Source: Akkermansiaceae bacterium (GTDB taxonomy: Bacteria > Verrucomicrobiota > Verrucomicrobiia > Verrucomicrobiales > Akkermansiaceae). From it: a stretch of 58,364 nt of DNA. The stretch is from assembly GCA_029242935.1 (NCBI GenBank), contig JAQWSX010000191.1:1-58364 (forward strand), written 5' to 3'. Shown here in pieces: positions 1 to 58,364 of this stretch. The number at the start of each line of letters is the position of its first letter. The stretch's first letter is position 1. The position numbers were made by a program, and so were the translations under genes. The notes beneath the pieces were generated by a model. The model was given only the letters and a program-made list of their open reading frames with translations, did no database searches and had not been told where the DNA came from.

Positions 1-230
1 ATTGACAGCAACGTCCCAATCTTGACGCCTATTACGGGGCGGGGCGACTACTTAATAGGCTGGCTGCTAAGCCGGGAATCCGGGCGAGGGAGCGAGATTC
101 AACAGGATTATCGGATCAGTGAACGGGCCGGGTGAGGCTCATCGATCTTAAAGCAGCAAACGCCCGGCTAAACTTGTAGATGCCTTCGTGAAAGGTTTTC
201 AGGACAGGGGTTCGACTCCCCTCGCCTCCA
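1..230 (+). ncRNA. ssrA: tmRNA, 3' portion (5' end outside window)
   Basis: Transfer-messenger RNA rescues stalled ribosomes. The 3' end is diagnostic: a T-arm with stem AGGGG/CCCCT around the seven-base loop TTCGACT (about 206-222), then the acceptor strand CGCCTCC and discriminator A at 230. The bases after it are CTT, so the terminal CCA is apparently not encoded. The stretch ending in GCAAACGCCCGGCTAAAC before the T-arm is typical of the region joining the last pseudoknot to the tRNA-like domain. I could not find a tag reading frame ending in Ala-Ala-stop, so the tag and the 5' tRNA half probably lie just upstream of base 1. No integrase follows, so there is no sign that this copy served as an integration site. 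Confidence 0.9.
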
Positions 231-467
231 CTTAACCTTCTAATCTTCAGCTTATCACGAACTGAATGACTAATTGTAAATTTCCTCGCATCAAAGGCCT
301 GGACGGTACGGGCCCGTTGTCCGAAGTCGTGACCTGATGATTGGCGGAGTGCATCCTAGAAGCGAAACTTGAGTTCCTCTTAGTTTTTGGATCATTTGGG
401 TTGATTTAACGGCTGAGAATAATTTTGCCGGCTTGTTCAACAGTCTTTGATACGTTAGCGCTTCTTA
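231..467. other. Intergenic region between tmRNA and the DUF1553 gene
   Basis: No plausible gene was seen; the longest ATG frame is about 23 codons. At 301-322 there is an imperfect inverted repeat with outer arms GGAC/GTCC and an inner perfect 10-base palindrome ACGGGCCCGT. It has no T-run after it, so it is not a standard intrinsic terminator. It could be a tmRNA 3' processing or stop structure, or an operator for the downstream gene. No convincing sigma-70 boxes were found. Confidence 0.35.
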
Positions 468-3400
468 GTGCGAATTCGTGGCGTTTTTCCTGCCTCATTG
501 CTCTTTATGGGGCGGCTTCTCGACGCGGCGGAAGATACTCTGGACTTCAACCGTGAGATTAGGCCTATCTTGGCGGAAAATTGTTTTCATTGTCATGGAC
601 CAGATAAGAAATCGCGTAAAGGTGGATTGCGGCTGGATACGTTCGAAGGAGCAAGGGATGGAGGAGAGTTTGCTGAGGCGGTGGTGCCAGGGAAGCCAGA
701 GAGGAGTGAGTTAATTGCTAGGATTCATTCCGATGATCCGGATGAGTTGATGCCACCTCCTGATTCCAAGCGAACACTCACCAGCAAAGAAAAGGAGCTT
801 TTGCAAAAGTGGATCGCATCCGGCGCTAAGTATGAAGAGCACTGGGCTTGGGTGGCGCCGGTTCGGGGAGAAATTCCTAAGGTTAAAAACTTAGCTAGTG
901 TCAATAATCCGGTAGATGCTTATTTACTTCGTCGACTTGAGCAGGACGGATTAAAGTTTTCAGAGCGTGCCTCGGCGGAAAATCTTTTACGTCGACTATC
1001 GTTAGATTTGATCGGGCTGCCACCCACTCCGGAGGAATTAGAAAGGTCTTTGAAGTCCGAAAATTACGAAGTTGAGGTGGATCGATTACTTGAGTCGCCT
1101 CGGTTTGGGGAACGATGGGCGCGGCATTGGCTCGACTTGGCGCGCTATGCAGATTCAAACGGTTTTCAGGCAGATCAACTTCGACCGTCTTGGGCTTATC
1201 GCGACTGGGTGATTAATGCTCTCAACGAAAATATGCCCTACGATCAATTTACGATCGAGCAGCTGGCCGGAGATTTGCTTCCTAATTCCAGCCTAAGTCA
1301 AAAGATAGCGACGGGCTTTCATCGAACGGTCACTTGTAATGTGGAAGCGGGAGTGAGTCCCGAGGGGAATCGAGTAAACCAGGTTTTTGACCGTGTAAAT
1401 ACCACGGCTACGGTTTGGTTGGGGATCACCTTGGAGTGTGCGCAGTGCCACGATCATAAGTTTGATCCATTTTCGATGAAGGATTATTATTCGTTATTTT
1501 CCTTTTTTAATAATACGCCCCTTGAAGTCCAGCCTCCTTCAAACAAGAAGGATGTCTCGCATGATTTTATTGGGCCGTATTTGGATTTGCCACTTTCACC
1601 AGAGCAGGCAGTAGAGGCCAAAAAAATTGATGGGGAAATTGCTGCTTTGGAGAGAGAACGTGATGACTTGAGTGAGGTTTCAGTTCCGAAGTTTCGGGCG
1701 TGGCTGGGGTCAGTGGTAGCGGCGCTGGAAAATCAACCGGAATGGAAGCCTATGACAGTGAAGTCGTTTGTTTCCTCCGGTGGTGAAGAGTATCGAATTT
1801 TAGAGAATGGCTCCGTGTTATTGACAGGGGAGGTTCCGGATAAGGCAACTTATATCGGGGAATTTCAGACCGATCTTCAATCGATTACTGGTTTTAGATT
1901 AGAGGCTCTAACCCACCCAGATTTACCGGGGAAGGGGCCGGGTCGGGGAGATGCTAAACGTTCCAATTTTGTTCTCCATGAATTCACAGTGGCGATAAAA
2001 AAAGACGGGAATGAGAGCCAGCTCAAACTCCAAAATGCGGAGGCTGACTTTTCGCAAAAGAACTGGGATGTCGCAGGAGCGGTTGACGGCAAGGTGAAGA
2101 CCGGTTGGGCGATCAGCCCTCAGTTTGGAAAGCCGCATTTTGCGACCTTTCAATTGGATCGTCCTATTGAGAGTCTGCGCGAATCAAGTTTAGTTTTCCG
2201 GTTGGAGCAAAACTTTGGTCAAGGAAGGGTGATTGGCAATTTGAGACTCTCTGCAATTTCTGACCCTGTTGGAACAGTCGCTTTGCCGCAGGGAGTTTTA
2301 AGTGTTTTGAAGAAGCCTGAAGGGAAGAGAAGTGCGAAGGAGACCGGGAAATTGAAGGCTTACTTTTTGAAATCTAATGTTAATTTTTCGACGCTAGAAA
2401 AAAGGCTGGCTCTCCTTAGAAGAGAAAGATCCACCCTCAAGTCTGATCGGACTTTGGTGATGGTTGAGTTAGCAAAGCCGCGCGAGACTCGGATTTTGAA
2501 GCGGGGTAATTTTCTTGCTCCTGACCAACTGGTTATGCCCGCAACTCCGGAGCGGCTTCCGAAGTTAGAAAAACCTTCTAATCGGTTGGATATGGCGAAA
2601 TGGCTCGTGCGCCGGGATAACCCGCTTACGGCGAGGGTCGCGGTGAATCGTTGGTGGGCCGAGCTCCTAGGGGGTGGAATTGTGGCGACTCTTGAAGATT
2701 TTGGAACCCAATCTGAGCCACCGACTCATCCCGAATTATTGGACTGGCTTGCGGTTGAGTTGATGGAATCTGGCTGGAATATGAAGCACGTTTTGAAAGC
2801 TATTGTAATGTCTCAGGCTTATCAGCAATCGTCGCGGGTGACTCCTGAGTTGTTGGAGAAAGATCCGCGTAATCTTTTTCATGCAAGGGCCCCAAGGTTC
2901 CGGATGGATGCGGAACGGCTTCGTGACAATGCTTTAGAGATTTCGGGGTTACTTTCGAGTAAGATGTATGGGAAACCAATCATGCCGTATCAACCGAATG
3001 GTTTGTGGAGACAGACCGGTCGAAACGAGCCGAAGTGGGAGGAGCAGAAGGATGAGAATCGCTGGCGGCGAGGGGTGTATATTGTCTATCGTCGCGCTGC
3101 TCCGTATCCTAGTATGGTGAACTTTGATGCGCCGGACCGCAGCTCTTGCACGGTGCGGCGACCCCTTACCAATACTCCAAGCCAAGCCCTTACGATGCTG
3201 AATGATCCGGCTTATGTCGAGATGGCCCTGGCTTTTGCGGATCGAATTCTGACTGGGAGTGGAGATGTATCGAGGCGCGTCGATTATGCCTTTCGGTTGG
3301 CTTTGGCTCGATCAGCGTCGCCGAGCGAGGTGACAATTCTCGAAGAATTGATTCGAGATCGTAGTGAGCATTATCGCGATCATCCGGAGAAGGTTTTCAC

Positions 3401-3521
3401 CATCTTGAAGAATCCTAAGTTTTTCTACAAACCGAATCATAAGAACCTTATTGAATTGGCGACATGGTTTCACGTTGCCAATGTTCTTCTTAACCTTGAT
3501 GAGACACTGACTCGGAAATAA
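468..3521 (+). CDS. PSCyt1/DUF1549/DUF1553 cytochrome-domain protein
   Basis: A large exported protein of 1017 residues, of the family greatly expanded in Planctomycetes and Verrucomicrobia. The N-terminal cytochrome-like domain has the haem motif CFHCH at residues 39-43 followed by GPDKKSRKGGLRLD, typical of PSCyt1. The DUF1549 section follows, with the family signature ECAQCHDHKFDPF (a second CxxCH) near residue 325. The last third (about 690-950, with NRWWAELLGGGIV and a SQAYQQSSR segment) is DUF1553. The start is GTG at 468; the N-terminus is a short, weak signal peptide. The molecular role is not established; proteins of this type are suspected to act in periplasmic or cell-surface redox or polysaccharide processing. 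Three bases separate it from the DUF1501 gene, the standard partner, so the two are co-transcribed. Confidence 0.9.
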   Translation: MRIRGVFPASLLFMGRLLDAAEDTLDFNREIRPILAENCFHCHGPDKKSRKGGLRLDTFEGARDGGEFAEAVVPGKPERSELIARIHSDDPDELMPPPDSKRTLTSKEKELLQKWIASGAKYEEHWAWVAPVRGEIPKVKNLASVNNPVDAYLLRRLEQDGLKFSERASAENLLRRLSLDLIGLPPTPEELERSLKSENYEVEVDRLLESPRFGERWARHWLDLARYADSNGFQADQLRPSWAYRDWVINALNENMPYDQFTIEQLAGDLLPNSSLSQKIATGFHRTVTCNVEAGVSPEGNRVNQVFDRVNTTATVWLGITLECAQCHDHKFDPFSMKDYYSLFSFFNNTPLEVQPPSNKKDVSHDFIGPYLDLPLSPEQAVEAKKIDGEIAALERERDDLSEVSVPKFRAWLGSVVAALENQPEWKPMTVKSFVSSGGEEYRILENGSVLLTGEVPDKATYIGEFQTDLQSITGFRLEALTHPDLPGKGPGRGDAKRSNFVLHEFTVAIKKDGNESQLKLQNAEADFSQKNWDVAGAVDGKVKTGWAISPQFGKPHFATFQLDRPIESLRESSLVFRLEQNFGQGRVIGNLRLSAISDPVGTVALPQGVLSVLKKPEGKRSAKETGKLKAYFLKSNVNFSTLEKRLALLRRERSTLKSDRTLVMVELAKPRETRILKRGNFLAPDQLVMPATPERLPKLEKPSNRLDMAKWLVRRDNPLTARVAVNRWWAELLGGGIVATLEDFGTQSEPPTHPELLDWLAVELMESGWNMKHVLKAIVMSQAYQQSSRVTPELLEKDPRNLFHARAPRFRMDAERLRDNALEISGLLSSKMYGKPIMPYQPNGLWRQTGRNEPKWEEQKDENRWRRGVYIVYRRAAPYPSMVNFDAPDRSSCTVRRPLTNTPSQALTMLNDPAYVEMALAFADRILTGSGDVSRRVDYAFRLALARSASPSEVTILEELIRDRSEHYRDHPEKVFTILKNPKFFYKPNHKNLIELATWFHVANVLLNLDETLTRK

Positions 3522-3524
3522 GAG

Positions 3525-4964
3525 ATGAATCCAAACCTATTTCTCACTCAGAACCGCCGGTCTTTTCTTCAAAAGAGCGGATTTGGTTTTGGGAGTGCCG
3601 CACTAGCTTCATTGATCAATCAGGATGCTGCGGCTGCTGATGATGATCCCTTAGTGAAGCTCGGGCTGCATCATGCTCCGAAGGCGAAGAGGGTGATTTA
3701 CATTCATATGGTCGGAGCTCCCTCGCATCTCGATCTGTTTGACTTCAAGCCGGAGTTGCAGAAGAGAACGGGCGAACTTTGCCCTGATGAGTTTTTTGAT
3801 CTTAATCAACTGGCCTTCATTCGCGAGCAGCCCAATCTTTTGGGCACGCCAAAGGACGAACGTTTTTCGTTCAAGAAATGTGGTCAATCAGGGACGGAGA
3901 TTTCGAACCTTTTGCCAAACCTACAGGGCATGGCGGATGAAATGTGCTTCATCAAAACCCTCCACACCGAACAGTTTAATCATGCTCCAGCTCAAATGTT
4001 CGCACTGACCGGGTTTGAGCGTTTCGGGCGGCCCAGTATCGGGTCTTGGGCGAGTTATGGATTGGGGAGTGAGAACCAAAATTTACCCGGATTCGTCGTT
4101 TTAATTACCGGTCAGGTTCTCGGAGCCGGAAATAGTGCTTTCGGGAGTGGATTCCTTCCAACAATTCACCAAGGAGTGGAGTTTCGTTCGAAAGGAGACC
4201 CAGTGCTCTACCTCTCCAACCCGGATGGGGTGTCTCATCTTGATCGAAAGTTGGTAGTGGATGCGGTAAAGGACCTTAATCAGGTCGCGTTGGATGATGT
4301 TGGGGATCCTGAGATCGCGACTCGAATTAGCCAGTATGAGATGGCTTATCGGATGCAGACCAGCGTGCCAGAGCTAATGGATATTAAGAGTGAGCCGAAG
4401 CATATTCATGAAATGTATGGGACGAAGCCCGGCGAGAGCAGTTTCGCGAACAATTGTTTGCTGGCTCGTCGATTGGTGGAGCGTGGTGTGCGATTCGTGC
4501 AGCTCTTTGATCAAGGCTGGGACCACCATGGCGGAGTCTTCGATAATCTTCCGAAAAAGGCTAAACAGGTGGACCAGCCGATTGCTGCTTTGCTCAAGGA
4601 TTTGAAAGAGCGTGGCCTTCTTGAAGATACGCTTGTTGTGTGGAATTCCGAATTTGGACGAACCCCGATGGCTCAGGGGGCCTCTGGTGATGGTTCAAAA
4701 ATAAGTAAAGCGGGCCGGGATCATCACAAGGAGGCTTACACGGTATGGATGGCGGGCGGGGGAACTAAGCGGGGACACGTTTACGGAGAGACCGATGAAC
4801 TTGGCTATGGCATCGCTAAAGATCCTGTTCACGTGCATGATTTTAACGCGACGATCCTTCACTTATTGGGAGTTGATCACGAGCGTTTGACCTTCCGCTA
4901 TCAAGGAAGGCAGTTTAGGCTAACTGATGTTCATGGAGAGGTAAAGAAAGGGGTGCTTGCATGA
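3525..4964 (+). CDS. DUF1501 family protein, Tat-exported
   Basis: 479 residues. The N-terminus has a twin-arginine signal: [10 protein letters not shown] followed by a small-residue hydrophobic stretch ([12 protein letters not shown]), so export in folded form is likely. The body shows typical DUF1501 features: an early [20 protein letters not shown] segment, [15 protein letters not shown] in the middle, and [14 protein letters not shown] followed by [17 protein letters not shown] near the C-terminus. The histidine- and aspartate-rich arrangement resembles the alkaline phosphatase/sulfatase fold to which this family is distantly related, but no substrate is known. It starts three bases after the DUF1553 stop and forms the familiar DUF1553-DUF1501 pair of PVC bacteria. 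No clear terminator was seen after it. Confidence 0.9.
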
Positions 4965-5371
4965 TAGCGGTCTCAGGAATGAGAGGTGGCTCGTATGGGT
5001 GAGAGGGGAGATAGGCCCTGTGACAGGACGTTGAGCTGTTGGAGCTCTATCGTTCTTTCAGGACACTTCTTACCGTTTCTCATAATTTATCCGGCCTAAC
5101 TTAAATGGATAGGTCGGTAGTGGTTTATTATTTTGCCGAGTTTTGGCACTTTGCCGGCGAATTTTCATGGCCTTTTCTAAGGTATGATCAAAGGTCGTGA
5201 AGAGGTTCTAGGTGTCATATTCGAAAAAGTGATTAGGAGAACTAAAGTAAATCGTCTTAATCCACGAAAATTGCTGAATTCCTCTTGCCAGCGAGGGGAT
5301 CTTTGATACAGAACCCGTCCCCGTAACGGTGCATCAGGCATTTTTTCGGGTTTTTCTGAACATTTACCATC
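4965..5371 (+). other. 407-base leader/promoter region upstream of rpsM
   Basis: No recognised gene; rpmJ, often found just before rpsM, is not here. A 40-codon ATG frame (5184-5306, starting MIKGREEVLG) has its only AAGG-like sequence touching the start codon and resembles nothing I know, so I do not call it. About 5302-5360 contains the arms AACCCG and CGGGTTTTT, giving a six-pair stem with a T-run some 20 bases before the rpsM ATG. This resembles an attenuator or a protein-binding leader, as expected for an operon autoregulated by a ribosomal protein, but its fold has not been computed. No strong -35/-10 pair was found. Confidence 0.35.
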
Positions 5372-5740
5372 ATGGCACGACTCTTCGGCACAGACATTCC
5401 CAATGAGAAGCGTATTGAAGCCTCTCTCCCTTACATTTTCGGCATCGGACCCTCGACTGCTTCGAAGATTCTCGATCACGCAGGCGTTAGCCCTGACATT
5501 CGCACTGGTGAACTGAGCGAAGAACAGCTGGTGAAAATCGCAACGGTGATCCAAAATGAGGGAATCCTTATCGAAGGAGACCTTCGTCGTGAGAAGCAGG
5601 GCCAAATGAAGCGCCTGTCCTCTATCAACTGCTACCGTGGCATCCGTCACAAGCGTGGGCTTCCGGTCCGTGGTCAACGCACTCGCACAAACTCCCGCAC
5701 TCGCAAGGGTAAGCGCCGCACCGTTGGTGTTATGAACTAA
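5372..5740 (+). CDS. rpsM: 30S ribosomal protein S13
   Basis: S13 sits in the head of the 30S subunit and contacts 16S rRNA, the 50S subunit and the P-site tRNA. The 122-residue product has the usual length and signatures: MARLFGTDIPNEKRIEASL at the start, the helix-hairpin-helix region around YIFGIGPSTASKILDHAGV, and the basic C-terminal tail with RGIRHKRGLPVRGQRT and NSRTRKGKRRTVG. It is the first gene of an S13-S11-S4 block with gaps of 39 and 35 bases. There is no clear Shine-Dalgarno sequence directly before the ATG. Confidence 0.98.
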   Translation: MARLFGTDIPNEKRIEASLPYIFGIGPSTASKILDHAGVSPDIRTGELSEEQLVKIATVIQNEGILIEGDLRREKQGQMKRLSSINCYRGIRHKRGLPVRGQRTRTNSRTRKGKRRTVGVMN

Positions 5741-5779
5741 GGTCCTTGGTGACCTGAGACGACTTTCCATTCCATTAAT

Positions 5780-6406
5780 ATGGCTGAAGAAGAAAACAAA
5801 AATGAGGAGACCGAGGTCGAAGCTGCTGATGCAGTGACCCCTGCGGAAACTCCAGCCCCTGAGGCGGCTGCTGAAGAAGCAGCCCCAGAAGCCACCGATG
5901 CTCCAGCTGAAGGTGATGCTCCTGTTGAGGGTGAAAACACAGCCGAAGGCGAAGATGCCCCGGCACCGAAGGAAGAGAAGAAGCGCGATATTTTTGCGGA
6001 GCTTCTCGGAGAAGAGGATCCTGACAAGGTCAAGGTCCATAAGTCGAAAAAGAGCAAGAACGTGACCAAGGGGATCGTTCATGTTACTGCGACCTTCAAT
6101 AACACTACCGTCACAGTCACTGACGAGCGTGGAAACACTATCGGATGGTCTTCATCCGGAAAGATGGGTTTTAAGGGATCTCGTAAGAGCACCGCTTATG
6201 CCGCACAGGTTGTTTCCCAGGATGCTTGCCGTCAGGCGATGTCCCATGGCCTCAAACAGGTTTTGGTTCGCGTAAAGGGACCGGGGGCCGGACGTGAATC
6301 TGCTGTTCGTGCCGTGCAAGGTCTCGGTGTGGAAATTAGTGGGATTCGTGATGTTACTCCAATTCCTCATAACGGATGCCGTCCTAAGAAGGCGCGTCGT
6401 GTCTAA
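5780..6406 (+). CDS. rpsK: 30S ribosomal protein S11 with acidic N-terminal extension
   Basis: S11 lies on the platform of the 30S subunit near the mRNA exit channel. The C-terminal part, from about residue 87, is an ordinary S11: [19 protein letters not shown], then [20 protein letters not shown], and the C-terminal [20 protein letters not shown]. The product is 208 residues, about 80 longer than usual for this family. The extra N-terminus is dominated by Glu, Ala and Pro and ends in a short charged segment ([19 protein letters not shown]). The reading frame is open and continuous, and the ATG at 5780 is well placed 39 bases after rpsM, so the extension is probably translated. An internal start is possible but there is no ATG near the expected position. 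Confidence 0.95.
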
Positions 6407-6441
6407 TTCTTCTCAACCCTAAACTTTAGAAAGACAGATCA

Positions 6442-7053
6442 ATGGCACGTTATACCGGCCCAAAAGATAAAGTTAATCGTCGCTTCGGAGTGCCCCTTTT
6501 TGGGCCATCGAAAGCTCTCGAGCGTCGTAATTACCCTCCAGGTCCTCACGGACTCCGCTCCGGACGTCGTAAAAAGTCCGACTATGCAATCGCTCTCGGC
6601 GAGAAACAGAAACTCAAGTTCATCTATGGTGTTCTTGAGAAGCAGTTCCGTGGATACTTCGCGGAAGCCAGTCGCCGCCGTGGAATTACCGGCGACATCA
6701 TCTTGCTTCTTCTTGAGACTCGTCTCGACAATGTTTGCTACCGTCTTGGATTTGGAAATTCCAGGAACGCGGCTCGTCAGCTCGTCAACCACGGTCACGT
6801 GACTGTGAATGGCAAGAAGCTCGATATCCCGTCCTATCAGGTTCGCGCAGGGGACGTCATCAAGATTGGTGACCGCGCTTCGTCGCAACAGCTTGGACTT
6901 CGTATGCTTGACTTGACGCAGTCGGTTCCTCTTCAGGACTGGCTCACTTTAGATCGCGAGAAAATGGAAGGAACCGTCTCACGTCTCCCTGAGAAGGAAG
7001 ATGTCGACCCACCCGTTAATCTCCAGCTTATCGTTGAGCTTTACTCTCGTTAA
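6442..7053 (+). CDS. rpsD: 30S ribosomal protein S4
   Basis: S4 is a primary 16S rRNA binder that nucleates 30S assembly and in many bacteria represses its own operon. The 203-residue product begins MARYTGPKDKVNRRFGVPLF, has the N-terminal RRK-rich segment, and has an S4 RNA-binding domain around NARQLVNHGHVTVNGKKLDIPSYQVRAGD. It ends with the typical PVNLQLIVELYSR. It is the last gene of the block: a strong intrinsic terminator follows 18 bases after the stop. In most bacteria rpoA and rplQ come next; here they are missing. Confidence 0.98.
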   Translation: MARYTGPKDKVNRRFGVPLFGPSKALERRNYPPGPHGLRSGRRKKSDYAIALGEKQKLKFIYGVLEKQFRGYFAEASRRRGITGDIILLLLETRLDNVCYRLGFGNSRNAARQLVNHGHVTVNGKKLDIPSYQVRAGDVIKIGDRASSQQLGLRMLDLTQSVPLQDWLTLDREKMEGTVSRLPEKEDVDPPVNLQLIVELYSR

Positions 7054-7070
7054 AGTTCTTCGACCTTTTT

Positions 7071-7110
7071 AAGCTCCATTCCGTCTCGGCGGGATGGAGC
7101 TTTTTCTTTT
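7071..7110 (+). terminator. Intrinsic terminator after rpsD
   Basis: A perfect nine-base inverted repeat, AAGCTCCAT and ATGGAGCTT, is extended by an inner CCG/CGG around a short loop and runs straight into TTTTTCTTTT. It ends the S13-S11-S4 transcript and separates it from mtfA. Confidence 0.9.
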
Positions 7111-7209
7111 AGGATAGCGGAGCAGTATTTTGCGGTGGCGGTTATTTGAAGAAACAAACGCTCTAAAATTCTGTTCTTGTTCTGCCCCAGAATGCTCTAG
7201 CCTTGACCC

Positions 7210-8013
7210 ATGAATGGTGTTCTGTGGTTGGTTTGGCTGGCGGTGATTATCTGTATTGCCGTTTGGGCGTTTGGGAGCCAAAAACGGTTGAAGCAAAAAG
7301 CGCTGCTGGAGGCCGAGCCTTTGACTAATAAAGATCTTGGTTTTCTTGAGGATCACTTTGGCCTTTATAAGAAAATACCTCTTGAAATTCGAAATTGCTT
7401 GGAGCCCATAATTCAGGTTCTGATCGCCGAGAAGAATTTTGAAGCCTGTGGAAATCTTGATGAAATAAGTCGTGAAATGAAAGTGGTCGTGATGGCGCAA
7501 GCGGCTCTGCTTTTGGTTGGGCGTGATCACCGGTTCTTTTCAAAGCTGCGGACGGTTTTGATTTACCCAGAAGCCTTTTCTGGTGGTCGTAAGGATGGCG
7601 ACGAAACAGTCCGTTTGGGAGAAAGTTGGGAATCGGGTTCGGTGATTCTTTCGTGGCGCAGTGTTCAGCGGGGTGGCGAAGATGAACGTGACGGACGGAA
7701 TGTTGTCATTCATGAATTTGCGCACCAACTCGATCAAGAAAATCGTCACGCCGATGGATTGCCCCTACTAAAGAATCGAGATACGGTTGGGAATTGGGCC
7801 CACGCCTTTTCTGATGCTTATGAGGACTTTTGCCAGGATTTGGACAAAGGTCGTAAGACGGTGATGGATCCATATGGGGCTACGAATCCTGCCGAGTTTT
7901 TTTCGGTGGCGACCGAAACATTTTTTGAGAAAGCCAAACAACTGAAACGGGATTATCCTCAATTGTATCTCCAGTTAAAAAACTACTACGGGCTCGACCC
8001 TGTCGCTTGGTAG
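7210..8013 (+). CDS. mtfA: MtfA-type zinc peptidase (family M90)
   Basis: 267 residues, close to the length of E. coli MtfA (about 265). A hydrophobic N-terminal segment (about 4-23, VLWLVWLAVIICIAVWAFG) suggests membrane anchoring, which E. coli MtfA lacks. The zinc motif HEFAHQLDQ is near residue 165, followed by the helix with NPAEFFSVATETFFEKAKQL, which supplies the third ligand in this family. E. coli MtfA is a peptidase that also binds the repressor Mlc of glucose uptake; no Mlc or PTS genes are visible here, so a regulatory role cannot be inferred. It lies between the rpsD terminator and the convergent rlmH gene, so it is probably a single-gene unit. Confidence 0.85.
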   Translation: MNGVLWLVWLAVIICIAVWAFGSQKRLKQKALLEAEPLTNKDLGFLEDHFGLYKKIPLEIRNCLEPIIQVLIAEKNFEACGNLDEISREMKVVVMAQAALLLVGRDHRFFSKLRTVLIYPEAFSGGRKDGDETVRLGESWESGSVILSWRSVQRGGEDERDGRNVVIHEFAHQLDQENRHADGLPLLKNRDTVGNWAHAFSDAYEDFCQDLDKGRKTVMDPYGATNPAEFFSVATETFFEKAKQLKRDYPQLYLQLKNYYGLDPVAW

Positions 8014-8023
8014 TATCCCTGAA

Positions 8024-8464
8024 TTATCGATGATAGGGTTCCCCTCTTTTGATGCTGTAAGCTCGATAAATTTGCTCCAGTAATACAACTAGGGCAAGTT
8101 CGTGCTGCAGTGTCAGAGGGGAGAGAGCCCAGACCGCATTAGCTTGGCTCCTGAGATCTCTGGTGTGGCCGTCAGAAGCTCCGATGAGGAGGGAGATGGT
8201 TTTGATGCTTGGATCCATTTCCCAGCTGTTGATCTTTTCCACCAAATCTTTAGTGCTCCAGGCTTGGCCTCGTTCATCGAGGGCGATACGAAAAGTGTCT
8301 TTTGAACGCTCAAGAAGATTGCACGAGACAGACTCAGAGCTTCCGGTCTTAAGGTAGAAGATTTCAACTTTGCTCCCCCGTTTTAATCGTTTGAGATATT
8401 CCTCGATTCCACTTTTGGCATAAGCCAGAGCGGGTTTCCCAGCAGCGAAGATTTTCCAATTCAT
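8024..8464 (-). CDS. rlmH: 23S rRNA pseudouridine-1915 N3-methyltransferase
   Basis: RlmH methylates pseudouridine 1915 in helix 69 of 23S rRNA, using S-adenosylmethionine in a SPOUT knot fold. The 146-residue protein starts MNWKIFAAGKPALAYAKSG and carries the SAM-binding knot segment ISLLIGASDGHT. It ends with the strongly conserved EQIYRAYSIKRGEPYHR. The length is slightly shorter than the E. coli protein (155). It is convergent with mtfA, ten bases apart. Confidence 0.95.
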   Translation of the reverse strand: MNWKIFAAGKPALAYAKSGIEEYLKRLKRGSKVEIFYLKTGSSESVSCNLLERSKDTFRIALDERGQAWSTKDLVEKINSWEMDPSIKTISLLIGASDGHTRDLRSQANAVWALSPLTLQHELALVVLLEQIYRAYSIKRGEPYHR

Positions 8465-8583
8465 GAGCTAAAAATTTCAAGAACTTGCCGGTGGAGCGAA
8501 TTCTCGCTGAGTCGTCCCTTTAACTGTTGGTCTCATCTAAGTTTTGAGGGGTGACTGGCGAAAAGGTGTGGGAGAAAGCGGGG

Positions 8584-9321
8584 TTACTTTTTCGGAGGGA
8601 CTTTTGATCCGGTCGGTTTGATTCTAAGTATAATCTGGCTTCCAATTTTAGGGAGGTGAGTGGGGTTTACCTCCCATCGTAGGGCGTGGTTTTCGTGTCC
8701 GTAGATTTGAGGTAGGCAGAGGAGTTCATCGCCGAAGGTCGAAAGACTGATGACACTTCCGCTTTGATCGGCGAGGTAGGTTTTCGGGGCATTTTCCTGA
8801 CCAATAAGATGTGAGCCTGCGAAGAGAAAAACCTTGAGGCGCTTTTTTGCTTCAGCCTTGTCAGGCTCTCCTGCATCGTCAAGGCGATGGACAAAGTCGG
8901 AAAGCGGGAGTTCGGTTGGGTTATTATCTTGGTTGGGTATCACCAATGACACCGTGACGTGGCTACCCTTAGGCGGGAGATCAATCCAACGTTGGTCGTC
9001 GCCCTCTCCCACGATTTTACGAATCGCGGGGTGACCTGCTTTTGCTCCAAGAAGAAGAAGAGCGGTGTGGATATGGCTAGGCTTGGCCTGCACAGCAACA
9101 ATGGCCTCGTGTTCCTTGGTGCCCTTAGTGCACGCAATAAATTCAAGAGAGCCTTCAACGAGGGTAACCGTGGAAGTCACGTCAACCGCTTTAGCTTCCA
9201 GGTTGATGCTGACGCCAGGAAGTTTTAGGTTTTTCAGGGCGTTTTGATCGATTTCTGGTCCATCAGCCAAAAGAGGTCCGGCTAAGGCGAGACTAAAAAT
9301 GCTGCGAAGGAGAAAATTCAT
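8584..9321 (-). CDS. YdjY-like secreted protein
   Basis: 245 residues with an N-terminal signal peptide (LLRSIFSLALAGPLLADG). The body resembles the YdjY domain found in Planctomycetes and Verrucomicrobia: a mention of a former ligand-like segment KLPGVSINLEAKAVDVTSTV near the start, then EFIACTKGTKEHEAIV and HIHTALLLLGAKAGHPA. The function of the domain is not known to me. It begins on the base directly after the stop of the DUF6288 gene on the same strand, so the two are one transcription unit and probably act together in the periplasm. Confidence 0.75.
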   Translation of the reverse strand: MNFLLRSIFSLALAGPLLADGPEIDQNALKNLKLPGVSINLEAKAVDVTSTVTLVEGSLEFIACTKGTKEHEAIVAVQAKPSHIHTALLLLGAKAGHPAIRKIVGEGDDQRWIDLPPKGSHVTVSLVIPNQDNNPTELPLSDFVHRLDDAGEPDKAEAKKRLKVFLFAGSHLIGQENAPKTYLADQSGSVISLSTFGDELLCLPQIYGHENHALRWEVNPTHLPKIGSQIILRIKPTGSKVPPKK

Positions 9322-11700
9322 CTAACTGATACTACGTAACTTGGGAGAATGCTTCGAGGTTTCAATTTTTTGAATGAGCTGACCGACAGTGTTGATGATC
9401 TGCTGAAGATTTCGTTTTTCACGATGGGCGAGAAGATCTTTTTCGAGCTGCCTTAGCTTTGGGAGTATTGGCTTAGCAGCACCGCCATAGCTAGCGAGAG
9501 CTTTAAGACATCTTGGAATCCGCGCAGCCTTGCCCCATTTTTGAATCTCCATCACTTCGAAGCAAAGAGGCATCCCTTCCTTGATGCGATGTTTCGCGAG
9601 AATATCGAGTCCGGAAAGTCGAATCCCGCTAGCGAACATGACACCGCTGGGAGAGGGGGTCTTGATAGCTTTCTCGATAGCAGGGAGTAAGGGTTTAATC
9701 TCTTCATAAGTTAACTTGCCGTAAACTCGTCCGACCTCGCCTCGCGCCCGACCATCTTCATTTTGCAAAGTTGCTGCGATGGCTTTATGAAGAAGGTTTT
9801 TGTCGACACCATCAAGTGAGTTGCGAAGCATTTTACCGAAGACTGCAAAGCTGAGGTAGCGTTGCTCCATACCGCGAGGATCATCTTCGGAGGGGGGCTG
9901 CGCTAAGAGGGTGAGAAGCTTTGGAAGAGCCGACATCGCAGGCTTACCTATTTTCGCGAGGGCTTCGGCCGACTCGATTCGTAGCCAAAGATTTTTATGA
10001 TCGAGGTTTCTACGAAGAGCGTTAATAGCTTCGGGGCTTGGGTTTTTCGTATGGGCAAGAGCTTGAGAAGCGCCGTAGCGGGTCTCGAGATCACTTGATC
10101 CGAGCATTCGAATGAATTCTTTATTAGGGCTTAACCCTTTGCGCCCCAAGGCCATGGCTGCTCTTTCGCGGACAATCGGAGACCAGCGACTGAGAAGCTT
10201 GAGAAGATCTTTTTCGTCGAGTTTGTCGTAGGTTGCGTTGCGGTATTTATTGGACCACCCTCGACCATCGGCAACTGTGTCGGCAGCTTGATGACAGTCG
10301 AGTTGGGGAATGGAAGGCTTAGATTTCCCCGTGATATAAAGGTTTTTAAGAGGGTGTGCGTAGGCGAGAAGGTAAGCTCCGGTGCAGTCCCAGTTCGCAT
10401 ATTTATCGTGGCGGGCACTGGGTGGTCCTTGATGCACAAAGGTTCCCTCGTGAGTTCGAGCTAGATCAAAATACCAAGAGCCAAATTCTTTCATCCACGC
10501 TCCGGTAGCGTGTGGCCCGGAGAGTGCAATGCCCGGAAGTGACCAGAGAATGTTAAAAAAGTTTCCGGTATGGCCGGTGTCTCTTTCTGATCCGTGTGAG
10601 GCGAGGCTCATGCGGGAGAAGAATTCTGCTCCCTCCGGTTCGTTGTTGAGATGGAAGAGGACTGCGGCCATGCCACATTTACCATTGTCTTCGTGGGTTT
10701 GATACCAGGGTTGGTGATCGCCATAGGGGACAGCACCTTTGCCAATGTAAAATCGAAGAAGCTTAGTGCTTCTTTCAATAGCGATTCTGATCTTGGGGTC
10801 GGTGATTCCGGCCTTCTGGGCTAAAATCAGCGAGTTGGTTAGAGTAAGGCCGGGGGCATTCATCATACCGTAGCCGACGAGGCGCCCGTCCTCTCCTGCG
10901 AATTTATGCCCCCACGATCCCACGATGCTCTGGCCTTCGGAAGCCTCAAAGGCCAGTCGTTTGAGGCCGGGAAGGAAGGATCTGTCTCCGGTTGCCATGG
11001 TATACTCGGCGAGCAGGGTGATGGCATAACCGTAATACCAAGTGGCCATAGATTCGGCTTTGTAGTTCGAAGCCCATTCAGCCTCTTCTTTGACAATGCG
11101 AAGGTAGGTTTTATTGCCGCTCGCGAGAAGGGCGAGGGCATTGAGAGAGCGGATGATTGGATTCTGTCGGCGGTTTACGGAATTCGACATTTTTTCAGCC
11201 AGCTGTTCGCATCCTCTTTCAAGAATTCGTTTGGATTTAGCACAGTTGTAGGGTGCGGTTAAACTGTAGCTTCCAAGAACGGTAAGATTGAGTGAGACTG
11301 TTGCGCTCTTGCCATCGCGCCATCGTAAAACCTTTAGGAGTCCAGATTTGTTTTCTGCTACAGTAAGTGCTTTGGCGAACTCAGTCCGCGGATCATAGGA
11401 GAATTTCTTGCCTCCGACTCCAAGAATTACATCACCTACCTTGAGGGGACCATCGGCAGGAGAATCAGGGGCGACCTTTGTGATGGCAATTTGTCGGGCG
11501 GTGGATGTTTCCATTTTTTCGCTGAACATCCAACCACGGGCCCCGGTGGATCCGAGATTCCAGTCGTGCGTAGCTCCCGAAGGAATTGAATCGCCTTTCG
11601 TGAAGTCGGGTTGGGTCATTTTGACCTTGGGGCCAGCAGCCGATAGGAGTGGAGAAGATAGAATTAGGAAGGCAGGCAACAGTATAAATTTTGTCATCAT
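9322..11700 (-). CDS. DUF6288-type protein with PDZ domain and HEAT-like repeats
   Basis: 792 residues. A signal peptide (residues 1-21, ending LLSAAG) is followed by a conserved block with DWNLGSTGARGWMF. Next is a PDZ-like domain (about 60-135, with ITKVAPDSPADGPLKVGDVI and GVGGKKFS). The centre, about 150-480, is an alpha-rich domain that could be an alpha/alpha toroid (AEWASNYKAESMATWYYGYA, GHTGNFFNILWSLPG). The C-terminal 300 residues are HEAT-like repeats (RAAMALGRKGLSPNKEFIRM, LRIESAEALAKIGKPAMSAL). I recognise the overall type from PVC genomes but know no tested activity. It is the first gene of a two-gene operon with the YdjY-like gene and is divergent from a GntR/LacI-type regulator across a short region, which suggests regulation by that protein. 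Confidence 0.75.
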   Translation of the reverse strand: MMTKFILLPAFLILSSPLLSAAGPKVKMTQPDFTKGDSIPSGATHDWNLGSTGARGWMFSEKMETSTARQIAITKVAPDSPADGPLKVGDVILGVGGKKFSYDPRTEFAKALTVAENKSGLLKVLRWRDGKSATVSLNLTVLGSYSLTAPYNCAKSKRILERGCEQLAEKMSNSVNRRQNPIIRSLNALALLASGNKTYLRIVKEEAEWASNYKAESMATWYYGYAITLLAEYTMATGDRSFLPGLKRLAFEASEGQSIVGSWGHKFAGEDGRLVGYGMMNAPGLTLTNSLILAQKAGITDPKIRIAIERSTKLLRFYIGKGAVPYGDHQPWYQTHEDNGKCGMAAVLFHLNNEPEGAEFFSRMSLASHGSERDTGHTGNFFNILWSLPGIALSGPHATGAWMKEFGSWYFDLARTHEGTFVHQGPPSARHDKYANWDCTGAYLLAYAHPLKNLYITGKSKPSIPQLDCHQAADTVADGRGWSNKYRNATYDKLDEKDLLKLLSRWSPIVRERAAMALGRKGLSPNKEFIRMLGSSDLETRYGASQALAHTKNPSPEAINALRRNLDHKNLWLRIESAEALAKIGKPAMSALPKLLTLLAQPPSEDDPRGMEQRYLSFAVFGKMLRNSLDGVDKNLLHKAIAATLQNEDGRARGEVGRVYGKLTYEEIKPLLPAIEKAIKTPSPSGVMFASGIRLSGLDILAKHRIKEGMPLCFEVMEIQKWGKAARIPRCLKALASYGGAAKPILPKLRQLEKDLLAHREKRNLQQIINTVGQLIQKIETSKHSPKLRSIS

Positions 11701-11739
11701 GACATGTGTGATTACGAAAGATGAGGGGTGAACTTTCCT

Positions 11740-11769
11740 TTGATTGAAAAGATTGTTTCACGCTTAAAT
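11740..11769 (+). promoter_or_regulatory. Promoter with overlapping inverted-repeat operator for the regulator gene
   Basis: A -35-like TTGATT (11740-11745) and a -10-like TTAAAT (11764-11769) are 18 bases apart. The inverted repeat TGAAAAGATTGTTTCA (11745-11760), with perfect outer arms TGAAA/TTTCA, falls almost exactly between them. A dimeric repressor bound there would block RNA polymerase, the classic layout for autoregulation. The same region lies upstream of the divergent DUF6288 gene, so one site could control both directions. Confidence 0.5.
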
Positions 11770-11821
11770 GGTCGAATTGAATAGGAACTGGACACCTGCC
11801 CGCCAGTGGGTAGGTTTTGGT

Positions 11822-12889
11822 ATGCCTCCTCTCAGGATTCTTTCACCTTCTGAACAAGTCGCAGACCATCTTAAGGGAGAGCTTTTGCGTGGGCGATGGA
11901 TGAATTCGATTCCGGGGGTGCCCAGCCTAGCTGCGGAAATGGGGGTTAATCGGAAGACCGTGGATGCGGCGCTGAAGCAATTGGATTCAGAGGGAGTTTT
12001 GATTCCACAGGGGGCAGGCCGGAAACGCTTGATTGGTTTTTTGCCGGAAGACCGGAGTCCGGCGCCGCTGACACTTGGGATCCTTCTTTATGAAATGTCC
12101 GATAAGCGGATCGATTACATTCTTGAGATCCAGCATATGTTGATGGAGGCCGGGCATGCTCCTTTTTTTGCTTCGAAGTCTTTGGTTGATCTTTCTTTAG
12201 ATGCGAATCGTGTAGGTCGGCTGGTGGAGACCACTGAAGCAGATGCTTGGATTGTTGTTGCGGGTTCTAAATCAATTCTCGACTGGTTTGCTTGTCAGGA
12301 CTTCCCAACTTTCACACTTTTTGGGGGTTCACGTGATCGACGTTTTGCAGGGGCTGGTCCGAATAAAAATCCAGCCTACCGTGAGTGTGTTAGCGCTCTT
12401 ATCAGACTTGGTCATCGGAGAATAGTTTTGCTAGCAAAAAGCCAGAGGCGGAAACCGGTTCCGGGCGATTCGGAGCAGACTTTTCTGGAGTCTTTGGAAA
12501 AAGAGGGAATTGAAATTGGGGACTATCACCTGCCGGATTGGAGTGATCAAAAAGAGAGCCTCTTATCTTGTCTGGATTCGCTTTTCAAGGTGACACCTCC
12601 AACAGCTCTCATCATTCAGGAGGCCCCGGTGTTTGCAGCGGTCCAACAGTTTTTAGCGAATCGAGGGCTAAAAGTTCCCGATGATGTTTCGCTTATCTGC
12701 TCCGATCCAGATCCAACCTTTGCTTGGTGTGATCCCACTATTGCCCACATGACTTGGCGTTCACGGCCGATTGTTCGTCGGATCATTCGGTGGGCTGATA
12801 AGATCAGTCGCGGGAAAGAGGATTTGGTGAAAAGTTTTGCCAACGCGGAGTTTATTGAGGGTGGTTCAGTGGGGGTTGCTAAGGATTAA
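11822..12889 (+). CDS. GntR/LacI hybrid transcriptional regulator
   Basis: 355 residues from the chosen start. The N-terminal winged helix is GntR-like (EQVADHLKGELLRGRW, VPSLAAEMGVNRKTVDAALK, LDSEGVLIPQGAG). The rest is a LacI-type periplasmic-binding-protein fold that senses a small ligand (APLTLGILLYEMSD, then SALIRLGHRRIVLLAKSQ and PDDVSLICSDPD). The frame is open back to ATG 11768, but that codon overlaps the -10 box, and ATG 11822 has GGTAGG a few bases upstream and begins right at the wing-helix domain (MPPLRILSPSEQ). Its likely targets are its own promoter and the divergent DUF6288/YdjY genes. The effector cannot be inferred. Its stop overlaps the convergent hydrolase gene by four bases. 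Confidence 0.85.
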   Translation: MPPLRILSPSEQVADHLKGELLRGRWMNSIPGVPSLAAEMGVNRKTVDAALKQLDSEGVLIPQGAGRKRLIGFLPEDRSPAPLTLGILLYEMSDKRIDYILEIQHMLMEAGHAPFFASKSLVDLSLDANRVGRLVETTEADAWIVVAGSKSILDWFACQDFPTFTLFGGSRDRRFAGAGPNKNPAYRECVSALIRLGHRRIVLLAKSQRRKPVPGDSEQTFLESLEKEGIEIGDYHLPDWSDQKESLLSCLDSLFKVTPPTALIIQEAPVFAAVQQFLANRGLKVPDDVSLICSDPDPTFAWCDPTIAHMTWRSRPIVRRIIRWADKISRGKEDLVKSFANAEFIEGGSVGVAKD

Positions 12890-13587
12890 AGGGAAGCATT
12901 GCGTTGCAGAAAAGTTTGCACTAAGGTGAAAAATTTGTCGGGTTGATGCCAAGGAACGCGATGACCTGACCCTCGCACAATGAGGTGCTCACTGTTTGGC
13001 AGTAGTGCAGTTGCCTCCTCTGCGAGTGCTGTAAATTTTGGATCAAGGCCTCCTGTGATCCAGAGAACTGGACAGGTGATCTTAGGTAAATCTGACCGAA
13101 GGTCTTTCTGATTTCCTAGCGACCAATGAAGGAAGCTTTGAGAGACGAACTCTTGGTCTTTGATATCGGCTTGATGTAATGTTTTAGGGGATGATAAGAG
13201 GAGGTCTTGATTATTCCAGTGATGAAGGAAAGATGGCCAATTTTGCTTTGAAAATCTCGCCCATTCGCGGTCTTTCTCTTTACGTTCTTCTATCCCTAAA
13301 GACAGGCCCGGATGAGCGCTAACTATGATGGCGGCTTTCCATTTTTCAGGCTTTGCAATGAGTGCGTGGAGAGCGAGTCTTCCCCCCATCGAATAGCCGA
13401 GAACGACGTCGCCAAATCCTGCGCCTTCACAGATCAATTTACCGGCTTCAAAGAGAGTGGGTGTGGAATGATCAAAGAAGCGCCAAAGATCGAGAGAGTT
13501 AACCGATTCACCCAGATCTTGGCTTAATGTTTCCCAAGCTTGGAAACTTCCAACCGCTCCATGGAGGCAATGGATCATGGGCTCCAA
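12886..13587 (-). CDS. Alpha/beta hydrolase, MenH-like
   Basis: 233 residues of the alpha/beta-hydrolase fold. The oxyanion region is HCLHGAVGSFQAWE near the start; the nucleophile elbow is GYSMGGRLALHAL at about residues 84-96. The acid is probably in WITGGLDPKF and the catalytic histidine in GSGHRVPWHQP near the C-terminus. The GYSMGGRLAL elbow and the overall length resemble MenH, which makes SHCHC in menaquinone synthesis. No other men gene is in the window, so the function stays general. Its start overlaps the upstream HAD gene by 13 bases, so the pair is translated as one unit. Confidence 0.7.
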   Translation of the reverse strand: MEPMIHCLHGAVGSFQAWETLSQDLGESVNSLDLWRFFDHSTPTLFEAGKLICEGAGFGDVVLGYSMGGRLALHALIAKPEKWKAAIIVSAHPGLSLGIEERKEKDREWARFSKQNWPSFLHHWNNQDLLLSSPKTLHQADIKDQEFVSQSFLHWSLGNQKDLRSDLPKITCPVLWITGGLDPKFTALAEEATALLPNSEHLIVRGSGHRVPWHQPDKFFTLVQTFLQRNASL

Positions 13588-14288
13588 AATCCAAAGAGTT
13601 GGCGGGCGCAGCCGATTCCAAAAGATAAGCGATCTTTCCAGGGCTTTTCTAGTTCAAGGATACGCCAATTATTTTTCTCTCCAATTTTCCGCATGTTTGG
13701 AAGTGGATTTACGAGGGTCTTTTCCTTACAAAGATGAAGAAGGGGAAGGTCTGCTTTCGAGTCGGTGAAGCCCGCCAGTCCGTCAGTGATACCAGCTTCT
13801 TTTAGTCGGAGAACTTTTTCTCTGCCTTTATGATTCTTTCCGATTATTTCTGGAAAGAGGGAAACTTGCTCATTCCAGTTAAATAAGGTGCCATAGCTTC
13901 GATCAAACCCCAACCTAAGCCCAATTCCTTGAACCCAAAGTTCAGGGCTGGCAGACGACAGGATTAATGGATTTCCTTGCTCCTTGTAGTAAGCGATCTC
14001 TTTCAGAATTTCGGGGTAGGGGAGCTTTGGGAGCCATTCATTGAGAAATCCCTCAACATGTTCATGCAACTTCGAGCGGGACATTCCCCAAAGATAGGAA
14101 TGAAAAACGCGTTTCATTCTACCTGCTCCAAGGACTTTATTGAGGGGTAAAAAGCAGAGAAAGATGAGAGTGAGAAGACGGCGTGCGGGTTCCTTTTTAA
14201 GGACGTAGCATCGAAAGACCAGTTGGGTGTCCCACGGAATGATGGTTTGATCTAGATCAAAGAGGATAGGTTCAGCACTGTGCTTCAC
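13575..14288 (-). CDS. HAD-family hydrolase (subfamily IB-like)
   Basis: 237 residues. Motif I is FDLDQTIIP (nucleophile and acid aspartates) near residues 10-18. The cap is helical with a hydrophobic stretch (RLLTLIFLCFLPLNKVLGAG). Motif II is LILSSASPELWVQ; a lysine in NHKGREKVLRLKE is the likely motif III; motif IV is GFTDSKADLPLL. This resembles phosphoserine-phosphatase-like IB enzymes, including those acting on lipid or acyl phosphates, but the substrate cannot be read from the sequence. It is the first gene of a two-gene unit with the MenH-like hydrolase. Confidence 0.75.
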   Translation of the reverse strand: MKHSAEPILFDLDQTIIPWDTQLVFRCYVLKKEPARRLLTLIFLCFLPLNKVLGAGRMKRVFHSYLWGMSRSKLHEHVEGFLNEWLPKLPYPEILKEIAYYKEQGNPLILSSASPELWVQGIGLRLGFDRSYGTLFNWNEQVSLFPEIIGKNHKGREKVLRLKEAGITDGLAGFTDSKADLPLLHLCKEKTLVNPLPNMRKIGEKNNWRILELEKPWKDRLSFGIGCARQLFGFWSP

Positions 14289-14352
14289 TGCTTAGAAACT
14301 AGAGCAAGTCTTCGAAAAGGGAATTTCAATTTGAGCTCGCTGAGCTTAACTT

Positions 14353-15642
14353 ATGTCCATGCGAATGCTATTTTTAACTTTGGTGCTAGCGATGTCGGTG
14401 GCTCGAGGGGAGATTTTTGCCGATATTGCGGTAAGTCAGGGGGATGCTCCTCTGGGGACGATTAGAATACGGCTTGAGCATGAAAAGGTACCCCGGGTGG
14501 TCGCTGCCTTCATTGGTTTGGCCACGGGTGAACGCGATTGGATCGATCCGGTAAGCAAAGACGTGAAAAGCGGAGTGCCCTATTATGATGGGATTATTTT
14601 TCATCGCCTGATTCACAACTTTGTCATTCAAGGTGGCGACCCTACCGGAACAGGTCAGAATGGGCCCGGATATGTGACGCAAGATCAATTCCATCCCGAT
14701 CTCAGGCATTCCGGTCGCTACATGGTTTCGACTGCCAAGAGCTCGAACCCGAATACATTTGGCTCACAGTTTTTCATCACTCTCGAAGCTGCTGGTCACC
14801 TTGATGACAAGCACTCGGTTTTTGGGGAGGTGATCAGTGATGATGTCTACCCCGAGAGTCGGGCTCTCATTGATAACTTTACTTCAGTCGTAGAGTTTCC
14901 AGTGACCAACCAGAGACCGGACACCCCGCTCATAATGACGTCGGTGACAATTAGTGGTTCTTCGCTGGCTGATTTTAACATTAATGATCCTTCTCTTAGG
15001 ATGCCTTATATCGTTAAGGAGCCGGTCCAACCATTTCCCGTCCGGACAGGGGCTGATGACGTTTTCACGCTAAGATTTAAGCGAGAGGCTTTGCATGATT
15101 ATCTTCTATTTGCTGGAACTAAACTGGATTCTCTCCCTTTACTTTCGATAATGTTAAGTGCCGATCAAGAAGAAGGGTATCTTCTGAATATCACAGGTGT
15201 TAACGAACCAAGTTTTTTTTACCGACATACCATCGTCGATTACAGCCAGTTGTTTCATCCTTTGCCGACTCTTGATCAAGACGGGACCAAGATCGAGTTT
15301 GTCAATCCTGATGGGAGTTCGATCACTATTATATCAAATGGGGAGGGTGCGGGAACTTGGGCTGATAGTGACGGAAATTCCGGGGACCTAACCTCTTTTG
15401 CATTTGAGGTCTCTCTTCCAGAGACAGGAGTCTTTTTTAGGGGGCGCTCATATGGGGAGTTCATTCCTCTTTTGAACTTTAATTGTGAGTTTTCATCTCC
15501 TGCGGGAACGGGATCATTTGAATCTCTAAGTGGAGTCTTATCCTTCCATTCCGAGGTAAATGGAGGTTTTGAGGGCAGAAAGAATAGTTCTGGAGCTTTC
15601 AATCGTCCATTTAAGTTTACACCAGCGCTTGAAAACCCATGA
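14353..15642 (+). CDS. Exported cyclophilin-type peptidyl-prolyl isomerase with C-terminal extension
   Basis: 429 residues. A signal peptide (RMLFLTLVLAMSVARG) precedes a complete cyclophilin domain at about residues 20-200. Active-site elements are intact: FHRLIHNFVIQGGDPTGTG (catalytic Arg and Gln), GRYMVSTAKS, GSQFFITLEA and HLDDKHSVFGEV. The second half (about 215-429) is an unassigned region with repeated short strands (SLPLLSIMLSADQEEGYLLN, TKIEFVNPDGSSITIISNGE). Cyclophilins catalyse proline isomerisation in folding proteins, so this should be a periplasmic or surface folding factor. Its last four bases (ATGA) overlap the start of the next cyclophilin gene. Confidence 0.85.
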   Translation: MSMRMLFLTLVLAMSVARGEIFADIAVSQGDAPLGTIRIRLEHEKVPRVVAAFIGLATGERDWIDPVSKDVKSGVPYYDGIIFHRLIHNFVIQGGDPTGTGQNGPGYVTQDQFHPDLRHSGRYMVSTAKSSNPNTFGSQFFITLEAAGHLDDKHSVFGEVISDDVYPESRALIDNFTSVVEFPVTNQRPDTPLIMTSVTISGSSLADFNINDPSLRMPYIVKEPVQPFPVRTGADDVFTLRFKREALHDYLLFAGTKLDSLPLLSIMLSADQEEGYLLNITGVNEPSFFYRHTIVDYSQLFHPLPTLDQDGTKIEFVNPDGSSITIISNGEGAGTWADSDGNSGDLTSFAFEVSLPETGVFFRGRSYGEFIPLLNFNCEFSSPAGTGSFESLSGVLSFHSEVNGGFEGRKNSSGAFNRPFKFTPALENP

Positions 15643-17258
15643 TTTTCTTTTGGGGGATCGTGTTTATTTGGCTTAGTTTGGCCTCTGCAAGGGCCGATTT
15701 TATCGCCGCAGACTTTCGAACCACTAAGGGAGATTTCACGGTTTCTCTGGATTATGTGAACTCTCCTTTGGCGGTGGCTAATTTCATCCAGTTGGCAGGG
15801 AAGCCCGACGATATTTTGGAGACCCCGGCGGGGGTGCCATTTTTGGAGAACGCGGCGCATTATACGCAATCGTATTATCGTCCGACGATTGAATCTGATG
15901 TTGCGAGGCTTCCGCTGCGGGTCGAGAGAATCGAGTCGACTCCCACTATGAGGGGATTCTATGCGATCTTTCAGAGTAACACCTACATTGGTGGAGTTGA
16001 GGGCTTTGCCTTACCAAATTACCATGCCGATATCACGGGTCATGACCGTATCCGATTGCAGCAAATAAGCTCTAACCCAACGAAGTATCGGATCACGTTG
16101 AAATATCCGCGGCCGTGGTTGGATGCTCGGGAACTTAGGGTGAAGAAAGCCCCGATGTATCAAACGATGCGAGTCAATCGAGTTGAAACAGGTGTCCGTT
16201 TTTTTTCTGGAAGCATGACAAACGACCCTTTGGAGCATCCGGGATATCAATTCCAAGATGAGCTGGTTCGCGATTCAAGCAACTTAGGTAATCCTTTTGG
16301 CTTTCCGTTTAACGTAGCGGGGGTTCTAGCGATGGATACCGTAGCTCCGAATCGGAATGGGAGTAGATTTTTCATAACTTCGATCGCTGTCCCTTCCTTT
16401 AACGGAAAATACACCGCCTTTGGCCAAGTTGCGAATATCCCTGGATTAAATGTGGTGCGAAGTATTGCAAATACCCCTAGTGACATTACCGGAACTCCTG
16501 ATGAAGAGATGGTGATTCTTGATATTACGTTTCGCCGTGGCGGGATTACTGCAAATGCTTTTATGGAGGGTTATCATCAGGGATTTTTGCCCGGTGAAAT
16601 CGAAACTCTTCCGTTATCGATTGAGCAAAATGAAAATGCTTTAGAATTGGTGATTCCACTTCGACCTAAGAGCCAGAATTCTCTCTACTCGACCTCTGAT
16701 CTTAGGTCGTATTTGGGTGGAACCATCGAAGCTCAACCTCCGGGTCAAACCTCCCCGGAAAGAATCAATCTAACTGATATCCTTGGGTTTGCTCCTAAGA
16801 CCTTCTTTAGGGGGTTTTCAACCTCTATGCCGACTTGGCCTTCCGCAGAGATGACGCTAAAGAAGGCCCGTCTCTTGCTGAGTGCGACTTCGGGTACGGA
16901 CCGAGGTAAATTGAACATGATCTTCAACGAAGGGGGGACCGGGGGAAGTTATTCGATTGATATGAATGTTGAGCAGAACGTCGTCGGGGATGATCCTCGA
17001 GTGGTCCGTTCTGTTGGGGCGGGTAATTTTGCTGCGACTTACGATTTTTCACGCAGTCCGTATTTAGGTGTTTTAGAGATTACAAGTTTTACCGGTCCCT
17101 TAAATGCCGAGCAATTCTCCCTACACTTCGATTCAAGTCGGTTTACCAACAATCCGCAGGTCAATCCTGCGACCTTGATTCGCCGTTTCGATGCTCGCAC
17201 CACTGACCCACAAGTTTCTTTTTTAAGCTACAGCGGAGTGTTTCAAAAAATTCAGTAA
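15639..17258 (+). CDS. Second exported cyclophilin-like protein, divergent and with an inserted segment
   Basis: 539 residues with signal peptide (FFWGIVFIWLSLASARA). A first cyclophilin-like piece, TTKGDFTVSLDYVNSPLAVA, is followed by about 110 residues not seen in ordinary cyclophilins (SYYRPTIESDVARLPLRVER through YRITLKYPRPWLDA). The fold then resumes with MRVNRVETGVRFFSGSMTND in place of the usual FHR...QGGD, then NGSRFFITSIAVPSFNGKYT and AFGQV. The Arg of VNR may match the catalytic Arg, but the Phe before it and the QGGD glutamine are lost, so isomerase activity is doubtful and a binding or scaffold role is possible. The C-terminal half resembles that of its neighbour in style. It is one base before trmB. 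Confidence 0.7.
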   Translation: MIFFWGIVFIWLSLASARADFIAADFRTTKGDFTVSLDYVNSPLAVANFIQLAGKPDDILETPAGVPFLENAAHYTQSYYRPTIESDVARLPLRVERIESTPTMRGFYAIFQSNTYIGGVEGFALPNYHADITGHDRIRLQQISSNPTKYRITLKYPRPWLDARELRVKKAPMYQTMRVNRVETGVRFFSGSMTNDPLEHPGYQFQDELVRDSSNLGNPFGFPFNVAGVLAMDTVAPNRNGSRFFITSIAVPSFNGKYTAFGQVANIPGLNVVRSIANTPSDITGTPDEEMVILDITFRRGGITANAFMEGYHQGFLPGEIETLPLSIEQNENALELVIPLRPKSQNSLYSTSDLRSYLGGTIEAQPPGQTSPERINLTDILGFAPKTFFRGFSTSMPTWPSAEMTLKKARLLLSATSGTDRGKLNMIFNEGGTGGSYSIDMNVEQNVVGDDPRVVRSVGAGNFAATYDFSRSPYLGVLEITSFTGPLNAEQFSLHFDSSRFTNNPQVNPATLIRRFDARTTDPQVSFLSYSGVFQKIQ

Positions 17259-17259
17259 A

Positions 17260-17883
17260 ATGGTCACTAGAGGAAAATTTGTCAGGCCAAGGGAGCCCAA
17301 TGAACTGGTCCCGAAAGACTATTTTTCGGAAATAAAAATCAGCGATTATTTTGTGACGGATTGCCCGCTAGAAATCGATCTCGGATGCGGCGATGGAAAG
17401 TTTACCCTAGAGATGGCAGAGTATTATCCCGATCGAAACTTTTTGGCTGTTGAGAGGCTTTTGGGACGTGTTAGAAAAGTCTGCCGCGGAGCTGAGAAGC
17501 GGGGTCTTCAAAATGTCAGAGTCCTTCGCTTGGAAAGCTTGTATACTCTGGAGTGGCTTTTGCCGGAGTCTTGTGTCGACCGTCTTCATTTGCTTTGTCC
17601 GGACCCTTGGCCAAAGGCCAAGCATCATCGTCGTCGGCTCTTTCAAAACCCTTTCCTTGATTCGGTCGTGCGGGTGCTAAAGCCAGGCGGGGAACTTTTG
17701 TTTAAAACGGACCACGACGAATATTTTGAGTGGAGCCAGGAACATCTTGCAGAATACTCCGGGTTAGAAAGTTTGGCTTGGCCTAACGATGCCTTCTTTT
17801 ATCCCAAGACCGATTTTCAAATTCAGTGGGAAGCGGAGGGGAAGCGACTTCAGGGGCTTAGGGCTCGAAAGGCGACCTCCTAG
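17260..17883 (+). CDS. trmB: tRNA (guanine-N7-)-methyltransferase
   Basis: TrmB makes m7G46 in the variable loop of tRNAs. The 207-residue protein has the Rossmann-type SAM motif EIDLGCGDGKFTLEMA (about 38-53), the second motif FLAVERLLGRVRK, and the TrmB signature LLCPDPWPKAKHHRRRL near residue 110. FKTDHDEYFEW is the conserved region later on. It follows the second cyclophilin by one base, although the functions are unrelated. Its 3' end overlaps the convergent DUF502 gene by 26 bases. Confidence 0.95.
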   Translation: MVTRGKFVRPREPNELVPKDYFSEIKISDYFVTDCPLEIDLGCGDGKFTLEMAEYYPDRNFLAVERLLGRVRKVCRGAEKRGLQNVRVLRLESLYTLEWLLPESCVDRLHLLCPDPWPKAKHHRRRLFQNPFLDSVVRVLKPGGELLFKTDHDEYFEWSQEHLAEYSGLESLAWPNDAFFYPKTDFQIQWEAEGKRLQGLRARKATS

Positions 17884-18655
17884 GCTTGTCATTATTGTCC
17901 TCTGAATCGTTGCCGCCTCCGGAGTAAGATGCTGGAGCTACGAGCCCGGCGGAGAGAATCATTTTCCCCGCTTCTTCGAGTGTCATCTCACTTGCAAAGA
18001 CTTTCTCGTCATCCATGAGGACTACAAATCCCGTCATAGGATTGGGCGAGGTCGGGATGAAGATGGAAGTTGTTCCCTTGCCAGTCTGCGGATCAACGAA
18101 ATTTCCGGTGATGAAGCCGATAAGCCGACAGCCGGGGCTGGGGTATTCGACATAGGCGACTCCTTTAAACTTTTGAGGTCCACCCAGATTTCGGACGGAA
18201 TCGACGAATTGCTTGATGGTAGCATAGATAAATCCGAGAAGAGGGATGCGGATAATAAAATCATCGATCCAGCTGCTCGCTTTCTTACCGGGCCGGTTTG
18301 TGACAGCAATTCCCACTACGAAAAGCAGAGCGAGGGTAATGAGGAGCCAGAGAAAGTCGTCACCTGGGAACCCCTCAATCGACCAAGCGCCTTTCTCAGA
18401 TTCGGGCACTCCACGTAGAAGATTGATCCCCTTAAGGATGCCTATGATGATGGCGAGGCCGATTTTGTGAAGGAGACGGAAGACGAGAACTACAATCCAA
18501 CCGGTTGCCAAAATAGGGACGACGGTGGCCATTCCCGCCAAAAAAGGTTTGAGGACTTTTTTTATTTTGGGGTGGCGGGGTTCTCGCGGACGTCCGATCG
18601 GGTCGATGTTTTCTTCGCTCATTACTTGGGTAGACATGATCATGGAGTTTGTCAT
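17858..18655 (-). CDS. DUF502 family membrane protein
   Basis: 265 residues. Two hydrophobic segments are clear: about residues 37-62 (FLAGMATVVPILATGWIVVL) and about 98-118 (FLWLLITLALLFVVGIAVT). The soluble part has the DUF502 hallmarks: IPLLGFIYATIKQFVDSVRN, YVEYPSPGCRLIGFITGN, TTSIFIPTSPNPMTGFVVLM and MTLEEAGKMILSAGLVAP. No biochemical role is established. The C-terminal tail is short and charged. It overlaps trmB tail-to-tail. Several Met codons exist near the start (MTNSMIMSTQVMSEENID), so the exact N-terminus is uncertain. Confidence 0.85.
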   Translation of the reverse strand: MTNSMIMSTQVMSEENIDPIGRPREPRHPKIKKVLKPFLAGMATVVPILATGWIVVLVFRLLHKIGLAIIIGILKGINLLRGVPESEKGAWSIEGFPGDDFLWLLITLALLFVVGIAVTNRPGKKASSWIDDFIIRIPLLGFIYATIKQFVDSVRNLGGPQKFKGVAYVEYPSPGCRLIGFITGNFVDPQTGKGTTSIFIPTSPNPMTGFVVLMDDEKVFASEMTLEEAGKMILSAGLVAPASYSGGGNDSEDNNDKPRRSPFEP

Positions 18656-18725
18656 CTGACAACCATGAGATTTCCTAGATGACGATCTTGTCTAGAAGTG
18701 CTACCTTTTTTTGGTGAGCCGAGGG

Positions 18726-21700
18726 ATGTCAACCACCGTTTTACAGCGAGTGATCGTGTTGGTATTTCCTTTGTTGCTTGTTTGTTTTTTGGGGCTGGAT
18801 AGAGCGCGAAACAATCGCGGATCAACACCTGACGATGTTCCGTTGGAGGTCAAGAAGATTGGAGGTTTGGGATCTCCCGTGGCTTGGGAGAGAGGAAGAG
18901 GGTGGACCCCTAAAATTTCGCCAATGACTTGTTCAATTACCCAGCCCGAGCGTTCTAGGTTGTTTCATCAGGAGCTCAAAAATGTTACTGTGCCGGAAGT
19001 TTCTTTTTATTCGCTGGATCCCGAACTTCTATCTCAACTTTGTGAACCGGAGATGATGCATCTTAAGAGTTATCTGGGGCACCTAAGGTCGGTGACGAGA
19101 AAAGATCAACCTTGGTTATGTTGGGATGTAGATGTTCTGCAGGCCAAGCTTGCAGTTTATCATGAGGTTGAAAAAATCACTGGTTTGCGGGAGGGCGGAT
19201 ATAGGGTCTCTGCCGATCAATTCCAGCCCAAAGGACGATGGGCCAAGACGGCAACAGATGGCTTTACTTTTGGTGTTCAGGGTGATGCTTCGATCATCAC
19301 GTGGAGTATTGTCCCTGACAGTACTTCAACACCGGGTTTGATAAATCAGTCCGCGACTGGATCCAATCTTCGAGCCTGGATGGCTTCCATTTATGGAGGT
19401 TCGGTGGATGGACCTGCCGCAGATCAACCGTGGTTCGAGATTTTTGAAAGTGCTTTCGAAGAAATGGCAGGGACCTGTGGGTTGACCCTAGTGTATGAAG
19501 CAATCGATGATGGGGTTCGTGTTGAGTCTTCGAATCCGGGCGGATTGGGGATTCGTGGTGATATCAGAGTTGCGGCAAGGGGTTTGGATGGAAACAGCGG
19601 TAATCTAGCAATCGCTTTCCCGCCTGATCATGGAGACATGATCTTCGATTCGAGTGACGGGATATTTCAGATTACCTCTGGTAACTCGATTCGTCTTTTC
19701 AATACAATCACCCATGAGTTGGGTCACAGTCTGGGGCTGGCGCATGTGTGTCCCATTAATCGGACTAAGTTGCTGGAACCAAGTTTGACTACCAGTTTTC
19801 GGGGTCCGCAGTTTGATGAGTTCCAGTCGTTGCAGCGTCTTTATGGTGATCGCTTTGAATTACATGGAGACTTCCGCAACAACGACACGGTGGAGGCTGC
19901 GAAGTTAATAGATCTTGTTGAAGGTTCGTGGATCAATTTTTTGAGGTTGAGTATTGATGACGATAGAGATCGAGACTTTTACTGCTTTGAAGGTCTAGTT
20001 GGGCAAAGGTTGAATGTTAAAGTTGTTCCCGGTGAAGGAACTTATCTAGAGGGGGGGGAGAGTGAGAATGGCTGCTCGCAAGGAATCAGATTTGACTCTG
20101 CGAGGGTTCATAATTTGTCGGTTCAAATCCTTGCCGAAGACGGAGAAACAATCATTTTTGAGGCTGCATCAGGAGGTCTTGGTGAGCCCGAAATAATTGA
20201 ACAATTTGCTTTGCCTGCGACTGGTTGTTTTTATCTGAGGATCGCCGGCGACCAGGCAAATGCAGCCCAGATCTATGAGTTAGGGGTAGAGCTGATGGCG
20301 AGGGTGCCGGCGCCGAGGTTAGAGTTATTTGATCATAGAATTCTTGAAGAATCGGGATTGATTAAAAATGATCGTTTGGATCCTGGTGAGACGATTCGCT
20401 TGGCGGTTGAGATTGAGAATCAAGGAGAGCTAGATACTGGGCTTCTTACAACCAGTCTTTTGGTATCGGATAATGCTGTGCTCTTTACTAGATCAGCACC
20501 CTTACGGCTGGATGCTGGTGGAACGGGTATCATTGATGTTGTGGTAGGAACGACTGGAAGATGCGGAGAGTTCTTGATGATTGACCTTAAGATTGAGGAT
20601 GAGTCAGGGGAGCTGTTGAAGGAAACTCTTGAATTCGAAGTTGGAGTGTTGACTCAACCAGTCGCCTTCAATGTTGATTTTGAAAAATTGAATGATTTAC
20701 CTGTTAATTGGAATTCTGATACATCTGGATCGGGTGAAGAATGGACTGTGGTTTCTTCTCGTTGGGATTCTCCGGTGCAGTCAGCCTTTGCTCCGGGGCG
20801 TGATTCGTCTGGTGAGGCATCTCTTTTGTCTCCGGTCTTTGAGTTGGTATCCAGTGGGGGTAGCCTGGTCTTTAGCCATCTCTATCGTCTTGAACCGGGC
20901 TTTGATGGGGCCGTGCTTGAGGTTTCAAGGAATGGAGGGGAGTGGACTGATCTGATGATTGATCCAAGTGTCATTGCGACGGGAGGATACAACCGTGGCA
21001 TTCGTGAAGGGTTTGGTTCTGCAATTATGGGGCAGCAAGCTTGGTCAGGCATCCTCGAAGTTTTCACATCGGTTTCGGTTAAGCTTCCGGTGGCATGGGC
21101 AGGCGAGATGGTTCAATTCCGATGGCGAGTGGTTCATGACGCTTCCTCGGCGCGCGGTGGATGGTGGATCGATAATGTAAGAATGGAAATGTTGGCTGAA
21201 GATTGCGAACCCCACCGTCCCGAGGTTACGCTGGCTCTCAAAAGTGGAGTTCTCGATGAGAATTATCCAAATTCTGCTGCGATTGTAGCACTGGAAACAA
21301 ATCTGCCACTTGTCTCATCGTTGAGTATTCCGCTCGAGGTTTTAGGAAGTGCGACTTTTTTGGAAGATTATGCGATCAATCTCCAAGCCGTTCTCCCTGC
21401 GGCAGAGGTTACGCTGGAAATTCCGGTTAGAGTGATTTCTGATCTGATAAGCGAAGGTGACGAGACGGTTTTCATTAAGATACCATCGGGAGATCCGGCC
21501 TTTGTTGCAGGGAGTAATTCCTCGGTGACATTGATGATTTCTGAGCTTTTGAATGTCGATACTTGGAGTGCGTTATTTTTGGGAGGCGAGGCTAATCTTT
21601 TGGCTGATTCGGATGGTGATGGTTTTGACGAACTGTCAGAATATGTGCTCGGAACGAATCCAAGATTGGCCAGCGATAGAGCAATGTTTAGGTTGGTTGC

Positions 21701-21887
21701 CAGAGATGGGAAGTATCTCTGGCCAATTGGGATGCTTCCGAATCGGCCAGATGCGACTATGGGAATTGAGAGCTCAAGCGATTTGAAAAATTGGGAAGTG
21801 GTTGAAGTGGACAGAGTTCCTGAAGGGCTCGAGATTGCCCCAAGGACCCCAAAGTCCTATTTCAGGCTTAAATTCTCGCTCGACTGA
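18726..21887 (+). CDS. Large secreted metzincin-like protein with Calx-beta-like region
   Basis: About 1053 residues, with signal peptide (VIVLVFPLLLVCFLGLD). The zinc-peptidase motif HELGHSLGLAH fits HExxHxxGxxH, at about residue 334. The usual Met-turn is not visible: downstream reads INRTKLLEPSLTTSF where matrixins have a VMYP-like turn. Later regions read as a pre-peptidase C-terminal-like domain (LRLSIDDDRDRDFYCFEGLV), a CARDB-like segment, a jelly-roll-like segment ending WWIDNVRMEM, and a Calx-beta-like segment with LISEGDETVFIKI. The end has DSDGDGFDELSEYVLGTNPR and a final strand SSSDLKNWEVVEVD, a C-terminal arrangement common in Verrucomicrobia secreted proteins. The frame is open to a TTG at 18711; I chose ATG 18726. 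Whether it is a working protease is open. Confidence 0.75.
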   Translation: MSTTVLQRVIVLVFPLLLVCFLGLDRARNNRGSTPDDVPLEVKKIGGLGSPVAWERGRGWTPKISPMTCSITQPERSRLFHQELKNVTVPEVSFYSLDPELLSQLCEPEMMHLKSYLGHLRSVTRKDQPWLCWDVDVLQAKLAVYHEVEKITGLREGGYRVSADQFQPKGRWAKTATDGFTFGVQGDASIITWSIVPDSTSTPGLINQSATGSNLRAWMASIYGGSVDGPAADQPWFEIFESAFEEMAGTCGLTLVYEAIDDGVRVESSNPGGLGIRGDIRVAARGLDGNSGNLAIAFPPDHGDMIFDSSDGIFQITSGNSIRLFNTITHELGHSLGLAHVCPINRTKLLEPSLTTSFRGPQFDEFQSLQRLYGDRFELHGDFRNNDTVEAAKLIDLVEGSWINFLRLSIDDDRDRDFYCFEGLVGQRLNVKVVPGEGTYLEGGESENGCSQGIRFDSARVHNLSVQILAEDGETIIFEAASGGLGEPEIIEQFALPATGCFYLRIAGDQANAAQIYELGVELMARVPAPRLELFDHRILEESGLIKNDRLDPGETIRLAVEIENQGELDTGLLTTSLLVSDNAVLFTRSAPLRLDAGGTGIIDVVVGTTGRCGEFLMIDLKIEDESGELLKETLEFEVGVLTQPVAFNVDFEKLNDLPVNWNSDTSGSGEEWTVVSSRWDSPVQSAFAPGRDSSGEASLLSPVFELVSSGGSLVFSHLYRLEPGFDGAVLEVSRNGGEWTDLMIDPSVIATGGYNRGIREGFGSAIMGQQAWSGILEVFTSVSVKLPVAWAGEMVQFRWRVVHDASSARGGWWIDNVRMEMLAEDCEPHRPEVTLALKSGVLDENYPNSAAIVALETNLPLVSSLSIPLEVLGSATFLEDYAINLQAVLPAAEVTLEIPVRVISDLISEGDETVFIKIPSGDPAFVAGSNSSVTLMISELLNVDTWSALFLGGEANLLADSDGDGFDELSEYVLGTNPRLASDRAMFRLVARDGKYLWPIGMLPNRPDATMGIESSSDLKNWEVVEVDRVPEGLEIAPRTPKSYFRLKFSLD

Positions 21888-21936
21888 CCGAGTTCCGACT
21901 TCCTTTCTGCTCGGGATTTGGCAAGACATTCCCGAC

Positions 21937-22230
21937 ATGAATGCTGTTGATCTTGCAAGCTCTGCGCAATCCGACTCCGAACCACCTGCTGGAATCTCTC
22001 TTGGCCAACAAGCTCTATGGTTGGCCAAGGCTGGGCGCTGGGATGATTCACATGATCTTTGTCAGGATGTTGCAGATCCTGATGGGGCCTGGATTCATGC
22101 CTACTTGCATCGCGAGGAAGGTGATCTTGGGAATGCGTCTTATTGGTATCACCGTGCTGGCAAGAAGATGCCGGCGTCGGGAGTGGCTCTTGATGAAGAA
22201 TGGTGTCAAATCACCGCAGCAATTTCCTAG
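21937..22230 (+). CDS. Small conserved hypothetical protein
   Basis: 97 residues from ATG 21937. The frame is open further upstream (to 21802), but that part lies over the end of the preceding gene and reads unlike protein. The core ALWLAKAGRWDDSHDLCQD, DGAWIHAYLHREEGDLGNAS and YWYHRAGKKMP matches a small helical family I have seen in many bacteria, described only as hypothetical. The repeated helix pattern (GRWDDSH, GDLGNASYWY) is reminiscent of a tetratricopeptide-type repeat. It is 12 bases before rsmB and probably shares its transcript. Confidence 0.75.
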   Translation: MNAVDLASSAQSDSEPPAGISLGQQALWLAKAGRWDDSHDLCQDVADPDGAWIHAYLHREEGDLGNASYWYHRAGKKMPASGVALDEEWCQITAAIS

Positions 22231-22242
22231 TGTAGGTGCCTT

Positions 22243-23448
22243 ATGCCAAAGTCTGATAAGAATGTTCGCCGCGCTGCGGTTTCTGCCCTGAGAGCTTGGG
22301 CGAAGGGGCACGCCTATGCGGACTCCCTTGTGGAACGTCACTCCGAGCGTAACCATTTGTCGTCATCGGATCGCGCCTTTCTTAAAACGATTCTACTGGG
22401 CGTTTTGCGAAATCGAAGTCTGCTTGATCACTGGATAGGGATGTTTCGAAAAGGGAAGCTAGATCCTGAAACTAGGGATGTTTTACGGGTGGGATTTTTT
22501 CAGTTGCTCATTTTACGCACTCCGGACCATGCCGCGATTTATGAAACCGTGGCCTGTGCTCGTAAGCCGGTGCAGGGATTGATCAATGCTGTTTTGCGGA
22601 AGGCCGCGCACTGTCGAATGAGGCTTTTACGCGAGCTTCCCGACGTTGAACTTCCGATTCAGTTTTCGCATCCCCACTGGTTGTGGAAACGTTGGAAGAA
22701 GCTCTTTGGTCAGAAGGATGCGGTGGCGTTGATGGATTGGAATAATCTGCCCGCCGAGCCTTATTACCGACCCAATCTTTTGAATCCACCTCCTTTAGGG
22801 AGTCCGGAGCCGGAGAGCGCCAAGGAGGCGGTAGAAAATGGCCACTATTATGTGACGGATCCCTCGACTGCACATGCGCCGGAATCTCTGGCGCCCAAGC
22901 CAGGTGAAATAGTGCTGGACGCCTGTGCTGCACCAGGCGGTAAGGCGATTTACTTGGCGGGGCTGATGAAGAATGAAGGGCGATTGATCTGCATGGATTC
23001 TAATGAGAAACGACTGCCGCGCCTTAACGAAAACCTTGAACGATGTGGTGTGAAAATCGCTGAAGTGTCTTGCCATGATTGGACCAAAGCTCCACCGGAA
23101 GAATTTCTCGAAGCTTGCGATGCCATCTTGCTTGATGTGCCGTGCTCAAATACCGGAGTGCTGCGTCGTCGCGTGGATGCACGATGGCGGCTTCAGAAAA
23201 TTGATTTGGAGAATTTGCTCGTGATTCAGAACCAGGTTTTGGAGCAAGCAATTAAGTGCCTAAAACCGGGTGGACGGCTTGTCTATTCAACTTGTTCAAT
23301 CGATCCGGAAGAGAATATCGATTTAGTGACTCGCTTTGTGAAGAGTCACCCTGACCTCTCGCTTGAGAAGAGTGATCAGTTCTTGCCTTTTAAAGATCAA
23401 TCCGATGGTGCCTTTGTAGCCCTTCTCCGGCGGAATTCCTCCTCTTGA
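22243..23448 (+). CDS. rsmB: RsmB-type 16S rRNA m5C methyltransferase
   Basis: RsmB methylates C967 of 16S rRNA in E. coli. The 401-residue protein has the N-terminal NusB-like RNA-binding domain (VRRAAVSALRAWAKGHAYA, DRAFLKTILLGVLRNRSLLD). The methyltransferase domain has LDACAAPGGKAIYLAGLM (SAM binding), DAILLDVPCSNTGVLRRRVD (cysteine that releases the product) and GGRLVYSTCSIDPEEN (catalytic cysteine). It is slightly shorter than the E. coli protein (429). Related RsmF/NOP2-type enzymes exist, but the NusB-like domain favours RsmB. Confidence 0.88.
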   Translation: MPKSDKNVRRAAVSALRAWAKGHAYADSLVERHSERNHLSSSDRAFLKTILLGVLRNRSLLDHWIGMFRKGKLDPETRDVLRVGFFQLLILRTPDHAAIYETVACARKPVQGLINAVLRKAAHCRMRLLRELPDVELPIQFSHPHWLWKRWKKLFGQKDAVALMDWNNLPAEPYYRPNLLNPPPLGSPEPESAKEAVENGHYYVTDPSTAHAPESLAPKPGEIVLDACAAPGGKAIYLAGLMKNEGRLICMDSNEKRLPRLNENLERCGVKIAEVSCHDWTKAPPEEFLEACDAILLDVPCSNTGVLRRRVDARWRLQKIDLENLLVIQNQVLEQAIKCLKPGGRLVYSTCSIDPEENIDLVTRFVKSHPDLSLEKSDQFLPFKDQSDGAFVALLRRNSSS

Positions 23449-23492
23449 CCCCTGTGGTGTTTTGGGATTAGTTTGACGAACTAAAATACTTT

Positions 23493-24089
23493 ATGAAGGC
23501 ATTACTTTTGTTAGTCCCGATTGGGATTCTCGTTCAATCCTGCGTTCTTCCGGTTTCAGAAGAGGCTGGAGGTGGCTATCTCACTGGTTTCCGTTCCGCG
23601 ACGCCGACTAGCGAACTCCAACCGATGGCTCATGAACGGGGCTATTGGGATGGCGACGCTGTTGAAGATCCTGCCTTAATCCGCATCAATCGGGACGAAC
23701 AAAAGGCTTATTTTTACAAGGGCAGCCAGGTGGTGGGGATGTCCCCGATTTCGACGGGAACTTCAACGCGTGCCACTTCGGCCGGAACCTTCAAAGTGAC
23801 TGAGAAGGACATTGATCATGAGTCATCCCTCTATGGGGTTATTCGAGATCTAGCGACCGGAGAGATTGTAAATGATGATGCCGATACGAGGAAGCACCGG
23901 CCGAGTCCGGGGCAGGTTTTTGAACCTGCTCCCATGCCGTATTTTATGCGATTCAATGGCGGTGTCGGAATGCACGTGGGACACCTTCCAGGTTATGCTG
24001 CCTCTCACGGATGCGTGAGAATGCCCAAAGAAATGGCAGTTCGGTTTTATCAAGCGGCAAGTGTCGGAACCCCGGTGATTGTGGAATAG
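23493..24089 (+). CDS. L,D-transpeptidase, probable lipoprotein
   Basis: 198 residues. The N-terminus (LLLLVPIGILVQSC) is a lipoprotein-type signal with an imperfect lipobox ending in Cys17. The catalytic YkuD domain is recognised by GVGMHVGHLPGYAASHGCVR, where the SHGC cysteine is the nucleophile and the upstream His the base. These enzymes form 3-3 cross-links in peptidoglycan or attach proteins to it. The N-terminal half (RDEQKAYFYKGSQVVGMSPI) is the standard beta-sheet of the fold. A tiny ORF and trmD follow closely, which suggests co-transcription. Confidence 0.88.
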   Translation: MKALLLLVPIGILVQSCVLPVSEEAGGGYLTGFRSATPTSELQPMAHERGYWDGDAVEDPALIRINRDEQKAYFYKGSQVVGMSPISTGTSTRATSAGTFKVTEKDIDHESSLYGVIRDLATGEIVNDDADTRKHRPSPGQVFEPAPMPYFMRFNGGVGMHVGHLPGYAASHGCVRMPKEMAVRFYQAASVGTPVIVE

Positions 24090-24094
24090 AAAAT

Positions 24095-24244
24095 ATGAAT
24101 ACTTCGCTCGAATCTGTTCCTATGGCAGGACCTTTGTTGTCTTGTGTCCGTGGAAAGGCGAGTCTGCCTGAAAGACTTCCTCCGTCTGGACTGATTGAAG
24201 CTCTTGAAAAAGTGGGTGTCGGACTCAATGTTTACCTTCAGTAG
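24095..24244 (+). CDS. 49-residue small ORF between the L,D-transpeptidase gene and trmD
   Basis: ATG at 24095 lies five bases after the transpeptidase stop, and the TAG ends two bases before the trmD start. It therefore fits the gap between two tightly spaced genes exactly. It reads MNTSLESVPMAGPLLSC and ends GLIEALEKVGVGLNVYLQ. The segment PPSGLIEALEKVGVGLNVYL would form a short amphipathic helix. I do not recognise it. Its main support is position; coding potential cannot be judged in so short a stretch, and it could also be a translational-coupling leader for trmD. Confidence 0.5.
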   Translation: MNTSLESVPMAGPLLSCVRGKASLPERLPPSGLIEALEKVGVGLNVYLQ

Positions 24245-24246
24245 TT

Positions 24247-24921
24247 GTGCGAATCGATATTCTAACGCTTTTTCCCAAGATCGCGATGGCTCCTCTTGGA
24301 GAGAGTATGATGAAACGTGCGCAGGAAGCAGATCTAGTGGATGTTTGCGCTCATGATCTTCGTAAATGGGCGATAGGAAAGCATCGGAAAACCGATGATT
24401 ATCTTTGTGGGGGTGGTCAGGGAATGTTGCTTAAACCGGAGCCGATTTTCGCTGCTATCGAGGAGCTGAGACAGGAGACATCCAAGGTCATCCTGCTCAC
24501 ACCGCAAGGAAGTGTGTTTAAACAAGCCAAGGCCCGGGAGCTCTCAAGCGAAGAGCATTTGATCTTTGTATGTGGCCACTACGAGGGAGTTGATCATCGC
24601 GTGATCGAGGAACTGGTAGATTTGGAGCTTTCGATTGGTGACTACGTCTTAACCAATGGTGCGATCGCGGCAGCAGTTGTGACGGATGCCATTGTCCGGC
24701 TCCTTCCTGGTGCACTTGGTGATGCCCGGTCGGCAGTGGATGAATCTTTCTTTGATCCCAACCTTTTGGAGGCGCCGGCTTATACCAAGCCAATAGAATT
24801 TCGAGATCTCAAGGTTCCAGAAATACTGCTCTCTGGGCATCACTCCAAAATCGAGGAATGGAAATCTGAGATGGCCATTAAACGAACTAAGGAAAATCGG
24901 CCAGATCTTCTCGAAGAGTAG
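24247..24921 (+). CDS. trmD: tRNA (guanine-N1-)-methyltransferase
   Basis: TrmD makes m1G37 next to the anticodon and so prevents +1 frameshifting. The 224-residue protein starts MRIDILTLFPKIAMAPLGES (GTG start at 24247) and has the deep-knot features LICVCGHYEGVDHRVIEELV-like (FVCGHYEGVDHRVIEE) and SIGDYVLTNGAIAAAVVTDA. The usual text here is GDYVLTGGE; the NGAIAA version is a lineage variant I associate with Verrucomicrobia. It ends HHSKIEEWKSEMAIKRTKEN. In many bacteria rimM, rpsP and rplS adjoin trmD; none is here. Confidence 0.93.
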   Translation: MRIDILTLFPKIAMAPLGESMMKRAQEADLVDVCAHDLRKWAIGKHRKTDDYLCGGGQGMLLKPEPIFAAIEELRQETSKVILLTPQGSVFKQAKARELSSEEHLIFVCGHYEGVDHRVIEELVDLELSIGDYVLTNGAIAAAVVTDAIVRLLPGALGDARSAVDESFFDPNLLEAPAYTKPIEFRDLKVPEILLSGHHSKIEEWKSEMAIKRTKENRPDLLEE

Positions 24922-24952
24922 TTCGGCCGGTTGTCGAATTCATTGTTCTGAT

Positions 24953-25102
24953 TTAGCGGAGAACTGCTTGAACTTGTTGTGCCCGAACCTTGAAAAAGAG
25001 TTTGCCTTGTGGTGTGATTACTTTGCGGGCGATCTTTTTAAATCGGTAGTTTTCAATCAATTCTTGACCATAGATACCAATGTCACTTTGAGTGATATCC
25101 TA
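24953..25102 (-). pseudogene. Remnant of a small gene downstream of ligA (in-frame TAG)
   Basis: On the minus strand a frame ending in TAA (24953-24955) reads like a real protein: IGIYGQELIENYRFKKIARK and then PQGKLFFKVRAQQVQAVLR. Immediately upstream is an in-frame TAG (25100-25102). The frame continues beyond it as TTVISIFN, which also looks coding, but there is no ATG, GTG or TTG before it reaches the ligA end in another frame. The best reading is a gene of about 60 codons with a nonsense mutation and a lost start. The plus strand in the same codon register is cysteine-rich and unconvincing. Sequencing error or an unusual start codon are alternatives. Confidence 0.4.
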
Positions 25103-25182
25103 GTTGAATATGGAAATGACGGTTGTCTTCCGTAATGCAAGTAAGTACGAGACGAAAGTTGGGAATAGGAGAATGGTAAGAT

Positions 25183-27330
<2,148 letters not shown>

Positions 27331-27603
27331 CTACTAGTAGCGCGTTGCCTTGGAGTCGGGGAGTAAAAAAAGACACTTCCGATCGCCTAGGGTCGATGGA
27401 CATCTGATTAATCGGGCTTCAACAACTGGGAAAACTCAGGCGGTTTGATTTCGGCCTAATTGCACCAGAACTCGGTGGTATAAGGGACGAGATACAAATC
27501 TTCATGAGATTATGAGCTATCGCGACTTACTCACTAATTTGAATTGCTCGCTGAATGCTGTGGGGGACATTTCTTAGGCTGTTTTCATAGCTGAGCCCCG
27601 TAG

Positions 27604-28341
27604 CTAATTCTTTCTGGTGGAATATGCTGCTTCCTTGATGAGTTCGGCTTCGGCTGCAATCAGGTTTCCGTTGAATTCCAACTTGCGGGGGTCTTCGTCG
27701 AACAGGGTGGTGTAGAAAACGCAGGCAGCGAGATAAGCACCTTTTGGGGAGGGGTGGCTACCGTCGCTACGATAGAGCTCTTTCCCAAGTTTTGGATTCT
27801 TCTCTCTTACAATTTTCCAAGTCGAGCCGACTGGGGCGATATCTGCCGCGCATTGTTTAGCGGTGGAGCGATAGCTTTTGCTGAGCGCTTTTTGCATCGA
27901 ATCATAGGTTGGAAATAGTTTTTTGTTCTTACTATCACCGTCTCGTCTGCCCCAAGTCTCATAAAAGACGATTTTGGACCCGGATTGATCGATGATTTTA
28001 TCAAAGGCGACTGCAGTTTTTTGAAATCGCTCTGGAAAGAGTGCGGGAAACTGACTTTGATCCTGTAGAACAATATAGTCGAAGTTACCGTTTTTGATTT
28101 TATCGACCGTTCCCTTGTTCTTGAGGTGAAACTCGAGAGTTTTTCCGCCGGGATTGATAAACGAGGTTTGTGTTTGGGAGTGAGGCGATTGCTTTATCAA
28201 CTCGGTCACCATTTCACGAATACCACCCGTGTAGCTGTTGCCAATAAATAGGATTTTTTCTGGCGGTTCGGCTGAAGAAGCGGATCCAAAAAAAAGAGAA
28301 ACGAGGGTTAGAAAGAGATAACTTCGCGAGTGCACTCTCAA
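27604..28341 (-). CDS. Secreted SGNH-type hydrolase
   Basis: 245 residues with signal peptide (SYLFLTLVSLFFGSASSAE). The fold is shown by ILFIGNSYTGGIREMVTE, where the Ser of GNS is the expected nucleophile, by FDYIVLQDQSQFPAL, and by the C-terminal catalytic pair in RSDGSHPSPKGAYLAACVFY (Asp and His). This architecture is that of esterases that remove acetyl or other acyl groups from polysaccharides. The substrate cannot be inferred. It is transcribed away from the cytochrome gene at 28483. Confidence 0.75.
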   Translation of the reverse strand: MRVHSRSYLFLTLVSLFFGSASSAEPPEKILFIGNSYTGGIREMVTELIKQSPHSQTQTSFINPGGKTLEFHLKNKGTVDKIKNGNFDYIVLQDQSQFPALFPERFQKTAVAFDKIIDQSGSKIVFYETWGRRDGDSKNKKLFPTYDSMQKALSKSYRSTAKQCAADIAPVGSTWKIVREKNPKLGKELYRSDGSHPSPKGAYLAACVFYTTLFDEDPRKLEFNGNLIAAEAELIKEAAYSTRKN

Positions 28342-28430
28342 TTCCTAACGTTCCTCTTGAGATAGCTCAATCAAGATGGGTGATTAGAGCGATGATTTTA
28401 ACGTTTTATGGGTGGTTGAGAAACTGAAGG

Positions 28431-28459
28431 TTGCTCTTTTTACTTGGTCGAATGATAAT
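28431..28459 (+). promoter_or_regulatory. Sigma-70-like promoter for the cytochrome/dehydrogenase operon
   Basis: TTGCTC (28431-28436), a 17-base spacer and GATAAT (28454-28459), four and five matches to TTGACA and TATAAT. Transcription would start near 28466, giving a leader of about 17 bases before the ATG at 28483. This is the best-looking housekeeping promoter I found by eye in the window. Confidence 0.5.
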
Positions 28460-28482
28460 CGGCCTTAACTAAGACTCTAAGA

Positions 28483-29655
28483 ATGAAGAAGATCATTACC
28501 CCTCTTTTCTCAGTTTTAATCGTAGGATCCGCTTATGCTGCTCCGAAAGATGCTACCTTTGTGAAGGGCAAGGACCTTTATGATGGGGCAGGTTCCTGCA
28601 TCGCATGTCACATGGCTGATGGAAAAGGTCAGCCTGGATCGGTTCCGCCATTGGCAGGGAGCGATTGGTTAGATAATCCCGATCGTACGATTGCGATCGT
28701 TCTGCGCGGTATGGCTGGCCCGGTTAAAGTGAATGGTGACAGATATTATTCCGCAATGCCGCCCCATCTTCTTTTCGATGATGAGAAGATTGCTGATATT
28801 GTCACTTATGTGAACCATGCTTGGGGGAATAAGGGGGCGGCTGTGACAGCATCCCAGGTTGCCAAGGCGAGGAAGGGGCTTCCGCAGGCTGTTTACACGC
28901 CGGAATCTCTTCTAAAATCTTTTCCTTTTGACAAGAAGAGGGGTAGAAAAAACGGAACCTTCACTCCAGATTTCGATGACACGCTGATGGTCGTAACTGA
29001 GCCGGTTGTTTACCGCACTTTTATGCCCGGAGCATCGCCTGCGGCCTTTGCTGTCGCTCTTCCCGGGAACCACTATTATTGCTGGGATGCGGGGGAATGT
29101 CGTTTGCGCTATGCTTGGACGAAAGGTGGCTTTATTCGTGGAAACCAAGTGCATTGGTCTAGTAATGGTAAGCCGGTTGCAAAGTTCAATGGACTGCCTT
29201 ATTACCGAGCACGATCTAGCAAGCTTAAGCCGGAGGATTACGATCACTTAGCAGAGACGGCAAGACAGATTCCATTCTATGATACCACGGAAACGGTTGA
29301 TTTCCCGATCAAGATCGATGGTGTCGATGCTTCTCCGAAATATAAAGGATATCGACTGGTTCAGGGATACCCTGAGTTTATTTATAAGGTTGGCGATTAC
29401 GAGATCAGGGAGTTGATCCGGACCTCGAAGAATAATTTGGGAATCACTCGCAAGTTCTTCGTCTCTCCAAAAGTTCCCATCACTTTCAAGCTCACTCCGG
29501 ACGGATCCGCGAGCTATTCAAGTTCTGCTGGAACTATTTCCCAAGACGGGACTCTAAAACTCACTGCGGAGCAGGCCGTGGAGTTTGATCTTACTCTTAC
29601 TGAAAAGAATCCAGCTACTCCTGCTACCACTCAAACCGAAGGTTCAAAGAAATGA
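28483..29655 (+). CDS. Exported c-type cytochrome with C-terminal sandwich-like domain
   Basis: 390 residues. A signal peptide (ITPLFSVLIVGSAYA) precedes a cytochrome c domain with the haem site GSCIACHMADGKGQ (about 37-50) and an axial methionine probably in YYSAMPPHLLFDDEKIADIV. The remaining 260 residues, starting at about DTLMVVTEPVVYRTFMPGAS, include NHYYCWDAGECRLRYAWTKG, a pattern I associate with PVC-type cytochromes linked to membrane dehydrogenases. Its stop overlaps the next gene (ATGA), so it probably receives electrons from that dehydrogenase-like partner. The C-terminus is low-complexity and Thr-rich. Confidence 0.8.
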   Translation: MKKIITPLFSVLIVGSAYAAPKDATFVKGKDLYDGAGSCIACHMADGKGQPGSVPPLAGSDWLDNPDRTIAIVLRGMAGPVKVNGDRYYSAMPPHLLFDDEKIADIVTYVNHAWGNKGAAVTASQVAKARKGLPQAVYTPESLLKSFPFDKKRGRKNGTFTPDFDDTLMVVTEPVVYRTFMPGASPAAFAVALPGNHYYCWDAGECRLRYAWTKGGFIRGNQVHWSSNGKPVAKFNGLPYYRARSSKLKPEDYDHLAETARQIPFYDTTETVDFPIKIDGVDASPKYKGYRLVQGYPEFIYKVGDYEIRELIRTSKNNLGITRKFFVSPKVPITFKLTPDGSASYSSSAGTISQDGTLKLTAEQAVEFDLTLTEKNPATPATTQTEGSKK

Positions 29656-31589
29656 AAAAGCTTATCTACTTACTCGTGTTGTCATTGACTGCGAAGCTCG
29701 CATTTGGCGGGACATCCCCCAATTACAAGGTGACTAAGATTTCTAATCCGCCGTCGAAGTTTGGGACCAAGCAAATTGATGGTCTCGATTTCCTTCCTGA
29801 TGGGCGGATGGTGGTTTGTCTGCCTAGTGGTGAGGTTTTCTTTTATGATCCAAAAACCTCCGGTTGGCAGCTTTTTGCAGAAGGATTGCACAATCCTCTC
29901 GGCGTGATTGCCGAGTCCAACTCGTCGTTAGTTATTTCCCAGCGCCCCGAAGTAACTCGTGTGAGTGATACTGATGGTGACGGAAAAGCTGATTTTCATC
30001 AGGTGATGACAGATGAATTTGGGATGTCTGGAAATTATCACGAGTTCCACTTCACTCCGGTGAAGGACAAGGAGGGAAACTACTTTTTTTCTTTGGGCAC
30101 TGGTTCTTCGGGAGACGGGATTCGGCCGATTGTTCGAGGAAAGTTTGATCGGCGGGGAAGACCGGGTCGCATGCACTCGTCTACTCCTTTTCGTGGTTGT
30201 GTGATGAAATTGACAAAGGATGGAGAAACGATTCCTTGGTCATACGGTCATCGGACTCCAAACGGACTTGGTTTTGACTTGGAAGGAAATCTTTTCGTCA
30301 CTGATAATCAGGGCGACTGGGTTGGTTCGAGCAAGTTGTTCCATGTTAAGGAGGGGCGCTTTTACGGCCATGCTGCTAGCCTGACTTGGAAGTCGGGATT
30401 CGAAGGTGCTCCACTGGAGGCCGATCCCAAGGATCTTGCCAAAATGCGGACCCGCGCCGCGGTCGTTTTCCCTCATGGATCAATGGCGAACTCTCCAACC
30501 CAAGTTCTTGCGATTTCTCCAGACGCCAAGTTTGGACCTTTTATCGGGCAACTGCTAGTCGGGGAAATGAACACAAACCGAATTGTTCGGGTGATGCTGG
30601 AAGAGGTCGGTGGGGAGCTTCAAGGAGCTTGTGTTCCCTTTATCGATGGGGGGGCGCTCGCGCGCGGTTGCAATCGCATGGCGTGGGCTCCGGATGGAAG
30701 TCTCTATGTCGGGCACACCAAACACACTTGGGCCGGTGGCGAGGGGATTTCGCGTGTTGAGTGGGACGGGGAAAATCCTTTTGAAGCGATTTCGATGAAG
30801 CTTACAAAAACGGGATTTCGATTTACATTCACCAAACCAGTAGATTCTAAGGTTGCAGCAGAGGTCGCGAATTGGCCCTTCAAACGATACTATTATAAAT
30901 ATCATAAAACTTATGGTTCTCCTCAAATGGATGTCACTCCAGTAGAGGTTAAATCGGTTGAGATTTCAGAAGATGGAAAGATGGTCGATATTCATCTAAA
31001 GGAGCTTAAGGCTTGGCACATTCACGAAGTGAAGATCAAGGGATTGAAATCTGCTGATGGAACATCGTTGGCGAATTCCTACTTCGCTTACACTCTGAAT
31101 CGCCTGCTTGAAAATACTCCTCCTGATCCGCTGCATGTCAGCGGAACTGCTTCGCCAAAGAAGAAGGCTGCCTCGGGAAAGCCGGTTAAGGTAATTAATC
31201 CACGGGGAACGGTTTATCAGGTTACTGATGCCAAGCTGAAAGGAGTTAGAACCTCAAACTTGAACGATGGGTATACCGGGACTTGCTATGCTGATTTTGA
31301 CAAAGAGAAAGAGTCTATTGAGTGGGCCGTTGAGAGTGCTCAACAAGGCCCGGCCGAAATTCTGATTCGCTACGCTCTCGGAGCGAGTGCTCGGCCTCTC
31401 AGTTTGATCGTGAATGGTGCTAAACACTCCGTTCTTCCGTTTCCTGACACAGGAGGATGGAGTAATTGGAAAGAAATGGCTGCTACCGTTGATCTTCAAA
31501 AAGGAAGGAATTCAATCGTGCTGGCCACCAATGGAGCGAGTGGAGGAAATATCGATCATCTACAGATCATCGAGCTGAAGGTTGATTAG
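29652..31589 (+). CDS. PQQ-dehydrogenase-like beta-propeller protein with carbohydrate-binding-type C-terminus
   Basis: 645 residues. A signal peptide (LIYLLVLSLTAKLAFGG) precedes a beta-propeller of the soluble glucose dehydrogenase/membrane dehydrogenase type: DGLDFLPDGRMVVCLPSGEV, RVSDTDGDGKADFHQVMTDE, WSYGHRTPNGLGFDLEGNLF, GCNRMAWAPDGSLYVGHTKH. After about residue 375 comes a sandwich-like linker. The last 120 residues (NDGYTGTCYADFD to NIDHLQIIEL) look like a carbohydrate-binding module of the CBM6/35 type. A periplasmic sugar or polyol oxidation role with the upstream cytochrome as electron acceptor is a reasonable inference; the actual substrate is unknown. Confidence 0.78.
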   Translation: MKKLIYLLVLSLTAKLAFGGTSPNYKVTKISNPPSKFGTKQIDGLDFLPDGRMVVCLPSGEVFFYDPKTSGWQLFAEGLHNPLGVIAESNSSLVISQRPEVTRVSDTDGDGKADFHQVMTDEFGMSGNYHEFHFTPVKDKEGNYFFSLGTGSSGDGIRPIVRGKFDRRGRPGRMHSSTPFRGCVMKLTKDGETIPWSYGHRTPNGLGFDLEGNLFVTDNQGDWVGSSKLFHVKEGRFYGHAASLTWKSGFEGAPLEADPKDLAKMRTRAAVVFPHGSMANSPTQVLAISPDAKFGPFIGQLLVGEMNTNRIVRVMLEEVGGELQGACVPFIDGGALARGCNRMAWAPDGSLYVGHTKHTWAGGEGISRVEWDGENPFEAISMKLTKTGFRFTFTKPVDSKVAAEVANWPFKRYYYKYHKTYGSPQMDVTPVEVKSVEISEDGKMVDIHLKELKAWHIHEVKIKGLKSADGTSLANSYFAYTLNRLLENTPPDPLHVSGTASPKKKAASGKPVKVINPRGTVYQVTDAKLKGVRTSNLNDGYTGTCYADFDKEKESIEWAVESAQQGPAEILIRYALGASARPLSLIVNGAKHSVLPFPDTGGWSNWKEMAATVDLQKGRNSIVLATNGASGGNIDHLQIIELKVD

Positions 31590-31700
31590 ACCTCTCTCAA
31601 AGCTCCTCTGGCCCTCGTTCTTCTCAAAAATCGAGTGATGGGGTTTTTTGTCCAGTGAAGTTGGAAGTGTGTTGTGGTCCTACGTCGAAGGGGAAGACAG

Positions 31701-32363
31701 TTACGCCCGGATTAACTCATCTGGAATTTCTGAGATTACACCATTAATTTCGGTGAAGAATCGATCTTTGCCTACGATTTTGAGGGGGTGGATTCCGGTG
31801 AATTCTGAAAAGGCGGGTAGGATGAGATGCTCTGAGTCCCGGAGAAAGAATCCGGCAACACGGAGTGATTGGCGCGATGATTCCTTGATCCGAACACCTG
31901 GGTGGAGGTGGCCTGCGATACCGTATGCGCCTACTGGGAGGTCGTCGGGTTCGTGGGTGACGATGAGCCCATCGACTTTCAGACATGGAGTGACCTCGAT
32001 TGGGAATCTATGACGGGAAAACCAAGCGCGCCGATCGTGGTTCCCTTCGGTCAGAATCACGGGCAAGTTAAGTAGTTGGAGCCACTCCTTAAATAATTCG
32101 ATCGTTGATAAACTCAGTCCATCGGCGGAGTGGAAGAGGTCTCCAGCAATCACGAGCTTTTTGGGCTTCTTTAAATCCGCCACATTTTTGAGTCGGCAGA
32201 GGTCGGAGGCGTTGGAACCCTCCGGCACAGCGAGGCCGCGTTCGCGAAAAGTGGCAGCTTTTCCCAAATGTATGTCGGCGACAATAAGTGATTCGGAAGC
32301 GGGTAAAAAAGCGGCTCGACCTGGAAGTAATTCCACCTTAATCGTGCCGAGAGAGATTTCCAT
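31701..32363 (-). CDS. pdeM: PdeM-like metallophosphoesterase
   Basis: 220 residues of the calcineurin-like phosphoesterase fold. The metal motifs are in order: VADIHLGKAATFRERG, VIAGDLFHSADG, ILTEGNHDRRAWF, VTHEPDD and AGHLHPGVRI. The combination matches the ligase-associated DNA damage response endonuclease PdeM, which usually sits in a cluster with an ATP-dependent DNA ligase and a DEXH helicase. Neither is nearby, so here it stands apart, only seven bases downstream of sufE on the same strand. A general phosphoesterase role cannot be excluded. Confidence 0.75.
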   Translation of the reverse strand: MEISLGTIKVELLPGRAAFLPASESLIVADIHLGKAATFRERGLAVPEGSNASDLCRLKNVADLKKPKKLVIAGDLFHSADGLSLSTIELFKEWLQLLNLPVILTEGNHDRRAWFSRHRFPIEVTPCLKVDGLIVTHEPDDLPVGAYGIAGHLHPGVRIKESSRQSLRVAGFFLRDSEHLILPAFSEFTGIHPLKIVGKDRFFTEINGVISEIPDELIRA

Positions 32364-32370
32364 GGGAGAA

Positions 32371-32787
32371 CTAGCCTTGGGTGGCGATTAGGGCGCCTTT
32401 TTTCATTTCGGCCGCCATCAAAGTGAGGGCGTTCGCACGAGTCGGAGCGAGATGCTCTTTGAGACCAGTTTTATCGATGAAGGAGAGATCTGCGGTGATG
32501 ACATCTTCGGGGGATTCACCATTAAGAACACGGACGAAGAGGGCGATCATCCCCTTAGTGATCACGGAGTCTGAATCAGCGAGATAGCTCATCTTGCCGT
32601 CTTGTGATGAGGAATCGAGCCAAACCTGAGATTGGCAGCCCTTGATGAGCCGGTCCGAGGTCTGCAGAGCCTCGTTCATCGGGGCTAATTTCTTGCCTAG
32701 GCCGATGACATATTCGTAGCGCTCCGTCCAATCTTGAAATAGATCGAGTTCGTCAAGGAGCTCTTGTTGTTTCTCGGTGATAGTCAC
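32371..32787 (-). CDS. sufE: SufE-type cysteine-desulfurase activator
   Basis: SufE accepts the persulfide sulfur from SufS and passes it to the Fe-S cluster assembly scaffold. The 138-residue protein has ELLDELDLFQDWTERYEYVI near the start and the persulfide-carrying cysteine in LIKGCQSQVWL (about residues 47-57). VITKGMIALFVRVLNGESPE and GLKEHLAPTRANAL are the conserved C-terminal elements. It lies 40 bases after sufS on the same strand. SufB, SufC and SufD are not in the window. Confidence 0.93.
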   Translation of the reverse strand: MTITEKQQELLDELDLFQDWTERYEYVIGLGKKLAPMNEALQTSDRLIKGCQSQVWLDSSSQDGKMSYLADSDSVITKGMIALFVRVLNGESPEDVITADLSFIDKTGLKEHLAPTRANALTLMAAEMKKGALIATQG

Positions 32788-32827
32788 AAAAGATCCATAA
32801 TCGTGGAGGCCAGGAAACGCAATGGAA

Positions 32828-34051
32828 TCAACGCAACATCATGAGGGCTTTTTTGAGCGCTTCACCGAACGACTCGACTTCCTCGAGAGTGTTATAGGCG
32901 GCGAAGGAAGCGCGGAGGGTTCCGGTCATGCCAAATCGGGCCATAAGTGGTTGGCAGCAGTGGTGTCCAGTACGGAGGGCAAATCCCATTTGGTCGAGTA
33001 GGGTGCCGAGATCGTAGTGATGAATCCCGTTAAAGTTGAAAGAGATTGCTCCGGTGCGGTCGTCAGGCCCATACAAGGTGATTTTGTCGAAGTCCGCGAG
33101 AATTTCAGCGGCTCGACGGATAAGTTTGTTTTCGTGGACGGTAATTTTGGCTATTCCCAAGTTATTCACATAGGCCAATGCCGTTGCCAAAGCGATCCCA
33201 CCTTCAATATTTGGAGTGCCAGCTTCGAATTTGAAGGGGGGCTCATTATAAGTGGTCTTCTCAAAAGTGACGTCTTTGATCATTTCGCCGCCTCCGCGCC
33301 AAGGAGGTAATTCGCAGAGTAAATCGTATTTACCGAAAAGGATGCCAACTCCGGTGGGTCCATAAACCTTATGCGCAGAAAAAGCGTAAAAGTCGCAATT
33401 AAGTAATTGGAGATCAATTGAAAAGTGAGGAACAGATTGTGCACCATCGACAAAGGTAAGGGCTCCAACTTTCCTTGCTTGTGAACAAATGTGAATAATA
33501 TTGTTCACAGTGCCGAAGGCGTTTGAAACATGGTTAACGGAGACTAGTTTTGTTTTTTCGGAGAGAAGCTGGTCGAAAATTTCAAGATCGAGCGTTCCAT
33601 CATCGAGGACCGGGATAATTTTCAGAGTTATTCCTAGTCGTTCACAAAGCATTTGCCAAGGCACGGTGTTAGAATGGTGTTCTAATCCCGAGACGATGAT
33701 TTCGTCGCCCGCTTTCAAGAGGTTGGATCTGCCGAGAGCGGAAGCGACTAGATTGATTGAATCTGTAGTGCCGGAAGTGAAAATGATTTCCTCGGGTCGG
33801 GTCGAGTTTAGGTGTTTCGCAATCGTTTCGCGGGCGGCTTCGTGTGCAGCGGTCGCGGCCTGAGACAGTTTGTGGACCCCGCGGTGGATATTGGAATTGA
33901 TTCTCTCGTAGTAATCTCGGGAGGAATCAAGGACGCAGAGCGGTTTTTGCGAAGTAGCCGCATTATCAAAATAAACGAGAGGTTTCCCGTTAATCTCCTG
34001 ATTGAGAATGGGGAAGTCAGACCGAATCTGATAAGGATCAAGCACACTCAC
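32828..34051 (-). CDS. sufS: Cysteine desulfurase
   Basis: SufS removes sulfur from cysteine to give alanine, using PLP, for Fe-S cluster assembly. From the chosen GTG at 34051 the product is 407 residues, the usual SufS length; the frame is open to an ATG at 34129, but those 26 codons do not look conserved. Landmarks: LVYFDNAATSQKPLCVLDSS, SGLEHHSNTVPWQMLCERLG, the PLP lysine in AFSAHKVYGPTGVGILFGKY, and the catalytic cysteine region RTGHHCCQPLMARFG. It is the first gene of a sufS-sufE-pdeM unit. Confidence 0.92.
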   Translation of the reverse strand: MSVLDPYQIRSDFPILNQEINGKPLVYFDNAATSQKPLCVLDSSRDYYERINSNIHRGVHKLSQAATAAHEAARETIAKHLNSTRPEEIIFTSGTTDSINLVASALGRSNLLKAGDEIIVSGLEHHSNTVPWQMLCERLGITLKIIPVLDDGTLDLEIFDQLLSEKTKLVSVNHVSNAFGTVNNIIHICSQARKVGALTFVDGAQSVPHFSIDLQLLNCDFYAFSAHKVYGPTGVGILFGKYDLLCELPPWRGGGEMIKDVTFEKTTYNEPPFKFEAGTPNIEGGIALATALAYVNNLGIAKITVHENKLIRRAAEILADFDKITLYGPDDRTGAISFNFNGIHHYDLGTLLDQMGFALRTGHHCCQPLMARFGMTGTLRASFAAYNTLEEVESFGEALKKALMMLR

Positions 34052-34184
34052 AGTCTTTCTGTAATCCCGCGAGGGCCATCCCGCAAGCGTTGGTGTCTTT
34101 AATGGTGGGTTCGGACCCTTTTTTAACAAGAATCAGCGTGAAAGATCTTCGAGTTTTCTGCTTTATCCATCGCTAATAGAGATT

Positions 34185-35582
34185 CTACGGTTTGCTTTTA
34201 AAAGAGGGAGTGAGATTTGCTGCGGCTTTGTGGGCCTTTTTGGTGTCGAGAGAGAGACCGGGGTCACCTTGGTCTTTGAGGTGTTGGTCAAGGATGGTGG
34301 AGAGCTTCTCTTTGATTTTGGTGTGGGTTGGATTGTTGGCTAGATTGGCCATTTCGTAATGGTCGTCATTGGTATGATACAATTCTTCGGCGGGGCGCTT
34401 CATGAATCGGTTGACAAGCATTTCGTGCTTGGGATTTGAGAAAGAGGAAAACACCCAGCTTGACCAGTAGGGATTGTGCTCTTGTTTGCCCATGAGATGT
34501 TTTTCAATGTAGAGCGAATTGTGTGAAAGGTTTCGAATGTAGCGCCACTTGCCATTGGTGACGGAGCGAATGGGATAAGTTGGACCTTCCGGAAAGTTGT
34601 TATGCATGCCGAAGGCATAGTTGCGGTGGTGAGATTCATCTCCCAAAAGGACACCTGCGAAACTGCTGCCATCGAATTTTTTCGGGGTGGATTCGGCGCC
34701 CGAGAGGTCAAGGAGAGTGGGGAGAATATCTGCGTATTGTACGATGGCGTTGGTGCGGCCGGGTGTGATTTTTTTAGGCCAACGGGCGACTAGTGAGGTG
34801 TGAAGGCCGTTGTCCCAATTCGTCCATTTGCAGCCAGGAAATTGAGCACCCTGCTCGCTGGTAAAGAGGACGAGTGTGTTGTCCGATTTTGTGGTTTCCT
34901 CGAGGAGAGCTAAGAGTTCGCCCACTTGGGAATCCATGTAGGTGATCTCAGCGAGGTAGTCAGCGTATTGCTGTCGGGTCATGGGTGTATCGGCAAGATA
35001 GGGAGGAAGTTTGATTTTTTCGGGTGGGTAAGCTGAAGCGTCACCCATGACCCACGGAGCGTGTGGTTCAGTAAGGGCCACGACAAGGCAGAATGGCTGA
35101 TCCGGATCTCGGGTGACAAATTCCTTACTCCCGGCGAGATCGTGTGGTTGGGTCGGGTTTCGGACACAATTTTGATCAAAACCAGGAATTTTTTCGAAGG
35201 GAAAAACTGACTTAGGTTTAACGTGAGTTTTTCCTGCGAGTCCGACGCGATAGCCTTGTGGCTTCAGGAGGTGAGGCATGCTTTGAGTGCCGGGACGGCA
35301 GGTACCGTGATTCCAAGCACAGCCATTTCGATGAGGATATCGACCGGTGTAGAGTTCGGAACGACATGGCGAGCACATTGCCATTCCTAGGTAGGCTCGA
35401 TTAAAGATAAGTGATTGTTTGGCGAAGGCATCTAGGCGCGGAGTTTTGGCATTCTGGCCGCCGTTTATTGGGAGGTCGCTGAAGGTGCAGTCATCGGCAA
35501 TAATGATGAGGATGTTGGGTTTTTGATCTGCCTTTAGAGAGACCGATAGACATAGGATGAAAGTGAGGAAGAATTGAAACAT
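34185..35582 (-). CDS. Secreted sulfatase
   Basis: 465 residues with signal peptide (FFLTFILCLSVSLKA). The fold begins KPNILIIIADDCTFSDLPIN (metal-binding DD) and the sulfatase signature CSPCRSELYTGRYPH is near residue 70; its first cysteine is the one converted to formylglycine. GLAGKTHVKP and a C-terminal ESTPKKFDGSSFAG follow. The enzyme should remove sulfate esters from polysaccharides or similar. Similarity is strongest to the branch including heparan N-sulfatase, but the substrate cannot be determined. It lies 22 bases after the NlpC/P60-like gene on the same strand and is probably co-transcribed with it. No maturase (anSME or FGE) is in the window. Confidence 0.88.
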   Translation of the reverse strand: MFQFFLTFILCLSVSLKADQKPNILIIIADDCTFSDLPINGGQNAKTPRLDAFAKQSLIFNRAYLGMAMCSPCRSELYTGRYPHRNGCAWNHGTCRPGTQSMPHLLKPQGYRVGLAGKTHVKPKSVFPFEKIPGFDQNCVRNPTQPHDLAGSKEFVTRDPDQPFCLVVALTEPHAPWVMGDASAYPPEKIKLPPYLADTPMTRQQYADYLAEITYMDSQVGELLALLEETTKSDNTLVLFTSEQGAQFPGCKWTNWDNGLHTSLVARWPKKITPGRTNAIVQYADILPTLLDLSGAESTPKKFDGSSFAGVLLGDESHHRNYAFGMHNNFPEGPTYPIRSVTNGKWRYIRNLSHNSLYIEKHLMGKQEHNPYWSSWVFSSFSNPKHEMLVNRFMKRPAEELYHTNDDHYEMANLANNPTHTKIKEKLSTILDQHLKDQGDPGLSLDTKKAHKAAANLTPSFKSKP

Positions 35583-35604
35583 TTGATTGATTTGAGGGGT
35601 TTTT

Positions 35605-36501
35605 CTAGCCGCGGATGAGGCGAATCACTTCATTGTTTTCGATGATGAAGTTGACGCGTGATTTCTCGATTTTACGAGAAACCGAAAAGGTTTTACCCTC
35701 TTGGGAAATGATCCGGGATTTCAGGCCTCGTTTTTCAGCAAGAGCGCGGGCCGCTTCGTAGGTGAGCTTGAGGTAAGCGTGATCCACTTTTTTGGCAGGT
35801 GTAGCTGGTCCTGACAGAGAGATGAGGCGTCCAGCGGCAATGGTGTTTTTAAGGTTTAGAGAGCCGAGCCGACTGTTTTTAAAACCATTAAGATTACCGT
35901 TTTTATCAGCGCTTAGCCAAATGTCGCCGGATCCGGCACCGGGGGTGTTTTTGGTGCGACTGTCGTTGGCATGGAGTCTGGTGGTGGAGTCGATGATGCG
36001 GACGCGGTAGAGGCCGTTTTTATCAAGCTTGGGAGTGCCGGCGATCATAAGGACGTGGCCGGTGCTTTTGCCTTTGACGATCTTGAGGCTTTTCCAAGCG
36101 AAGATGTCGCCGGGGAGGAGGTTGTTGATTTTGGTGATTTGCTTCCAAGAGCTCGCTTTGTGTTTATTTTGACCAGATTCGATGAAGGTTTCACAGAAGT
36201 TGGCCGCAAGAGGGCGGATTCGATTGGTAAAAGTCGGGCCATCCACGCGGAGATAGGCTTCGGGAAAATGGCGACGAAGAATGTGCCCGATTAGACCTGA
36301 GCAGTCGCAGTTCCAGACTCCCGATTTTTCGTCGATCTCGGTTTTGTGCTGATACCTTGAGGCTGTCATCTTGGCGAGGTGGGTCTCGAGAATTTTGGCG
36401 AATCGGGAGGAAGGGTTATTCGAAGCTTCTTTTGCTCCTGCGTGAGGAACCGCGATAAAGAGAAACAAGAGGGTAGAGGCGATGAAATTTTGATAGTTCA
36501 T
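35605..36501 (-). CDS. Exported NlpC/P60-like cysteine peptidase
   Basis: 298 residues from the ATG at 36501, whose ATGA overlaps the upstream gene's TGA; the frame is open further back but this start fits the signal peptide ([18 protein letters not shown]). The likely catalytic cysteine is in [20 protein letters not shown] and the histidine in [11 protein letters not shown], in the order and spacing typical of NlpC/P60 enzymes, which cut bonds such as D-Glu-diaminopimelate in peptidoglycan peptides. The C-terminal 80 residues ([20 protein letters not shown]) read as a separate small domain with an inhibitor-like tail ([14 protein letters not shown]). The family call is from the motif pattern only. 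Confidence 0.65.
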
Positions 36502-37286
36502 TCTCTTGATGCTTGGACGAAAGCTTTTAGCAGTTTTGCTTGCAGAGGATCTTTTTGGGCCATTTTTTCGGGATGCCATTGCACCCCGATGAGGAAGCGG
36601 TCAGGATCAGTTGTTTCGGTGGCTTCTACGATTCCGTTGGGGCTCTTGGCAACGAGTCTGAGCCCTTCGCCGAGGCGGCCGACCGCTTGATGATGAAGCG
36701 AGTTTACTTGCAGTTCTGTTTCGCCGAAGATTTTGCTGAGCCGCGAGCTGGGGTTAAGTGTGACCTGATGGGTGACTCCTCGATGATTCACGCCGAATTC
36801 AGATGGGATATCCTGAATCAAGGAGCCTCCGTGAGCGACGTTGATCCATTGGCTGCCCAAGCAAATTCCGAGCAAGGGTTTGTTGGTCTTTTTGATCCAA
36901 GCGGAGATGAGCGCTTTCTCGAAGAGGTAGCGATTCTTGTCGAGAATTTTGGTGGTGGGATGTGGTTCCTCGCCCCATTCCGAAGGGGGAATGTCAGCAC
37001 CTCCGGGCATGACCAGACCGTCGAGGAGTTCGAGGTATTCTGCGATCTTATCGGGTGACCCATCGCCGTTTGGGAGGACGATTGGAATTCCACCCGCCTC
37101 TTTAATGGCGAGAACATAGGTTTCGCTGGTGAGGCTGGCAATTCCGATAAGCGGGGCCTCGGACTTCTCCTCAGTGATGGGTGAGGAGGCCGGGGTTGGA
37201 TTGACGTTAGAGTTTTGACCGACAAAGAATCCGAGGCAGGCCGCAACGAGAATTGAGAGGGAAGTGAGGAAGCTGCGACGTGTCAT
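36498..37286 (-). CDS. Exported class I glutamine amidotransferase-like gamma-glutamyl hydrolase (family C26)
   Basis: 262 residues. The N-terminus [20 protein letters not shown] has a twin-arginine-like motif and a hydrophobic stretch, so this enzyme is exported, unlike cytoplasmic PuuD-type enzymes. The C26 features are complete: [20 protein letters not shown], nucleophile in [17 protein letters not shown], and the catalytic His-x-Glu in [11 protein letters not shown]. Enzymes of this group cleave gamma-glutamyl bonds, for example in gamma-glutamyl-GABA or folate polyglutamate. It is the first gene of the C26/NlpC/sulfatase operon; a joint role in processing gamma-glutamyl bonds outside the cytoplasm is inferred. 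Confidence 0.75.
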
Positions 37287-37572
37287 TGTGGGGTAAGCTT
37301 GATTGAATCTGTTTCTTTACCGGTCAATTAGATTGGTTCTGTCGGCCCCTTAGTTTCTTGGCTTAATTCCAGATGTAAGTTTCTTTAATAAAAAAGGTTC
37401 ATTTTAAGGAAGTCCCGGGTTCCTTCTTTGAAGGATCAAGTGTTTTTCAGTCTCGAAGATTTTTGAGTATTCCAATGATTAGCTTTAAAGGCCCACTTCT
37501 ACCTTCCGTATCAAATATTACGGCCAACTGACGAATACGTAACTGATTGACGGCGATTTAATTGGGGAGGAT

Positions 37573-40500
37573 CTATTTGACAATTATTAGCAAATCACCG
37601 GTATCAGCAGCTTGGCCTTTCTTGAGAAGGATTTCATCGATCACTCCATCTGTCGAGGCACTCACAGTCGTGAGCATTTTCATGGCTTCTAGGACGACTA
37701 ACTTGTCGCCTTCCTTGACTTCGTCGCCAGGTTTCACAGCGACTTCGCTGATCATTCCGGGGAGTGGTGCGATGATATGCCGATCGTTGCCGGGATCTCC
37801 TTTGAGGTTGGCTGCGGACTCCTTGCCAAGAGCTTTGTCGACTACGACGCACTCGCGAGGCATACCATTGAGTTCGTAGAAAAGAGTGCGACGTCCTTCG
37901 TCATCGGGTTCACCGATAGAGATGAGCTTAATGAAGAGGGTCTTTCCTGGGCCGATGTCAACGTGGACTTCCTCGCCAACTTGTAGACCGTAAAAAAAAG
38001 CCGGAGTGGGTAAAACAGTGAGGCGGTCGTAGCTCTTCAGCGAATCCAGATAGTCTGAGAAGACTTGAGGATACATGAGATGACTGTAGAGATCGTCGTT
38101 GTTTGCGTCGCGATCGAGCTGATGGCTGAGTTCGGCCTTGGTTTGATCCAAGTCGCATGGGGGCGCGAGTTCACCGGGGCGGACGGTAACCGGAATCTTA
38201 TCTCCAAGCACGAGTTTCTGAATTTCCTTGGGCCATCCACCGTCGGGTTGTCCGAGACCACCACCGAGCATGTCGATGACACTTTCGGGGAAGTCGAGGT
38301 TGGGGGCGTTGCCGTTCAGGAGGTCTTTGGCTTTAAGGTCCTGCGTGACGAGAAGCATGGTCATGTCGCCAACCACTTTGGAAGAGGGGGTGACCTTCAC
38401 GATGTCGCCAAAGAGTTGGTTTACATCAGCGTAAGTGTGGGCGATTTCTTGCCAACGGTGGCCGAGTCCCATGCCATTGGCTTGTTCCTTGAGGTTGGTG
38501 TATTGACCGCCGGGCATTTCGTGGAGGTAAACCTCGGCGGTGCCACTCCGGGGAGCGGAGTAGAAGGGTTCGTAGTGAGTAAGAATTTTTTCCCAGTAAT
38601 CGGAGAACTCGTTGAGGCTTTCCACGTCGAGGCCGGGATCGCGCTCGTGGCCACCCATAGCGGCGCAAACCGAGTTGAGGTTCGGCTGGCTTGTCGAGCC
38701 AGACATCGAGGCTAGAGCCATGTCGGCGATGTCGACTCCAGCATCAGCGGCAGCCATGATGGAGGCGGCGTTGAGGCCGGAGGTGTCGTGAGTGTGGAAA
38801 TGGATGGGAATGCCGATTTCCTGTTTGAGTGTGGAAACAAGCTTGGTGACGGCGGCAGGATGACAGAGGCCAGCCATGTCTTTGATACAAAGAATATGTG
38901 CGCCCATTTTTTCCAACTCCTTGGCCTTATCGACGTAGTATTTAAGTGAATATTTGGCCCGGTTGGGGTTGGTGATGTCACCGGTGTAGCAGACGGCAGC
39001 TTCGCAGACAGATTTGCCGTGTTCGCGAACGGCTTCCATCGCGATCTGCATGTTCGGCAGATAGTTGAGGGAGTCGAAGATGCGAAAGATGTCCATGCCG
39101 GAGTCGGCTGCGTGCTTTACGAATCCAGCGACAACATTGTCAGGGTAGTTGGAGTAGCCAACGGCGTTCGATCCGCGGAATAGCATCTGGAAGCAAATGT
39201 TTGGGATGCGCTCGCGGAGTTCGTGAAGACGGTCCCAGGGGTCCTCTTTGAGAAAGCGCATCGCGGTGTCGAAGGTGGCCCCTCCCCACATTTCCATCGA
39301 GAAGAGATCAGGAGTTCTTTTCGCGTAAGCTTCTGCGATATTGAGCATGTCGAAGGTGCGCATGCGAGTGGCGATGAGCGACTGGTGGGCGTCGCGCATT
39401 GTGGTGTCGGTGCAGAGGAGGCGTTTCTGTTCGCCGATCCATCTAGAGAAGGCTTCGGGGCCTTGCTTAAGGAGGATTTCGCGGGAGGAAGGGGATGCCG
39501 GTGAGACGCCCTTGCTGCTTGGGATGCACGGTTGGGCGAAGGGTTTGGCGGGACGCCAGTTTTTAGCTCCTGGGTTGCCATTGACGGTGAGGTCAGAGAG
39601 GTAGTTGAGAAGTTTGGTTGCTCGGTCGCGTTTGGGGATGAAATTGAAGAGACTCGGCTGGGAATCGATGAGTTTGGTGTGTGCGTCACCTGATCGGAAG
39701 GTGGAATCTTCGATGACGTTTTCGAGGAAGGGGATGTTGGTTTTGACCCCTCGGATACGGAATTCTCGGAGGGCACGGTCCATGCGTTGGCAGGCGGTTT
39801 CGAAGTCACGGCCGGTGGCAGTGAGTTTGACGAGCATCGAGTCGTAGTAAGGGGTGATGACAGCTCCGGCGTCGCCGTTTCCGGAATCGAGTCGGATGCC
39901 GAATCCGGCGGCGGAGCGGTAGTTAGTGATGCGGCCGTAGTCAGGGGCGAATCCTTTTTCAGGGTCTTCTGTTGTGATACGGCATTGAATGGCGAAGCCG
40001 TTGCAGGGGATTTCTTCTTGGAGAGGGATTCCAATTTCGGGTTCGTGAAGTTTCTTGCCTTGTGCCACGAGAATCTGGGACCGGACAAGGTCGATGCCGG
40101 TGACACATTCCGTGACGGTGTGTTCGACCTGAATGCGCGGGTTCATTTCGATGAAGAACCATTCTTTTGAATCCATATCGTAGAGGAACTCGACAGTGCC
40201 GGCATTGTTGTAGCCGATGGATTGGGCGAGGTTGGCGGCGGATTGGCAAAGATCATGACGCAGGGTGCCTTCTAGGTCGATGGAGGGCGCGATTTCCACC
40301 ACTTTTTGGTAACGGCGTTGAACAGAGCAATCGCGTTCGTGGAGGTGGACAACATTGCCGTGTTGGTCTCCGAGGATTTGTACTTCGATGTGCTTAGCTC
40401 GCTTGATATAGCGTTCAAGGAAAACAGCGGGGTTGCCGAAGGCGTTTTGGGCTTCTTCTTGGGCTTCGGCGAGACGGGCCTGAAGTTCGGATGGCTTTTC

Positions 40501-41022
40501 AACGATTCGCATACCGCGACCGCCCCCACCGAATGCGGCCTTGATGATGAGAGGGAAACCGACCTCGTGTGCGACTGTGAGGGCTTGGTCGGGATCGGAA
40601 ATGGCGTCGTCGGTACCCGGAAGAACTGGAACTTTGGCTGCGATGGCTTGTGCGCGAGCAGCGGTTTTGTCGCCCATGGAGCCGAGGAGGTCGGCGGATG
40701 GCCCGATGAAGGTAATGCCTTCGCGTTGGCAGGCGCGTGCGAAGTCTGCATTTTCGGAGAGGAATCCGTAGCCGGGATGAATGAGAGTGACTCCTTTTGA
40801 TTTTGCGAGGGCGACAATACCTTCGTGGTCGAGGTAGGCACCGACGGGGCCTTTGGTGGTGTCGAGCTGGTAGGCTTCGTCAGCTTTGAAGCGATGTCGG
40901 GAGAAGCGATCTTCCTCGGCGTAGATTGCGACGGTGCGGAGCCCAAGTTCAGTGGCGGCGCGGAAGACGCGGATGGCGATTTCGCCACGGTTGGCGACGA
41001 GGAGTTTTTGTTGGATGGCCAT
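37573..41022 (-). CDS. pyc: Pyruvate carboxylase
   Basis: Pyruvate carboxylase makes oxaloacetate from pyruvate and bicarbonate with ATP and biotin, refilling the TCA cycle. The 1149-residue single-chain form has the biotin carboxylase domain (about 1-455: LLVANRGEIAIRVFRAATEL, GGGGRGMRIVEKPSE, EMNPRIQVEHTVTE), the carboxyltransferase domain (from about 530: LLCTDTTMRDAHQSLIATRM, CIKDMAGLCHP) and the biotinyl domain with the biotin lysine in VVLEAMKMLTTVSA. It is on the minus strand; valS is transcribed the other way. The ATG at 41022 is correctly placed for the conserved start. Confidence 0.96.
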   Translation of the reverse strand: MAIQQKLLVANRGEIAIRVFRAATELGLRTVAIYAEEDRFSRHRFKADEAYQLDTTKGPVGAYLDHEGIVALAKSKGVTLIHPGYGFLSENADFARACQREGITFIGPSADLLGSMGDKTAARAQAIAAKVPVLPGTDDAISDPDQALTVAHEVGFPLIIKAAFGGGGRGMRIVEKPSELQARLAEAQEEAQNAFGNPAVFLERYIKRAKHIEVQILGDQHGNVVHLHERDCSVQRRYQKVVEIAPSIDLEGTLRHDLCQSAANLAQSIGYNNAGTVEFLYDMDSKEWFFIEMNPRIQVEHTVTECVTGIDLVRSQILVAQGKKLHEPEIGIPLQEEIPCNGFAIQCRITTEDPEKGFAPDYGRITNYRSAAGFGIRLDSGNGDAGAVITPYYDSMLVKLTATGRDFETACQRMDRALREFRIRGVKTNIPFLENVIEDSTFRSGDAHTKLIDSQPSLFNFIPKRDRATKLLNYLSDLTVNGNPGAKNWRPAKPFAQPCIPSSKGVSPASPSSREILLKQGPEAFSRWIGEQKRLLCTDTTMRDAHQSLIATRMRTFDMLNIAEAYAKRTPDLFSMEMWGGATFDTAMRFLKEDPWDRLHELRERIPNICFQMLFRGSNAVGYSNYPDNVVAGFVKHAADSGMDIFRIFDSLNYLPNMQIAMEAVREHGKSVCEAAVCYTGDITNPNRAKYSLKYYVDKAKELEKMGAHILCIKDMAGLCHPAAVTKLVSTLKQEIGIPIHFHTHDTSGLNAASIMAAADAGVDIADMALASMSGSTSQPNLNSVCAAMGGHERDPGLDVESLNEFSDYWEKILTHYEPFYSAPRSGTAEVYLHEMPGGQYTNLKEQANGMGLGHRWQEIAHTYADVNQLFGDIVKVTPSSKVVGDMTMLLVTQDLKAKDLLNGNAPNLDFPESVIDMLGGGLGQPDGGWPKEIQKLVLGDKIPVTVRPGELAPPCDLDQTKAELSHQLDRDANNDDLYSHLMYPQVFSDYLDSLKSYDRLTVLPTPAFFYGLQVGEEVHVDIGPGKTLFIKLISIGEPDDEGRRTLFYELNGMPRECVVVDKALGKESAANLKGDPGNDRHIIAPLPGMISEVAVKPGDEVKEGDKLVVLEAMKMLTTVSASTDGVIDEILLKKGQAADTGDLLIIVK

Positions 41023-41359
41023 GTTGAATTATGTGGAAGAGCTTAGAAGCTTGGAGGCGGGGGAGCCAACTACGGAATTTGCGAATATTAATTTTATGAG
41101 AGTATGGCCGGTCTAGCTGAAGGGTCCCACATAGAACAGCGTCTTAGCAGAGGGATAAGAGGCTTTGGATCTAGGGTTATCTCGGTTGGAGCAGGGAGTG
41201 GGGCCCAGATCTCCAGACCAGAAGTTGTCTATTTTCGAGGAAATGAGAAGAGCGATTTGTGGATGTCCAATCGAAGACTCCGGATTTGAGGGGGGCGTAA
41301 TCAAGTCCACGCTCCGTAGTGCTTGCTTGGGGGCAGGGAGTCGGCTACTCCTCGGCACG
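41023..41359 (+). other. 337-base region between the divergent pyc and valS genes, with a long-range inverted repeat
   Basis: No gene was found. GGGTCCCAC (41122-41130) pairs with GTGGGGCCC (41198-41206) across 67 bases with one G-U pair. Inside it, GATAA/TTATC could form a second helix. This may be a structured leader of the valS transcript. I looked for a T-box (AGGGTGG-type conserved sequence) and did not find it. The valS frame is open upstream to 41165 but this stretch does not look coding. Confidence 0.35.
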
Positions 41360-44056
41360 ATGTCTGAACTGCCGAAAGCTTACGAGCCTACTGAAGTCGA
41401 GAAGTCCTGGTATCAGGCCTGGCTTGATGCCAAGTGTTTTGAAGCGGATCCTTCCTCCGAGAAACCACCGTATTCAATTGTGATTCCACCACCGAACGTG
41501 ACGGGAATTTTGCACTTGGGGCATGTTTTAAATAACACGATTCAGGATATTTTGGCTCGTCGGGCCCGACAGAAAGGTTGTGAAGTCCTTTGGCTTCCGG
41601 GGACCGATCATGCGGGGATTGCGACGCAGACGAAGGTTGAGCGTCAGCTTCGGGAAGAGGAGGGAAAGACGCGTCGAGATATTGGACGCGAGCCTTTCCT
41701 AGAGAGAGTGTGGGATTGGAAAGACATGCATGGTGGCATCATTATTAAGCAGCTGAAGCGGTTGGGTTGCTCGTGCGATTGGAGTCGGGAGCGCTTCACA
41801 ATGGACGCCGACTACTCGAAGTGGGTCTCGAAGGTTTTTGCGGATCTCTTTAATGATGGGCTCATTTATCGTGGGAAACGGATGGTGAACTGGTGTCCGG
41901 TTTCACGGACCGCTTTGTCGGATGAGGAAGTCATTCCGAAGAAGCAGAATTCAAAGCTCTACTACATGAAGTATGAGTTGGTTGAAGAGCCGGGGAGGTT
42001 TCTGGAGGTAGCGACGACACGGCCCGAGACTTTGATGGGCGATGTTGCGGTGGCGGTGAATCCCAAGGATGAGCGCTATGGCAAGTTTGTCGGAAAGCGG
42101 GTCAGGCGGCCCTTTCCAGCGGCGGAGATTCCCGTGGTGGCGGACGATCATGTGGATCCGGAGTTTGGAACAGGTGCGCTAAAGATTACGCCAGCCCACG
42201 ACAAGGCGGACTTTGAAATCGGTGTGCGGAATGACCTTGAGATTATCGACATATTTCATGCGGACGCGACGGTCAATTGCCCGGAAGTTCCGGATCTTGA
42301 TGGGCTGGACCGATTTGTGGCGCGGAAGAAGGCAGCCGCAATGCTGGAGGAAATGGGATTATTGATCAAAGTGGAGGAGCACGAAAATAACGTGGGCTTT
42401 TCCGAACGGGCAGATGTTCCAATTGAGCCGCGGATATCGATGCAGTGGTTTCTAAAATATCCGGCTACCGAAGAGACTGCGACGGCGGTTGCAGATGGCG
42501 GGATAAATTACCGTCCAGCGCGCTGGGCCAAGACACATGCAAACTGGATGGACGGCATTCAGGATTGGTGTGTTTCGAGACAGCTTTGGTGGGGACACCG
42601 AATTCCTGTTTGGTATCGAGAGGAGAAAGTTGAGGTGTTGCAGGAATCGGAATCGTTGACGCTTGAAAATTTGGAGGCAGGAGATTTGCACGTGAGCGCT
42701 GAGCCTCCGATTGATCCGGAAAATTGGATACAGGACGATGATGTTCTCGACACTTGGTTTAGCTCGTGGCTTTGGCCATTTGCGACGATGCAAAATCTCG
42801 ATGAGGAATCTAAGTTGGTGAAGAAGTTCTATCCGACGACTGATCTAGTGACCGGGCCGGACATTATCTTCTTTTGGGTCGCGCGTATGATTATGGCAGG
42901 ATACCGGTTTAAGGAAGAATTGCCTTTCAAAAACGTCTTCTTCACCTCGATCATTCGGGATATCCAAGGACGAAAGATGAGTAAGTCGCTTGGGAACTCG
43001 CCTGATCCGGTTGACCTCATGGAGAAGTATGGTGCAGACGGTTTGCGTTTCGGTTTGATGAGAACAGCACCAATTGGCGCTGACCTTCGCTTTGATGAGG
43101 CCCAGGTCGAGGAGGGGCGAAACTTTGCCAATAAGATTTATAATGCCTGCAGATTCCGTCGCATGGCTGGGAGTGATTCCAAGGTGGATTTCAAGCCGTC
43201 GATGTGCGGGACACTTCGACCGTATCACTTAGATATTTTGGCGAAGTGCGATCAATTGGCGAAGAATCAGGAGTCTGCCTATGCCGATTATCGCTTCAAT
43301 GAGATTGGTCAGCAACTCTATGATTTCCTGTGGAGTGAGTTCTGCGATAAATTTTTGGAGGCAGTGAAAGGGGATCTGCGTGATGATGCTAGCGAGTCTC
43401 AGCGTGAGACCACGCTAGGGGTTTTTGACTCGGTGATGGTTCGTTATCTTCAGTTACTGCACCCTTATATGCCGCACTTGACCGAAGAGTTGAGCCTACG
43501 AATGGGTTATATCGAGGAAGGCCAGTTTGTGATGGAAAAGGAGCTTCCTGTTTCTAATTTACTCGAGGGAGTGGATGGTAGTAAGGTTTCGGAGGGTTGC
43601 GATCAAGCAACGGCTGTTTATAAAACAGCTGCACAGCTACGTAATTTGAAAGCAGAATACCGGCTCGCGGCTCGCAAGGATGTAAGATTTATCGCTAAGA
43701 CAGGCCCTTCATGGTTGGAGGCAGAAGCTGATACTTTAGCGCTCCTTGTGGGGGCAGAAGGAATTACCCGGGACAAGGATTACACTCCCGAGCAGGGCAC
43801 GCCGGGAGCGGTCACTGCCTCTGGAGAGTTGTTTATGCCCCTCGAAGGATTGATTGATGTGGAGGCTGAAAAAGCTCGTCTCGACAAGGAGATTGAGAAA
43901 ATCCAGAAGGAAGTCGGGAAATCGAAGGGTAAACTGGGGAATGAGAAATTTGTTACGAATGCCAATCCTGAAGTGGTAGCGGTTGAGCGAGAGCGTCTTG
44001 CCGAGTGGGAAGGTAAGCTGTCTCAGTTGCAAGAAATGCGCTCAAATTTAACATAA
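41360..44056 (+). CDS. valS: Valyl-tRNA synthetase
   Basis: ValS charges tRNA-Val. From ATG 41360 (MSELPKAYEPTEVEKSWYQA) it is 898 residues, the normal length. Class I motifs are present: HLGH within PPNVTGILHLGHVLN and KMSKS within GRKMSKSLGNSPDP. The editing domain contains TTRPETLMGDVAVAVNPKDE and PAHDKADFEIG. The anticodon-binding region is followed by the C-terminal coiled coil of ValS (AEKARLDKEIEKIQKEVGKS to the end). The DUF4332-like gene starts 12 bases later. Confidence 0.96.
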   Translation: MSELPKAYEPTEVEKSWYQAWLDAKCFEADPSSEKPPYSIVIPPPNVTGILHLGHVLNNTIQDILARRARQKGCEVLWLPGTDHAGIATQTKVERQLREEEGKTRRDIGREPFLERVWDWKDMHGGIIIKQLKRLGCSCDWSRERFTMDADYSKWVSKVFADLFNDGLIYRGKRMVNWCPVSRTALSDEEVIPKKQNSKLYYMKYELVEEPGRFLEVATTRPETLMGDVAVAVNPKDERYGKFVGKRVRRPFPAAEIPVVADDHVDPEFGTGALKITPAHDKADFEIGVRNDLEIIDIFHADATVNCPEVPDLDGLDRFVARKKAAAMLEEMGLLIKVEEHENNVGFSERADVPIEPRISMQWFLKYPATEETATAVADGGINYRPARWAKTHANWMDGIQDWCVSRQLWWGHRIPVWYREEKVEVLQESESLTLENLEAGDLHVSAEPPIDPENWIQDDDVLDTWFSSWLWPFATMQNLDEESKLVKKFYPTTDLVTGPDIIFFWVARMIMAGYRFKEELPFKNVFFTSIIRDIQGRKMSKSLGNSPDPVDLMEKYGADGLRFGLMRTAPIGADLRFDEAQVEEGRNFANKIYNACRFRRMAGSDSKVDFKPSMCGTLRPYHLDILAKCDQLAKNQESAYADYRFNEIGQQLYDFLWSEFCDKFLEAVKGDLRDDASESQRETTLGVFDSVMVRYLQLLHPYMPHLTEELSLRMGYIEEGQFVMEKELPVSNLLEGVDGSKVSEGCDQATAVYKTAAQLRNLKAEYRLAARKDVRFIAKTGPSWLEAEADTLALLVGAEGITRDKDYTPEQGTPGAVTASGELFMPLEGLIDVEAEKARLDKEIEKIQKEVGKSKGKLGNEKFVTNANPEVVAVERERLAEWEGKLSQLQEMRSNLT

Positions 44057-44068
44057 ATAAAACTTAGG

Positions 44069-45112
44069 TTGGAGCCACTGCTCGAATCGTGTTTATTTCA
44101 GCCAACAGAGATGCAGGTGTCCGATTTACTAGACAGTCAAGTTATCAGCGGGGATAGTGCACAACTACTTTGCGCAGTTGGCGTTGAGTCATTTTTGGCT
44201 CTCTCGCAAAGTGATCCCGCAAGTTTGCTTGAGGAAATCGAGCATGCGAATTCCCATCTTGGATTAGTGGAACAACTACCGAATCTTGATCAACTGGTGA
44301 CGTGGATCGAGGAAGCCCGGAATCGGCTGGATGAGGCTGAGTCGACGGCGGTTACTCGCCTTGATGAGGTTATCGAGTTAATTCCTATCTCAGTGGTGAA
44401 AGCTTTTCCGGTCAGTAAAGAAAGCATTCTAAAGAACAAAATTGAGGTTGGCGACGTGCCGGTGATGGATGAATTTCTTGAGGGAAGAGATCTTTACGTG
44501 GAAGAGGTGAGAAATATTGATTCAGAACCTTCCGAGATTAAAGCGACGGTCCGTGAGATCTCCTCCAAGAGACCTTCCCTAACAAATAGCTCAAAGGAGG
44601 ACATCAAGGAGTCTATTTCTGGTTCGGAAAGGTCGGAGGTTGCCCCTTTGGAGCGTAACAAAGCGTTCGATCTTCGCAAAATGGCAACCCCGGAACTCAA
44701 TGCTGGTAGGACAATGCACTCACGAGCTTACATTCGTGGTGTTCTGCACCCACAACCGGTCAGAGTGAAGTTTGGCGCTTTTCTGAGCGTGTTAACGATA
44801 GTCCTGCTCCCATTCTCACTCATTGCAGGAATAGCGCTTTTATTTTTTAATGATGCTCATGAACTTGTGATTTGGTCTGCGGCAGTTCCCGTCGCTTCGG
44901 TGGTTTTAGGATTAATGTATTTGATGTTTGCGCGTCCGGTAAAATGTCGTGTTTGTGGACAAGCTATATTCGAAGCGAAATCTTGTCGTCGGAATCCTCA
45001 GGGCCACCATATTCCCCTTTTGGGATATATTTTACCGACCAGCTTTCAGTTGCTAATTTTTCACTGGTTCCGCTGCATGTATTGTGGAACTTCGGTTCGA
45101 TTGAAAGAGTGA
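44069..45112 (+). CDS. DUF4332-like protein with membrane segments and a C-terminal zinc ribbon
   Basis: Up to 347 residues from a TTG at 44069; ATG at 44111 is an alternative start (MQVSDLLDSQV). The N-terminal 90 residues (GDSAQLLCAVGVESFLALSQ, LPNLDQLVTWIEEARNRL) fit the helix-hairpin-helix-like DUF4332 pattern. A long acidic, Ser/Glu-rich linker (about 120-210) follows. Two transmembrane segments are at about 238-260 (FLSVLTIVLLPFSLIAGIAL) and 268-290 (VIWSAAVPVASVVLGLMYLM). The end has CRVCGQAIFEAKSC and CMYCGTSVRLKE, two CxxC pairs forming a probable zinc ribbon on the cytoplasmic side. The combination is unusual and I know no function for it. It ends two bases before convergent dtd. 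Confidence 0.6.
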   Translation: MEPLLESCLFQPTEMQVSDLLDSQVISGDSAQLLCAVGVESFLALSQSDPASLLEEIEHANSHLGLVEQLPNLDQLVTWIEEARNRLDEAESTAVTRLDEVIELIPISVVKAFPVSKESILKNKIEVGDVPVMDEFLEGRDLYVEEVRNIDSEPSEIKATVREISSKRPSLTNSSKEDIKESISGSERSEVAPLERNKAFDLRKMATPELNAGRTMHSRAYIRGVLHPQPVRVKFGAFLSVLTIVLLPFSLIAGIALLFFNDAHELVIWSAAVPVASVVLGLMYLMFARPVKCRVCGQAIFEAKSCRRNPQGHHIPLLGYILPTSFQLLIFHWFRCMYCGTSVRLKE

Positions 45113-45113
45113 T

Positions 45114-45566
45114 TCATTCGCGATCTCGCGAGTCTATGACGATGGTGACCGGTCCGTCGTTAATCAGGGAGACTTCCATCATTGCCCCAAAGATCCCTCG
45201 TTCAAGCGGGCGCCCGAGTTCCCGTGAAAATGTCTCGCAAAACGATTGGTAGAGAGGTTTTGATATTTCGGGAGGCGCCGCCTTGATGAAACTGGGTCGG
45301 TTTCCTTTTTTAGTCGAGGCGTGGAGGGTGAATTGGCTGACGACGAGAGCTTCGCCAGATTTATCTCGGAGCGAGAGGTTCATTTTACCACCTTCGTCGT
45401 CAAAAATTCTCATGTTGATGATTTTTCGTATTAACCAATCGATGTCGTTTTGATCGTCGGAAGATTCGATTCCAAGTAAGATGACTAAGCCTGGCCCGAT
45501 TTCGGAGGTCTTATTTCCCTTAATCGTGACGGAAGCTTGACTGACTCTCTGTAAGACAATTCGCAT
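45114..45566 (-). CDS. dtd: D-aminoacyl-tRNA deacylase
   Basis: Dtd hydrolyses D-amino acids wrongly attached to tRNA, and also glycyl-tRNA-Ala. The 150-residue protein starts MRIVLQRVSQASVTIKGNKT and has the active-site SQFTLHASTKKGNRPSF near residue 80 (SQxT). The C-terminal NDGPVTIVIDSRD is the other half of the active site. The length and layout are normal. It is convergent with the DUF4332-like gene. Confidence 0.95.
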   Translation of the reverse strand: MRIVLQRVSQASVTIKGNKTSEIGPGLVILLGIESSDDQNDIDWLIRKIINMRIFDDEGGKMNLSLRDKSGEALVVSQFTLHASTKKGNRPSFIKAAPPEISKPLYQSFCETFSRELGRPLERGIFGAMMEVSLINDGPVTIVIDSRDRE

Positions 45567-45955
45567 GGGGGGATCTTTTCCGCTAGAGAATTTGTTTCAA
45601 GCGATCTTGCCAACGAGTATAACTAAAGCCGAGGTTTAGGAGCCCTGAGCCATGAAGCGCAGGATTTTTGGCAGGGGGGCAAGTTTGACGGTCTCAATCA
45701 ACATAAGGTGTCCGAGACTGACGGCAAGAATGATCAAGCCAATGAATCGGAAGTGTCGACTCTTGAGGAAGAGACGAATGACGACCTCCGTATCTTAGAA
45801 GATAGTCCAGATTATGGTGAATGAAAAAGTCTCTTCATCCATGGTGATTTGTGCCAAGAGCGCAAGAAGGAAAGGAGTCGTGATGTCTCTCGAAATGATA
45901 CAATCCCAATAAACATTGATTGAAATGATGAAGCTCTTTGATAGGGGTAATGGAA
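45567..45955. pseudogene. Gap between dtd and the LysR gene, with a decayed small membrane-protein gene (minus strand)
   Basis: No intact gene is visible. On the minus strand 45636-45794 reads HFRFIGLIILAVSLGHLMLI followed by TVKLAPLPKILRFMAQGS and TAA, like the C-terminus of a small membrane protein. An in-frame TAA at 45795-45797 separates it from an upstream part in the same frame (FLLALLAQIT, FSFTIIWTIF) that also reads like membrane protein but runs into the LysR start. The plus strand in the same codon register reads acidic and hydrophilic (VSTLEEETNDDLRILEDSPD), also without a start codon, so the coding strand is not certain. I favour a decayed minus-strand gene. Confidence 0.3.
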
Positions 45956-46852
45956 ATGAACATTCACCATCTTGAGTTGTTTTACTATGTGGCAAAGTTT
46001 GAAGGGATCACCGCAGCGGTAAGAAAGATGCCTTATGGGATTCAGCAGCCGGCGGTGAGTGGTCAAATCTTGCAATTGGAAGAGAAGCTTGGAATTAAGT
46101 TGTTCAATCGGCGGCCTTTTGCGCTCACTCCGGCGGGGGAGGAACTTTACGATTATATTTACCCTTTTTTTTCGGGACTTGGAGAGTTTGAAGAAAAGCT
46201 GCGAGGTGAGGAAGGTCGGCATTTGCGACTCGCTGCGACTGCCTCCGCACTAAGGAACCATCTTCCAGATTGCTTGGAGACGCTGAAGAAAAAAGAACCG
46301 AATCTCAAATTGTCACTGCGTGAAGTGGCACCGTCAGATGTTCATGGCCTTGTCACTTCTCAGCAGGCGGATGTCGCGATCGGGGTGATTGGCGGGAAGA
46401 TGTCGGAGGGTTTAAAAAGCGAAGCCTTACTCAAAATACCGACAGTGCTCTGGGTGCCTGCCAACTCAGTAGCCGAGTCTTGGAAAGAATTTCTGGAGAA
46501 GGATCCTTATTCAAAAACCGGACTGATCGGCAGAGAACCCTTGATTGGTCTGCCTCCAAACGAAGTTTTGCAGCAACTTTTTCAAAAGGAATTTGATCGG
46601 CATGAAGTAAATTGGCCAGTTTCTGTAGAGGTGAATTCTACCGATGTGGTGCGTGATTTTGTGGTGCGCGGGTTTGGTGTCGGGATTGGGATTTTTATTC
46701 CGGACCGACCTTCTCCCAAAGGTGTGAAGCCTCTTATCTTGCCAAATTTTCCTCCTTTAGTGATTGGGGCAATGTATCAAGGAAAGCCGAAAGGGGTTGT
46801 GGAGGACTTTCTCGCGATAGCGAAGGCTCATGTGAAAGGGTTTTCTGAATAA
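45956..46852 (+). CDS. LysR-family transcriptional regulator
   Basis: 298 residues from ATG 45956, chosen because it begins at the helix-turn-helix (MNIHHLELFYYVAKFEGITA) and has GGGG about eight bases upstream; ATG 45950 and a TTG at 45938 are alternatives. The winged helix has AAVRKMPYGIQQPAVSGQIL and LEEKLGIKLFNRRPFALTPA. The substrate-binding half follows (LRLAATASALRNHLPDCLE, then QADVAIGVIGGKMSEGL, VRDFVVRGFGVGIGIFIPD). No clear divergent target gene is adjacent, so the regulon cannot be guessed. Confidence 0.88.
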   Translation: MNIHHLELFYYVAKFEGITAAVRKMPYGIQQPAVSGQILQLEEKLGIKLFNRRPFALTPAGEELYDYIYPFFSGLGEFEEKLRGEEGRHLRLAATASALRNHLPDCLETLKKKEPNLKLSLREVAPSDVHGLVTSQQADVAIGVIGGKMSEGLKSEALLKIPTVLWVPANSVAESWKEFLEKDPYSKTGLIGREPLIGLPPNEVLQQLFQKEFDRHEVNWPVSVEVNSTDVVRDFVVRGFGVGIGIFIPDRPSPKGVKPLILPNFPPLVIGAMYQGKPKGVVEDFLAIAKAHVKGFSE

Positions 46853-46986
46853 CATATAATTGAAGACGCGTCCCGAGCTGGTTGATCACTAGATTTTCCG
46901 ATGAAGGGTGCTTTTATCTTTGGTATTGAAGCTGATTAGTGAGGGTCGGGCTTGAGCTTTGCGATTTATTGGTTCAAAGAGCGCTG

Positions 46987-47841
46987 ATGCGCGAAGGTCT
47001 TATTTTAAAACTCACTTGTCCCGATAAGCATGGTTTGGTGGCTCAAATCGCCAACCATGCTTCCGAATTTAGCGCGAATTTGGTCGAATTTAATCAATTT
47101 ACTGAGCAAACGCGTGGGATTTTTTATTCGCGGCTCGAGATCGATACTGAGAGCCTTGAAATTTCGATCGAGGATTTTATCGCAAGTTTTGAAGTCCTGG
47201 GGCGGGCTATCAAAGCTGATTGGCATTTTCGCCGCTTACCTTATAAAATGAGAACTGCAGTTTTGGTCACAAAAACCGACCATTGCCTCAACGAAATTCT
47301 TTGGCGAACCAAGTTAGGCGAAATGCCGATTGAGATTACCTCTGTGATCGGGAATCGCTTAGATTGTAAGGAGATCGCTGAGAACGCTGGACTGCCCTTC
47401 CATTTTGTTGAGATGGGGGAAGATAAGGAAGTTGGTTTTCGCGGGATCGAATCATTGCTTGAGGAACAAGAGGTTGAATTGGTCGTGCTAGCTCGATTCA
47501 TGCAAATCATGCCACCTTGGATGTGTGAGAAATACAGCGGACGGATGATTAATATTCATCACAGCTTTCTTCCGGCATTTATTGGCGCTAACCCTTACCG
47601 GCAGGCTTATGAGCGAGGTGTGAAATTTATTGGTGCAACCTGTCACTACGTGACTGGGGAGCTCGATGCTGGACCTATTATCGAGCAGGAAGTTGAGCGA
47701 GTTCAGCACCATCATAGTGTGCTCGATCTGGTCCGCTTGGGTCGCGATTGCGAGAGGTCTGCATTGGCGAGAGGGATCCGCTATCATGTTCACGACCGCA
47801 CAATTATCGACGGCAAGAGGGCTATTGTCTTTCCTGATTAA
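46987..47841 (+). CDS. purU: Formyltetrahydrofolate deformylase
   Basis: PurU splits 10-formyl-THF into formate and THF, balancing one-carbon pools and supplying formate to purine synthesis. The 284-residue protein begins MREGLILKLTCPDKHGLVAQ at ATG 46987; an upstream open frame to 46939 is unlikely to be used. Its N-terminal ACT domain (to about 80) is followed by the formyltransferase-like domain: HFVEMGEDKEVGFRGIESLL, LARFMQIMPPWM, NIHHSFLPAFIGANPYRQAY and GATCHYVTGELDAGPIIEQE, which contain the catalytic Asn, His and Asp. The length is normal. Confidence 0.95.
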   Translation: MREGLILKLTCPDKHGLVAQIANHASEFSANLVEFNQFTEQTRGIFYSRLEIDTESLEISIEDFIASFEVLGRAIKADWHFRRLPYKMRTAVLVTKTDHCLNEILWRTKLGEMPIEITSVIGNRLDCKEIAENAGLPFHFVEMGEDKEVGFRGIESLLEEQEVELVVLARFMQIMPPWMCEKYSGRMINIHHSFLPAFIGANPYRQAYERGVKFIGATCHYVTGELDAGPIIEQEVERVQHHHSVLDLVRLGRDCERSALARGIRYHVHDRTIIDGKRAIVFPD

Positions 47842-47891
47842 ATGGGAGCTTTACGTCAGGTTGATGCCCGTTAGCGTCTAGCGCTAGTTCG

Positions 47892-48602
47892 ATGTTAGAT
47901 CTAAAACGGCGTATTGATACTCTTCAGATGGTGGAACTCGCCGAGGGGATGGAAATCCATCTCCGGACTGCAGGGCCATTTCTGCGCCTAATTGCGTGGT
48001 TTCTTGATTTGATCATCGAAGGGATCGCTCTCATTTTTTTATATTTGATCATCACTTTGATCTCTCCAGTGATGGGGGAGGCCGTTTCTGAGGGGGTCTA
48101 CCTCCTTTCTTTCTTCCTGATTTGGTGGTTCTACCCTGTTTTTTTCGAGATTAGCCCGTGGGGTGCTACGCTAGGAAAGCGGGCACTAGGATTACGGGTA
48201 GTGAATGAAGCCGGAGGAGGAATCACGATGGGGGCGTCAATGATTCGAAACTTCATTAGAGGTGTTGAAGTGATGCTTCCGTTTCTTCCCCTTATCGTCT
48301 TTTTCCATCCACGTTTTCAACGTTTAGGTGATCTGGCTGCCGGAACTCTCGTCGTCTATTCGAAGCCCCGAATCGATCCGGTCATTCCCGGACCTCCACC
48401 ATTGGAAAAGGTTCCTGTTAATTTTTCGCTAAGTCGGGAAGAGGAGGCGGCAATTCTTGCGTTTCGTTATCGAGGTGGTGGGTGGTCCGAAGCCCGCCGC
48501 GTGGAGTTGTCCAATCATCTCGAAAAAATGACAGGTGAAATCGGACTCAAGGGTGTTTCGAAATTAATGGGAATGGCACACTGGTTGGAGGAACAACGAT
48601 GA
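47892..48602 (+). CDS. RDD family membrane protein
   Basis: 236 residues. The N-terminal region GMEIHLRTAGPFLRLIAWFL is followed by hydrophobic segments (DLIIEGIALIFLYLIITLIS and SEGVYLLSFFLIWWFYPVFF). The RDD hallmarks are GATLGKRALGLRVVNEAGG and RNFIRGVEVMLPFLPLIVFF, with RFQRLGDLAAGTLVVYSK near the end. The C-terminal part is soluble and unlike typical RDD proteins. It is the first gene of the six-gene block ending with DUF58; its stop overlaps the SpoIIM-like gene (ATGA). Confidence 0.85.
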   Translation: MLDLKRRIDTLQMVELAEGMEIHLRTAGPFLRLIAWFLDLIIEGIALIFLYLIITLISPVMGEAVSEGVYLLSFFLIWWFYPVFFEISPWGATLGKRALGLRVVNEAGGGITMGASMIRNFIRGVEVMLPFLPLIVFFHPRFQRLGDLAAGTLVVYSKPRIDPVIPGPPPLEKVPVNFSLSREEEAAILAFRYRGGGWSEARRVELSNHLEKMTGEIGLKGVSKLMGMAHWLEEQR

Positions 48603-49567
48603 ATCGACAGGAATTTGAAACTAAAAACGGCTCCGATTGGAAAGCCTTCGAATTACAGTTAGAAAATTCGAAAGGTAAGAAACCAACTTTGGATAGTCAC
48701 AAGGTTCCCTCGCGATTTCGTAAGATTTGTTACGATCTGTCGTTGGCGCAGTATCGAATGTTCGGCCAGCAAATCTGCGATCGCTTGAACGGTTTAGCGA
48801 TTGTAGGATATCGTCAAATCCATCGTAAAAGAGGGGCGTTTGGCGAGGGGTTTCTCCGTTTTTTTCTGGGAACTTTCCCTGCGGCTTTTCGTCGGGAATG
48901 GAAACTTTTTGCGGTGGCCTCTTTTGTGTTTTTGGGACCCTTTTTTGCGATGTGGTGGTCAGCGGACAAAGAGATCGAGTGGGTCCAGGCTCTCTTGGGT
49001 GCCGAGGCGATGTCAGACATCGAGGGGATGTATGGTAAGGATGCCGTCACCGTGGAGCATTTACGACAAGAACATGGATCGAACTTTATGATGTTCGCCC
49101 ACTATATTAATAATAATGTGGGGATTGATTTTCGGATTTTTGCGGGAGGGATTTTTTTTGGAATAGGGACTTTGTTTTTCCTGATTTACAATGGGCTCTA
49201 TTTAGGGGCGGTGGTTGGGTATGTAGAATATGCTGGTGATCCAGAGTTACTCTTAAAGTTTGTCGCAGGACATTCTTCATTTGAACTTCTTGGGATGCTG
49301 GTGGTCGGAATGGCTGGTTTGAAGATCGGTTTTGTCTTACTAGCACCCGGGCAATTGAGTCGAGGTGAGGCTCTGACACGCGCCGGTCGTGATGGGCTTC
49401 CTTTGCTGATCGGTGGTGCCTGTATGACTGCGCTGGCGGCAGTGGTGGAGGGGTTTTGGTCGGCTCAGCCGATTGATACCAATGTTAAATATATGGTGGG
49501 GATTGCTTTTTGGATTCTACACCTTCTTTACTTTCTTTTTGTAGGAAGGGGATACCGTGGAGCTTGA
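48599..49567 (+). CDS. SpoIIM-like (stage II sporulation protein M family) membrane protein
   Basis: 322 residues. The first 95 residues are soluble; then come several membrane segments (LFAVASFVFLGPFFAMWWSA, GGIFFGIGTLFFLIYNGLYL, LLVGMAGLKIGFVLLAPGQL-like: GMLVVGMAGLKIGFVLLAP). The name comes from a Bacillus engulfment protein, but in non-sporulating bacteria this family sits in the RDD/DUF4129/MoxR/DUF58 cluster, as here. The start ATG overlaps the upstream stop and the end overlaps the next gene by 11 bases, so translation is coupled. Confidence 0.8.
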   Translation: MNRQEFETKNGSDWKAFELQLENSKGKKPTLDSHKVPSRFRKICYDLSLAQYRMFGQQICDRLNGLAIVGYRQIHRKRGAFGEGFLRFFLGTFPAAFRREWKLFAVASFVFLGPFFAMWWSADKEIEWVQALLGAEAMSDIEGMYGKDAVTVEHLRQEHGSNFMMFAHYINNNVGIDFRIFAGGIFFGIGTLFFLIYNGLYLGAVVGYVEYAGDPELLLKFVAGHSSFELLGMLVVGMAGLKIGFVLLAPGQLSRGEALTRAGRDGLPLLIGGACMTALAAVVEGFWSAQPIDTNVKYMVGIAFWILHLLYFLFVGRGYRGA

Positions 49568-51083
49568 GAAAGTGACGGCGGAAATTAGACCCCGCACCCA
49601 GTGGGAGGCCATTGATTTGGGGCTTCGTTTGACGGGCGAACATTCTATTTCGCTCCTTAAGGGATGGATGGCTTCGGTTTTTCCGCTTGGGGTTCTGATC
49701 TTGGCGATCTGCTATCAATCGGTGGGTTGGGGCATATTCCTGATTTGGTGGTTAAAGCCAATTTGGGAATGCGTCGCTCTTCATCCCCTGAGTCGGAGTC
49801 TTTTTGGTGAGCATTCGACTTGGCACGACAACATGAAGGTTCTACCGGCGGAGGTTTTTAAAAACAAGGGGCTGGTTTTGACTGGTGTGAGTTTGACCGC
49901 GCTCGGATGGTTTCTCCATTCGGATAATCGTGACGACGCGAGTTCAAATGCTGGTTTTGTATTTCTCTACTGGTGTGTGGTGATTGGTCTTTTGTTTTAT
50001 CGTTCGCCATTGAGTCGGTCGTTAGTGCTACCAATCCGCTACCTAGAAGGGCTGCGGGGTGCCCGATACAAGGCTCGCTATCAGACTCTATCTTATCGCA
50101 GTGCAAGTTCAGCGGTGGGGCTGACTTGCATCTGCCTTTTGATGGAGATTCTCCTCTTTGGGAGTCAGGTTTATTTCGCCTTTATTATGTTGCCGGAGGG
50201 AGTGGAAATCAGCGAATTTCTAACCTGGGATTCTTTTTTTGAAGGGGAATTTGAATTTTTACCCAATTGGATTTGGGCGGTTTTTGGAGTGTTCTATCTA
50301 AATGCGGTTTCCATCGTGGCTTGGTTTTACACAGGAGCGGGATTTGGGCTTTATGTGAATACGCGAACTTGGGCCGAGGGCTGGGATATTGAATTGAAGT
50401 TTAAAGGGCTGGGGCAGAGACTGGGGCTTGTTCTGTTGGGGCTATTGATGCTGGGTTCATCAACGCGGTTGGAAGCCAATCAAGATGCACAACGGGTTCT
50501 GGATCAGGAAGATTTCAAGGTAGATACTCGTGGAGTTTATGAGGATGAGGAAAAAGAAGAAGAGTCTAGTGATTCAAATTCCAACGCGGGTGAAGGGGTG
50601 TTCGCCGGGATCGGACAACTTCTTTTTTGGATTATCGTGATTGCTGCAATCGTTAGTTTGATCTGGGTAATTATTCATAATCTTCATGTGTTCCGAAGTG
50701 GTTCGAAGGATCCCCCAGGGAAACCTAAGAAGGTGACTACCGTGGCAGGTCTGAATGTGGATCCTGAAAATCTTCCATCAGATCTTCTTGGGGAGGCGCG
50801 TAAAATGTGGGAAAGCGGACAGTATCAAGAAGCGCTCGGTCTTCTTTACCGCGGAGCTATTTCAGCGCTTGTGACCCGACAGTTGGTGGAGATTGAGGAG
50901 AGCGATACTGAAATGGATTGCCTGCAAAGAGTCGTTTCAAGGGGAGAGGTCGCGAGTGCTTCCTACTTTACTTTGTTGACCAATGCCTGGATTTCCCAAG
51001 CATACGCGCGTCGCTGTCCGAACGAGGAGGTAATCAATGAACTCTGGAGTAATTGGCCGTTTCAGGAAGGGAGGCACCAATGA
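49557..51083 (+). CDS. DUF4129-containing membrane protein
   Basis: 508 residues from GTG 49557. The first 280 residues are a multi-pass membrane region (FPLGVLILAICYQSVGWGIF, FVFLYWCVVIGLLFYRSPLS, VGLTCICLLMEILLFGSQVY, FGVFYLNAVSIVAWFYTGAG). A periplasmic charged segment (EDEEKEEESSDSNSN) precedes the last membrane span (LLFWIIVIAAIVSLIWVIIH). The C-terminal 110 residues (ARKMWESGQYQEALGLLYRG, NAWISQAYARRCPNEEVINE) are the DUF4129 domain. Overlaps with both neighbours place it in the middle of the block. Function is unknown; the cluster is often thought to support MoxR chaperone-type assembly. Confidence 0.8.
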   Translation: MELEKVTAEIRPRTQWEAIDLGLRLTGEHSISLLKGWMASVFPLGVLILAICYQSVGWGIFLIWWLKPIWECVALHPLSRSLFGEHSTWHDNMKVLPAEVFKNKGLVLTGVSLTALGWFLHSDNRDDASSNAGFVFLYWCVVIGLLFYRSPLSRSLVLPIRYLEGLRGARYKARYQTLSYRSASSAVGLTCICLLMEILLFGSQVYFAFIMLPEGVEISEFLTWDSFFEGEFEFLPNWIWAVFGVFYLNAVSIVAWFYTGAGFGLYVNTRTWAEGWDIELKFKGLGQRLGLVLLGLLMLGSSTRLEANQDAQRVLDQEDFKVDTRGVYEDEEKEEESSDSNSNAGEGVFAGIGQLLFWIIVIAAIVSLIWVIIHNLHVFRSGSKDPPGKPKKVTTVAGLNVDPENLPSDLLGEARKMWESGQYQEALGLLYRGAISALVTRQLVEIEESDTEMDCLQRVVSRGEVASASYFTLLTNAWISQAYARRCPNEEVINELWSNWPFQEGRHQ

Positions 51084-52231
51084 AATGGGTTGTTATTTTA
51101 AGTCTGCTCTTTTTTTCGGGTTGTGGTCAAAAAGAAGAGCGCCGGAAGATCGACGAAGTTCCGATGGGCTACACCGGAAAAGCCCGTGTTAATCCCTATT
51201 TGGCCGCTGAGAAGTATCTCGATCAGCAAGGTCGGGATGTGGAAAGCTCTCGAACGTGGTCGAACTACGATAATGAGACGCGGATGATCATTATGCCGGG
51301 TTCGTTTCTTCAGACGAAGGGAATGGGGATTCGGGTGTTGGACTGGGTAGAACAAGGAGGAAACCTCGTAATGACAATCGAAGGGGGAGAACCTGATAGG
51401 AACGATTTTACTGAATCTGGTTCTGGCATGGGAAGTTCCGAAGGGGGAGATTACACTGGATTAGACTATGTCTTGGCGAAACTCGGGATTTCTTGGAACT
51501 ATTATCCTTATCAAGCGGCGGACCACGATTCGAAAAACCGAGGACACCTCTCGCGGCCTTGGGAGTTGGTTAAAACTAAGGAAGAGTGGGGTGGACACAG
51601 GCTGGAATTTGAAGGTGAGGTTGGTCTGGCAATCGAGAATGGCCGGAGTTGGATTCCGAACGAAGATGGAAAATCCCGAATGGTTGGAACGGATTACGGA
51701 GCCGGTGAGGTGATTGTGCTCGCGCATGCTAGACCATTTCGAAATCCTTACCTTGCGCGTGCAGATCATGCTGAGTTTTTGGATCATTTGTCGGGAAAAT
51801 ATGGAAGATCTGGTAAAATTGTTTTTCTATACGGTTCCTCGACCTCCTTTTTTGGATTGCTCTGGAAGGAGGGTTGGATGGTTGTGATTGCGGGACTTGT
51901 GCTGCTTTTTGCTTGGCTCTGGATGCGTATTCCGCGATTTGGGCCTATTCTCCGGGACAATACGATCAAGCGCCAACCCTATGGTAAGGCGCTCATTGCT
52001 TCGGCCCGCTTTCTCTGGCGGACCAAGCAACTCGGATATCTCCTGCGACCTCTTCGAACTCAGCTTGAAAAGGAAAACCATGGAGATCCTGCAACTTTTT
52101 ATGATCGATTGGCTGAAGAGTCCGGTTTGAAGCGTGATGACGTAGTCGAGGCTCTTACCACCGATCCTCCCAAAGATCCCGGCCACATCTTAAAAGTGGC
52201 GCAAAAACTCCAAATTCTTTTGAAACGATGA
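51080..52231 (+). CDS. DUF4350-like lipoprotein with one C-terminal membrane span
   Basis: 383 residues from ATG 51080, which overlaps the previous stop (ATGA) and has GGAAGGGAGG eight to ten bases upstream. A lipoprotein signal ends at Cys15 (VILSLLFFSGCGQKEER). The DUF4350-type domain (NPYLAAEKYLDQQGRDVESS, MIIMPGSFLQTKGMGIRVLD, WVEQGGNLVMTIEGGE) fills the first 200 residues. A membrane span at about 258-280 (GWMVVIAGLVLLFAWLWMRI) is followed by a cytoplasmic helical tail (GKALIASARFLWRTKQLGYL). The four-base overlap with the MoxR gene (ATGA) ties it to the same operon. Confidence 0.8.
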   Translation: MKWVVILSLLFFSGCGQKEERRKIDEVPMGYTGKARVNPYLAAEKYLDQQGRDVESSRTWSNYDNETRMIIMPGSFLQTKGMGIRVLDWVEQGGNLVMTIEGGEPDRNDFTESGSGMGSSEGGDYTGLDYVLAKLGISWNYYPYQAADHDSKNRGHLSRPWELVKTKEEWGGHRLEFEGEVGLAIENGRSWIPNEDGKSRMVGTDYGAGEVIVLAHARPFRNPYLARADHAEFLDHLSGKYGRSGKIVFLYGSSTSFFGLLWKEGWMVVIAGLVLLFAWLWMRIPRFGPILRDNTIKRQPYGKALIASARFLWRTKQLGYLLRPLRTQLEKENHGDPATFYDRLAEESGLKRDDVVEALTTDPPKDPGHILKVAQKLQILLKR

Positions 52232-53229
52232 CAGAAAATATTCCCTATTCCCAAGCTGCACCGGAGAGTTCTGACCTTAGTAAGGTTGGTCAACTGACCG
52301 ATAGTCTCCGATCCGAGATTCAGAAGGTGGTCTACGGCCAGAGTGATACCGTGAATCAGATTATCGCGGCCCTTCTTGCTGGAGGTCACGTTCTTTTGGA
52401 AGGTAAGCCCGGCCTTGGAAAAACCCACATGGTGCTCGCGCTTGCGAGCACATTTGGAGGCGAGTTTGGTCGCCTTCAGTTCACCCCTGACATGATGCCG
52501 TCTGATATCACTGGATTTACTCTCTTCGATATGAAGAGTCAGTCCTTCCAAACTCGTCGCGGTCCTGTTTTCACCAACCTTCTTTTGGCTGACGAGATTA
52601 ACCGTGCGCCTGCGAAAACTCAGGCGGCTCTTCTTGAGGTAATGCAGGAACAACAAGTGACAATCGATGGGGAATCACTGCCGGTGTCTCCTCCTTTTAT
52701 GTGCTTTGCAACGCAGAACCCAATCGAACAGGAGGGAACTTACCCGCTTCCCGAGGCCCAATTGGATCGTTTTTTGATGAAGGTGATCATCGACTACCCA
52801 ACCATGGCCGAAGAGCTTCAGGTGGTTTCTGCGGTGACGTCCGCTCCCGGTGCGAAGGGGTTGGATCCGCGCGGTGTCGAGCAGGTTTGTGATTCAGCAA
52901 CGATCATTGAAGCCCAACGCCTAACCGCCATGGTTAAGGTTGTCCCCGAAGTTATTGATTACGCTTTGCGACTGACCCGGCTCACCCGCGAAGCCCACGG
53001 TATGAGTTTGGGCGCGGGAACGCGAGGTGCAATCAGCCTTGTGCAGGTCGGCAAGGCCTACGCCATAATGGGGGGGCGTGATTACGTTATCCCCGATGAC
53101 ATCAAGCAAGCCTCGCTGCCCGTGCTTCGTCATCGTATACAGGTCGCGCCCGAAGTCGCAATTAGCGGCCAAAATATTGACGATCTTTTGAGTTCTTCTC
53201 TCGAAACCGTGGTAGCTCCGCGGATCTAA
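52228..53229 (+). CDS. MoxR-family AAA ATPase
   Basis: 333 residues. Walker A is [16 protein letters not shown] (about 56-71), Walker B with sensor is [20 protein letters not shown], and the sensor 1 region [20 protein letters not shown] is typical of Mox[21 protein letters not shown] is the arginine-finger region. MoxR ATPases are thought to act as chaperones that insert metals or assemble complexes, together with the DUF58 (von Willebrand A-like) partner encoded next. The co-operonic layout supports that pairing. Confidence 0.9.
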
Positions 53230-53238
53230 TCTCCTGCA

Positions 53239-54543
53239 ATGCCTCTCCGCCCCACGCGCGCGCTCATTGCGCTTTTGTCTTTCTGGACCTTGATGGGTTT
53301 GGCGGGTTCCTTGTATCCTCGAGTATCAGGGTGGTGGGGAGGGATAGGCGGAGTCTTGGCACTACTTGTTTTGTTTGACGCACTTGCGGTTTTCGTTTTC
53401 AAATTACCTTTGGCGGAAAGAACCCTACCTGGGCGGATGGCAGTTGGAGTAGAGGGAGAAGTGAAATTAAGGATCATAAACTTAAGCAATCGCCCCCTTC
53501 ATGTCGGTGTGTTCGATGGTATTCCTAGCCGCTGCGAATGTGACATCTTTCCGTGGCGTGGTTGGATTAAAAGAAGTGGATACCTCGACCTAAATTATCC
53601 GATTATTCTTTCCGAACGGGGAGAGATCGATTTCGGAAAAACCCACATCCTGATGACGTCATTACTGGGTTTTTGGTCGAGGTGCGTGAAGATTGGTGAT
53701 AATGGGAAAGTCAAAGTTTATCCCAACTATCAGCCGGTTTTAAGTTACGCCTTAATGGCAATGGCTCATCGGCAGGAGCATACCGGAATAATTCGAAAAA
53801 ACCGTGCGGGGCTGAGTCGTGATTTTCATCAGCTTCGCGATTATCAGATGGGCGATTCGCTTTCTCAGATCGATTGGAAGGCAAGTTCGAAACGGCAAAG
53901 TTTGATCAGTCGTGATTTCCAAGAGCAGTTAGATCAGTCAGTGATTCTGATGCTCGATTGTGGTCGCCGGATGCGAACAATCGATGGTGAGATCAGTCAG
54001 TTTGATCATTGTTTGAATTCGATGCTCCTCATTTCCTATGTGGCTCTACGTCAGGGAGACCAGGTTGGAATTCTCAGTTTTGGCGGAACCGAGCGTTGGC
54101 TTCCGCCGGTCAAAGGTGCCAGCGCTATGACGACGGTGCTCAATCATCTATACGATTACGAAACGTCTCCTTTTCCGAGTGATTTTCCCGAGGCTGCCGA
54201 GCGGCTCCTCAAACATCAACAGAGACGCTCTATGGTAGTCGTCATGACTAACCTGCGCGGAGAAGATTCAGACGAACTCCGAGAGCCCTTGAAAAAGCTC
54301 CGTCAAAAGCATGTCGTGGTGCTCGCCAGTCTCAGGGAATTGGGGATTGGTGAGATGATGGACAAGGATTTAGTGAGTTTTGAGGACGCGCTGGGTTATT
54401 TCGCTGCCCACGATTACGCGGCTGAGCGACAGGCTGTGCTCACCACGCTCAAGGCTGATGGCATTGTTACGCTCGATGAAACGGCCCAACAATTCCCAAT
54501 TGCGCTAGCGAACACCTACCTCGATACTCGCCAAATTATCTAG
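53239..54543 (+). CDS. DUF58 protein
   Basis: 434 residues. Two N-terminal membrane segments (RALIALLSFWTLMGLAGSLY, WWGGIGGVLALLVLFDALAV) are followed by a beta-rich region and the DUF58 core RDFHQLRDYQMGDSLSQIDW, then the vWA-like fold with QSVILMLDCGRRMRT (its DxxxS-like metal site is degenerate: DCGRRM). It is the partner of the MoxR ATPase, nine bases upstream. The frame starts at ATG 53239. No strong terminator was found after it; the next gene may have its own weak promoter (TTGCCA 54564-54569, 17 bases, TATCCA 54587-54592). Confidence 0.87.
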   Translation: MPLRPTRALIALLSFWTLMGLAGSLYPRVSGWWGGIGGVLALLVLFDALAVFVFKLPLAERTLPGRMAVGVEGEVKLRIINLSNRPLHVGVFDGIPSRCECDIFPWRGWIKRSGYLDLNYPIILSERGEIDFGKTHILMTSLLGFWSRCVKIGDNGKVKVYPNYQPVLSYALMAMAHRQEHTGIIRKNRAGLSRDFHQLRDYQMGDSLSQIDWKASSKRQSLISRDFQEQLDQSVILMLDCGRRMRTIDGEISQFDHCLNSMLLISYVALRQGDQVGILSFGGTERWLPPVKGASAMTTVLNHLYDYETSPFPSDFPEAAERLLKHQQRRSMVVVMTNLRGEDSDELREPLKKLRQKHVVVLASLRELGIGEMMDKDLVSFEDALGYFAAHDYAAERQAVLTTLKADGIVTLDETAQQFPIALANTYLDTRQII

Positions 54544-54601
54544 TTTTCAGGCGAAAAGCGGGGTTGCCATTTCCGTCAGCCTCGACTATCCAACTTCCGT
54601 A

Positions 54602-54820
54602 ATGAAAGTCTTATCGGTTCTTATCGCAATGATCGCTATTGGTTTATGTTCCTGTGAACGTCACGAGTGGGAATCTGAGCCCCCTAAGTCCAGCGACACC
54701 ATCAATCTCTTCCCTAAACACGGTGAGGCTGATAAGCATTCAGAGGACAAAAAAGATGGTGAGCACACCAAGTCTGAGGGTGAGGAAGAAAAGAAAGCCG
54801 CTGATTCTGACGAGCAATAG
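54602..54820 (+). CDS. Small acidic lipoprotein
   Basis: 72 residues. The N-terminus VLSVLIAMIAIGLCSC is a lipoprotein signal; the first cysteine of LCSC is at residue 16, the second at 18, and a lipobox fits either. The rest is short, hydrophilic and acidic with Lys/Glu-rich sequence (DKHSEDKKDGEHTK, SEGEEEKKAADSDE). No family is recognised. It lies 58 bases after the DUF58 gene and nine before the next gene. It may be an envelope tether or a stress-related small lipoprotein; this is a guess. Confidence 0.6.
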   Translation: MKVLSVLIAMIAIGLCSCERHEWESEPPKSSDTINLFPKHGEADKHSEDKKDGEHTKSEGEEEKKAADSDEQ

Positions 54821-54829
54821 TTTCAGATT

Positions 54830-55474
54830 TTGTCTTCAGAGCCGGTTACGATATTTCGCGAGACGGTCAAAGGGCTAGCCTCGTCGCTTGCTGAAGCTGC
54901 GGTTGATCACCATGCGTTCGAGAGGCCATTGCCGGTCTGCGAGCTTGCGAAATGTCGTGCGATTTGCTGCCATGATGGAGTTATTTTATCACCTGAGGAA
55001 GCTCATGTTTTAAGTGGAGAGAGCGATGGAGTTATCAAGCTTGAGGATGGGCGTTTCAAGACTGAAATAGTAGCAGCTTCCTCAGATCGTTTGGCAGATG
55101 ATTTTCCGGACCATTTCCCGAAAACTCGCTGTGTTTTTCTCGACGAACAACATCGCTGTCTTTGGCAGCTTCGGGCGGTTAAAGAGGGCAAGCATCCATG
55201 GTTTTACAAACCAACGTCTTGCTGGATGCATCCTTTGATTTTAAGGAATGAAGCGGATCGGCCGCTGCTTACTTTGCTTTCACGGAAGGAGGATAAAGCT
55301 GAATTTGCCACTTTTACGCAGTGCGGTAGATCTCAGACAGATGCTCCCCCTGCTCGTGAGTCTTTAAAGATGGAACTTGAAATGCTCGGTGATATCTCGG
55401 GCCGAAATTTTTATGATGAGCTCAATGGACCACCCGGATTTTTTTCGGAAGCGAAGGACATCAACTCGGGATAA
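54830..55474 (+). CDS. Cysteine-cluster protein (DUF3109/YkgJ type)
   Basis: 214 residues from TTG 54830. Cysteine motifs: VCELAKCRAICCHDG near residues 36-50, CVFLDEQHRCLW, SCWMHPL and FTQCGRS. This layout matches DUF3109/YkgJ-type proteins, in which cysteines probably hold a metal or Fe-S cluster. The reaction is unknown. The 3' end overlaps the convergent ACP-phosphodiesterase-like gene by 64 bases, one of the longest overlaps in the window. Confidence 0.7.
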   Translation: MSSEPVTIFRETVKGLASSLAEAAVDHHAFERPLPVCELAKCRAICCHDGVILSPEEAHVLSGESDGVIKLEDGRFKTEIVAASSDRLADDFPDHFPKTRCVFLDEQHRCLWQLRAVKEGKHPWFYKPTSCWMHPLILRNEADRPLLTLLSRKEDKAEFATFTQCGRSQTDAPPARESLKMELEMLGDISGRNFYDELNGPPGFFSEAKDINSG

Positions 55475-56019
55475 AAACTACGGAATGCCGTCGTGAAACA
55501 CTGATAGTGATTTTTCAGATCTTCTTCGGCTCCGATAAGTGGTGTTAGGAATGTGCGTCGTTGACTGACTTTACGAAAAGTCAGGGCGAGACCGGGAATT
55601 GTACCGTAAGTTCCCAACCAGTTCTCATCCTGCATTCGTCTGGTAATCTCGCTCACTTCGGGGCCGAGCCAGTCGGCCCGGCGTCCAAGCGTATCGTATA
55701 TCTCGGCGGTGAAATTTTGCAGCGGAACCTTGGAGAAGTCCGACCATAGTTGCGCTAGAAAGTGATCAAAGTAGATGTCGATAATAATTCCTGCAAAGCG
55801 TCGTCTTGGTCGGCTTAGAAGTTTTTTGATCCGCAAAAATATCTCGTGGCTGTCGGTGAAGCGATCGATGGCGCGGTGAAGAATTATTCCGTCAACCACT
55901 TCGGGTGGGAGTTGGTTTCGCAGGCTCTCTGGGGTGCCACGGACAAAGTCGCCAAGTAAAGCCCCGACTCGTGATCCGTCAGTAGGTTGTGCGAGATGGA
56001 AGTGGGCAAGAAAGTTCAA
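55411..56019 (-). CDS. Acyl-carrier-protein phosphodiesterase-like protein
   Basis: 202 residues from a TTG at 56019, chosen because the conserved N-terminus of this family is MNFLAHFHLAQPTDGSRVGA; the frame is open further upstream to 56199, over the start of the aminotransferase gene. The pattern GDFVRGTPESLRNQLPPEVV, GIILHRAIDRFTDSH and IIIDIYFDHFLAQLWSDF matches AcpH (ACP phosphodiesterase), which removes 4'-phosphopantetheine from acyl carrier protein. The His and Asp residues of the HD-like metal site are present (LHRAIDRFTD and IDIYFDHFL). Confidence 0.8.
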   Translation of the reverse strand: MNFLAHFHLAQPTDGSRVGALLGDFVRGTPESLRNQLPPEVVDGIILHRAIDRFTDSHEIFLRIKKLLSRPRRRFAGIIIDIYFDHFLAQLWSDFSKVPLQNFTAEIYDTLGRRADWLGPEVSEITRRMQDENWLGTYGTIPGLALTFRKVSQRRTFLTPLIGAEEDLKNHYQCFTTAFRSFYPELMSFASEKNPGGPLSSS

Positions 56020-56058
56020 GGCTTGTTGAGTTCTTAAAGTGTAGCTAAAGATGTGTCG

Positions 56059-56802
56059 ATGATCGTATCTTGGAATGGCAACTTGATCGAAGGAGGGGAA
56101 TTTACCCTCCAGGTTTCGGATGGGGTGTTCTTGCGTGGTGAGGGTGTCTTCGAAACGATTCGTGCAGAGAAGGGTGAGCCGTGTCTTTGGAATCAGCATT
56201 TTGAAAGACTGGCTTATTCGGCGGAGAAGTTGGGACTGAAAATTCCGGATCGGTTGATTCTTCTGGATTGGATACGCAGGGTGGTTGTGGCCAATCAGTT
56301 GGAGTCGGCGAGGGTGAGGTTAACCCTGGGAGAGGGGTGCTTAATATCGGCGGAGCCGCTGCCGGAAGAGAGAGGTGAAATCCATGTCGTGACTTCCTCC
56401 TGTCCGGTCAATGAACAAAGCCCATTGGCGCAAGTTAAGTGCACTTCGTATGCTGAGAACATGTTCCTGCTTCGCGAGTCCGGTGTCGATGAAGTGATCC
56501 GACCAAATACACGGGGAGAGATTTGCGAGGGTTGTATTTCCAATCTCTTTTTTGTGAAGAGCGGGATGATTTATACTCCCTCTCTTCAAACCGGCTGCCT
56601 TCCGGGAGTGATGCGGCAAGAGGTAATGCGGCATATCGAGGTTCGGGAAGTGGAGTGGGCGATGGCTGACCTGAAGAGTTGTGATGAGATCTGGCTTAGT
56701 AATGCACTGCGGCGGTTGAGAGCTGTGACCTCAATTGATGGTCGAGACCTAGCTAAGCCTTCGGAGCTATTCTCGAAGGCTTTAACCTGTGTCTTGCCCT
56801 AA
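56059..56802 (+). CDS. Class IV PLP aminotransferase-like protein
   Basis: 247 residues from ATG 56059 (GTG 56053 is also possible). The layout IVSWNGNLIEGGEFTLQVSD, FLRGEGVFETIRAEKGEPCL and the PLP lysine in VKCTSYAENMFLLRESGVDE are those of the D-amino-acid/branched-chain aminotransferase and aminodeoxychorismate lyase family. EICEGCISNLFFVKSGMIYT and TGCLPGVMRQEVM are further signatures. The exact reaction (for example 4-amino-4-deoxychorismate lyase versus aminotransferase) cannot be decided. It is divergent from the ACP-phosphodiesterase-like gene. The 283 bases after it hold no gene that I can see. Confidence 0.85.
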   Translation: MIVSWNGNLIEGGEFTLQVSDGVFLRGEGVFETIRAEKGEPCLWNQHFERLAYSAEKLGLKIPDRLILLDWIRRVVVANQLESARVRLTLGEGCLISAEPLPEERGEIHVVTSSCPVNEQSPLAQVKCTSYAENMFLLRESGVDEVIRPNTRGEICEGCISNLFFVKSGMIYTPSLQTGCLPGVMRQEVMRHIEVREVEWAMADLKSCDEIWLSNALRRLRAVTSIDGRDLAKPSELFSKALTCVLP

Positions 56803-57085
56803 AGGGGTAAACAGTCCCTCCTTCTGTCGTATCGGTCGCACAGACTAGAATTCCCAAGATTTCCACTGAGTCTTTTGGTTCGCTCAATCTCAGGGGATTT
56901 ATAGATCTCGTAGCTTGGAGCCCCAAGAACTCGCATTTACTACTAATTTTTGAGAAATGTAAAAAAAACGGATTTTCTTCCAAGAAGTCTTCAGTTGACG
57001 TTTCCTAACTGGTAGAACCCAGACCCTTCATCTTGATCCGAAAATTGTGGCATCGATCTGATGGGTTTGGCCAACAATACGATTT

Positions 57086-58364
57086 ATGAACAACATTGAA
57101 TTACCATGGATATGCCGTCGCTGGATGATTGCGCTTTTCGCTCTGATCATTGTGAGCCATAGCTCCAGTCTTATAGCGCAGCAGGATGTTGGGTTCATTG
57201 AAGATTTTGCCTTGGCTTCAGATCGGGAGAGAGCACTGAAGCTTTTGATTCCCGGAACAGAAGATTATTATTACTACCATGCTCTTCATTTTCAGAATGA
57301 GAGGAACCTCAAAGAATTTAATCGGATTCTTGGAGAATGGAAAAATCGCTTTCGTAATTCCGGTAAAAGGAAGCAGATTGAGAATCGTGAAGCCTTGTTT
57401 CGATATTCTGATGATCCGGAAGCAACTTTGGCCTATCTGCGGCGCGAAATGGGGCTGACTCTTAATCATCAGCAGGAAGGTAAAGCGAGAGAAGTAAAAT
57501 ACCCTTCGGCTCTGGATCCCAAATTCGTCTCTTGGAAATCGTTTCTTGATGATGCCTTGGGGCGTTCAAGTTCACTCCAGAATCTCCAAACGTCAGGATT
57601 TTATAGATTTTTAGAAGGGGATCCTAAGTTGTCGACTTCTGAGCTGCGAGACCTCCTTTCCCGTTCTATGACTCCGGATCTGCCCAGATTGATTTCGCTA
57701 ATTCACACTGATCTTAAGAGTAAAGAAAGTAAGGGATTTGGTGAATTTCGAATTCATCGTTTGCTAACGAAAGCTCAGCTTGAAGAGTTATTAGCCTTAA
57801 AAGCTGACGTGATCAATTCAGCTGCGTTTGTGGAAACCTATATGACTCGGCTTCTTCCTAATGCCGATGAATCTATGGCAGCATCGCCGGCGGTTCGTGA
57901 GGCCTATCTTACTCGCGCTGAAGCATTTGTTGCCACCTTGCCACCTTCGTTTAATTCCTTAAAAGTCCATATTCTTTATCAACGCCTCATTCATGATCGG
58001 GTGCAAGGGAAAGAGAATGAGAAGCGATTTTTGGATTACCTAGCTCTGCCTCGAAATGTCAGTTACTTGAATCCCAAGTGGCGCGAAAAAGAACCCGTAT
58101 CGTGGCGTTATCCTGCAGATTTAGGCCGAGATTACCTTAAGGTGACTACCCTTCCTTCTGCTCAAGGGGGCGATGAGGCTTTGGTGAAATCTTATCTTTT
58201 GAAATTCCTGAAAGATGATCGGAACACGACCAAGTTTTCACCTTACTTAGGTGAGAATTGGCTTCGACGTGTCTTTGCTGAAAGCAAGATTACCAACGGA
58301 ATTGGCAAGCCATCAGATTGGGCTGCTTTACTGAGTCCTTCGGAATTTCAAGCTCTGAAAGACC
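57086..58364 (+). CDS. Exported protein, N-terminal part (runs off the window)
   Basis: An open frame from ATG 57086 to the last base (426 codons plus one base). The N-terminus (WMIALFALIIVSHSSSLIAQ) is a signal peptide. It continues FIEDFALASDRERALKLLIP and GTEDYYYYHALHFQNERNLK, a helical repeat-like opening that I associate with very large PVC envelope proteins, some with an alpha-2-macroglobulin-type body; the C-terminal part is needed to confirm it. It has the aromatic Tyr run YYYYH and several helix-rich stretches (LLTKAQLEELLALKADVINS). No promoter was firmly identified upstream. Confidence 0.75.
   Translation, partial: MNNIELPWICRRWMIALFALIIVSHSSSLIAQQDVGFIEDFALASDRERALKLLIPGTEDYYYYHALHFQNERNLKEFNRILGEWKNRFRNSGKRKQIENREALFRYSDDPEATLAYLRREMGLTLNHQQEGKAREVKYPSALDPKFVSWKSFLDDALGRSSSLQNLQTSGFYRFLEGDPKLSTSELRDLLSRSMTPDLPRLISLIHTDLKSKESKGFGEFRIHRLLTKAQLEELLALKADVINSAAFVETYMTRLLPNADESMAASPAVREAYLTRAEAFVATLPPSFNSLKVHILYQRLIHDRVQGKENEKRFLDYLALPRNVSYLNPKWREKEPVSWRYPADLGRDYLKVTTLPSAQGGDEALVKSYLLKFLKDDRNTTKFSPYLGENWLRRVFAESKITNGIGKPSDWAALLSPSEFQALKD

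Follow-up and report, generated by a model that had tools for sequence, protein, structure and literature searches.

Three adjacent genes for a C26 gamma-glutamyl hydrolase, an NlpC/P60-like protein and a sulfatase in an Akkermansiaceae bacterium are probably independent neighbours

Introduction

Hydrolases of the C26 family (PF07722), among them PuuD (PDB 6vtv) and Lin1909 (3fij), carry a Cys-His-Glu catalytic triad, and the eukaryotic enzyme of this type, gamma-glutamyl hydrolase, is lysosomal or secreted. In the NlpC/P60 and CHAP cysteine hydrolases, such as Trichomonas NlpC2 (TvNlpC2, 6biq) and the C. difficile autolysin Acd24020 (7cfl), a helix starts at the Cys and the His lies on the next strand. 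NlpC/P60 enzymes cleave gamma-D-glutamyl bonds, while the known C26 enzymes cleave gamma-L-glutamyl ones. The potato inhibitor I / I78 proteins CI-2, eglin c and AFUEI are also relevant to the locus described here. Finally, marine Verrucomicrobiota including Akkermansiaceae use sulfated glycans and have a high sulfatase content, according to one report (PMC8857213), whose sections consulted here describe no C26/NlpC/sulfatase trio.

The window, i.e. the whole stretch of 58,364 nucleotides of Akkermansiaceae DNA that was analyzed, contains a C26 gene, an NlpC/P60-like gene and a sulfatase gene in immediate succession, and its genome shares the high sulfatase content. A sequence-only reading of the window had proposed a functional unit made up of all three. 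The comparison with relatives reported here indicates that they are probably ordinary independent neighbours with no new enzyme pathway behind them, and that the NlpC-like gene is dispensable in sister species.

Results

The C26-type gamma-glutamyl hydrolase (262 aa) is encoded at 36498..37286 on the minus strand and the NlpC/P60-like protein (298 aa) at 35605..36501 on the same strand. The TGA of the former (36500-36498) overlaps the ATG of the latter (36501-36499) in an ATGA sequence at 36498..36501 (minus strand), and the ATG of a S1-type sulfatase (465 aa, 34185..35582, minus strand) lies 22 bases past the TAG of the NlpC-like gene. The original reading of the frames, of their overlap and of the gap was thus confirmed. 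A mechanical ORF list places the NlpC-like start further upstream, inside the C26 gene, giving 324 aa; the ATGA start is plausible and was preferred because a signal peptide comes right after it. Upstream of the C26 gene lies a pyruvate carboxylase-type gene (37573..41022, minus strand), identified by profile match and neighbourhood comparison. The sulfatase is followed by a SufS-like cysteine desulfurase gene (32828..34129, minus strand, profile match) and by SufE-like (32371-32787) and phosphoesterase-like (31701-32363) genes, both named by inspection; all three belong to a conserved block.

The assignment of the first protein to the C26 family was confirmed by a PF07722 match over residues 51-240 (E 2.6e-56; 191.3 bits against a curated cut-off of 20.5), by its PDB relatives Lin1909 (2.9e-34) and PuuD (2.3e-23) and by an intact triad, with C142 in GICLGSQ and H238 and E240 in WHPEK. 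The protein differs from PuuD in bearing an N-terminal Tat-like signal or anchor, and it is not PuuD proper, since it scored 90.3 bits on the PuuD equivalog NF008471, far below the cut-off of 266. A signal or anchor was present in 17/17 C26 orthologues, mostly in the form of RRxx[L/I/V], a hydrophobic stretch and GFxxG in succession. The Tat-like signal originally noted was therefore borne out as regards export or anchoring but only in part as regards the twin arginine, which is RR in 12/17 orthologues, HR in 4/17 (including two sister species) and neither in 1/17; one of the four HR proteins (G251) looks lipoprotein-like, and an orthologue outside these four, that of G346, has a plain signal peptide. 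Predicted export or anchoring thus appears conserved across the 17 orthologues, while use of the Tat route does not. A lipobox reading of the window protein (VAAC17) was rejected, the Cys not being conserved among orthologues. It had also been remarked that C26 enzymes are usually cytoplasmic; this loses force as a surprise, as other verrucomicrobial families too have signal-bearing C26 proteins. On the basis of its family, its triad and its signal, we infer a membrane-anchored or exported gamma-glutamyl amide hydrolase that would act outside the cytoplasm.

The second protein carries a Sec-type signal (residues ~1-23) and a candidate nucleophile, C67. It returned no significant sequence match in Pfam (including PF00877, NlpC/P60), NCBIfam or PDB, and no more than weak hits in PHROGs. 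Matches of its family members to Amidase_6, NLPC_P60 and CHAP are for the most part marginal, the best E values being 0.0059, 0.024 and 6.9e-05 in that order. In an alignment of 13 family proteins, with homologues at 24-40% identity, D66-C67, G148-H149, D171 and H177 are invariant; the putative catalytic codons are those of Cys67 (36301..36303, minus strand) and His149 (36055..36057, minus strand). The predicted structure had a mean pLDDT of 77, with the catalytic core mostly at 80-95. C67 opens a helix, H149 opens the strand 148-153 and D171 lies on a subsequent strand. The best structural alignment was with TvNlpC2 (VIA Z 12.0, 129 residues), followed by Acd24020 (Z 11.4), and the further high-ranking matches were mostly NlpC/P60, CHAP or amidase domains. 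The model thus supports a papain-like NlpC/P60 fold, which differs from the described hydrolases in having an invariant Asp as third polar residue and in its long insertions. The earlier description of the protein as exported and NlpC/P60-like holds on predicted fold, Cys and His positions and Sec signal; of the profile models proposed for checking it, PF07722 matched the C26 protein but NlpC/P60 Pfam models left the second protein unmatched. We take it to be an exported papain-fold hydrolase from an unannotated NlpC/P60-like family, and probably a peptidoglycan or peptide amidase.

The distribution of this family is patchy (9/288 genomes of the phylum). A contig scan with the single protein returned one named relative, on a contig from a Verrucomicrobiia MAG (L134). 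Apart from the window protein, this relative and that of G432 (L100) alone are full-length and have the C-terminal domain; the G432 gene sits among unrelated, ordinary chromosomal genes. Two further arrangements were also seen. In a distant relative, at L139:2893-4554 (G086), an NlpC-like domain is fused behind what appears, by inspection, to be an alpha/beta-hydrolase domain. At L136, ~5740-7350 on the minus strand (G053), a sulfatase-like C-terminal end (weak match, E 0.006) appears to continue in frame as an NlpC-like domain up to a frameshift, and this run seems to be a decaying gene or an assembly error.

The original account of the second protein did not include its C-terminal domain (residues 240-298; 35608..35784, minus strand). 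Modelled separately, these residues reached a pLDDT of 91, and the 50 Foldseek matches listed were all CI-2, eglin c or related potato-inhibitor-I proteins, with probability ~1.0 and TM 0.6-0.7. Fold comparison alone made this link: sequence profiles connected the module to no solved structure, and the I78 Pfam model matched weakly in two relatives (best E 0.004) and not in the window module. The predicted fold is shared with CI-2, eglin c and AFUEI, but identity is 10-20%, the reactive-site loop differs and the window domain is fused to a cysteine-hydrolase domain. In its reactive-loop residues the window copy also departs from the consensus of the module. The literature searched yielded no description of an NlpC-inhibitor fusion or of an exported C26 enzyme.

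The fate of the NlpC-like gene was then read from sister species. Four sister genomes of the genus keep the block of pyruvate carboxylase, C26, sulfatase, SufS, SufE and phosphoesterase to the extent that their contigs cover it; the assemblies compared are mostly fragmented, and the junctions used lie within single contigs. In G482 the contig stops within the NlpC-like gene. At all three readable junctions the gene is lost or pseudogenised, with C26 and sulfatase intact (C26 identity to the window 85%, 82% and 84% in G501, G478 and G477; sulfatase 88-90%). In G477 it is wholly deleted, about the first five codons being left ahead of the sulfatase; in G501 a pseudogene is left, frameshifted and shortened by an internal deletion, with Tyr in place of Cys67 (NCDYSGL); in G478 the gene has no start codon and is mostly deleted. 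Because these deletions are nested, one, two or three events may account for them. The ATGA overlap is also present above the G501 pseudogene and is therefore older than the decay. The remnants evolve neutrally, with a dN/dS of 1.26 between G501 and G478, two species whose C26 genes give 0.19; sulfatase values within the species group are 0.06-0.08. These ratios, together with the deletions, demonstrate that C26 and sulfatase have been kept and the NlpC-like gene has not. In the window species the copy is intact and retains the putative catalytic residues, and its dispensability there is suggested by the losses seen in the sisters.

Outside the block, none of 13 C26 orthologues from this genus and two other genera (57-64% identity, one 81%) has an NlpC neighbour, and all 17 other NlpC-family loci likewise lack a C26 gene next to them. 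Together with the three sister junctions, these counts show that the C26-NlpC adjacency, which had been proposed as a check on the functional link, is not conserved, and on that check the link fails. In G178, of another genus, a pyruvate carboxylase gene immediately precedes C26, and in G352 a few genes separate the two (L110, L117); judged from gene order, the pyruvate carboxylase-C26 association appears to be older than the trio and to outlast it.

The window sulfatase was verified by PF00884 (E 5.9e-43), SGSH_C (3.2e-12) and the CxPxR motif in CSPCRSELYTG, and carries a signal peptide. Its genome encodes ~66 sulfatases, so that one adjacent sulfatase is unremarkable and weak evidence; relatives in the genus have 54 to >90, the higher counts being lower bounds, or an estimated 2-3% or so of genes. 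C26 stands beside a sulfatase in three separate contexts of the genus, with the sulfatase downstream in the window block and upstream in G496 and in G487/G494, and in G490 the two are one gene removed. The sulfatases of different C26 contexts share ~21-28% identity. In other species of the genus, the C26 orthologues at L112, L113, L114 and L116 lie beside unrelated sulfatases on the same strand, one gene apart in L116.

Discussion

The overlapping genes and their matching themes hinted at a pathway, and the relatives give a clean negative. We consider it probable that the three genes are independent members of a co-oriented, mostly housekeeping run (pyruvate carboxylase, C26, NlpC-like, sulfatase, SufS, SufE), in which C26 would be a conserved gamma-glutamyl amide hydrolase, anchored or exported, that acts outside the cytoplasm, the NlpC-like protein an exported papain-fold hydrolase with a CI-2-like C-terminus that is lost or decaying in sister species, and the sulfatase one among many in the genome. 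Translation of the NlpC-like gene may be coupled to that of C26 in the window species, which would not imply a joint pathway. The functional unit first proposed, in which C26 and the NlpC-like enzyme would degrade a gamma-glutamyl polymer or muropeptide outside the cytoplasm and the sulfatase would desulfate an associated polysaccharide, is very unlikely. The gene overlap, also seen above the G501 remnant, the export of all three products and the ability of both hydrolase classes to act on gamma-glutamyl-type bonds speak for it; against it, the NlpC-like gene is deleted or a pseudogene at every readable sister junction while its neighbours persist, and the C26-NlpC pair occurs nowhere else among the loci examined. 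The difference between gamma-D- and gamma-L-glutamyl specificity, known for the two families, also means that a shared bond is not implied. A link between C26 and NlpC special to the window species is conceivable, given the intact copy there with its putative catalytic residues.

Another proposal is an anchored C26 hydrolase, recurrently found beside sulfatases in this genus, whose targets during sulfated-glycan use would be glycopeptide or amide side groups. The three unrelated genus contexts with their dissimilar sulfatases are consistent with it, and a rough binomial estimate (3/5 genus contexts at 6% per gene) gives P ~0.002, the base rate being derived roughly from sulfatase counts. Yet the numbers are small, orientation is not conserved, and neither G488 and G484 nor any of the other genera that were examined show the adjacency; over all 11 contexts P is 0.008-0.05. 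The adjacency is somewhat beyond chance in the genus, a lead rather than a result, and we regard the functional proposal as improbable. Somewhat less doubtful, if still unlikely, is a bacteriolytic or protective role for the NlpC/CI-2-like protein, as a cell-wall hydrolase with an inhibitor-like domain that is gained and lost. Bacteriolytic and protective factors often have genes with such a history, and the signal peptide, nearest folds among autolysins, endolysins and secreted amidases, the scattered occurrence in the phylum and the quick loss in sisters all fit, but no toxin or immunity neighbour was recognised at the locus and the G432 relative lies in an ordinary chromosomal setting. This role concerns the NlpC-like gene alone and is compatible with independent neighbours, the explanation that we prefer. 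That the protein is a secreted cell-wall hydrolase whose own CI-2-like domain inhibits serine proteases, and so protects it against extracellular proteases, is a long shot suggested by the modelled fold.

The C-terminal module extends beyond this locus. A module of ~57 residues (GLTxEEA...RVVxxDG...VTxDYRPxRLNFxxExGKVxRV) is common in Akkermansiaceae proteins, often small and lipoprotein-like, and besides the window copy it was found at L013, L014, L057, L058 and L061-L064, with no significant Pfam match. The predicted CI-2 fold of this unannotated module of many proteins can now be tested for inhibition.
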